Shown piece by piece: positions 1 through 32,581 of a stretch of DNA of 32,581 nt. The DNA comes from a virus, in IMG/VR virus record IMGVR_UViG_3300027896_000137, positions 1 to 32,581 of that record. One strand, written 5' to 3'. The notes below the pieces were generated by a model that was not told where the DNA came from, did not search any database, and saw only the letters and a program-made list of their open reading frames with translations. How positions within the stretch are numbered: position 1 is the first letter of the stretch; each line of letters opens with the position of its first letter. The position numbers and the translations under genes are program-made.

Positions 1-61
1 AAAAAAAAAAAAAATTGTAATGTGAAGCGTATGATGTGAAGCGTATGATGTGAAGCGTAAT
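1..61. repeat. A-run and 14-bp tandem repeat at window edge
   Basis: The window opens with 14 consecutive A residues and then three head-to-tail copies of a 14-bp unit, ATGTGAAGCGTATG, at 20-33, 34-47 and 48-61 (the last copy diverges in its final two bases). No gene overlaps it. Short phased repeats like this can be protein-binding iterons, but nothing here identifies a replication gene, and the A-run may be a contig end effect. Only the repeat itself is certain. Confidence 0.75.
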
Positions 62-104
62 AGACGATGTTTCAATAACTAATAGTTGCATCATACAACA
101 AATC

Positions 105-212
105 GGGAAACCCTGTCGCAGTGGGCGTCTTCGACCTGTATGATCTGGAAACCCGCTGTGGCAGGGCGTCTCCCGCTGTCAGGCGGAAACGCCCTATTCA
201 TGGGCATCTTCA
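105..212. repeat. GC-rich hairpin repeat cluster, copies A-C
   Basis: Three degenerate copies of a repeat with core AAACCCGC...GGGCGTCT start at about 108, 149 and 187, so they are spaced 41 and 38 bp apart. Copy B (145-176) can fold with CCCGC (152-156) pairing to GC-A-GGG (161-166) around a TGTG loop. Copy C is diverged (GGGCATCT). Copy B is repeated exactly at 1102-1133. The sequence between 212 and 316 is AT-rich and holds no gene that I can see. Confidence 0.7.
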
Positions 213-316
213 GAGATTAAAAATTATCTGCAATTACTGGAAATTTTAATCTACAATCACCAGAAAACTGTGTAACTATATGAAATTATAGGGAAAAAAT
301 AATTAAAAATAACCTA

Positions 317-345
317 TTGACAAGCTGATATATACTCTGTAAGAT
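317..345 (+). promoter_or_regulatory. Sigma70-type promoter for the 443-868 gene
   Basis: A perfect -35 box TTGACA lies at 317-322, followed after 17 bp by TAAGAT (340-345), a 4/6 match to the -10 consensus. The setting is strongly AT-rich. Transcription would start near 352 and leave a leader of about 90 nt carrying the palindrome at 391-409 before the ribosome binding site at 431-435. It sits directly upstream of a gene that has its own terminator. Inferred from sequence match only. Confidence 0.55.
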
Positions 346-380
346 AAAATAAAAAAATATGAAAACACAAAAAAACATAA

Positions 381-415
381 CCTTTTCAAACGGCATGGTT
401 ACCATGCCGAAAAGG
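381..415. promoter_or_regulatory. Perfect 19-bp palindrome in 5' leader (operator or RNA hairpin)
   Basis: CGGCATGGT (391-399), a central T (400) and ACCATGCCG (401-409) form a perfect 9+1+9 dyad. It is bracketed by CCTTTT (381-386) and AAAAGG (410-415), which can add a six-pair outer stem with a four-base bulge. The element sits between the candidate start of transcription near 352 and the ribosome binding site at 431. A one-base centre is too tight for an ideal RNA loop and suits a dimeric DNA-binding protein, although a slightly opened RNA hairpin remains possible. Confidence 0.7.
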
Positions 416-442
416 TATGCTATAGAGTAAAGGAGAAAAAAA

Positions 443-868
443 ATGGAAAAAGCAATTATGGAAAAAAGAATTGACACGGCAGGAAAAAACAAGGCAAGAA
501 ACATTTCCGACATAACACCTTATAAGGTAGATGTAAATTCACTTTATAAGACAGATGTAAACGGGAAACATTCATTCGACGAAAAAACAATCAAAACAAT
601 TCAGAAAGACCTGAAAAAAACATTCTCATCAGGTAATCAGATGTTACTCGCGGTTACACTGGCACAGCCTATGAGCTTTGACGAATTGGAAAAATTAAAT
701 CAAATTTTTTCAGGGAAAGAAAAAAGTGCAAGCCGTGTTAATGGTTTTGTTAATGCTTCGAAAACTGATGACGGTGTGGCACATGCAAGAAAAGGCTACA
801 ACACAATAACAGAGCGGGTTTCAGACGACAAGGGAACTGTTACGACCTACGTAACACGCAAAGCGTAA
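443..868 (+). CDS. Hypothetical 141-residue protein in a moron-like cassette
   Basis: I do not recognise this family. The protein is 141 residues, lysine-rich and mostly polar, with no membrane segment or signal peptide. Its N-terminal 40 residues are basic and look disordered. The middle (about 45-95) reads as amphipathic helices with a hydrophobic stretch LLAVTLAQP, and the C-terminus is Ser/Thr/Lys-rich. The start at 443 is supported by AGGAG at 431-435 with a 7-nt spacer; a second ATG at 461 is possible. The gene has its own promoter (317-345), leader palindrome and intrinsic terminator (886-916), and copies of a GC-rich repeat lie on both sides. This layout is that of an independently expressed accessory gene (moron) and not of the structural operon. 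A regulatory role, perhaps acting on its own leader palindrome, is only a guess. Confidence 0.7.
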   Translation: MEKAIMEKRIDTAGKNKARNISDITPYKVDVNSLYKTDVNGKHSFDEKTIKTIQKDLKKTFSSGNQMLLAVTLAQPMSFDELEKLNQIFSGKEKSASRVNGFVNASKTDDGVAHARKGYNTITERVSDDKGTVTTYVTRKA

Positions 869-885
869 CAACCGCAAACCCGCAA

Positions 886-916
886 GGGTAGGGCGTCTCC
901 GCCCTGCCCTTTTTTT
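886..916 (+). terminator. Intrinsic terminator after the 443-868 gene
   Basis: GGGTAGGGCG (886-895) pairs with CGCCCTGCCC (900-909) around a TCTC loop, giving a ten-pair GC-rich stem with one T-G wobble. Seven T residues follow at 910-916. It lies 17 bp after the stop codon at 866-868. The stem is also the 3' half of one copy (D, about 873-909) of the GC-rich repeat family, so the terminator and the repeat are the same element. Confidence 0.88.
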
Positions 917-954
917 ATGTATGTGAGACACGAAAAAAATAATCGTGCCACGCC

Positions 955-1134
955 AAGAACCGCATGAATAGGGCATCTACAGCCGCCCGCAAACCCGCAC
1001 TACCAGAGGCTTTCAGCCTTAGCACGTTATCCGTAGCAAGTAGCACCGAATCGTATGCACCCGCAAACCCGCACTACCAGAGGCTCTCCGCCTCATACGA
1101 GCTGGAAACCCGCTGTGGCAGGGCGTCTCCCGCC
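955..1134. repeat. GC-rich hairpin repeat cluster, copies E-H
   Basis: Four more copies follow: E (about 955-980, diverged), F (986-1019), G (1060-1094) and H (1102-1134). F and G share an exact 26-bp core (986-1011 and 1060-1085). H contains an exact 32-bp copy (1102-1133) of copy B at 145-176. Each can fold a small 3' hairpin: GAGGC/GCCTC around TCTCC in G (1080-1094), GGCG/CGCC around TCTCC in H (1122-1134), AGGC/GCCT in F (1007-1019). Open frames across them (for example 964-1179) have no ribosome binding site and merely translate the repeat. Confidence 0.72.
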
Positions 1135-1145
1135 TACCCCCCGTA

Positions 1146-1535
1146 TCGAGAACAGAAATGGGGAAAAAATTATGTATGAACCCCCTCTCTCTACTTTATG
1201 CCCCATTTTGAACTATATATACTTTGTAAAGTATCACTTACCATAATAATACTTAATGAAGCTCTCTTACTGTCAAAGAAGAAACGGTTTGTCTCTTTCC
1301 TTCTCTCTGCTGAGTTACGGTTTGTCTATTACTCTCTTACTGTCAAAGCTGACGGTTTGTTATTCTCTCTATATAGTGCTTGTCTACACTTGATTCCTTC
1401 TTATAAATCATTGAATGGTTGTTGTTTCCTCTTATCACTCGCTATTGCTTGCTATTCTCTGCTTGATTTTTTTGGTTGTGCATTGTCCTTAGGATGTGTT
1501 ATTAGTCTGGAAAGTCGTTCCACGAGGAGGGTTTA
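1146..1535. promoter_or_regulatory. Non-coding control region before the structural operon
   Basis: No convincing gene lies between the terminator at 916 and the start codon at 1536. This part is pyrimidine-rich on the + strand and unlike the neighbouring coding DNA. It holds a 16-bp dyad, ATACTTT-GT-AAAGTAT (1219-1234). It also holds two exact 17-bp copies of CTCTCTTACTGTCAAAG (1262-1278 and 1332-1348), and three copies of ACGGTTTGT (1284-1292, 1317-1325, 1352-1360). A candidate promoter, CTGACG-17 bp-TATAGT (1349-1377), overlaps the last copy. The position just ahead of a very long co-directional operon fits a late-gene control region, which is inference. Confidence 0.45.
1349..1377 (+). 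promoter_or_regulatory. Candidate promoter for the structural operon
   Basis: CTGACG (1349-1354, 4/6 to the -35 consensus) and TATAGT (1372-1377, 5/6 to the -10 consensus) are separated by 17 bp. The -35 box overlaps the third ACGGTTTGT repeat. It would produce a leader of about 150 nt before the first start codon at 1536. No terminator-like element with a T-tract was seen downstream within the head and tail genes, so one strong promoter here could serve the whole operon. Confidence 0.3.
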
Positions 1536-1703
1536 ATGCGTTTGTTCATCTACGGATTTCTTTTAGGAACGGTAGTTACTGGCTTTATCTCGATTCTTAT
1601 TATCAAAGCGAACAATCTGCGGTTTATCAAGGAAAGAGCAGCTTATCAACAGCTTATCAACAAACTTTCGGACAAACTCAGGGGGAATAAGACATGGCAT
1701 TGA
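1536..1703 (+). CDS. Small single-span membrane peptide, 55 residues
   Basis: A 55-codon frame starts at ATG 1536, preceded closely by a strong GAGGAGGG (1524-1531), and stops at TGA 1701-1703. It overlaps the next gene's start (1694) by 10 bases, which suggests translational coupling. Residues 4-23 form one hydrophobic helix (FIYGFLLGTVVTGFISILII). A basic, amphipathic helix with KANNLRFIKERAA and a coiled-coil-like YQQLINKLSDKL follows. An N-terminal anchor with a charged helical tail resembles small phage membrane proteins such as inner-membrane spanins or holin accessory peptides, but at 55 residues it is short for a spanin and no lysis gene is nearby. Function is unassigned; the ribosome site and the clear membrane helix make it a likely real gene. 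Confidence 0.6.
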   Translation: MRLFIYGFLLGTVVTGFISILIIKANNLRFIKERAAYQQLINKLSDKLRGNKTWH

Positions 1704-2026
1704 AGGATTTGACTTGCAAGGCGGGAGATTCTAAGGATTATCTTTGTACATTCACTGATTCCGCAGGGAATGTCATCAATATCACTGGATGGACTGTTTA
1801 CTTCACTGTCAAAGGTTCTACCGTTCTCATTTCTTCTGATGTTTCTGTCCATACTGATCCTACTCACGGCATTACCACTGTTTCACTTGCTGCTGTTCAG
1901 ACTCAAATTGCTGCAGGAATGTATGATTATGAAATCAGGGCGAAGACGAATGACGTTCCTGCTAAGGTCATGACAATTCTGACCGCTAAGTTCACTGTTT
2001 CTTTGCCTCTGAGGGCTGTCGCATGA
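1694..2026 (+). CDS. Phage beta-sandwich virion domain (BppU N-terminal-like)
   Basis: The 110-residue protein is a single beta-sandwich-like domain of a type common in phage structural genes. An early acidic-aromatic strand and a TDSAGNVINITGWTVYFTVK motif (about 22-40) are followed by an HTDPTHGITTVSL turn-and-strand and a final TAKFTVSLPLR strand. The pattern 'x-x-DxxGNxIDLTGWTVxFTVK ... GxxTxxLT ... GxYxYxIxxxD' is seen in upper baseplate and fibre-base proteins (BppU/DUF2479-like N-terminal domains). The start at 1694 follows AGGGGGAATAAGAC, a translation start region copied almost exactly before the gene at 2431. It overlaps the next gene by ATGA (2023-2026). I infer a tail-fibre base or virion decoration role. 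Confidence 0.6.
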   Translation: MALKDLTCKAGDSKDYLCTFTDSAGNVINITGWTVYFTVKGSTVLISSDVSVHTDPTHGITTVSLAAVQTQIAAGMYDYEIRAKTNDVPAKVMTILTAKFTVSLPLRAVA

Positions 2027-2418
2027 CGGATATAAATGTTTCAGTAGAAGATATTACTGTTGCTGTTTCTGCGGTCGAGCGGATTGACGTTGTTGTTTCG
2101 TCAGTAGAGCCTATTAATATTGTTGTTGGTATGGATAATATTAATGTGGTTGTCAATCCTAACGAAATCATTGACGTTTCTTTTGCTAATGTTCTTGTTG
2201 AGGGAGGAGAAATTATTTATCAAAGGCTTGTTGATGATACTTCTGCTCTTAACACTGTTTATGTTGGAGAGTCTGCTTTTGGTTCTGAAGAAGATGAGCC
2301 TGTGTGGAGAATATACAAAGCCGTTTTTGATGGAGTGGACGTTACAAAGACTTGGGCTGGTGGGGCAGCTTTGTTTCTTTACAAATGGTCTGAAAGGTTA
2401 ATTTTAATTTATTCATAG
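2023..2418 (+). CDS. Fibre-adaptor-like protein with beta-repeat N-terminus
   Basis: The 131-residue protein has two parts. Residues 3-55 are a run of short beta strands with a spacing of about 9-10 residues (NVSVEDITVAVSAVERIDVV and onward), a periodic pattern of the kind found in trimeric fibre shafts. Residues about 64-131 are a compact domain, IYQRLVDDTS...VYVGES..GSEEDEPVWRIYK...VTKTWAGG, which recurs in fibre and adaptor proteins of many phages. The start codon overlaps the stop of the gene before it (ATGA), so the two are translated as a coupled pair. A role at the virion surface is inferred from the domain type and the neighbours; the exact partner is unknown. Confidence 0.6.
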   Translation: MTDINVSVEDITVAVSAVERIDVVVSSVEPINIVVGMDNINVVVNPNEIIDVSFANVLVEGGEIIYQRLVDDTSALNTVYVGESAFGSEEDEPVWRIYKAVFDGVDVTKTWAGGAALFLYKWSERLILIYS

Positions 2419-2430
2419 GAGGAATAAGAC

Positions 2431-2871
2431 ATGGCAAAATCGATAAACACCTGCAACAGTTTATTGGCATTGATTTTTAATGCAACGCTCTTTGCAAACC
2501 TGGCAATGAATGCTTCTGTAGGGCCTCTTGCAAATCTGTATGTGAGCCTGCACAAAACGAATCCTGGCACCGGTGGCTCTCAGGAGACAGGGGAAGCGGA
2601 CTATGGAGCATACTCAAGAATTGCTGTTCCAAGAGACAATTCAGGTACAGGATGGAAGACCCCTGCTTCCGGCTCGACAGACAACAACGCTTTAATCTCA
2701 TTCACTGAATGTAATGGTGGCTCAAATTCCATCGGCTTTGTTGCTATTGGCACTGACCTAACAGGTGCAGGAAGAGTTCTGTATGCTGGCTCTCTTGGCT
2801 CGCCAAGAACTATATCTGAAGGTATTCAACCGCAGTTTTCAGCCCACGCATTAATCGTAACGGAGACATAG
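2431..2871 (+). CDS. Phage fibre-type protein, first of a paralogous pair
   Basis: The 146-residue protein belongs to a widespread phage structural family recognised by 'LYVSLHxxxP...ETxEaxYxxYxR', a central tryptophan (GTGWKTP), a buried CxGGSN segment and a C-terminal 'I..GIQPQFSAxALIVTE'. It is predicted to be all-beta. A hydrophobic helix (NSLLALIFNATLFANLAMNA, about 9-29) precedes the domain and probably mediates assembly. The ribosome site AGGAGGAATAAGAC is shared with the gene at 1694. The gene at 3050 is a clear paralog that keeps the same landmarks, with the zinc-ribbon gene at 2875 between the two. Members usually sit beside fibre genes; the receptor or partner is not known. Confidence 0.65.
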   Translation: MAKSINTCNSLLALIFNATLFANLAMNASVGPLANLYVSLHKTNPGTGGSQETGEADYGAYSRIAVPRDNSGTGWKTPASGSTDNNALISFTECNGGSNSIGFVAIGTDLTGAGRVLYAGSLGSPRTISEGIQPQFSAHALIVTET

Positions 2872-2874
2872 ACT

Positions 2875-3045
2875 ATGGGAGCAAAATATATTTGTAAAGA
2901 ATGCGGAATGTCTATCATTGTGTTGGCAAATGGTGAAGTGCTGAGGCCTTGCAAGCACAAAGGAACAATAATTCTTGATATGGAAGCTGTTTGCACAGGC
3001 GTTGGCAATGCTGAAGCAGTAGAAGAAGCTCAGAATAGAGGATAA
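2875..3045 (+). CDS. Small zinc-ribbon-like protein, 56 residues
   Basis: The 56-codon frame between the two paralogous fibre genes starts at ATG 2875, four bases after the preceding stop, and ends at TAA 3043-3045, five bases before the next ATG. Residues C7 and C10 (CKEC) and C26 with H28 (PCKH) could bind one zinc ion. A short hydrophobic strand (MSIIVLANGEV) lies between the halves, and the tail is AVCTGVGNAEAVEEA. Similar tiny CxxC proteins often accompany phage structural genes. No DNA-binding helix is evident. The coupled spacing and the conserved-looking metal site make it a likely real gene, though the biochemical role is unknown. Confidence 0.65.
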   Translation: MGAKYICKECGMSIIVLANGEVLRPCKHKGTIILDMEAVCTGVGNAEAVEEAQNRG

Positions 3046-3049
3046 TACC

Positions 3050-3463
3050 ATGGGAAAAGGAAACACAACATCGAATGATGTTTTGAAGTGCATCCTTAAA
3101 GGGATAGACCCTACATATAGAAACGCCAATCCGACTTTGTATGTTGCGTTGCATACAGCAGACCCGACAGTTACAGGAAATCAGACAGCCTCAGAAGCAA
3201 ATTATACTTCCTATACAAGGAGGCCAATAACAAAGGCAACTGGCTGGACTGATAATGGCGTCAGCTTTGCCAACGCTGCTTTGATACAATTCCCGATATG
3301 TGGTGCGTCGGGCTGCACAATTAAGTTTGTCAGCATTGGAGAGTTGGATACTGGTGGAGCAGGGCAGATATATTATATTGGTGCCATAACAGCAGATTTG
3401 GTTGTATCGCTGAATATCCAACCACAATTCTCTATTGGAGCATTACAGGTAACGGAGTCATAG
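3050..3463 (+). CDS. Phage fibre-type protein, second of a paralogous pair
   Basis: The 137-residue protein is a diverged copy of the one encoded at 2431-2871. It retains LYVALHTADP, the acidic EANYTSYTR segment, a central GWTDNG, an ICGASGC loop in place of ECNGGSN, and the terminal NIQPQFSIGALQVTES. Its N-terminus differs: a SNDVLKCILKG helix replaces the longer hydrophobic helix. Retention of the core with change at the ends suggests duplication followed by specialisation, perhaps for two rings or two fibre contacts. Its stop codon is immediately followed by the ATG at 3464, with GGAG inside the end of this gene serving the next. Confidence 0.65.
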   Translation: MGKGNTTSNDVLKCILKGIDPTYRNANPTLYVALHTADPTVTGNQTASEANYTSYTRRPITKATGWTDNGVSFANAALIQFPICGASGCTIKFVSIGELDTGGAGQIYYIGAITADLVVSLNIQPQFSIGALQVTES

Positions 3464-4324
3464 ATGCCAGGATTCAAAAGCATCAAGGAATTAATTAACC
3501 AGGCTTATGATGGCGGAAAGAATTGGTCTACTGTTTTCAGGAAAGTCCCAGCTATTGCTACAACAGCGAACATCTGGTTTGACCTTTCTTCTGCACCAGG
3601 AACTCCTCGACCTAACTACAAAGTTGGCAATGAACTTGAGGCAACTCGGTTCAATGGTTCATATGGGATATATCATGGTAGTCCTATCACGACAGATGGC
3701 TTCAAATTCTTACATAAATTTATGGTAGGCTGTGTAAGCACAAATGTCGTTCCTGCACCATTCATACTTTGCGATTATTTAATGTTTTATCCTCTCGTAG
3801 ATATGGACAATACAGACGCACAAGTATTTGACAATACTTTGTATTCCCTTCCTCGATACGCTGATGGAGAAGGTGTCAAGGCTTTTCTTGTAGCTACCAA
3901 CCCTTACGCTGGCGGTGCTCAGTTTCAAATAAATTATACGAATCAGGCAGGAACATCAGGACAGGTGAGTGAATGGGCAACTACAAACACATCTACATAT
4001 ATTTCAACGATAGTGAATTGTGGAATAAGTGCAGCTCTGAGAGGACCATTCATACAGCTTCAAGCAGGTGACAGGGGAATAAGAAGTGTGCAGAGCATAT
4101 CCTTTCTCAGTTCTAATGGAGGATTGGCTGCTCTAGTGCTTGTTAAGCCTTTGGCAACGATTGCTCATATCGACATTCAGTGTGTTTCGGAAACAGATTT
4201 TGTAATTGATCTTCCATCATTGCCGAAGATTTACGACGGAGCATACTTAAATCTACTCTGCTGCCCTGCTGGAAGTGCATCAGGAATTCCTATATTTGGA
4301 GAATTGACAACAATTTGGAGGTAA
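3464..4324 (+). CDS. Virion surface protein, compact scaffold form (286 residues)
   Basis: I do not recognise a named family. The 286-residue protein is predicted to be mostly beta, with no signal peptide or transmembrane helix. Its most useful feature is that it aligns end to end, with gaps, to the 703-residue neighbour. Shared landmarks are an N-terminal GKNW..., IWFDLSSAPGTP, then LPRYADGEGVKAFL (about 130), a GPFIQLQAGDRGIRSVQSI block (about 198-216), VLVKPLA and the C-terminal DFVIDLPSLPKIYDGAYLNLL. The compact form therefore appears to be the base scaffold. With fibre-type genes on both sides, a capsid-surface or tail-fibre role is inferred. Confidence 0.6.
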   Translation: MPGFKSIKELINQAYDGGKNWSTVFRKVPAIATTANIWFDLSSAPGTPRPNYKVGNELEATRFNGSYGIYHGSPITTDGFKFLHKFMVGCVSTNVVPAPFILCDYLMFYPLVDMDNTDAQVFDNTLYSLPRYADGEGVKAFLVATNPYAGGAQFQINYTNQAGTSGQVSEWATTNTSTYISTIVNCGISAALRGPFIQLQAGDRGIRSVQSISFLSSNGGLAALVLVKPLATIAHIDIQCVSETDFVIDLPSLPKIYDGAYLNLLCCPAGSASGIPIFGELTTIWR

Positions 4325-4328
4325 GACA

Positions 4329-6440
4329 ATGGGCTTTACATCAATGGATGATTTTGTAAATAAAGTGACTGTGAGTGGAAAGTTCTGGAGAGCTGACTAT
4401 ATAAAGAATGCTTCCAACATAGGAACAGTCGTTGCTGGCAGATGGTACGACCTTGCAGGCTTCCCAGGAGTCCCCATTCAATATATGCACGGCAACATGG
4501 TTCAGAACGGTGACTTCATGGCGACAGCTGCCCCCTGGAACGTAGGTGGCACATGGACATATTCTGCTGTTAACCATAATATGTCGCACGGTACAGCAAA
4601 TGACGGATCTGTTTTGTCTATCACGGTTAAATGCGTTCCTGGAGAGAAATACACTTTGATATGGACAAAGGGTGCTGGTGCAGGAGCAGTCATGCCCTCA
4701 CTCGGCGGCACTAATGGAACTTCACGGACAACAGCGTCCACATTATATCGTGAAGACATTATCATGGGTACAACTAATGCTCTACTCGCCTTTACTACGA
4801 CGGACGCAACGGCTTCTGTAGTTGACCTTGTGTGGTTATGCAAGTCAGCAGATTTTATGCCTTACACCTCTGAAACAGAATGTGCAACGTATCTTGGCCC
4901 GACTCCAGCAGGCGGCGAAACAAAGCATCTAATCAATATGGCTTGTTTTAATAACGCTCTACTTGGATCTCCGTCCGTTCTTGAGATAGTGGATATTATC
5001 GGCGTGTATCCATGTGTTAAGACAAGTCTTGCATCAAAACAAGTTCTGCAACATTCTACGAGATTGAGGAATGGCAACTTCTCCACAGGCGATGCTACGG
5101 GCTGGACTTGTGGTTCAAACTGGGCATACGCAGCAACCAATAAGATTCATAGAACTCAAGCGGCAGATGTGGCAACGTTATCACAGGCAAGTCTTGACAT
5201 TCTTGCTGGAGTTCCATACAGTCTAAAATTTACTATGTCTGGTTCAGCAGGAGCAGGAACCATCACTCCATCTTTGGGTGGAGCAACTGGAACTGCAAGA
5301 ACTGCTGACGGCACTTATACACAAACATTGACTCCCTCAATAACAGGTGGAACTTTGGCCTTTACTCCGACCAATAATAACATTGCAACAGACATTTCTG
5401 ATGTTAGTCTTGTTCCTTTATTCCCACGATATACTGATGGAGCTGGATTAAGATTTTTCATGTCAACTTCCTTTGACACTCTACCTACAACAGGTGCTCA
5501 GAATGTACAATGCGAATACCGCAACACGACAGGCTGGCCAACCTACACGGTGGTTGATTCTTGTGACGTGACAACTAACTGGACAGACTCGGCGAATATG
5601 ACAACAAGTGTCAACACTACAAATTTCAAATCTGGAGTAGGGGCACTGAACTTAACAAAAGACAGCGTGACGACAGCTTTGACATACACCAGCAAAACAA
5701 CCACAAGCGTTGATTTTACGGGAAAGAAACTGGGCTTCTGGTTCTATTGTGCTTCAACGACAGCATTTGCAAAACTGGCAGCCGCAGTCTCCCTGACTGT
5801 TAGATTTGGTTCTGACGCATCTAATTATTTCAGATGGGACTTTGTTAATACGGCACTTGCAACTGGATTGCTTGGGCAGACTTTGAATGGTGTAGGATGG
5901 CAGTATATAGAATGCTCGCAGCTCAATTATACTTCTAAGACAGGAACCCCTGTCCTGGCGACCTGTGCATACACTTACATAGGATTGACCGCTTCTGATG
6001 GAACAACAATTACGTGGAGTGCTGGTGATTTTGTTATTGACCAGCTTGAGGTTGTTGCAGAGGCTTCACAGCTTGGAGCTACAGTTTCCAATACAGCATC
6101 AAGTATCGCAAGTCACATACTTCACAGCGGAGTGGCTGCTGGAAACATTGGCCCGTTCCTGCCCTTGGCAGCAGGTGACGCAGGAGTGCAGAGAGTAGAG
6201 AATGTGACCTTTTCAGGAGTGAGTGCTGCTGCTGGTTCAGTCTGTATAGTGGTCTGTAAACCTCTTGCTTCAATTCCCTTGCCTTACGGGTTCATTGCAG
6301 CAGAGAGGGATTTTATGAGCCAGCTTCCGAGCCTGCCAAGAATTTATGACGGGGCTTGCCTGGGATACTTGCTATTTGATGGAGCAATCTCAGTCGCTGG
6401 CACACAGTGGATGGGAAATATAGATTTGGCATGGGGGTGA
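4329..6440 (+). CDS. Virion surface protein, scaffold with three inserted beta domains (703 residues)
   Basis: This long paralog of the 3464-4324 product carries three extra domains in separate positions of the same scaffold. Insert 1 (about 57-178) starts with VQNGDFMATAAPWNVGG. Insert 2 (about 246-358) starts with LRNGNFSTGDATGWTCGS. Both have the 'NGxF...W' entry and long beta-rich body of CBM4/9-like jelly-roll carbohydrate-binding modules, and both end near a Val-Asp-Leu/Val-Ser-Leu strand. Insert 3 (about 410-585) has VDSCDVTTNWTDSAN, a KSGVGALNLTK strand and VDFTGKKLGFWFYC, another jelly-roll-like pattern. The scaffold resumes with FPRYTDGAGLRFF, GPFLPLAAGDAGVQRV and LPSLPRIYDGACLGYL. 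Binding to host or mucosal glycans is a reasonable inference; no catalytic residues are apparent. Confidence 0.65.
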   Translation: MGFTSMDDFVNKVTVSGKFWRADYIKNASNIGTVVAGRWYDLAGFPGVPIQYMHGNMVQNGDFMATAAPWNVGGTWTYSAVNHNMSHGTANDGSVLSITVKCVPGEKYTLIWTKGAGAGAVMPSLGGTNGTSRTTASTLYREDIIMGTTNALLAFTTTDATASVVDLVWLCKSADFMPYTSETECATYLGPTPAGGETKHLINMACFNNALLGSPSVLEIVDIIGVYPCVKTSLASKQVLQHSTRLRNGNFSTGDATGWTCGSNWAYAATNKIHRTQAADVATLSQASLDILAGVPYSLKFTMSGSAGAGTITPSLGGATGTARTADGTYTQTLTPSITGGTLAFTPTNNNIATDISDVSLVPLFPRYTDGAGLRFFMSTSFDTLPTTGAQNVQCEYRNTTGWPTYTVVDSCDVTTNWTDSANMTTSVNTTNFKSGVGALNLTKDSVTTALTYTSKTTTSVDFTGKKLGFWFYCASTTAFAKLAAAVSLTVRFGSDASNYFRWDFVNTALATGLLGQTLNGVGWQYIECSQLNYTSKTGTPVLATCAYTYIGLTASDGTTITWSAGDFVIDQLEVVAEASQLGATVSNTASSIASHILHSGVAAGNIGPFLPLAAGDAGVQRVENVTFSGVSAAAGSVCIVVCKPLASIPLPYGFIAAERDFMSQLPSLPRIYDGACLGYLLFDGAISVAGTQWMGNIDLAWG

Positions 6441-6444
6441 GATT

Positions 6445-6675
6445 ATGAATGACAAAGATAAAATCATAAAGCTGTTGGAAGAGAAGGTGGAGAGACTGGA
6501 GAAGGAATTGATGGAGGCAAGGATGCAGCCTGTGGTTGTTCCTATGAACCCAGTGTATCCAGGGTATCCGGTGAATCCAGCATATCCAGTGAGTCCTTAT
6601 CCGAGCCCATGGAGTCCAGTTTATACTTGGCCTCCTGTCGTGACTTGTACGGTTGACGGAACAATGAGGAATTAG
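6445..6675 (+). CDS. Coiled-coil protein with Pro/Tyr-rich tail, 76 residues
   Basis: Residues 3-26 form a heptad-like charged helix (IIKLLEEKVERLEKELMEAR). A proline- and tyrosine-rich segment (about 32-62) with repeated PxYP and YPV turns follows (NPVYPGYPVNPAYPVSPYP), ending in WPPVVTCTVDGTMRN. GGGGTGA at 6434-6440 serves as ribosome site and overlaps the previous stop codon; the gene ends flush against the ATG at 6676. The helix probably oligomerises the protein and the Pro/Tyr tail is likely extended. It looks like a small linker or bridge among virion surface proteins, but I know of no defined family. Confidence 0.6.
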   Translation: MNDKDKIIKLLEEKVERLEKELMEARMQPVVVPMNPVYPGYPVNPAYPVSPYPSPWSPVYTWPPVVTCTVDGTMRN

Positions 6676-7767
6676 ATGCTTTTACAGAATAAATCATTCT
6701 TAGCTTGCAATGGATTGAGAATATTGAGCGGAGCATCGACCAGTGTCATTGGTGTTCCCTCAAATTTTACGGGTTCCGTTGGGCTGGCTGCAAGGTCTTT
6801 GCTTGGTGGTACTATTTCTTCCAAGCTAAACCGTTACATGGGCGAGGCTACACTCTATAAAGGTGATGCAATCCCTTCCGGCTATTCACCATCCTTCGGA
6901 GCTTGGTATCCGAATGTGAAAGCTGGCGGAATGAGTTCTCGCTATCAAGTGATTGGAGCAGGCCTTATATCTGCCGCCACTCTTGCTGGCGGAATGAATA
7001 TGAGCACAGGTTCAAACATACTTGGGTTTGGCACAATCAATACAATTCCATTCATTCACATAGCTGACCATTTTGTTGTCAATCAAGCAAGTCTGACCTC
7101 TCTTGGTGAAATATCAAATTCATCTTCAATGAAGGGAGTCATAACATACAAAATCAGTGACCATATTGTTCTAACAGGCGCCGGAACAATACCTGACTTG
7201 ATGTTGAAGATTCTTGCCTGGAGCAAAGCAACTCTTACAGGCGAAGGTGATTTGGATGGGACACTACAGGCACCAATAAAGTTAGGAGCTACATTAACAG
7301 GTGATGGTGATGTAACAGGAGCATTGGTTGGAATGGTATATTTGCTGGGGAGTTTGACAGGAGTGGGAGTATTGACTCCAGACCTAAGATTTCCTGCAAA
7401 TTTGGGAGCTGAGTTAGAAGGAGAAGGATCTATTGCTGAAGATATTTTGCTGAAGGCTATTGCCTGGTGTATATCTTCTTTGATAGGGACAGGCACTGCA
7501 AGCGGTTCTTTGAGAGGAGACTCATATCTCAGTGCCACAATCACTTCTGCGGGAGATGTTGTCACTGCTGAATCATGTGCCATTGCTGTATGGGAGGCTC
7601 TTGCCGCTGCTCATAATAAACCTTCAACTATGGGAAAAGCTATGAACTCAGCAAGTTCAGCAGGAGACCCCTGGACAAGTCTATTAGAGAATTATACTGA
7701 CGATGCTACTTTTGGAGCATTTATTAAAGAGCTTTTAACCAGGTCTCAGTTTTTAACATTGAAATAG
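6676..7767 (+). CDS. Glycine-rich repeat virion protein (363 residues)
   Basis: Residues 166-296 contain six to seven tandem repeats of 20-22 residues with the core LTGxGxL: LTGAGTI, LTGEGDL, LTGDGDV, LTGVGVL, LEGEGSI, LIGTGTA, then ITSAGDV. Each core is followed by a hydrophobic strand ending in Ala/Ser-Thr. Such arrays occur in phage surface proteins and probably form a beta-solenoid or elongated stalk. The C-terminal 60 residues (VWEALAAAHNKPSTMGKAMNSASSAGDPWTSL...) match a helical ending seen in many phage structural proteins, where 'VWxxLAxxxTxxGTMGxxxNxAGxxxxPW' is typical. The first 165 residues are Gly/Ser-rich. It closes the block of surface genes before the terminase genes. Role as a fibre or decoration is inferred. 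Confidence 0.65.
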   Translation: MLLQNKSFLACNGLRILSGASTSVIGVPSNFTGSVGLAARSLLGGTISSKLNRYMGEATLYKGDAIPSGYSPSFGAWYPNVKAGGMSSRYQVIGAGLISAATLAGGMNMSTGSNILGFGTINTIPFIHIADHFVVNQASLTSLGEISNSSSMKGVITYKISDHIVLTGAGTIPDLMLKILAWSKATLTGEGDLDGTLQAPIKLGATLTGDGDVTGALVGMVYLLGSLTGVGVLTPDLRFPANLGAELEGEGSIAEDILLKAIAWCISSLIGTGTASGSLRGDSYLSATITSAGDVVTAESCAIAVWEALAAAHNKPSTMGKAMNSASSAGDPWTSLLENYTDDATFGAFIKELLTRSQFLTLK

Positions 7768-7776
7768 GATGAGGTT

Positions 7777-8475
7777 ATGGAAATTATAAAGAGAAAAAAG
7801 AAAGCGAAAGAGCCTGAAGATGTCAAAGTTCCTCCCCGTCGAAGCAAGAAAGTAATTGACGAAGAGGCTTCAAAGGTGTTAGCGAAAGAAACTGTTAAAG
7901 CTGAAGGGGAAGGAACAGAAACGGTTCAAGAATTAACGAATCGTCTTTACGGTCCTGGTAATGAGATAGGACCTTTGACTCTTGCTCCATGGGAGAGGGC
8001 ATCTAATTATAGAGTGCCTGCAACTAAGAAAGTTTTCGGGAAGATTACTTATGCTGAAGTTGAGGAAGCTGTGCGAAACTCGCACGGCTTGATTACAACT
8101 GTAGCTCGACAACTGAAGCTTTCCGTGTACTTTGTCAAGCAGATATTCGCTAAATATAAGACATTGAAGCAGGAATTTGACGAGTTTCGAGAGTTGATGC
8201 TTGATGAAATGGAAGGCGAGCTTATGAAGAAGATTCGTAAGGGAGATACTACGGCAACAATCTTCGCTCTCAAATGTCTTGGGAAGAACAGGGGATATAT
8301 TGAACAAGCTCAAGGCTCTCAGAAGAAAGGCGGAGTAAATATCAAGTTCAAAAAGGCTACGGATGATGATGTTAAGAAGGTTAAGAAAGCTGATGCTAAA
8401 GGGGTGAAGGCGTCAGAATCTAAAAATGTCATAGATTTCAAGAAGGCGGTTAGTGATGGGTCGCAAGAGTCGTGA
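7777..8475 (+). CDS. terS: Terminase small subunit
   Basis: The 232-residue protein fits the small terminase, which recognises phage DNA and brings it to the packaging motor. After a basic, disordered N-terminus (1-85), residues about 95-125 form a helix-turn-helix (EEAVRNSHGLITTVARQLKLSVYFVKQIF) followed by KYKTLKQEFDEFRELML. A helical segment, EGELMKKIRKGDTTATIFALKCLGKNRGY (about 147-175), is the usual hallmark: 'xxxLxxxIxxGDxxAxxFxLKxxGxxRGY'. The C-terminus is Lys-rich and disordered. It overlaps the large subunit gene by about 20 bases, the standard TerS-TerL arrangement. Identification rests on the HTH, the GD...LK..G..RGY motif and this position. Confidence 0.85.
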   Translation: MEIIKRKKKAKEPEDVKVPPRRSKKVIDEEASKVLAKETVKAEGEGTETVQELTNRLYGPGNEIGPLTLAPWERASNYRVPATKKVFGKITYAEVEEAVRNSHGLITTVARQLKLSVYFVKQIFAKYKTLKQEFDEFRELMLDEMEGELMKKIRKGDTTATIFALKCLGKNRGYIEQAQGSQKKGGVNIKFKKATDDDVKKVKKADAKGVKASESKNVIDFKKAVSDGSQES

Positions 8476-9739
8476 AACCATAGCTGAGGAAATGCTCGCT
8501 GATGAGCAAGGTCCTGGTTTTGATAGCGAACCTGAAGACAAGAATATTGAAGTCCTTGTTACGAGTGTTTTTGAGAGGAATAGAGACTCTAAAAAACAGA
8601 TACTTGTTAACCGCGGCGGTCGAGGCTCAAGCAAATCGTATAGCATAGCCCAGTTGATTCTTCATCGATTTTTTACAGAAGACAGAAAGAGGATTCTTAT
8701 TCTTAGGAAGTCTTTGCCATCGTTGAGGGTTTCTACTCTTGAAGTAATGAAAACGATGGCTGAAGAATACGGACTGATGGATAGGATAACTGTTGAGAAA
8801 GTTCATTTGAATTGGTATTATAATAGCTCGTTGATTCACTTCGGTTCTGTAGATGAATCGAGCAAGCTTAAATCAAGTGATTGGAATATCGTTTGGATTG
8901 AAGAAGCAACGGAACTGACATACGATGATTTCATGGATATCAAACTCTGTATGAGGGCGAAAAGCAGAGATGGTAAGCTGAATCAGATGTATCTCTCGTT
9001 CAATCCTATCGATGAGTTTCATTGGATTAAAAAGAAACTTGTTGACGATCCTGTATTTGATGTTGATGAAATTGTTAGTTCCTATAAAGATAATCCTTTT
9101 CTCCCTGACTATTATGTTAAAGACTTGGAGAATCTTCAGTATCAGGATATGTCTTACTATAATATCTATACTCTTGGTAATTGGGGAAGACTTGAAAATA
9201 TCATCTACACTAACTGGGCGACTTGCGATTGGCTTCCCGGAAGGGACACAGTTGACACAGTTTTCTACGGTCTTGACTTTGGATTTAATGCTGAAACTGC
9301 TTTGCTTCGAGTATATGCAAAGAAACCTAATATTTGGGAAGAGGAGCTCATCTACGATAAGAAGATGACGAACTCGGATTTGATTGTGAGATTGTGCGAT
9401 ATTATCCCTGCTGATAGGAGAAGGAAAGAAATAATTTATGCTGACCCTGCAGAACCTGATAGGATAGAAGAAATAAGGAGAGCAGGCTTTCTTATTAAAG
9501 AAGCTCTTAAACCTGTCACAGCAGGAATTGATTGGGTGAAGAAATATAACATTCATATCCTGAAGTCGAGTGACAACTTGATTAAAGAGAAAAGGACTTA
9601 CAGTTGGCGGAAGAACAAAAATGGTGATGTTCTGGATGAGGTCGTTGAATATATGAATCACTTGATGGACGCGGAAAGATATGCTATTTATACGGCAATG
9701 AAAAAAGGTGCTGGCGTAAAAGTGAGGTTCTTAGGATGA
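8453..9739 (+). CDS. terL: Terminase large subunit (ATPase-nuclease)
   Basis: This 428-residue motor protein pumps DNA into the procapsid and cuts the concatemer. The ATPase domain shows Walker A GGRGSSKS (55-62), Walker B IVWIEE (146-151) with catalytic Glu, and the coupling motif YLSFNPI (180-186). The nuclease domain has FYGLDFGFN with Asp275, YADP with Asp331, and a terminal HLMDAERYA with Asp406, the expected RNase H-like acidic triad. Pattern and length place it with the Terminase_3 (PBSX/XtmB-like) group. The frame can start at GTG 8453 or ATG 8456; AAGGCGG just upstream supports either. Its last codons overlap the portal start by ATGA. Confidence 0.96.
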   Translation: MMGRKSRETIAEEMLADEQGPGFDSEPEDKNIEVLVTSVFERNRDSKKQILVNRGGRGSSKSYSIAQLILHRFFTEDRKRILILRKSLPSLRVSTLEVMKTMAEEYGLMDRITVEKVHLNWYYNSSLIHFGSVDESSKLKSSDWNIVWIEEATELTYDDFMDIKLCMRAKSRDGKLNQMYLSFNPIDEFHWIKKKLVDDPVFDVDEIVSSYKDNPFLPDYYVKDLENLQYQDMSYYNIYTLGNWGRLENIIYTNWATCDWLPGRDTVDTVFYGLDFGFNAETALLRVYAKKPNIWEEELIYDKKMTNSDLIVRLCDIIPADRRRKEIIYADPAEPDRIEEIRRAGFLIKEALKPVTAGIDWVKKYNIHILKSSDNLIKEKRTYSWRKNKNGDVLDEVVEYMNHLMDAERYAIYTAMKKGAGVKVRFLG

Positions 9740-11592
9740 AACTATTTGAAATGGTAAATAGAGCAGCAAGTAATCTCGGGGTGGTAGAGAAAGGAATAGG
9801 TCCTCTTATAGGAGACCAAGTTCTTTTTCGGTCAATGAGGTCAATCCTTGCTTCTCAAGGAACGAAAGTCACTTCTCCTTACAGTCAGAGCGTTTGGGTT
9901 TATGCCGCTTTGAATGCAATCACAAGCAATTTGAGCAGAGTTCCTTTTCTATTAAAGAAAGACGCAGGGGATTTAGAGCCTGGCAAAATAGAAGAAGGTC
10001 CTCTGTATGAAGTGATGATGAAACCAAATCCTCTGATGATTCTCAAAACATTGATTCAAGCTACTTTCACTTATGTGGGATTAAGAGGAGAAGCTATATG
10101 GATTCTTGACAGAGAGAATATCGCTCAGATTCCTCAAGCTATCTGGTGTTTTGATCCAATGAGGTTTACTCCCTCTCTCAATAAAGAAACAGGTCTTATT
10201 GATTTTTGGACATACAGGGCAAACACTAAATTCACATTTTATCCTCATCAAATTCTTCATTTCAAAGACTTCAATCCTTATGATGACATTAGGGGAATAT
10301 CCCCTATTGAAGCGGCAAGATTGAGCATCGATACTGATTATTCCTCGTCTATTTACAATAAAGTGTTTTTTGATAATGGTGCGAAGATTGGAGGATTCAT
10401 TTCTGTACCTGGTGAATTAACAGACGAGCAGTTTTCAAGACTTGTCGAGCAGTTTGAAGAAAGGCATCAAGGAGCTCCTAAAGCTCACAAGATAGCTATC
10501 GTTGAAGGGGATGGTAAGTTTACTGAAGCAAAGATTTCTCAGAAAGATATGGACTTTATTGATGGCAGAAATATGACAAGGAGAGAAATTCTTGCCGCTT
10601 ATAAAGTGAATGAAGTTGTAATGGGAACTTATACTAATATCAAAAGCTATGAAGGTATCAAAGCGGCTCACAAAGCATTCTGGGAAGAATGTTTGATGCC
10701 AAAGATTACTTACTTCGAGGAATTTTTATGGACTAATTTTTTCTCGAAGATGGGAGTAAGGAGAGGGAAAGGGAGAATATGGGCAGAGTTTGACCTTGCA
10801 AATGTAGGTCCTCTTCAGGCTAACTTCTCAGATAAAATTACTACTGCTCAGAAGATGGCTACTATGGGATGGCCTGTCAATCACATCAATAGGAGACTAC
10901 AACTCGGCATGAAAGAAGTTCCTTGGGGAGATGAATGGTTTGTCCCTGGAGGGTATGTTCCTATTACAGCACTCTTGAATGCCCCTGCCCCTGTTACTCC
11001 TTCAAAATCTGATACACCTCCTGTTGATGAAGGAAAGGATTTCAAATCAAAGACAGAGGTTGAACTTAAAGCGAAGTTCAAAAAATTTCTTTTTGAGAGC
11101 AGGAAGAAAACTATTGGCATGGTTATTCGAGGAGAAGATTGGACAGACTTTCCCTACAAAGGAGATGACTATTCAAAATTCAAAGAGGAGTTAGTTTCTA
11201 TTTATACGGAATCTGTCAATACAGGAGTGTTTGCTTCACAACAGCAAATAGGCGAGCTTTTCACTTTGAATCAGTTCTCAAAAGAAGTCTCTTTTCATGT
11301 AGAATCACGGGTTCTATTGATTATAAACGGTTTTAACTCTTTAATCAGAACTACACTCATGATGATTGATAAGGAAAGTAAAAACGAATCGGTAGCGGAC
11401 AAGGTTCGAGATGTGTATAATACCATAACTGTAAAGAGTTCTCTTGTAGCAAAGAGAGAAGCACAAATGGCTTTCGAGTTCGGAAAAAAATTAGTTTTAG
11501 AATATGTCAAAAAGGAAATTTCTCCTTCTCTCTCAATAGAACCTTTGGGATTGTCGGAGAAAAGCAATGTCATACAAGGAGGCTTAATATGA
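9736..11592 (+). CDS. Portal protein (HK97 family) with C-terminal MuF-like extension
   Basis: The portal forms the dodecameric ring at the capsid vertex for DNA entry. Residues about 45-415 carry the HK97/SPP1-type signature: SVWVYAALNAITSNLSRVPF, WxLDRE...AIWCFDPMRF, FYPHQILHFKDFNP, GISPIEAARLSI, the stem region FFDNGAKIGGFISVPGELTDEQ, DMDFIDGRNMTRREILAAYKVNEVVMG and a conserved AAHKAFWEECLMPKI. Typical portals of this family end near 400-450 residues. Here a further 180 residues follow a Pro-rich linker (about 415-430). They are helical and end in SSLVAKREAQMAFEFGKKLV, which resembles the 'R..IARTET..A.N.G' helix of MuF minor head proteins without the rest of that domain. The start at 9736 overlaps the terL stop. 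Confidence 0.92.
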   Translation: MKLFEMVNRAASNLGVVEKGIGPLIGDQVLFRSMRSILASQGTKVTSPYSQSVWVYAALNAITSNLSRVPFLLKKDAGDLEPGKIEEGPLYEVMMKPNPLMILKTLIQATFTYVGLRGEAIWILDRENIAQIPQAIWCFDPMRFTPSLNKETGLIDFWTYRANTKFTFYPHQILHFKDFNPYDDIRGISPIEAARLSIDTDYSSSIYNKVFFDNGAKIGGFISVPGELTDEQFSRLVEQFEERHQGAPKAHKIAIVEGDGKFTEAKISQKDMDFIDGRNMTRREILAAYKVNEVVMGTYTNIKSYEGIKAAHKAFWEECLMPKITYFEEFLWTNFFSKMGVRRGKGRIWAEFDLANVGPLQANFSDKITTAQKMATMGWPVNHINRRLQLGMKEVPWGDEWFVPGGYVPITALLNAPAPVTPSKSDTPPVDEGKDFKSKTEVELKAKFKKFLFESRKKTIGMVIRGEDWTDFPYKGDDYSKFKEELVSIYTESVNTGVFASQQQIGELFTLNQFSKEVSFHVESRVLLIINGFNSLIRTTLMMIDKESKNESVADKVRDVYNTITVKSSLVAKREAQMAFEFGKKLVLEYVKKEISPSLSIEPLGLSEKSNVIQGGLI

Positions 11593-13382
11593 GCGAACAA
11601 AAGATTGTAAAATTTTTTAGGGCGGTAGTTCGGAATATCAATGAGGAAGAGCATACCGCAGAAGTTGTAATCTCAGGGGAACAACTTGACAGATACAAAG
11701 AGAGGGTGATGACATCTGCTTTTAAGAAAGCAATCCCTGAGTTTATGAAACATGCTGTGATGCTTTCTTCTCATGCCTATCGAGGTCTTCTCAATCAGAT
11801 AGGGGAATACACAAGTATCAAGATTGACAGCAAGAACAAAGAGATTGTTGCAAAACCTAAATGGTATGTGGGAGAAGGCAATCCTGAAGCTGATTGGGGA
11901 TGGAAACTCGCTCAGAAAGGGATGGCGGCGTTCAGCATCAGTTTTATTCCTCTGAAATATAAATCTTATTCATCTGAGGAGATGGATGAGAGCGGAGGCA
12001 GCTATCGGGACTATCTTGAGATTGATTTGCTTGAAGCAAGTCAGGTTCTCGTTCCTGCGTATGCCCCTGCACTTCAGAGAGACCTCAATTCTTCAGAAGA
12101 TGAAGACATGAAGAAATACTATGAGGAAGTTCTTCTTGTCATGGCAAAAGATTTGAAGCAAGAGGAAAAAGGTGTTATCCCTTACAGCAAAGAATCTCTC
12201 GCTCCGAAAGCTGACCCCTGGAATGCAGGCCCTGAAGTCAAAGCGGCGAGCGTTGATGATTTGAAAAGGATGTGTACTTGGTTCGGAGGGGACGGCACAA
12301 AGAAAGGCGATTACAAACTTCCCCATCATCTTCAGAAAGGCTTCTCGACTGTCTGGCGTGGAGTTGCAAATGCGGCGGCTCGTCTTCCTAACACTCAGAT
12401 TCCTGATCCTGACAAGAAAGGCTGTCAGGGACATCTCGCAAAGCATTACAACGAGTTCAAAGAGACTCCTCCCTGGCAAGACGCAGGAGGGAAACAGTGG
12501 GAGGAATACTGCAAACTGTATGCAGAGATTGAAAAGGCAGGAATTGAAGGCACTACAGTTTCGGATGACATTCTCGAACAGTTCAAAGAACTTGTCACCT
12601 CGATGTTCCCGATCATCGCTAATGAATGGGAATCTTTCTTCAAAGGTGATGTCGTAGAAGAAGAAGCGGCTCCTGAGGAAGAAGTCGTTGAAGATAGGGG
12701 ATGGGAAGAAACAGCGAATGAAATCCGTCATCGTCTTCAAGACCCTGCTCAGTTCTCAGCTTTTAGATATGGTTCTCTGAAGAAAGACAAGCCGAGAGTC
12801 TTTGCTATCTATGGAAAGAAGAAGTCTGATGAGAAATGGGCTATTCAAGCTTTGAGATTCCCGAAAGCTGATGGATGGACTATGTCTTCTGCCAAAGAGT
12901 GGATGAAAGCTCATTCCGACATCGGCAAGGATTTTGAGTGGCCTGACTATATTGCTGATTTTGATGATGCGGAGAAAGCAATGGAGTTCGAGTTTGACCC
13001 TGCCGCTTCCTTGACATTGTTCTTCAGGAAAGGGCTTGTTGAGGATGTGTTGACAACGATGAAAGAATTTATTGTTTTTGTGAAGACACTCGAAGCAAAA
13101 ATGAATGAAACTACGGAATTGTCCCCTTTGCCTGTAAGTTTCGTAGATAAAAAAGGATCAGAAGGGGAAAAAGTTCTTGACACGGACAAGGAACAGGGAG
13201 ATAATCAGAGTGAAGAAGATGTGGAACTCAAAGAAACCCTAAGTGAGGAGAAACTCGCAGAGATGAGGGCAATTTTAATGGGAACCGACAGTAACTCTGA
13301 CTCGAAGAAGATAAGAAAGATGTTTGATGACCTGGTTGTGGAATTAAGCGAAAAGTTCTCGGATCAGTCTAAACGGCAATGA
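11589..13382 (+). CDS. Multi-domain prohead protease (Peptidase S78-like)
   Basis: Residues 1-165 match the HK97-type prohead protease that matures the capsid: MLSSHAYR with His62, GMAAFSISFIP with Ser116 as likely nucleophile, and YLEIDLLEASQVLVPA with Glu149. The protein is 597 residues, about three times the usual 180-220. A second domain (about 195-297) has KLPHHLQKG...WRGVANAAARLPN...PDPDKKGCQGHLAKHYNEF, a module often fused to phage proteases. A third (about 369-445) has ETANEIRHRLQDP...YGKKKSDEKWAIQALRFPKADGWTMSSAKEWMKAH, known from other phage head proteins. The acidic helical C-terminus (480-597) could serve as built-in scaffold, since no separate scaffold gene is present. It overlaps the portal stop by ATGA and is followed by the capsid gene. 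Confidence 0.88.
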   Translation: MSEQKIVKFFRAVVRNINEEEHTAEVVISGEQLDRYKERVMTSAFKKAIPEFMKHAVMLSSHAYRGLLNQIGEYTSIKIDSKNKEIVAKPKWYVGEGNPEADWGWKLAQKGMAAFSISFIPLKYKSYSSEEMDESGGSYRDYLEIDLLEASQVLVPAYAPALQRDLNSSEDEDMKKYYEEVLLVMAKDLKQEEKGVIPYSKESLAPKADPWNAGPEVKAASVDDLKRMCTWFGGDGTKKGDYKLPHHLQKGFSTVWRGVANAAARLPNTQIPDPDKKGCQGHLAKHYNEFKETPPWQDAGGKQWEEYCKLYAEIEKAGIEGTTVSDDILEQFKELVTSMFPIIANEWESFFKGDVVEEEAAPEEEVVEDRGWEETANEIRHRLQDPAQFSAFRYGSLKKDKPRVFAIYGKKKSDEKWAIQALRFPKADGWTMSSAKEWMKAHSDIGKDFEWPDYIADFDDAEKAMEFEFDPAASLTLFFRKGLVEDVLTTMKEFIVFVKTLEAKMNETTELSPLPVSFVDKKGSEGEKVLDTDKEQGDNQSEEDVELKETLSEEKLAEMRAILMGTDSNSDSKKIRKMFDDLVVELSEKFSDQSKRQ

Positions 13383-13443
13383 TCCAAGAGAATGGCAGAG
13401 CTTAAAAACTATATTTTTACTAAACCTATAAGGAGGAATTAAA

Positions 13444-14658
13444 ATGTTAGAAGAATTGAAAAAGATGTTGGAGGAGCACAAGAAGTCTCTGCTTGAAACT
13501 TGGACTGCTGACAAGCAAGAGGAAATGAACAAGATTGCCGGCGTTGAGGCTCGTATAGCTCTGATTGAGGAACAAATCCGTCTCAGAATGTTTCCTCTAC
13601 CCGGTCTCGAAGATGAGAAGCAGAAATTCTCTCTTTTCAAGTCAATTCTCGCCATCAAAGCGAATGACTTCACTGAAGCAGGCTTTGAGAAGGAAGTTTT
13701 CGACAATATGCGGAAACAGAGGGCACTCGCAGGAACTTCAGGCGTCGGCGGGTATATCGTTCCCTTCCTGTACATTCCGGAACTCATTGAACTGCTAACG
13801 GCAGAATCAGTTGTTATGTCAATGGGTGCCACACAGATGACAGGTCTTCCTGGCTCTCCTGTGTACATTCCCCGGCAGTCAGCAGGTTCTACTGCATACT
13901 GGGTAGCTGAGAATACAGCTATCACGGCGTCTGATCCTGCATTCGAGCAGATTACACTTACTCCGAAGAAAGTCGCCGCTCTCGTGAAACTGTCCAACAC
14001 GCTGCTTCGCCTCTCGAATCCTTCTGCTGAAGCGATTGTGAATATGGACATTGCACGAAGTCTTGCCCTTGCGATTGATTATGCAGCACTCAGAGGCACT
14101 GGCCTGCTCGGTTCGCCGACTGGTATTGCTTCTACGAGTAACATCAACACGGTCGCTATCGGCGGTTCTGGCGGAGCTATCACTTTCGACCTTCTGATGG
14201 ATATGGAATATGAGCTTGCTGTTGACAACGCTCTACGTGGCAAACTTGGATTTGTCTTCCATCCGGCAATCAAACGGTCTCTGTTGAAGAAGAAAGTAGC
14301 CCAGTATTCTGGTCAGACAGACGGTTCTTACGTTGTTCAGCCCACGGCTCTGCTTCAAGGCCCTGGCGTTGAGCAGGTATTTCAGGTGTGGTTGAACTAT
14401 CCATACAAGATGTCCACTCAGCTTCCTATCAATCTAACGAAGGGCGGTTCCGGTGCTGTATGTACAGAAGTGTACTTCGGTAACTGGCAAGAACTGCTCA
14501 TCGGTCAGTGGGCAGGAATGGAAATTATGGCTTCTCAGGAAGCTTCAACGGCGTTTGAGTCAGACCAGACCTGGATTCGGATCCTTCAGGAAGTGGACAT
14601 TGCGGTTCGGCATCCTGCATCTTTCTGTCTTATCAATGACGCGGTCTACAACTCATAA
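13444..14658 (+). CDS. Major capsid protein (HK97 fold)
   Basis: The 404-residue shell protein shows the HK97 gp5-family layout. A charged coiled-coil delta region occupies about 1-50 (LEELKKMLEEHKKSLLETW). Then comes GTSGVGGYIVPFLYIPELIELL (about 99-120), the E-loop/spine region with PVYIPRQSAGSTAYWVAENTAI, and LTPKKVAALVKLSNTLLRLSNP. RSLALAIDYAALRGTGLLGSPTGI (about 203-226) is the most diagnostic stretch of the family. The C-terminal P/A-domain strands follow (GNWQELLIGQWAGMEI...). AAGGAGGAATTAAA precedes the start, the strongest ribosome site in the head module, fitting high expression. The delta region probably acts as a scaffold removed by the upstream protease; the cleavage site is not evident. 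Confidence 0.95.
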   Translation: MLEELKKMLEEHKKSLLETWTADKQEEMNKIAGVEARIALIEEQIRLRMFPLPGLEDEKQKFSLFKSILAIKANDFTEAGFEKEVFDNMRKQRALAGTSGVGGYIVPFLYIPELIELLTAESVVMSMGATQMTGLPGSPVYIPRQSAGSTAYWVAENTAITASDPAFEQITLTPKKVAALVKLSNTLLRLSNPSAEAIVNMDIARSLALAIDYAALRGTGLLGSPTGIASTSNINTVAIGGSGGAITFDLLMDMEYELAVDNALRGKLGFVFHPAIKRSLLKKKVAQYSGQTDGSYVVQPTALLQGPGVEQVFQVWLNYPYKMSTQLPINLTKGGSGAVCTEVYFGNWQELLIGQWAGMEIMASQEASTAFESDQTWIRILQEVDIAVRHPASFCLINDAVYNS

Positions 14659-14677
14659 ACCGAAAGGTGGCTAACTA

Positions 14678-14710
14678 ATGAGCAGGAGCATCTCACTCCT
14701 GCTCAAATAA
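14678..14710 (+). promoter_or_regulatory. 10-bp stem hairpin after the capsid gene, inside a 10-codon mini-frame
   Basis: TGAGCAGGAG (14679-14688) pairs perfectly with CTCCTGCTCA (14696-14705) around a 7-nt loop. No T-tract follows (AATAAAAACC), so it is not a classical terminator. The same bases form a ten-codon frame, ATG 14678 to TAA 14708-14710 (MSRSISLLLK), preceded by AAAGGTGG at 14664-14670. The position just after the highly expressed capsid gene suits an mRNA-stabilising hairpin or partial attenuator lowering downstream expression. Whether the mini-frame is translated cannot be told. Confidence 0.6.
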
Positions 14711-14732
14711 AAACCAAAGGAGGTTGTAGATT

Positions 14733-15152
14733 ATGAGAGAATTAGGAAAATCAGTAAAATGCTTGCAGGCACTCAAGCCCCAGACTATATCGGGTCAGAG
14801 TGTTGACATTGCAGGCTTCTCGATAGACAGGAAAGACTTTGACGGTGCGGTATTTACCACACACATCGGTGATGTGGCTGGTGCTCCTTCAAACTATTCT
14901 TCCGTATTTCGTATTCAGGACAGTGCGGACAATGCAACATTTGCGGATGTTGCAGGGTACACTTTCACAGTGTTTTCCGGTGCCGTCCCCGTTCCGAACT
15001 ATGCAATGAGCGGTGAAATCAATGTCGATTTGAGACCTCTCAACAGATACGTTCGGATTGTTTTGAAGAATAGTTTCAAAGACGGTTCTTCGCCGAATGT
15101 GTTCGTGAGTTCTGCGGTCGTACTTGGTGAACCAAAAGTTTATCCGGTATAA
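14733..15152 (+). CDS. Probable capsid decoration protein
   Basis: The 139-residue protein follows the capsid gene and reads as a beta-sandwich: TISGQSVDIAGFSIDRKDFDGAVFTTHIGD, then VFRIQDSADNATFADVAGY and a final NRYVRIVLKNSF strand. The 'QDSxDNxTFxDV' segment with a late 'RYVRIVxxxxF' is widespread in small proteins encoded directly after major capsid genes, some of which decorate the capsid surface. AAAGGAGGTTG at about 14716 gives a strong ribosome site. A head-stabilising or decoration role is inferred from fold type and position. Confidence 0.65.
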   Translation: MRELGKSVKCLQALKPQTISGQSVDIAGFSIDRKDFDGAVFTTHIGDVAGAPSNYSSVFRIQDSADNATFADVAGYTFTVFSGAVPVPNYAMSGEINVDLRPLNRYVRIVLKNSFKDGSSPNVFVSSAVVLGEPKVYPV

Positions 15153-15179
15153 ATTCTTTGAAAATGAAAGGGAGAGAGT

Positions 15180-15437
15180 ATGAAAGTACAGTTAAGGAAA
15201 GGTTATCCATTTAAGCACGGAAACATTATATATAAGGGAGGGGAATGGATTGATATACCTGAGTCCGTTTTCCTCTCTTATAAACAACTTTTTGAAGACC
15301 CTGTTGAGGAAAAGAAAGAAGAAGTTCCTATTCCTCAGGCAAGGGCTGTTCACGAAGGAGACGTTACGGATAGGTCAATGAAGTCTCCCGATTTGAGGGG
15401 CAAGAGGAAGAAAAATGAACCTGGCAAATCTGAGTGA
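15180..15437 (+). CDS. Small hypothetical head-module protein (85 residues)
   Basis: The short charged protein has a possible small beta domain at 1-35 (MKVQLRKGYPFKHGNIIYKGGEWIDIPES), followed by a Glu/Lys-rich disordered tail. The N-terminal pattern 'vxLxkgxxhxGxxYxxGdxIxvpe' resembles small proteins found between capsid and connector genes in many siphoviruses. AAAGGGAGAGAG just upstream is a clear ribosome site. It overlaps the next gene by 23 bases in another frame. Function unknown; a head-completion accessory role is suggested by position only. Confidence 0.55.
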   Translation: MKVQLRKGYPFKHGNIIYKGGEWIDIPESVFLSYKQLFEDPVEEKKEEVPIPQARAVHEGDVTDRSMKSPDLRGKRKKNEPGKSE

Positions 15438-15972
15438 TGTCAAGACATTTCTTGAGATAACAAAAGATGACCATGATGCTTTGCTCACATCCCTTCTCGT
15501 AAACATTTCAGAGAGAGTCGAGCTTTATCTGAATAGATGGTTAGAGAAGAAGGAAAGAACGGAGTATTTCAGAACAGGCAAGAGCAAGCACTTCCTTAAA
15601 GCTTATCCTATAGACTTGTCGTCTCCTATTACGGTAAATTGGGGAGGGTCACTGCAAACAAAAGACTCTGATTATTATGTGTGGGAAGATTTAGGTATTG
15701 TGGAATTTGCTTTTCAAACTACCCGAGTCCCTTCTCCGAAAGGAGTAGATATTACCTGCACAGGTGGCTATGCTTCAGTAAGTGACCTTCCTTCTCCTAT
15801 TCAGTTTGCAGTTGTCTTGCAAACGGCTTTCGTTTTCAAAAGACGAGCAGATTTGGGACTGCAATCAATCACGTTACCAAACGGAGGGATTTCAGTCAAC
15901 AACCCAACAAAGCTTCTGACTGAAGTTGAGGATATTCTTAGAAGCTACAGAAACTTTCCGAAGGAAAAGTAG
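15415..15972 (+). CDS. Head-tail connector protein (gp6-like)
   Basis: The 185-residue protein fits the HK97 gp6/SPP1 gp15-like adaptor that stacks under the portal ring. It opens with the family hallmark NLANLSDVKTFLEITKDDHDALLTSLLVNISERVELYLNRWL (a helical core, about 1-45). It then shows a beta hairpin with an ISSPITVxW-like strand (PIDLSSPITVNWGG), YYVWEDLGIVEF, DITCTGGYASVSDLPSPIQFAVVLQTAFVFKRR and a C-terminal helix. The length matches the family. Genes on both sides belong to the connector set. The assignment is firm at family level. Confidence 0.85.
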   Translation: MNLANLSDVKTFLEITKDDHDALLTSLLVNISERVELYLNRWLEKKERTEYFRTGKSKHFLKAYPIDLSSPITVNWGGSLQTKDSDYYVWEDLGIVEFAFQTTRVPSPKGVDITCTGGYASVSDLPSPIQFAVVLQTAFVFKRRADLGLQSITLPNGGISVNNPTKLLTEVEDILRSYRNFPKEK

Positions 15973-16629
15973 ATGCCTGAGATTATTGGAATAGCTGTCT
16001 TGAAAAAGACCTACACAGACAGCGTTAATAGGCTTTTTTCAAATGAGATATCCGAACGAAAAGCCATAATGAAAGAAGCTTTAGATTCAGTCCTCAAAGC
16101 TCAGACAGCAAAGATTAAGAAGCTTTATTTGTCCGGTCCTACAAGTGACCAGAGTATTACACAGAGGCGTTTTAGGAGTACAACTATTAAAGGGGAAACT
16201 CGTTGGTATTCTCAGGAAACCTCTCGTGGAGTGGAAGGTTCAATTTCTTTTGGAGAAGGGATTGATTATACCTCAATGCACATCAGACCTGATGCAGGCA
16301 ACATCACTGTAACAACAGGAGGGAGATTTACTATCCCGTTGCCTCATGTTAGAAATGCTGATGGCTCTTGGAAAGCTCCATATAAACCAGGAAATTTGAG
16401 ATACGTTCCTGGTTTGTTTAGAGGAGGGAAAGGTTTGAACAAAGACATCCTCTGGCAAAGAAGAGGAAAGACAGTGATACCGATGTTTGTCTTGAAAAAA
16501 CAAGTTACTTTCCCAAGTCGTGTTCCTATGGAAGACATCAGAATTGATGTTCGAGAGGATTTGAAAGCAGCGATGGACAAAGTTTTCACCGGTTTTGACT
16601 TTGGTTATGTGAGGTCTCAAAAACAATGA
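15973..16629 (+). CDS. Neck/tail-completion protein (HK97 gp10-like)
   Basis: The 218-residue basic protein sits exactly where siphoviruses encode the gp10-like joining or tail-completion protein. An N-terminal helical region (about 10-45) leads to LYLSGPTSDQSITQRRFRSTTIKGE, then beta-rich EGSISFGEGIDYTSMHIRPDAG. A late PMFVLKKQVTFPSRVPMEDI (about 175-194) is the part most typical of this group ('FxLxxxVxxPxRxF'). The TAG of the previous gene is followed directly by this ATG and its end overlaps the next by ATGA. Assignment rests on position plus the late motif. Confidence 0.7.
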   Translation: MPEIIGIAVLKKTYTDSVNRLFSNEISERKAIMKEALDSVLKAQTAKIKKLYLSGPTSDQSITQRRFRSTTIKGETRWYSQETSRGVEGSISFGEGIDYTSMHIRPDAGNITVTTGGRFTIPLPHVRNADGSWKAPYKPGNLRYVPGLFRGGKGLNKDILWQRRGKTVIPMFVLKKQVTFPSRVPMEDIRIDVREDLKAAMDKVFTGFDFGYVRSQKQ

Positions 16630-17039
16630 GTCACAGAACTGACATATTAGACAGGATTGAATCTTTATTGAGAGCAATCCCTGATATAAAAGACGTTGCA
16701 GTGAACAAATCAACACCAGTTGACATTGATACCATAGTCATGCCATATGTGTTTGTTTACTCCGGAGTTGAAACGAAGCTTAAAGATAACAGAGCAGTCA
16801 TCGGTTCTGAAACGTGGGATTGGGCTGTTATTCTTGAAGTGTGGGCGACAGAGGAAAATATGGAAGATTTGTTAGCAGAAATCCATGCCGCAATGTTTGC
16901 CGACGAAACTTTCGGAGGTTACGCTTCCTATTCAGAAAGAGTGGGAGTGGATATGTATGTGATTGATCCGACAAGAGCCCTTCAGTCGATGCTAATTACT
17001 TACTCTGTGATTTATCGACATGTTCAAGGGATCATGTAG
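16626..17039 (+). CDS. Tail terminator / minor tail protein U-like
   Basis: The 137-residue protein fits the tail terminator that caps the tail tube and joins it to the head. It starts with a helix, RTDILDRIESLLRAIPDIKDVAVN, followed by MPYVFVYSGVETKLKDN and WDWAVILEVWATEENMEDLLAEIHAAMF, and ends with PTRALQSMLITYSVIYRHVQG. This alternation, with a final 'xxxLxITYxVxYRH' strand, is common in gpU and gp37-like proteins. Its place between the neck protein and the tube protein is the expected one. Confidence 0.75.
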   Translation: MSHRTDILDRIESLLRAIPDIKDVAVNKSTPVDIDTIVMPYVFVYSGVETKLKDNRAVIGSETWDWAVILEVWATEENMEDLLAEIHAAMFADETFGGYASYSERVGVDMYVIDPTRALQSMLITYSVIYRHVQGIM

Positions 17040-17070
17040 AGAAGTAAATAAAGTTTAAGGAGGAACAAAA

Positions 17071-18051
17071 ATGGGACAGCAACAAGGAGCAAATGTAAAA
17101 TTAGTCTGTCAGTCAGAAACAACTTTTGGTCAGGTGCCGGGAACGTCTGATCCTTTGTACATAACCTTTGTGTCTGAATCTATCAGGCAGTCAAGAAATC
17201 TTGTCAGTTCAAAATCAATACGGCAAGATAGAAATCCAAACATGCCTGTGAGAGGTAATTTGGATGTTGCAGGTGACCTCACTTTTGAACTTGCATGGGC
17301 ACATGGGAGAATCTTGCGACACGCTCTCGGCAATTACACAGCCGTTTCGGGTTCAAGTATGTTTACTCATACAATGAGCATCGGAACTTCTCTGCCGATA
17401 GGTCTGACGATTGAAAAACAGTTTGCAGACCTCGCAACTGCTCAGTATTTCCAATACAGCGGTTTGAAAGTCAATTCTCTCAAGATGGCATTCAGTCCTG
17501 AAGGATTCATTGAATGTACTGCTTCGTTCATGGGCAAGAAAGAGACGGTAGCCGCTTCTTCTGCTTTCACATTACCGACAGACCTTGGTCATCAGCCCTG
17601 GGATGGTGTTTCTATTGTCATTCAAGAAGGGGCAGGAACGCCTACAACTCTTGCAGTATGCTCGAAGATTGATTTCTCTCTTGAAAACAACCTTGACGGT
17701 TCTTCTTATGTCATTGACAGCACAAGTCAGAGACATTCAATACCTGCAGGAACGGCTAAGGTTTCAGGAAATCTTACCGCTTTGTTTGAAGACGTTGTTC
17801 TCTATAACAAGGCTGTGAACTATACGGAAAGTCAAATCGTGATTACTCTTACGAGAGGAACAGGAGCAGGGACTACAGGTAATGAGAAGTTGACGATAAC
17901 AATCCCGGAACTCGTCTACAAACCTCAAGCACCTGTTACCCCCGGTCCACAAGGTGTAGTTGTTGACCTGCCTTTTGAGGCATACTATGACAATGCTTCT
18001 CAGGCAACGGCATTGCAGATGGTTCTTCTGTGCAACAGGAGTTACTTCTAA
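17071..18051 (+). CDS. Major tail tube protein
   Basis: The 326-residue protein forms stacked hexamers of the tail tube. The N-terminus (GANVKLVCQSETTFGQVPGTSD) and the region MPVRGNLDVAGDLTFELAWAHGRILRHALG match the Phage_tube_2-type family. LTIEKQFADLATAQYFQYSGLKVNSLKMAFSPEGFIECTASFMGKK (about 112-157) is its central signature: a domain where the residues after 'YSGlKVNSL' give the sandwich strands. AAGGAGGAACAAAA gives a strong ribosome site, as expected for an abundant protein. The chaperone and tape measure genes follow. Confidence 0.85.
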   Translation: MGQQQGANVKLVCQSETTFGQVPGTSDPLYITFVSESIRQSRNLVSSKSIRQDRNPNMPVRGNLDVAGDLTFELAWAHGRILRHALGNYTAVSGSSMFTHTMSIGTSLPIGLTIEKQFADLATAQYFQYSGLKVNSLKMAFSPEGFIECTASFMGKKETVAASSAFTLPTDLGHQPWDGVSIVIQEGAGTPTTLAVCSKIDFSLENNLDGSSYVIDSTSQRHSIPAGTAKVSGNLTALFEDVVLYNKAVNYTESQIVITLTRGTGAGTTGNEKLTITIPELVYKPQAPVTPGPQGVVVDLPFEAYYDNASQATALQMVLLCNRSYF

Positions 18052-18083
18052 CCAAAATTGAAAGAAAGGGAAAAGGCATTAAA

Positions 18084-18470
18084 ATGAGTGAATATTTGTA
18101 TCAGATAGGGGACAAAACTTATGTCCAAAAACCTCTTGTTTGGGGACAGACTAAACAGTTAATTGATTTGCTCAAGACTGTTAAAATTGAACCTCCTATA
18201 AGTGCCATGACGCTCCTAACTGCTCTCGGAGATAATCTTCCGGGAGCAGTTGCTATCATCATTTCTGAGCAAGGGAAGTCTTTGAAAGAAAAGAATCTGG
18301 TTTCCCTTGCTTCAGATTTTGAGGAATGTCCTCTTGAAGTGATAGTGCAGGTATTTGAAGATTTTTTCGCCTGCAACCCGACAGCATTGTATTTGGAAAA
18401 GGTGAAGACGCTGATCGGGAACGTCACAAAAGACATCGAGAAGACGATGGAAACTGGCTCGAAAGAGTAG
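18084..18470 (+). CDS. Tail assembly chaperone, gpG-like
   Basis: This 128-residue protein sits between the tube and tape measure genes, where lambda encodes gpG and gpGT. These chaperones coat the tape measure while the tail is built and are absent from virions. The start ATG 18084 is chosen because AAAAGG (18071-18076) lies seven bases upstream; an upstream in-frame ATG at 18030 lies inside the tube gene and has no such site. The sequence is a beta-then-helical domain: YLYQIGDKTYVQKPLVWGQTKQLIDLLKTV, then VIVQVFEDFFACNPTALYLEKVKTLIGNV. Codons 93-95 (GAT TTT TTC) form a slippery heptamer that leads to the T part. Confidence 0.82.
   Translation: MSEYLYQIGDKTYVQKPLVWGQTKQLIDLLKTVKIEPPISAMTLLTALGDNLPGAVAIIISEQGKSLKEKNLVSLASDFEECPLEVIVQVFEDFFACNPTALYLEKVKTLIGNVTKDIEKTMETGSKE
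18362..18368 (+). promoter_or_regulatory. Programmed -1 frameshift site TTTTTTC
   Basis: In the gpG frame the bases read GA-T TTT TTC, an exact X XXY YYZ heptamer. Slippage by -1 leaves both tRNAs well paired. The -1 frame is closed by TGA at 18356-18358, just before the site, and then stays open for 121 codons to TAG 18722-18724. The G/GT frameshift is a known conserved feature of siphovirus tails. No strong downstream hairpin is obvious. Confidence 0.8.
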
Positions 18471-18724
18471 CAGTTTTACTTGGTGCTGGTGACATAACAA
18501 AGAGGGATGATATTGTTTGGGGATTTACTCCCAAAGAGAGCAAGGCTTTTTTAGATGCAAAGCTTCGAGATGAACTATTCAGAGAGGCGGTTATTGCATT
18601 CCTCGTTCCCAGAGAGGAAGACCGTCCTCGACTTGAAGCTCATTATTGTGAAACCTGCCGAGTTGTAAAACCAAATGCAGACTGCTCCCAATGTGACAAG
18701 GGTAGTATAGGGAAAACTGAATAG
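18368..18724 (+). CDS. T part of the gpGT tail chaperone (made by -1 frameshift)
   Basis: This frame adds 118 residues to the first 95 of gpG, giving a 213-residue fusion. It contains no ATG, GTG or TTG codon, so it can hardly be translated on its own. It starts with a charged stretch (GKGEDADRERHKRHREDD), a likely linker. A helical domain follows (NWLERVAVLLGAGDITKRDDIVWGFTPKESKAFLDAKLRDELFREAVIAF). It ends in a four-cysteine ribbon, CETC and CSQC (fusion residues 189, 192, 201, 204). In lambda the T part binds the major tail protein and the G part the tape measure. The ribbon is unusual in that context and may bind zinc. Confidence 0.78.
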   Translation, partial: RLQPDSIVFGKGEDADRERHKRHREDDGNWLERVAVLLGAGDITKRDDIVWGFTPKESKAFLDAKLRDELFREAVIAFLVPREEDRPRLEAHYCETCRVVKPNADCSQCDKGSIGKTE

Positions 18725-18736
18725 AGGAACCAAAAG

Positions 18737-21700
18737 ATGGCACCTACCAAAACTGAAGTTTTCATAGAAGCTACCTCCAAAGGTTTTGAAACAGTTGTTA
18801 AAGCTGTAAACGACCTTTCGGAATCTCTTGGTAAGATAGGCAGCAAAGCCCCTGCAGGAATATCCCGCCTCACTTCTGAAATGTCTAAGCTCAAAGGAGA
18901 AATCAGCAATCTTAATGAAGGTATGGAAAAGATTGTTACCAGTTTAGACAAGACAAGTGCATCAGGGGGGAAAGGCACTAAAGTTTTTCAAGAGATGGAA
19001 TGGTCTGTAAAATCCTTTGCAAGCAGTATGGAGTATCTTATCCAAGTCCAGATACGTTGGTATGGTACTCGACTGATTCTTGATACTATTGCAAAGGGAT
19101 TTGCTAATTTAACTACAGGCACTTTTGAATATGTTTCTGCTCTAAGTCAAGCCTCTGCGGAAATGCTAAGATTCTCTGCTACAGGGGGCGAAGTAACAAG
19201 CAATCAACGGAAAACCGTCGATAATATAATCAAACAGATACGTCAGCAAACGATGGAAAGACCTGTCTCTGTGAAGGACATGTCTGAAATGGCTCAACAA
19301 TTTGTCGGTGCAGGTGTTGCAGAGACAACCGTTGCTGATATGATTCCTATGCTTGCTCAACTGAAGACTGCGTTTAAGGAAATTGACATGAAGCAGTTTT
19401 CAGTTTCAATAGTTGGTGCTTTCAACGTCTTTAAGGATTCAATCACAGAAGCGACAACAGAAGCAGGAAAATTCCAGGTCATTATAGAAACATTGTTGAG
19501 GGCTCAATCTGTAGGCATCATCAGACCTGAAGATTTTACCAAAGTCATGCAGTATATGAGCCAGACAGCTTACCTGTCTGGTATTACTCTCCAAGAAATG
19601 ACTGCTTTAGCTGTCACTGTTACAGAGACAGGAGAAAAAGCGTCAAGGGCGGGTCGTTTGATTTCGAGTTTCATGCTTGCTCTACAGCAACCGAAAGCTC
19701 GAATGGAACTTGAGAGAATTGGCGTTCAGCTTGATAAGAACCAATCTCTCGGTGCTCAGTTTGACAAAATCATGCAAGGTCTTTTGAAACTCGCTGATTT
19801 CAGTAAAGGCAATGTTTCTACTGGCGTCATGTCTTTCTTAGGAGGCATGATGGGGAAAGAACAGGTTCGAGATTTCATAACCTTGCTTGCAAAATATGAT
19901 GAAACTTATTTGAAGTTGAAAGGTGACCTCAGCACAGGGGCGGCAGGAGGATTGAAACGGGCGGCTGACATCATGACGGCTACTCCTAAAGCTCAATGGG
20001 ACATCTTCTTGAACGTAATTGGTGCTCTTGGAACAGCTATCACAAACTTGAACGAAGGTGCTTTGAAAGGATTTGTAGGAACTCTCGTTGACTTATCAAG
20101 GGGGATTTTGTTTGCATTAGACAGTTCAGGAACTTTTGTTGACAAGATGTATCTTCTTGGGGATGCAGGTAAGGAAGTTTATTCTGTATTCATAGTGGTC
20201 AAAGATTCTATCAAAGAACTCAGCACATTATTCAGCACTCTCGGACAAGGAATTTTATTCCCTATAAAAGGTCTTAAAGATATACTGGTAGCTATTACTG
20301 ATACTCAAATAGGAGCCTCCGCTCTGTCAGGCATTCTCACTGCTTCATTAATTAGATTGGCATTCCCTGCTCTCTATACAGCCGTCACAACCTTAGTAGC
20401 TGTTTTTGCAGTTTGGATAGCCCGAATGTTTGACATTACTGTTGCTTCAACAACGATGGAAGCTTCTATGGGGAAGGTTGCTCTTTCAGCAGGAGCATTA
20501 AATATTGCTTTCGGTGCTCTCGCTATAGGAATAGGGGCTGTCGTTCTCATCTTCAAAGCTCTCAATGCTGAATTTGACGAGATGGATGCGAGACAAGCGA
20601 AAAATGCGGAAGCTTTTGGAAAAGTCAAGGATATAAAAACAGCAGGTGAGCATTATGCGAACATGCAAAGGGAATTGGAGAAAACAAAATTAAAAAGTCC
20701 TGATCCGGCAGATTATGATACAGACCCTGAGAGGTATAATGCGGCAGTAGAAGCTCACAAGAAAAAAATAATAGATGCCGAGTTTGAAGTAGATAGAGCA
20801 AGAAAAGCATTTCAAGGCTATGCAATGGCTGAATTTGGCAAAGATCCTGAAAATAAAGAGTTTACTGGAGCTCCTGAAGATTATCACAAGAACTATATGA
20901 ACACCGCTCTTGCAGACATCAAGAGGAATTATGATGCTGAATATAATGAGATAAGAAGTGGTGAGAAAAAGAAGTTGATGCTTCTCGATGAGGAGCATGA
21001 GATGGGAACACTCTCTACTGCTGATTGGGAGAAAAAGAAACTTGATACTATAAAAGAAGCTAATGAAGAAGAACTTGCTTATCTTGAAGGGGAGACAGAG
21101 GAGATAAAGGAACTTTATGCAAAACTGAATAAAGATGTTGCAAGGATGCCTTTCAAGACAGGTGAAGATAGAAAAGCATATTATGAAAAGTTGGAAAGGG
21201 ATGAAGAATCTTATTTACAGGCTCTTGAAGCGAAGAAGAAAATCACTCAAGACAAAAATGAGGAAGCTGGAGTTAAAGCGAGAGTAGATGGTTATAAAAG
21301 ACTCCGCACCCTTGGTATAGATGAAGCAGAATTTGAAACAAAATTAGCACTCACTGAGTCAGAGAGATTGAATAATATAGAAACCAACCGAATCCAACAA
21401 AAGACAGAATTAAATGATTTCTTCTATGTACAAGGAAGAAAATCTGCTACCGAATATTATAACGATGCAAAAAAACTTATAGAAGACGATTTCAATAGGA
21501 CTATAGATTATCAGAACAGGAAGTTTCTCGCTGAAGATGAAAAACTTGCGGATGAGCAAGAGAGGTGGAAAGACAACCATGATATGTATATAAAGCTTCA
21601 GCGTCAGAGGGAAGAACTCGAACAGAATGCGAGAAAGGATGGAGAAAAAGCTGAACAAGACCGTTCAAAGAAGCAACTTGACCTCTGGAAGAAATATCAG

Positions 21701-22351
21701 ACTGATTGGAAAGCCCTCTTTGAACTCCAAGGTGGAGGGATGAAAGGCTTTGCTGCGGTTACAGAAGCTTCCCTTGACCTTATAGTAGCTGATTTTATGA
21801 ATACAGGAAAACAGATTAATCAGATATGGAATGATGTTTCACAATCTATGGCTGACACTTTCAGCAACGTCTTTATTGATATGGCTGAAGGGAAGTTGAA
21901 AAGTTTCGGTGATTACGTCAATTCATTCTTAACATCTGTTCGTAATTCCATATTCAAGATGATGTCTCAGCAAATAGCAGGTGGGCTTCTTAAAGGAGGC
22001 GAAATAGGTTTTATGTCTCTGTTCGCTCATGAAGGAATGCCTATCATGCACGGAGGCGGCCCTGTCATTCCTCGGTATCATGGGGGAGGAGGACTTGAGA
22101 GTGATGAACGTGTTATTATTGCTCAGACAGGTGAAAGGGTGATGTCTCGCAAGCAAAATGCAATGTTTGAAGACATGTACAATTCATCTAAAAGCAAAGG
22201 AAATGTTGAAATCAACATAACCAATGAAACGGGAAGACCTGTTACTGCAAGCAAAGGTTCTGTGCAGTTTGACATGAACAAAATGATAATCAATGCGGTA
22301 ATATCTGATTACCAAAACTATGGTCCTACTCGTAAAGTTTTAGGGAGATAA
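18737..22351 (+). CDS. Tail tape measure protein (1204 residues)
   Basis: The protein sets tail length and helps DNA enter the cell. At roughly 1.5 angstroms per helical residue, 1204 residues imply a tail of about 180 nm. Residues 1-70 are a heptad-like head (VKAVNDLSESLGKIG...). The region 135-330 resembles the TP901-type tape measure core (MLRFSATGGEVTS, MAQQFVGAGVAE, EDFTKVMQYMSQTAYLSGITLQEM, GRLISSFMLALQQPKARMELERIGV). Two hydrophobic stretches lie about 530-560 and 575-610 (FPALYTAVTTLVAVFAVWI, GALNIAFGALAIGIGAVVLIF). A long charged coiled coil follows (about 620-1000). The C-terminus has repeated His/Gly turns (HEGMPIMHGGGPVIPRYHGGGG). Confidence 0.93.
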   Translation: MAPTKTEVFIEATSKGFETVVKAVNDLSESLGKIGSKAPAGISRLTSEMSKLKGEISNLNEGMEKIVTSLDKTSASGGKGTKVFQEMEWSVKSFASSMEYLIQVQIRWYGTRLILDTIAKGFANLTTGTFEYVSALSQASAEMLRFSATGGEVTSNQRKTVDNIIKQIRQQTMERPVSVKDMSEMAQQFVGAGVAETTVADMIPMLAQLKTAFKEIDMKQFSVSIVGAFNVFKDSITEATTEAGKFQVIIETLLRAQSVGIIRPEDFTKVMQYMSQTAYLSGITLQEMTALAVTVTETGEKASRAGRLISSFMLALQQPKARMELERIGVQLDKNQSLGAQFDKIMQGLLKLADFSKGNVSTGVMSFLGGMMGKEQVRDFITLLAKYDETYLKLKGDLSTGAAGGLKRAADIMTATPKAQWDIFLNVIGALGTAITNLNEGALKGFVGTLVDLSRGILFALDSSGTFVDKMYLLGDAGKEVYSVFIVVKDSIKELSTLFSTLGQGILFPIKGLKDILVAITDTQIGASALSGILTASLIRLAFPALYTAVTTLVAVFAVWIARMFDITVASTTMEASMGKVALSAGALNIAFGALAIGIGAVVLIFKALNAEFDEMDARQAKNAEAFGKVKDIKTAGEHYANMQRELEKTKLKSPDPADYDTDPERYNAAVEAHKKKIIDAEFEVDRARKAFQGYAMAEFGKDPENKEFTGAPEDYHKNYMNTALADIKRNYDAEYNEIRSGEKKKLMLLDEEHEMGTLSTADWEKKKLDTIKEANEEELAYLEGETEEIKELYAKLNKDVARMPFKTGEDRKAYYEKLERDEESYLQALEAKKKITQDKNEEAGVKARVDGYKRLRTLGIDEAEFETKLALTESERLNNIETNRIQQKTELNDFFYVQGRKSATEYYNDAKKLIEDDFNRTIDYQNRKFLAEDEKLADEQERWKDNHDMYIKLQRQREELEQNARKDGEKAEQDRSKKQLDLWKKYQTDWKALFELQGGGMKGFAAVTEASLDLIVADFMNTGKQINQIWNDVSQSMADTFSNVFIDMAEGKLKSFGDYVNSFLTSVRNSIFKMMSQQIAGGLLKGGEIGFMSLFAHEGMPIMHGGGPVIPRYHGGGGLESDERVIIAQTGERVMSRKQNAMFEDMYNSSKSKGNVEINITNETGRPVTASKGSVQFDMNKMIINAVISDYQNYGPTRKVLGR

Positions 22352-22354
22352 GAT

Positions 22355-22714
22355 ATGGAAATATTTCCTCTTTTAAGCACGCCTCCTGTGACTATATCTA
22401 CTGATAGAGAAGAAGGCACTCTTTCAAGCAATATGGAAGCAGGCTATGTTGTCACTCGATATAAATTTACACGACCTATGCGTAGGAAATGGTCTCTTGG
22501 ATATGAATTGTTAAATGATAATGATGAGAATTTACTCACCTCTTTTGTTGATACAGTAAGAGGTCCTACAGATATATTTTTATGGAGGCATCCTGTTATT
22601 GTAACAGGTCAATATACTGTTCGATTTGAAAAAGCTCCTGTAGTAAAATTGATGGATGGCATTTATGATGGCGGAAACAGATGGTCAACTGATTTTGTGT
22701 TGGTTCAAGTATGA
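22355..22714 (+). CDS. Minor tail protein, gpM-like
   Basis: The 119-residue protein is encoded between the tape measure and the gpL-like gene, the lambda gpM position. It is predicted to be mostly beta: SSNMEAGYVVTRYKFTRPMRRKWSLGYELL, then FVDTVRGPTDIFLWRHPV and YTVRFEKAPVVKL, ending STDFVLVQV. The pattern of an early aromatic-basic strand, an FLWxHP turn and a 'VRF' strand is common to small distal-tail proteins. GGGAGATAAG overlaps the end of the tape measure as ribosome site. It overlaps the next gene by ATGA. A connector between tube and tip is inferred. Confidence 0.7.
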   Translation: MEIFPLLSTPPVTISTDREEGTLSSNMEAGYVVTRYKFTRPMRRKWSLGYELLNDNDENLLTSFVDTVRGPTDIFLWRHPVIVTGQYTVRFEKAPVVKLMDGIYDGGNRWSTDFVLVQV

Positions 22715-23328
22715 GAACTTTTCCTATTAGTCTAATCTTGCAGAAAAATCTACTGTCACAAACAGACCCGTGGTTAATACTTCTTGATATAGTCGTTCCT
22801 GACGGGACAATTCTCAGACTTGTTAGAAATACAGAAGACATCACTTTCCGAGGCAATATTTATACGGCTTTTCCTTTTGAAGTAGATGCAGTCCAACAGC
22901 AGTCTCAAGGTCAGATTCCTTCTGTCTCTCTAAAAGTAAATAATATTACAAGGGAGATTCAAGCGTATGTTGAAGATTTTGAAGGGTTCATAGGAAGTAC
23001 TGTGACGATGTATGTTGTGAATGCGAAGTATCTTTTAGAGGATTATACAGATTTGACATTTGAATTTGAAATTCTTGGTTGTGGAGCAGATTCTAATTTA
23101 GTGACATTTACTCTTGGTGCTCCTAATCCTTTAATCAGAAGATTTCCCCTTCACAGATATTTGTCAAATCATTGCAGATTTGTTGGCAGATTCAAAGGTG
23201 CCCGTTGCGGTTATACAGGAGAAGACACTGATTGTCAGGGAACATTAGTTGCGTGCCAAGTCAAGGGAAACGGGGCGAGATTTGGCGGATTTCCTGGTAT
23301 TGGTGCAGGGGGAATGAGAATTGTTTAG
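22711..23328 (+). CDS. Minor tail protein, gpL-like, probable Fe-S protein
   Basis: Residues 1-140 look like the DUF1833-type tail domain: PWLILLDIVVPDGTILRLVRNTEDITFRGNIYTAFPFEVD, then VSLKVNNITREIQAYVE. The C-terminal part (145-200) carries four cysteines: C155, C166, C175 and C182, in CRFVGRFKGARCGYTGEDTDC and VAC. Lambda gpL has a [4Fe-4S] cluster in an equivalent C-terminal domain held by four cysteines, and the spacing here (10, 8 and 6 residues between) is of a similar kind. A closing RFGGFPGI is also characteristic. The protein sits at the tail tip, and the next gene starts inside its last codons. Confidence 0.85.
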   Translation: MRTFPISLILQKNLLSQTDPWLILLDIVVPDGTILRLVRNTEDITFRGNIYTAFPFEVDAVQQQSQGQIPSVSLKVNNITREIQAYVEDFEGFIGSTVTMYVVNAKYLLEDYTDLTFEFEILGCGADSNLVTFTLGAPNPLIRRFPLHRYLSNHCRFVGRFKGARCGYTGEDTDCQGTLVACQVKGNGARFGGFPGIGAGGMRIV

Positions 23329-23704
23329 TGACCTTCTTGGCGTGAAGTGGTTAAAAGGCGGTAGAGACTTGAAAGGTCTTGACTGTTATGGTCTTGCTAT
23401 GATTGCTAAGAAGCGACTTGAAGGAATTGATTTGCCTGAATATTCAACCCCTGATGACGATGCAACATTTGTAAATATGATTTTGAAAGAAGTGGATATA
23501 GCAGAGAAAATAGAAGTCCCTGTTTCTGGATGTTTTGTTTTGTTTGCAGTAGGTGGTCCTTACAAACTTCACATAGGCGTGATGGTAGACAACGACAAGT
23601 TCATACATATTCTTAGGAATAATACTGTCAGCATTGAAAGAATAAGTCATCCTTTCTGGAAAAGCAAAGTAAAAGGACTATATAAGTGGAACAACAGACA
23701 ATAA
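23321..23704 (+). CDS. NlpC/P60 tail-tip peptidase, gpK-like
   Basis: The 127-residue protein is a compact cysteine peptidase domain. GLDCYGLA gives the catalytic Cys22, and KLHIGVMVDNDKFIHI gives the catalytic His84 with His96 a candidate third residue. The translation start is TTG 23321, eight bases after GGGGG (23308-23312) and inside the preceding gene; GTG 23342 is an alternative. In lambda the corresponding gpK carries the peptidase after a JAB domain, which is absent here. Cutting of peptidoglycan cross-links during infection or tip assembly is the likely role. It overlaps the gpJ-like gene by 19 bases. Confidence 0.85.
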   Translation: MFSDLLGVKWLKGGRDLKGLDCYGLAMIAKKRLEGIDLPEYSTPDDDATFVNMILKEVDIAEKIEVPVSGCFVLFAVGGPYKLHIGVMVDNDKFIHILRNNTVSIERISHPFWKSKVKGLYKWNNRQ

Positions 23705-26700
23705 CGATAGTTAAAGTAAAGAATCCTTTTGACAGATATGATAGGGAATTTGAAATTGTTCCTTATGCCGGACTTTCTCTGTCTCAAATAAAAGACTTAT
23801 CGTTTCCTTTCGGAGAAGAAATTGTAACTTCTGTCAATGGTCAAATAGTTCCTGTTGAGCATCTTCCAACAGCTTATCTTAGTAAAGGAGATTGTGTAAC
23901 TTTCGTTCCTGTTATGGAAGGAGGAGACACGCTAAGAACTCTTGCTTTTATAGCTCTGGCTGTGGCTATAATGGTTGCTGCTCCATATGCGGGATTTGCC
24001 CTTCAAGGTGCTATGATTGGTATGGGATTCGGTGAAGCAGCGGTATTAGCAGGATATTATGTAGGAGCCGCAGTTTTTTCTATGGCGGCGATGGCTGTAG
24101 GAGGAATGCTTATCAATGCGGTTCTTCCTCCTCCTTCCATTGAACCTGCAGATGCCGGTTCTGTAGGCTCATTTGACCAATCACAAACATATAGTTGGAG
24201 TCCTAAATCCATTCAACAGCAAGGTACTGTCATTCCTAAGTGTTATGGAATATTCAAATTGTTTGGAAATGTGTTGTCTTCTTACTCAGAAACTAAAAAC
24301 GATAAAGACAATTACATCAATGTTTTATTGGGAATATGTCAAGGACCAATAAGTAGGATGTATGATTTCTATATAAACAAACAGCCCATTTATAACTATA
24401 CAGGCATTGAAACTTATGCTCGTTATGGTTTAATATCTCAGACAGTCATTCCTAATTTCAATGATACCAAAACTGAATATAATATGTCGAGAAAAATTGC
24501 TTACGGCTCCCCTGTAGTTTATACAACTGTAGGCAATTCTTTCAACGGTCTTGAAGTGGATGTTATATGCCCAAAAGGTTTGTATCATCAGAATGACCAA
24601 GGAGGATTAAGCAGTCATTCTCTCACAATTACTATTGAATATCGCAAGTCAGGGGTAGGAACTTATACAGCTATTGCTTTCGGTGCAGGCTTTGTGAATC
24701 AAACGTCTCCTACAGGGTATTGGTCAAGGGGATGGCACACGTTTGATTATGTAAATGTGGGTTGGAAAGAAGTTGAAGCAGGAAGTCCTATTGCTAAAGA
24801 CCATTATGAAGGGGAACCTGGAGTACCTGACGGGTGTTGGCATTGGATTGAAGGAAGTGTTCCTTATACTTTTGCTTCTAATGAAATAAGTTATTTGACT
24901 ATGACTGGTAATGTTACTTCTTCTATTAAAAGAACTTTGACCATATCTAATCTCACTCAAGGTGCTTATGACATTCGGGTTTCTAAGATAACTGCGGATG
25001 TAACAGACATAAAATATGGTGATGATGTTTATCTCTCTACAGTGAGGGAAGTTGTATATGAAGATTTTCAATATCCAAGCGTTGCTCTTGTAGGTGCGAG
25101 AGCGTTAGCTTCTAATCAGCTTTCAGGTTCGTTTGAGTTCTCTTGCATGGTTGAAGGGGCTTTAATCAGAGTTTACAGAGCTGATGAGGTTTTAGGTTCT
25201 GATGATAAAAATTACAGATGTATTTTAGACCATGTTTTAAGTATAGATACTATGCCTATTACAGGGGTTAATTGGGCTACTTATTGGGAGCAGAAAGGAC
25301 ACAGTGCTTTATTAGGATACGGGAAATCTATTGGAAATGATTGTTCTGCCACACCTTCTTTCAGAGTTGAGTTCTCGAACAATCCAGCATGGGTTTGTTA
25401 TGATGCTTTGACTCAACCAATAATTCTTGATGATTTATCAATAGAAGATTATGAAGGCATTAATCCTTCAAGAATTGTTGAAGCAACTTTTGTAACATGG
25501 GCTGATTATTGCGACACGTTAGTTCCTGATGGTGTTGGTGGAACTGAAAGAAGAATTACTTTCAATGGAGTCTTCGACTCTCAATCTACTTTGTGGGACG
25601 CTATCGGTCAGGTTTGTAAGATGTCGAGAGCATTACCTGTGTTCAGCGGATTTGATATATCAGTAGTAGTTGACCAGCAAGCAACACCTTGTTATCTGTT
25701 TTCATCAGGCAATGTTATGGTTGATTCTTTCAAAGAAACATTTATGACTTTGCAAGATAGAGCAGGAGAGGTAGAAATTCAATACACTAACAGCGAGAAT
25801 GATTATGAGAGGGACACTGTTTCTTACTTTGATCCTGAACTTGATAGACCTGATAACAAAGTAAGTATTCAGGCTATAGGTATTTCACATGCTAATATGG
25901 CGTGGAGACTCGCTAAATACTACACAGCTTGTAATTATTTCCAGAGAAGAACAATAACTTTTGATGTTGATGTAGAAGCCATCCGTTGTACTGTCGGAGA
26001 TGTTGTAAATTTTGCTCATAGCGTTCCAAGATGGGGAATATACGATGGGCGTATCGTTTCCGCAACTGCTAATACAGTGACATTAGACCAAGATATTGAA
26101 TTAATAGCGGGAAAACAGTATTCTATTATACTCAGACTGTTTGATGATACGGTTGTGTCAAAAACCGTTGTTAATCCGCCGGGAGTTTGGAATCAACTTT
26201 ACATTTCGGGAGTATTTACAACAATCCCTGTGCAATATGATGTTTATGTAGTTGGTGAGTTGGGTTTAGAGACTAAACCGTTTAGGATAATAGGTTTGTC
26301 AAGGACTGGAGAGAATATTATTACTGTCTCTGCCATTGAATACAATGATTCCATGTATGTTGTCGATTATTGTGATCCTCCTCTCTTGAAAAAGAATTAT
26401 TCCATTCTAACACCTATGCCTAATATAACAAATCTGTCAGCAAAAGAGAGAATGCAGAAATGGTTAGATGGTACTATTGAAACGAGCATTGATATTTCTT
26501 TTACTGTTCCTAATTCTTACTTTTGGGACCACGCAGAGATTTGGTCTGATGTTGGAGCAGGTTGGAAATATGAAGGCAGGTCTCTTGACGGTACATACAT
26601 ACTACGCAATGCTTTGGAAGGTTCTGATTATTTAATAGCAGCGATAGGTGTGTCTAAATTAGGAGTTAAAAAAACTATTGCCCAATCTCCTCAAACATCT

Positions 26701-28464
26701 CTCCATATTTTTGGGAAGACTTCCCCTCCAGAAAATATAACAGAGATATGGTGTGAACCATCAGCAGGAGGATTGAAACTAACATGGACTCCTGTAAGTG
26801 ATATAGATATTTATTATTATAGAGTGAAATGGTCGAGCGACCTTGTCAATGGGTCATGGGCTCACTCTTTTGACGTTGCAACGTCTTTGACTAATACGGT
26901 AACAATACCTGCGGCGAGAGACGGTATTTACTTTGTAAAAGCGGTTGATACAACTGCTCACGAAAGTCTTGTTGCTATCTCTGTTGAAACGACCATTCCT
27001 TCAGTTCTTTCATGGCATACTTATCAGGAAGATGAAGAAAGTCCTTTATGGTTGGGTGAGAAAATCGAGTGCATAGTGCGAGACACAACTTTAATTCCTA
27101 ATTCAAGAGCAAAATGGGATGAAATTGCTGATTTTGATGTTTCTCTTGATATTGATTTAGGAGGAGATGTTTATTCAGGGGGAACTTACACAACAGGAGT
27201 GTTTGATTTTTTAGCAATTCAATCAGTGAGGCTTTCTTTCACCACTGTTTTTAATAATGTCTGCATGGCAGCTACTTTTGATGAAATAGTTGATTTAGAT
27301 AGTACAGTTCCTTTTGACACTGAAGACAATGAATCAGCATGGGTCACCCCTCAATTATGTTTGTCTCAAGATGGTATTACCTTTGGCACTTGGAGGAATT
27401 TCATTGCAGGGGATTACACTTGTAGAGCAGCAAAATTCAGACTTCTTCTTCAGACATCAGATACAAGGAATTATTCAGCTATAAGTTCTTGGAAAATTTA
27501 CTTTGACTTTCCAGGGAGGTCTGAATCAGGGGCAGACATAGTTTGTCCTACGACAGGCCTTGATATAACTTATAATGCTCCTTTTATGGTTATGCCTAAG
27601 ATAGGAGTGACAGTTCAGAACTCTCAGCCTGGAGACCGTTTCATTGTGTATGGAAAGAAACTTGATGGATTCAGAATGATGGTTATGGATAATTCTGCTG
27701 TCTCTAATTTTACAACTCTTTCTCAAGGAAATAAAAATACTTATGGTGTTGGGTCTGATATTTTTGGTGATGTTCATTTAGGAGTTTATAGTGGTCAAAT
27801 TTACAAGCAATCCAATTCGCAAGGCAACTTTATTTCTATAGGACAGCCCCCAAGATTGTGGAGACAATTTGCTCCTCATCCTAATGGAAGTCTTTTCGCT
27901 GCTGTTTACAGCGGTCAAATTTATAGAAAACCTCCAGGTTCTTCTAATTTTAGCGGTCAAGGTCAGACAGATAGAAGTTACATAGGAATTGCTATCAACT
28001 CTAAGGGAGATTTGTATGCTTCTGTAGATTCAGGTGATATTTACAGGCAAAGAAGCGGACAGGCTTCTTTTGAAGCAATGGGACAAGGCAGTAAGGCATG
28101 GAGGGAAATGTGTTGTGCCCCTAATGATGATATTTATGTCTGTGTGTACAATGGTGACATTTATAAAATGATGAGCGGGCAAGTTAATTTTACAGGCCAA
28201 GCTCAAACTGTTAGAAATTATTATGGCATGGCAGCTTCCCCTGCAGGAGATATTTATTGTAGTGTCTATGGAGGGAATATTTACAAGCAAACAGCAGGAG
28301 CAGGAACTTTTAATTCTTTGTCTCAGACAATAAGGAATTGGTCAGGTATGGCAATCGTTCCTAACGGGGATATTTATTGCTGTGAATATGGAGGGGATAT
28401 TTATAGGTCCACTTTAGGTGTGGGTGTACAAAGAATTGTTGACTGGACAGCGGTAGGGCATTAG
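23686..28464 (+). CDS. Tail-tip host-specificity protein, gpI-gpJ fusion with propeller-like C-terminus
   Basis: The 1592-residue protein begins at GTG 23686 (AAAAGGA at 23671-23677). Residues 1-80 look like a gpI-type beta-grasp domain (VTSVNGQIVPVEHLPTAYL, LSKGDCVTFVPVMEGG). A hydrophobic, gpI-like segment follows (about 84-150). From 152 on it is gpJ-like: YSWSPKSIQQQGTVIPKCYGIFKLFGNV, a central tail-tip core and a fibronectin III-like domain near 1010-1105 (PENITEIWCEPSAGGLKLTW). Residues 1345-1584 are six exact 40-residue repeats with core 'GDIYxxVYxGxIYK'. In lambda, gpJ's C-terminus binds the receptor. The repeats resemble lectin or tectonin beta-propellers, so surface-glycan binding is likely. 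Six units fit a six-bladed ring. Confidence 0.88.
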   Translation: MEQQTITIVKVKNPFDRYDREFEIVPYAGLSLSQIKDLSFPFGEEIVTSVNGQIVPVEHLPTAYLSKGDCVTFVPVMEGGDTLRTLAFIALAVAIMVAAPYAGFALQGAMIGMGFGEAAVLAGYYVGAAVFSMAAMAVGGMLINAVLPPPSIEPADAGSVGSFDQSQTYSWSPKSIQQQGTVIPKCYGIFKLFGNVLSSYSETKNDKDNYINVLLGICQGPISRMYDFYINKQPIYNYTGIETYARYGLISQTVIPNFNDTKTEYNMSRKIAYGSPVVYTTVGNSFNGLEVDVICPKGLYHQNDQGGLSSHSLTITIEYRKSGVGTYTAIAFGAGFVNQTSPTGYWSRGWHTFDYVNVGWKEVEAGSPIAKDHYEGEPGVPDGCWHWIEGSVPYTFASNEISYLTMTGNVTSSIKRTLTISNLTQGAYDIRVSKITADVTDIKYGDDVYLSTVREVVYEDFQYPSVALVGARALASNQLSGSFEFSCMVEGALIRVYRADEVLGSDDKNYRCILDHVLSIDTMPITGVNWATYWEQKGHSALLGYGKSIGNDCSATPSFRVEFSNNPAWVCYDALTQPIILDDLSIEDYEGINPSRIVEATFVTWADYCDTLVPDGVGGTERRITFNGVFDSQSTLWDAIGQVCKMSRALPVFSGFDISVVVDQQATPCYLFSSGNVMVDSFKETFMTLQDRAGEVEIQYTNSENDYERDTVSYFDPELDRPDNKVSIQAIGISHANMAWRLAKYYTACNYFQRRTITFDVDVEAIRCTVGDVVNFAHSVPRWGIYDGRIVSATANTVTLDQDIELIAGKQYSIILRLFDDTVVSKTVVNPPGVWNQLYISGVFTTIPVQYDVYVVGELGLETKPFRIIGLSRTGENIITVSAIEYNDSMYVVDYCDPPLLKKNYSILTPMPNITNLSAKERMQKWLDGTIETSIDISFTVPNSYFWDHAEIWSDVGAGWKYEGRSLDGTYILRNALEGSDYLIAAIGVSKLGVKKTIAQSPQTSLHIFGKTSPPENITEIWCEPSAGGLKLTWTPVSDIDIYYYRVKWSSDLVNGSWAHSFDVATSLTNTVTIPAARDGIYFVKAVDTTAHESLVAISVETTIPSVLSWHTYQEDEESPLWLGEKIECIVRDTTLIPNSRAKWDEIADFDVSLDIDLGGDVYSGGTYTTGVFDFLAIQSVRLSFTTVFNNVCMAATFDEIVDLDSTVPFDTEDNESAWVTPQLCLSQDGITFGTWRNFIAGDYTCRAAKFRLLLQTSDTRNYSAISSWKIYFDFPGRSESGADIVCPTTGLDITYNAPFMVMPKIGVTVQNSQPGDRFIVYGKKLDGFRMMVMDNSAVSNFTTLSQGNKNTYGVGSDIFGDVHLGVYSGQIYKQSNSQGNFISIGQPPRLWRQFAPHPNGSLFAAVYSGQIYRKPPGSSNFSGQGQTDRSYIGIAINSKGDLYASVDSGDIYRQRSGQASFEAMGQGSKAWREMCCAPNDDIYVCVYNGDIYKMMSGQVNFTGQAQTVRNYYGMAASPAGDIYCSVYGGNIYKQTAGAGTFNSLSQTIRNWSGMAIVPNGDIYCCEYGGDIYRSTLGVGVQRIVDWTAVGH
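27718..28437 (+). repeat. Six in-frame 120-bp repeats (propeller blades) in the tail-tip gene
   Basis: The encoded units start at residues 1345, 1385, 1425, 1465, 1505 and 1545, each exactly 40 residues. Most share the frame xxQ-x-R-x-W/Y-x-G-M/I-A, then P-N-G-D-I-Y-C, V-Y-G-G-D-I-Y-K and a final N/T-F. The DNA copies have diverged, so the array is old and should not be unstable. The first unit is the most diverged (LSQGNKNTYGVGSD). Confidence 0.85.
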
Positions 28465-28484
28465 AATATGGAGGAGGGTTTGGA

Positions 28485-29438
28485 ATGAGTCAAGAAGATT
28501 TTGACATAACGAAAGCAGACGCTAATACTGGTACTTCATTTAGAGCGGCAGTGAATAATGCCTTGCAAGCGTTAGCATCTTGCAGTTCAGGAGCTTCAAC
28601 TCCTACAACTACATATCCTTTTCAATTATGGGCAGACACAACTACAAATCAAATTAAACAAAGAAACAGTACAAATGATGGTTGGAATATAATCGGTCCA
28701 ATCAATACCGATTATTTTGGTCATGCTGTTCTAATAGCTGCTAATATTTTTACTGCTACTCAAATGATAAAAGGCACTGCTCTCATGTTTCGGTTTAATG
28801 ACCGAGCAGGGGGAGGTAAAGAATGGGCAGTCCGTTCGCTTACTGGAGTTCTTCAAATATGTGAGAATACAGGAACAGAAGGAGCACCTGTTTGGACTGT
28901 TAGGGGAACTGTCAATAGCACAGGATTTTTAGGGGACGGTTCACAGTTGACAGGAATTGCAGGTTTTCCTGTTGGCGGTTGTATTGACTGGCCTACTGAA
29001 ACACCTCCTTCCGGATTTCTTGAGGAGAATGGGGCAAGTCTTTCTCGCACAACCTATTCAGCGTTATTCGCTGTTATAGGAACGATGTATGGTTTTGCAG
29101 ACAGCACTCATTTTAATCTCAGAGATTGCAGGGGAAGGTTTAAGAGATATTGGGACCACGGAATTGGCAGAGACCCTGATAGAGCTGCAAGAACTAATAG
29201 GGGAGATGGTACGACAGGTGACCATGTAGGAACGATACAAACCTGTCAATACAGTTATCATGCACATCCTCATAATCATTCTTATGATGCCAGTTTAGTA
29301 AATGCGAATTTTCAAGGAGGCCCATTTAATGCGTATCAAGGGCATAATACAGGGTCAACAAGTACAGATGCTACTGCCTCTGGCGGAAATGAAGACCGTC
29401 CTCTTAACATAAATTCTATGAGTATAATCAAATATTAG
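28485..29438 (+). CDS. Tail fibre with collar domain
   Basis: The 317-residue fibre begins with a short anchor, MSQEDFDITKADANTG...RAAVNNALQALAS (1-35), shared with the fibre at 29899. A middle part (about 60-165) holds FRFNDRAGGGKEWAVRSLTGVLQI, SQLTGI and a beta shaft. The Phage Tail Collar domain follows (about 165-230): FPVGGCIDWPTETPPSGFLEENGASLSRTTYSALFAVIGTMYG and FNLRDCRGRFKRYWDHG. The C-terminal 80 residues contain YHAHPHNHSY, a His-rich motif that can bind a metal ion at the trimer axis in known fibre tips. GGAGGAGGG precedes the start. It probably binds the tail-tip protein by the anchor and host surface by the tip. Confidence 0.85.
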   Translation: MSQEDFDITKADANTGTSFRAAVNNALQALASCSSGASTPTTTYPFQLWADTTTNQIKQRNSTNDGWNIIGPINTDYFGHAVLIAANIFTATQMIKGTALMFRFNDRAGGGKEWAVRSLTGVLQICENTGTEGAPVWTVRGTVNSTGFLGDGSQLTGIAGFPVGGCIDWPTETPPSGFLEENGASLSRTTYSALFAVIGTMYGFADSTHFNLRDCRGRFKRYWDHGIGRDPDRAARTNRGDGTTGDHVGTIQTCQYSYHAHPHNHSYDASLVNANFQGGPFNAYQGHNTGSTSTDATASGGNEDRPLNINSMSIIKY

Positions 29439-29446
29439 GAGTTTTT

Positions 29447-29899
29447 ATGCCTAAAGTTTATTGCTATCATGAAGTTACAAAAGAGTTCTTATGTGAGGAC
29501 AAAGCAAGGATTGACCCTTTAGAATCAGAACTTACCGAGACACTTGTTTGGCTTCTTCCCGCTAATTCAACTTTTATAGCACCTCCCCTTGCTTATAATC
29601 ATCCAGGATTTGTATGGTGTTTCAAAGATGGGGAATGGTTAGAAGAAGAAGACAACCGAGGACTTATTTTTAAGAAGTCAGATGCTTCCCCATCTCTGTT
29701 CAATAAACTCGGAGAAATACCTGAAGGTTATACAACCTTCATTCCCCCGTCAGAGTTTCCAAAATGGGACGGAGAAAAGTGGGTTATTGATGAAGAAAGG
29801 GTATTAAAAGAAAAAGAGGAATCAATTATTAGGGGTGAAATGGACAGGCTTCTTAGAGAACAAGTCTTTAAGGATCTTAAAGAGCGAGGGGTAATATAA
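29447..29899 (+). CDS. Tail fibre assembly chaperone (Tfa-like)
   Basis: The 150-residue protein fits the Tfa-type chaperones that help fibres fold and may stay on the tip. It opens with VYCYHEVTKEFLCEDKARIDPLESE, the usual 'Y-x-x-x-T-x-E-(f/y)-x-g-x-x-x-A-x-x-d-P-l' start, followed by PPLAYNHPGFVWCFKDGEWLEEEDNRG. A FPKWDGEKWVID repeat of the Trp motif and a long C-terminal helix, IIRGEMDRLLREQVFKDLKERGVI, complete it. The helix resembles the end of the small protein at 31647. It lies just after the collar fibre gene and its stop overlaps the next start by one base (TAATG). Confidence 0.75.
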   Translation: MPKVYCYHEVTKEFLCEDKARIDPLESELTETLVWLLPANSTFIAPPLAYNHPGFVWCFKDGEWLEEEDNRGLIFKKSDASPSLFNKLGEIPEGYTTFIPPSEFPKWDGEKWVIDEERVLKEKEESIIRGEMDRLLREQVFKDLKERGVI

Positions 29900-31650
29900 T
29901 GAGTCAGGAAGATTTTAACATAACAACGGCAGATGCTAATACTGGTATTACAATGCGAGCTGCCATAAACGCTGCTTTGCAGGCGTTGGCATCTACTAAT
30001 TCAGGACCAACTGCTCCTGTTTTCCCTTACGCCTATCAGATGTGGGCTAATACCACAAACAATGTGTTGCAAATGAGGAACGGCACAAACACTGCTTGGA
30101 TAAATATGGGTCCGCTTTCAGGTTTTTGCCCTGTTGCAAGTGCAAGTGGGACAGCGGATGTTATTGTAGCACATTATACCCCTGCTATTGTCACTTTAAC
30201 TGATAAATTGAGATTGGATTTTATAGCTTCAGGGGCTAATCTCACTACAACACCTTCTTTTCAAGCAGACAGCACTACCGCGTATGTTATCACAAAGAAA
30301 GGCGGTTCAGCTCTTGATATAGCTGACATTCCGGCGGCAGGGGCAAGATGTGAATTATCATTAGATTTGCCTAATACAAGATATGAATTAATGAACCCTG
30401 CTGTCAGTGCAGGCGGAGGAGGAGCTACCAAAGCAGTAATACAAGCTTCTCACGGATTTGTTATAGGAGATATTCTGTATTATACAGGAGCTGCTTATGC
30501 TAAAGCTAAAGCAGACGCAATAGCTACCGCTGAAGTCGTAGGAATTGTTTCTGCCTCGACACCTCCAAATAATTTCACTCTTTTGAATGTGGGATATGTT
30601 TCTTCTTTAACAGGATTAACCGCAGGAACAGTATACTTCCTGTCCGACACAGTTGCCGGAGCCTTAACTGCAACAGAACCAACAATAGAAGGCCATGTAT
30701 CAAAACCTCTATTAGTTGCAGACAGCACAACCTCTGGATATTTCTTCAATATGCGTGGTGCCGTAGTTGGCGGAGGCTCAACTGCCTATGTTAATACCTT
30801 TGACAACACTTCCTTAGTTGCTGGTGTGCTTACAGTCACCCACAACTTCGGGCATCAATATCCAAATCAGCCTGTGGTTATAGACAATGCGGGCAAAGTA
30901 GTTATTCCAGACGAAGTTACATACACTACAATAAATGCTCTGACTATAGACTTGTCGTCTTACGGAGTTATCTCAGGAACATGGCGAGTAGTGGTTTTAG
31001 ATAGCGGGGCAACAACGACCACAACTCCCTTCGCCACCGCAGCAGAAATCATCACAGGCACAGAAGCGGCTAAAGCTATTGCACCTGACCAGTTAAGGGC
31101 ATCGGAAGCAAGTGCTGCTGAAATAACTACAGGTACTGCCGTTAAATTAATAACAGCCGACCAGTTAAAAACAGCAGGAATAGGTGCCAATGTCCTCGTT
31201 CAGCATGTCTATACTGAAACGGGTAGTATGGCATATGGCTCAACAGCGTTTGTTTATGATGATACGATACCAGAGAAAACAGAAGGAAATGAGTTTATGA
31301 CTCTGGCAATTACTCCTACGTCTGCGACAAATAAGTTAATTATAGATGTTGTCATATCAGGTACAAGGTCAGCGGCAACTGTGGCTCTGATTGTTGCTCT
31401 GTTTCAGGATGCTGTGACAAATGCTCTTGCGACTTCTTTTTATTATACGGGTATTGGAGGTGATACGAATGCAGGGAACACCATATGTTTGCGGCACATA
31501 ATGGTCGCAGGGACTACATCAGCAACAACATTCAAGGTCAGAGCAGGGGCTGCTGGAATATCAGATTTTACCTTTAATGGTTCTGGGGCAGCCAGGAAGT
31601 TTGGTGGGGCTTTTGCTTCGTCTATTTCAATTCAGGAGATAAAAGTATGA
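29899..31650 (+). CDS. Second tail fibre (583 residues) with shared anchor
   Basis: The N-terminus MSQEDFNITTADANTG...RAAINAALQALAS matches the anchor of the collar fibre at 28485. The rest is made of modules seen in many phage fibres: a beta domain at about 175-295 (QASHGFVIGDILYYTGAAYAKAKADA, TAGTVYFLSD, GHVSKPLLVADS), a strand unit LTVTHNFGHQYPNQPVVIDNAGKVVIPDEV, then two 'ITADQL'-type repeats (AEIITGTEAAKAIAPDQL and AEITTGTAVKLITADQL). The C-terminal jelly-roll has DDTIPEKTEGNEFMTLAITPTSATNKLIIDVV, then TTFKVRAG and FGGAFASSISIQEIKV, a very widespread fibre tip. It lacks a collar domain, so it targets the host differently from the first fibre. Confidence 0.83.
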   Translation: MSQEDFNITTADANTGITMRAAINAALQALASTNSGPTAPVFPYAYQMWANTTNNVLQMRNGTNTAWINMGPLSGFCPVASASGTADVIVAHYTPAIVTLTDKLRLDFIASGANLTTTPSFQADSTTAYVITKKGGSALDIADIPAAGARCELSLDLPNTRYELMNPAVSAGGGGATKAVIQASHGFVIGDILYYTGAAYAKAKADAIATAEVVGIVSASTPPNNFTLLNVGYVSSLTGLTAGTVYFLSDTVAGALTATEPTIEGHVSKPLLVADSTTSGYFFNMRGAVVGGGSTAYVNTFDNTSLVAGVLTVTHNFGHQYPNQPVVIDNAGKVVIPDEVTYTTINALTIDLSSYGVISGTWRVVVLDSGATTTTTPFATAAEIITGTEAAKAIAPDQLRASEASAAEITTGTAVKLITADQLKTAGIGANVLVQHVYTETGSMAYGSTAFVYDDTIPEKTEGNEFMTLAITPTSATNKLIIDVVISGTRSAATVALIVALFQDAVTNALATSFYYTGIGGDTNAGNTICLRHIMVAGTTSATTFKVRAGAAGISDFTFNGSGAARKFGGAFASSISIQEIKV

Positions 31651-31943
31651 CAGGTCAGGAATATTTATACTGCATTAAGAAATTGAATCCGCAAGCCCAT
31701 GTGGTTATATGGGTAAATGAGGATGGTACTTTAAGACCTGCATGGGACGATGCTCATGTAGGGATAAAGCCGACAGAAGATGATTGTCAAGTGGTCTTAA
31801 CAGAGGTGCAAGAGGATTTGGCGAGAGTTGCCAAAGATGCAGAGGTTGAAACCTTGATTCAAAGCAAGATACGTGAACAGGCAATCACGGCATTGCAGTC
31901 GGAGGGGAAGTTGGATACAAAAGGAATGATGATTAAGGAGTAG
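31647..31943 (+). CDS. Small Tfa-like accessory protein (98 residues)
   Basis: The 98-residue protein follows the second fibre and overlaps its stop by ATGA. It has a compact N-terminal domain with aromatic strands (YLYCIKKLNPQAHVVIWVNEDGTLRPAWDDAHVGIKP) and a C-terminal helix, ETLIQSKIREQAITALQSEGKL. The helix resembles the end of the Tfa-like gene at 29447 and that of other fibre chaperones. Each of the two complete fibre genes is therefore followed by a small gene with this kind of tail, which argues for a chaperone function. Identity is inferred by position and helix only. Confidence 0.6.
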   Translation: MTGQEYLYCIKKLNPQAHVVIWVNEDGTLRPAWDDAHVGIKPTEDDCQVVLTEVQEDLARVAKDAEVETLIQSKIREQAITALQSEGKLDTKGMMIKE

Positions 31944-31946
31944 TAT

Positions 31947-32581
31947 ATGAGAGCAGGGAAATTAACAGGGAAGATAGACAATATCCAAAACCTCAAACCA
32001 GTCGTAGCTTCTGCCTCTGTTTTAGACATATTTGCAAAAAGTAATGGAGCAGTACCTGATGCCAGCAATATTATATTCATAAACATACCAGACGGCAATG
32101 GAAACACATACAGGGCAAGAAGTGGCAGTGTAGCCTCCGGCACTTCAATCATCACTCTTGCCGATGCCGCAAACTACTGGTCAAAAGGTTCTCTTGATGC
32201 AGAGATAAAAACGGCGTGGGTATATGCCATCTGGTCAGTAGCTAATGCTGGAATAGTGTGGGCGTTAGGCGGTTATTCAGGATTTACCATCGTTCCCACA
32301 ACTACCACAGTCACAGATGACGACTACTTGCTACTTGAGGGTTCTTCCACATATTCAAGACAGGCAACGGACAGATGCATCGCAGTTGCCAAAATCCGTT
32401 ATCAGTATGACACAGCCGACACCCCTGACCACACTATTTCCTCAACGGGTGAGAACGCCCCACAGGTTATCTGGAATCCGAAGAGTGATTACTACAAACA
32501 AATATTACTTGGTTCATCGAACACAAGCGGTTCTAATATAGTTGATTATTCGGTTGTTAATATTGTAGTGAAACAATCTGG
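31947..32581 (+). CDS. Third fibre-like gene, partial (runs off the window)
   Basis: The frame starts at ATG 31947 after AAGGAG (31935-31940) and is open for 211 codons to the window edge with no stop. A beta-rich sequence holds RSGSVASGTSIITLADAANYW, then AEIKTAWVYAIWSVANAGIVWALGGYSGF and TDDDYLLLEGSSTYSRQATDRCIAVAKIRYQYDTADTPDHTI. The central block with 'VYAIW...GIVWALGGYSGF' and 'AKIRYxYDTADTPDHTI' is of a kind I associate with fibre shafts or tips of other phages. It continues the array of fibre genes. The product's full length and C-terminus cannot be seen. Confidence 0.7.
   Translation, partial: MRAGKLTGKIDNIQNLKPVVASASVLDIFAKSNGAVPDASNIIFINIPDGNGNTYRARSGSVASGTSIITLADAANYWSKGSLDAEIKTAWVYAIWSVANAGIVWALGGYSGFTIVPTTTTVTDDDYLLLEGSSTYSRQATDRCIAVAKIRYQYDTADTPDHTISSTGENAPQVIWNPKSDYYKQILLGSSNTSGSNIVDYSVVNIVVKQS

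Follow-up and report, generated by a model that had tools for sequence, protein, structure and literature searches.

A gpJ-type tail-tip protein appears to have acquired a complete six-bladed β-propeller of the NHL/Pizza-like kind in a loop of its C-terminal domain, and the propellers would serve as receptor-binding heads of the tail; we put the probability of this reading as a whole at roughly 0.65. The sequence analysed, referred to here as the window, is a 32,581-base IMG/VR virus record. The novelty lies in the apparent insertion of a member of an unnamed NHL-like propeller family into a gpJ tip, propellers in phage tails being already known, and no comparable propeller-bearing gpJ turned up in the open-access literature that we searched.

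The gpJ-type protein and its repeat array

The window carries genes for terminase, portal, major head and tape-measure proteins together with a lambda-type tail set. The tape-measure gene and the L-like and K-like genes lie upstream of an ORF whose conserved body (PHROG 31, FNIII-A_GpJ and Phage-tail_3) identifies it as gpJ-type. The features considered here are:

23321..23704, + strand: NlpC/P60 tail assembly protein (gpK-like), directly upstream of gpJ (Pfam NLPC_P60, 1.6e-11; lambda-type tail gene order)
23686..28464, + strand: gpJ-type tail-tip (host specificity) protein, 1592 aa (PHROG 31 central tail fiber J, E 6.6e-153; Pfam FNIII-A_GpJ, 2.6e-20, and Phage-tail_3, 2.2e-16)
27349..27699, + strand: opening portion of the gpJ C-terminal domain (about residues 1222-1338), probable host of the insert (joined-flank composite with matches at the C-terminal ends of tail proteins from 14 cultured phage records; HMM over 87 proteins)
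27700..28419, + strand: predicted inserted six-bladed β-propeller (about residues 1339-1578; six 40-residue blades, AlphaFold2 pLDDT of about 90-98 in the blades, PDB match at Z 28.5)
27706..27825, + strand: blade repeat 1, in D-A-B-C register, strand D being the likely velcro strand (blade HMM; model secondary structure)
27826..27945, + strand: blade repeat 2 (blade HMM)
27946..28065, + strand: blade repeat 3 (blade HMM)
28066..28185, + strand: blade repeat 4 (blade HMM)
28186..28305, + strand: blade repeat 5 (blade HMM)
28306..28425, + strand: blade repeat 6, the final strand being strand C, GDIYRS (blade HMM)
28426..28461, + strand: probable final strand, VQRIVDWTAVGH, of the C-terminal domain that the propeller interrupts, located behind the insert (aligns with VARTFDYxAxGYG, which closes insert-free relatives)

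Base 27718 corresponds to codon 1345 in the gpJ ORF, and residues 1345-1584 consist of six ungapped units of 40 residues, just as a preliminary description of this DNA had claimed. When residues 1331-1592 were compared with themselves, 77 identities were found at a shift of 40 and 64 at a shift of 80; the highest value reached in 2000 shuffles was 34. Since the six units share just 29-55% identity with one another, the array is not an assembly duplication, and nor is it an artefact of one record's assembly, because the region is also present in a second IMG/VR contig (L001), with 99.99% identity across the 11,825 bases that span it. The repeat motifs given in the preliminary description hold as a consensus, but R-x-W/Y-x-G-M-A is strict in units 5 and 6 only. 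In blade register the array starts at about residue 1341, with strand D, and ends at about residue 1578, after strand C. Nor do the repeats reach quite to the end of gpJ: its final dozen residues would form the closing strand of the interrupted domain.

Downstream of gpJ lie two fibre proteins (28485-29438 and 29899-31650) with a common N-terminus, MSQEDFxITxADANTG. A Collar domain is present in the first, behind which lies a tail-fibre assembly gene (29447-29899); a small ORF (31647-31943) follows the second. The two proteins are possibly alternative or duplicated side fibres. Distant from the tail genes is a 146-aa ORF (2431-2871) with a match at E 6.1e-17 to Pfam Gp80 (podophage GP4 fiber I protein), and the region upstream of the terminase holds three ORFs of considerable length (4329-6440, 6676-7767 and 7777-8475) for which PHROG and Pfam gave no match.

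The relation of the array to its surroundings was examined with a composite query, in which the residues preceding the array were joined to the last residues following it. Among cultured phages, 14 records (Pelagibacter, Roseobacter and Rhizobium) have tail proteins whose C-termini match this composite; where the relative RHph_I4 has FNSSGTAVARTFDYTAVGYG in the alignment, the window gpJ has DNSAV, followed by the propeller and lastly VQRIVDWTAVGH. Both the gpJ body and the terminal domain are common to the window protein, lambda gpJ and the gpJ-type proteins of these phages, and a scan of IMG/VR gave several hundred relatives of the terminal domain. When 87 gpJ-type terminal domains were compared, 86 had the end of the protein within 15 residues of the end of the domain, although 80 of the set are IMG/VR relatives picked by contiguous match, which biases the count to insert-free proteins and makes it a description of the usual state rather than of the true frequency of inserts. 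The window gpJ is the sole carrier, with about 240 propeller residues before the last strand. Given that the joined flanks match relatives and that the other 86 domains lack the insert, the propeller is best read as having been inserted into the loop that precedes the last strand, and these alignments make it very probable that it is nested in the C-terminal gpJ domain.

The gpJ insert is known from one virus only, represented by two near-identical contigs, and tblastn of the propeller domain against 50,697 cultured phage records gave no match. The suspicion that such an architecture is rare in gpJ proteins has thus proved sound within the collections used, at one in 87 terminal domains and no domain match among the phage records. 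The same empty-site approach was applied to other carriers of related repeats. The joined flanks of L008, from another carrier class, gave no match, and for a class of fibre proteins with the flanks 'AGRTINF...NLDGG' an insert-free version was not found, every locus with its upstream flank read having a propeller, often a divergent one; the case for nesting is therefore made for gpJ only. At L048, L055, L058, L125, L133 and other loci, including Flavobacterium loci, the propeller stands between the same flanks (AGRTINF ... NLDGGTLKxKAGTGKGTG) and apparently lies inside a fibre domain.

Predicted fold and nearest known propellers

That the gpJ repeats fold as a six-bladed β-propeller is, on the strength of structure prediction, close to certain. 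A first AlphaFold2 run, on residues 1259-1592 as a single sequence, gave a model of low confidence (mean pLDDT 54) with short strands regular in every repeat, and comparison with the PDB by VIA-align matched this model to the designed propeller Pizza6 (6i37, Z 28.8) and to PknD (Z 28.2). The second run covered residues 1211-1592 and used a 38-row alignment that included six propeller relatives and 31 relatives of the C-terminal domain, the latter truncated before the last strand. It produced a closed six-bladed β-propeller at a mean pLDDT of 80.5, with the blades at about 90-98, which matches 6i37 (Z 28.5, rmsd 2.6, 240 residues), the NHL-like sensor of PknD (1rwi; Z 27.9, 238 aa) and, at Z of about 26, TRIM NHL domains. 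The six four-stranded blades in a closed ring place the insert, by prediction, among the six-bladed propellers. The array begins with strand D and finishes after strand C, the register that a velcro closure would have. Below a pLDDT of 50 are this N-terminal strand (128-136 in model numbering) and the segment leading up to the last strand (369-373), and because the model resolves these junctions poorly, the position of the last strand rests on the sequence alignment.

Structure prediction had been set beforehand as the test that could overturn the propeller reading, by returning a solenoid or a fibre. What it returned was a closed ring, and the propeller reading is upheld by both runs, by the six blades and by the match to Pizza6 and PknD at Z of about 28. 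An open solenoid is rejected on the closed-ring model together with the count of six blades across the arrays described below.

Pizza6 and the PknD sensor resemble the gpJ insert in their six four-stranded blades of about 40 residues, but identity to it is about 16% and both are un-nested and found outside phage tails. By sequence, phmmer of the window alone gave weak matches (E 0.006), all to designed Pizza proteins, and a profile of the blade family placed PknD first (E 1.5e-6) and Laccaria tectonin 2 (5fsb) second (E 6.3e-5). The NHL repeat (PF01436) scored 15.8 bits for the window, below its curated cut-off of 20, though the fold neighbours are NHL domains, and Tachylectin (PF14517) scored 20.8 bits (E 3.7e-4), below its cut-off of 29.8. 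The kinship with lectin or tectonin propellers suggested in the preliminary description is therefore retained only as weak profile similarity to tectonin 2, since the nearest neighbours by fold are NHL-type and PknD is ahead in the profile search. Tectonin and tachylectin lectins do share short repeated blades and an aromatic residue in the D-A loop with the gpJ insert, but they are absent among the 50 fold matches listed for it.

Propellers have been described elsewhere in phage tails. The nozzle proteins of SU10 and T7 contain a propeller, that of SU10 having a seven-bladed one as its core (PMC9509320), and six-bladed propeller depolymerase domains have been predicted in Klebsiella phages (PMC11448410). 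Whilst all of these are known or predicted virion-tail propellers, their place in the virion differs from that of the gpJ insert, and they are likened to it by architecture, not by blade sequence. Furthermore, the SU10 propeller hosts inserted nozzle domains, whereas in the window gpJ it is the propeller itself that appears to be inserted. The SU10 nozzle core could be taken to favour a ligand-free role in the tail, either as a structural spacer or as a module for protein contacts, as could the presence of the blade family in many kinds of tail protein. Such a role is improbable for the gpJ propeller, which sits at the far C-terminus of a protein whose relatives manage without one.

The blade family in other tail proteins

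A degenerate scan with the single gpJ sequence recovered only the near-identical contig L001, and a blade alignment was needed to find more. The alignment-based scans gave 33 and 78 IMG/VR loci and, in bacterial genomes, 19 loci, many of them in Flavobacterium and candidate-phylum assemblies; one family member searched against the 50,697 cultured phage records found two distant cyanophages only. For a census of arrays we used an HMM built from single blades, which for that reason is not tuned to any array length. It identified 86 distinct arrays, 79 of them not cut by contig ends. About six blades are present in 61 of these 79 complete arrays, the others being shorter apart from a few with 12-18, and the majority of arrays start at strand D and finish after strand C. 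The preponderance of six blades and the D-to-C register fit a closed ring with a velcro strand, not an open solenoid.

Pfam searches on 37 carriers revealed collagen-like, fibre-repeat and BACON domains and one nozzle protein, and many carriers have tail-fibre matches in PHROG. The Phage_nozzle match was absent from carriers L010, L014, L045, L111, L054, L049, L095, L106, L098, L118, L085, L092, L113, L059 and L097. Matches to SSL_N, SPASM and F-box-like were disregarded, as they span just 20-30 or so residues of the repeats.

Blades are on average 61% identical within an array, and between arrays 51% identical at the same index and 50% at different indices. Blades thus have no positional orthology between arrays, which points to repeated amplification or homogenisation within them, and from these identities the arrays seem to have been re-amplified, mostly to six. 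The array of the window gpJ, at 38% within-array identity, is among the most diverged. Three loci, L009 (4255-7425), L051 (3606-8639) and L114 (2838-7805), have 18, 12 and 18 family blades respectively, multiples of six that suggest two or three tandem propellers. L013 (4628-5305) and L015 (5662-6456) encode short, near-identical proteins that differ by one 39-residue blade (five versus six), which may represent the gain or loss of a blade, or else a collapse during assembly. Neither this family nor the nesting in gpJ had been recognised in the preliminary description. We give even odds to the broader proposal that uncultured phages share, among their tail proteins, a circulating six-bladed cassette, unnamed and repeatedly re-amplified, which was plugged into the gpJ loop as a new receptor-binding head, with the carrier domain undisturbed.

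Candidate binding face and ligand

The best-conserved blade positions (Y24, I32, Y33 and G38) look structural and are repeated in every blade. The most variable positions (13, 28 and 11) are beside the conserved R10, W12 and G30 and, from the strand order, are in or adjoin the face made up of the D-A and B-C loops, although the contrast in variability is modest once averaged over whole loops. This pattern bears on whether the propeller might be an enzyme, either degrading a surface polymer like the predicted depolymerases of Klebsiella phages or acting as a lactonase-type hydrolase. Six-bladed propeller depolymerase domains are indeed predicted in phages (PMC11448410), and lactonase propellers are found further down among the fold matches (Z of about 24), but an active site would be expected at one place rather than in every blade, and the window has no significant Pfam match to a sialidase or glycosidase. 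We therefore consider catalysis very unlikely.

Recognition of a receptor is the role we favour, and we consider it probable. With regard to the ligand, the conserved R-x-W in the D-A loop is suggestive of a sugar pocket, as a hint rather than proof, because tachylectin-2 and PVL have in this loop a GW motif, different from that of the gpJ insert, which helps to form their sugar pocket (PMC8023676). The propeller could then be a lectin head like tectonin, tachylectin-2 or PVL, with glycans bound in pockets between blades and up to 18 sites per tip, and the family-profile match to Laccaria tectonin 2 (E 6.3e-5) and the below-cut-off Tachylectin match (E 3.7e-4) are consistent with this. However, the nearest neighbour by both fold and profile is PknD/NHL rather than a lectin, and blades of different propeller families resemble one another. 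Both the lectin head and a glycan as the ligand of the gpJ propeller are possible but, on balance, less likely than not. Many NHL-type propellers bind macromolecules, and many tailed-phage tips use protein receptors. Together with the NHL-type character of the nearest neighbours, this would fit a protein-binding head with putative recognition of an outer-membrane or surface protein, which we nonetheless regard as rather unlikely.

Under the receptor-binding reading, a complete NHL/Pizza-like six-bladed propeller would have entered the loop preceding the last strand of the gpJ C-terminal domain. The ring would be closed by pairing of the N-terminal D strand with strand C of the last blade, a velcro closure that leaves the chain ends adjacent, so that the ring can sit in a loop with the host domain unbroken. 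In lambda the tail tip is formed by a gpJ trimer; in a lambda-like trimer, three propellers, one per gpJ, would project distally as receptor-binding heads. One face of each ring, made up of the D-A and B-C loops with the conserved R-x-W and its variable neighbours, would contact the surface ligand, be it glycan or protein.

Phage tips switch host by altering their distal domains, and a closed ring whose ends meet would be an ideal plug-in for a loop, leaving the surrounding domain intact. The question of the ligand is directly addressable, since the domain to be purified would have a length of only about 240-380 residues. More broadly, a re-amplified blade family that is present in many different tail proteins and nearly absent in cultured phages suggests a widespread recognition module that has been missed by isolation.
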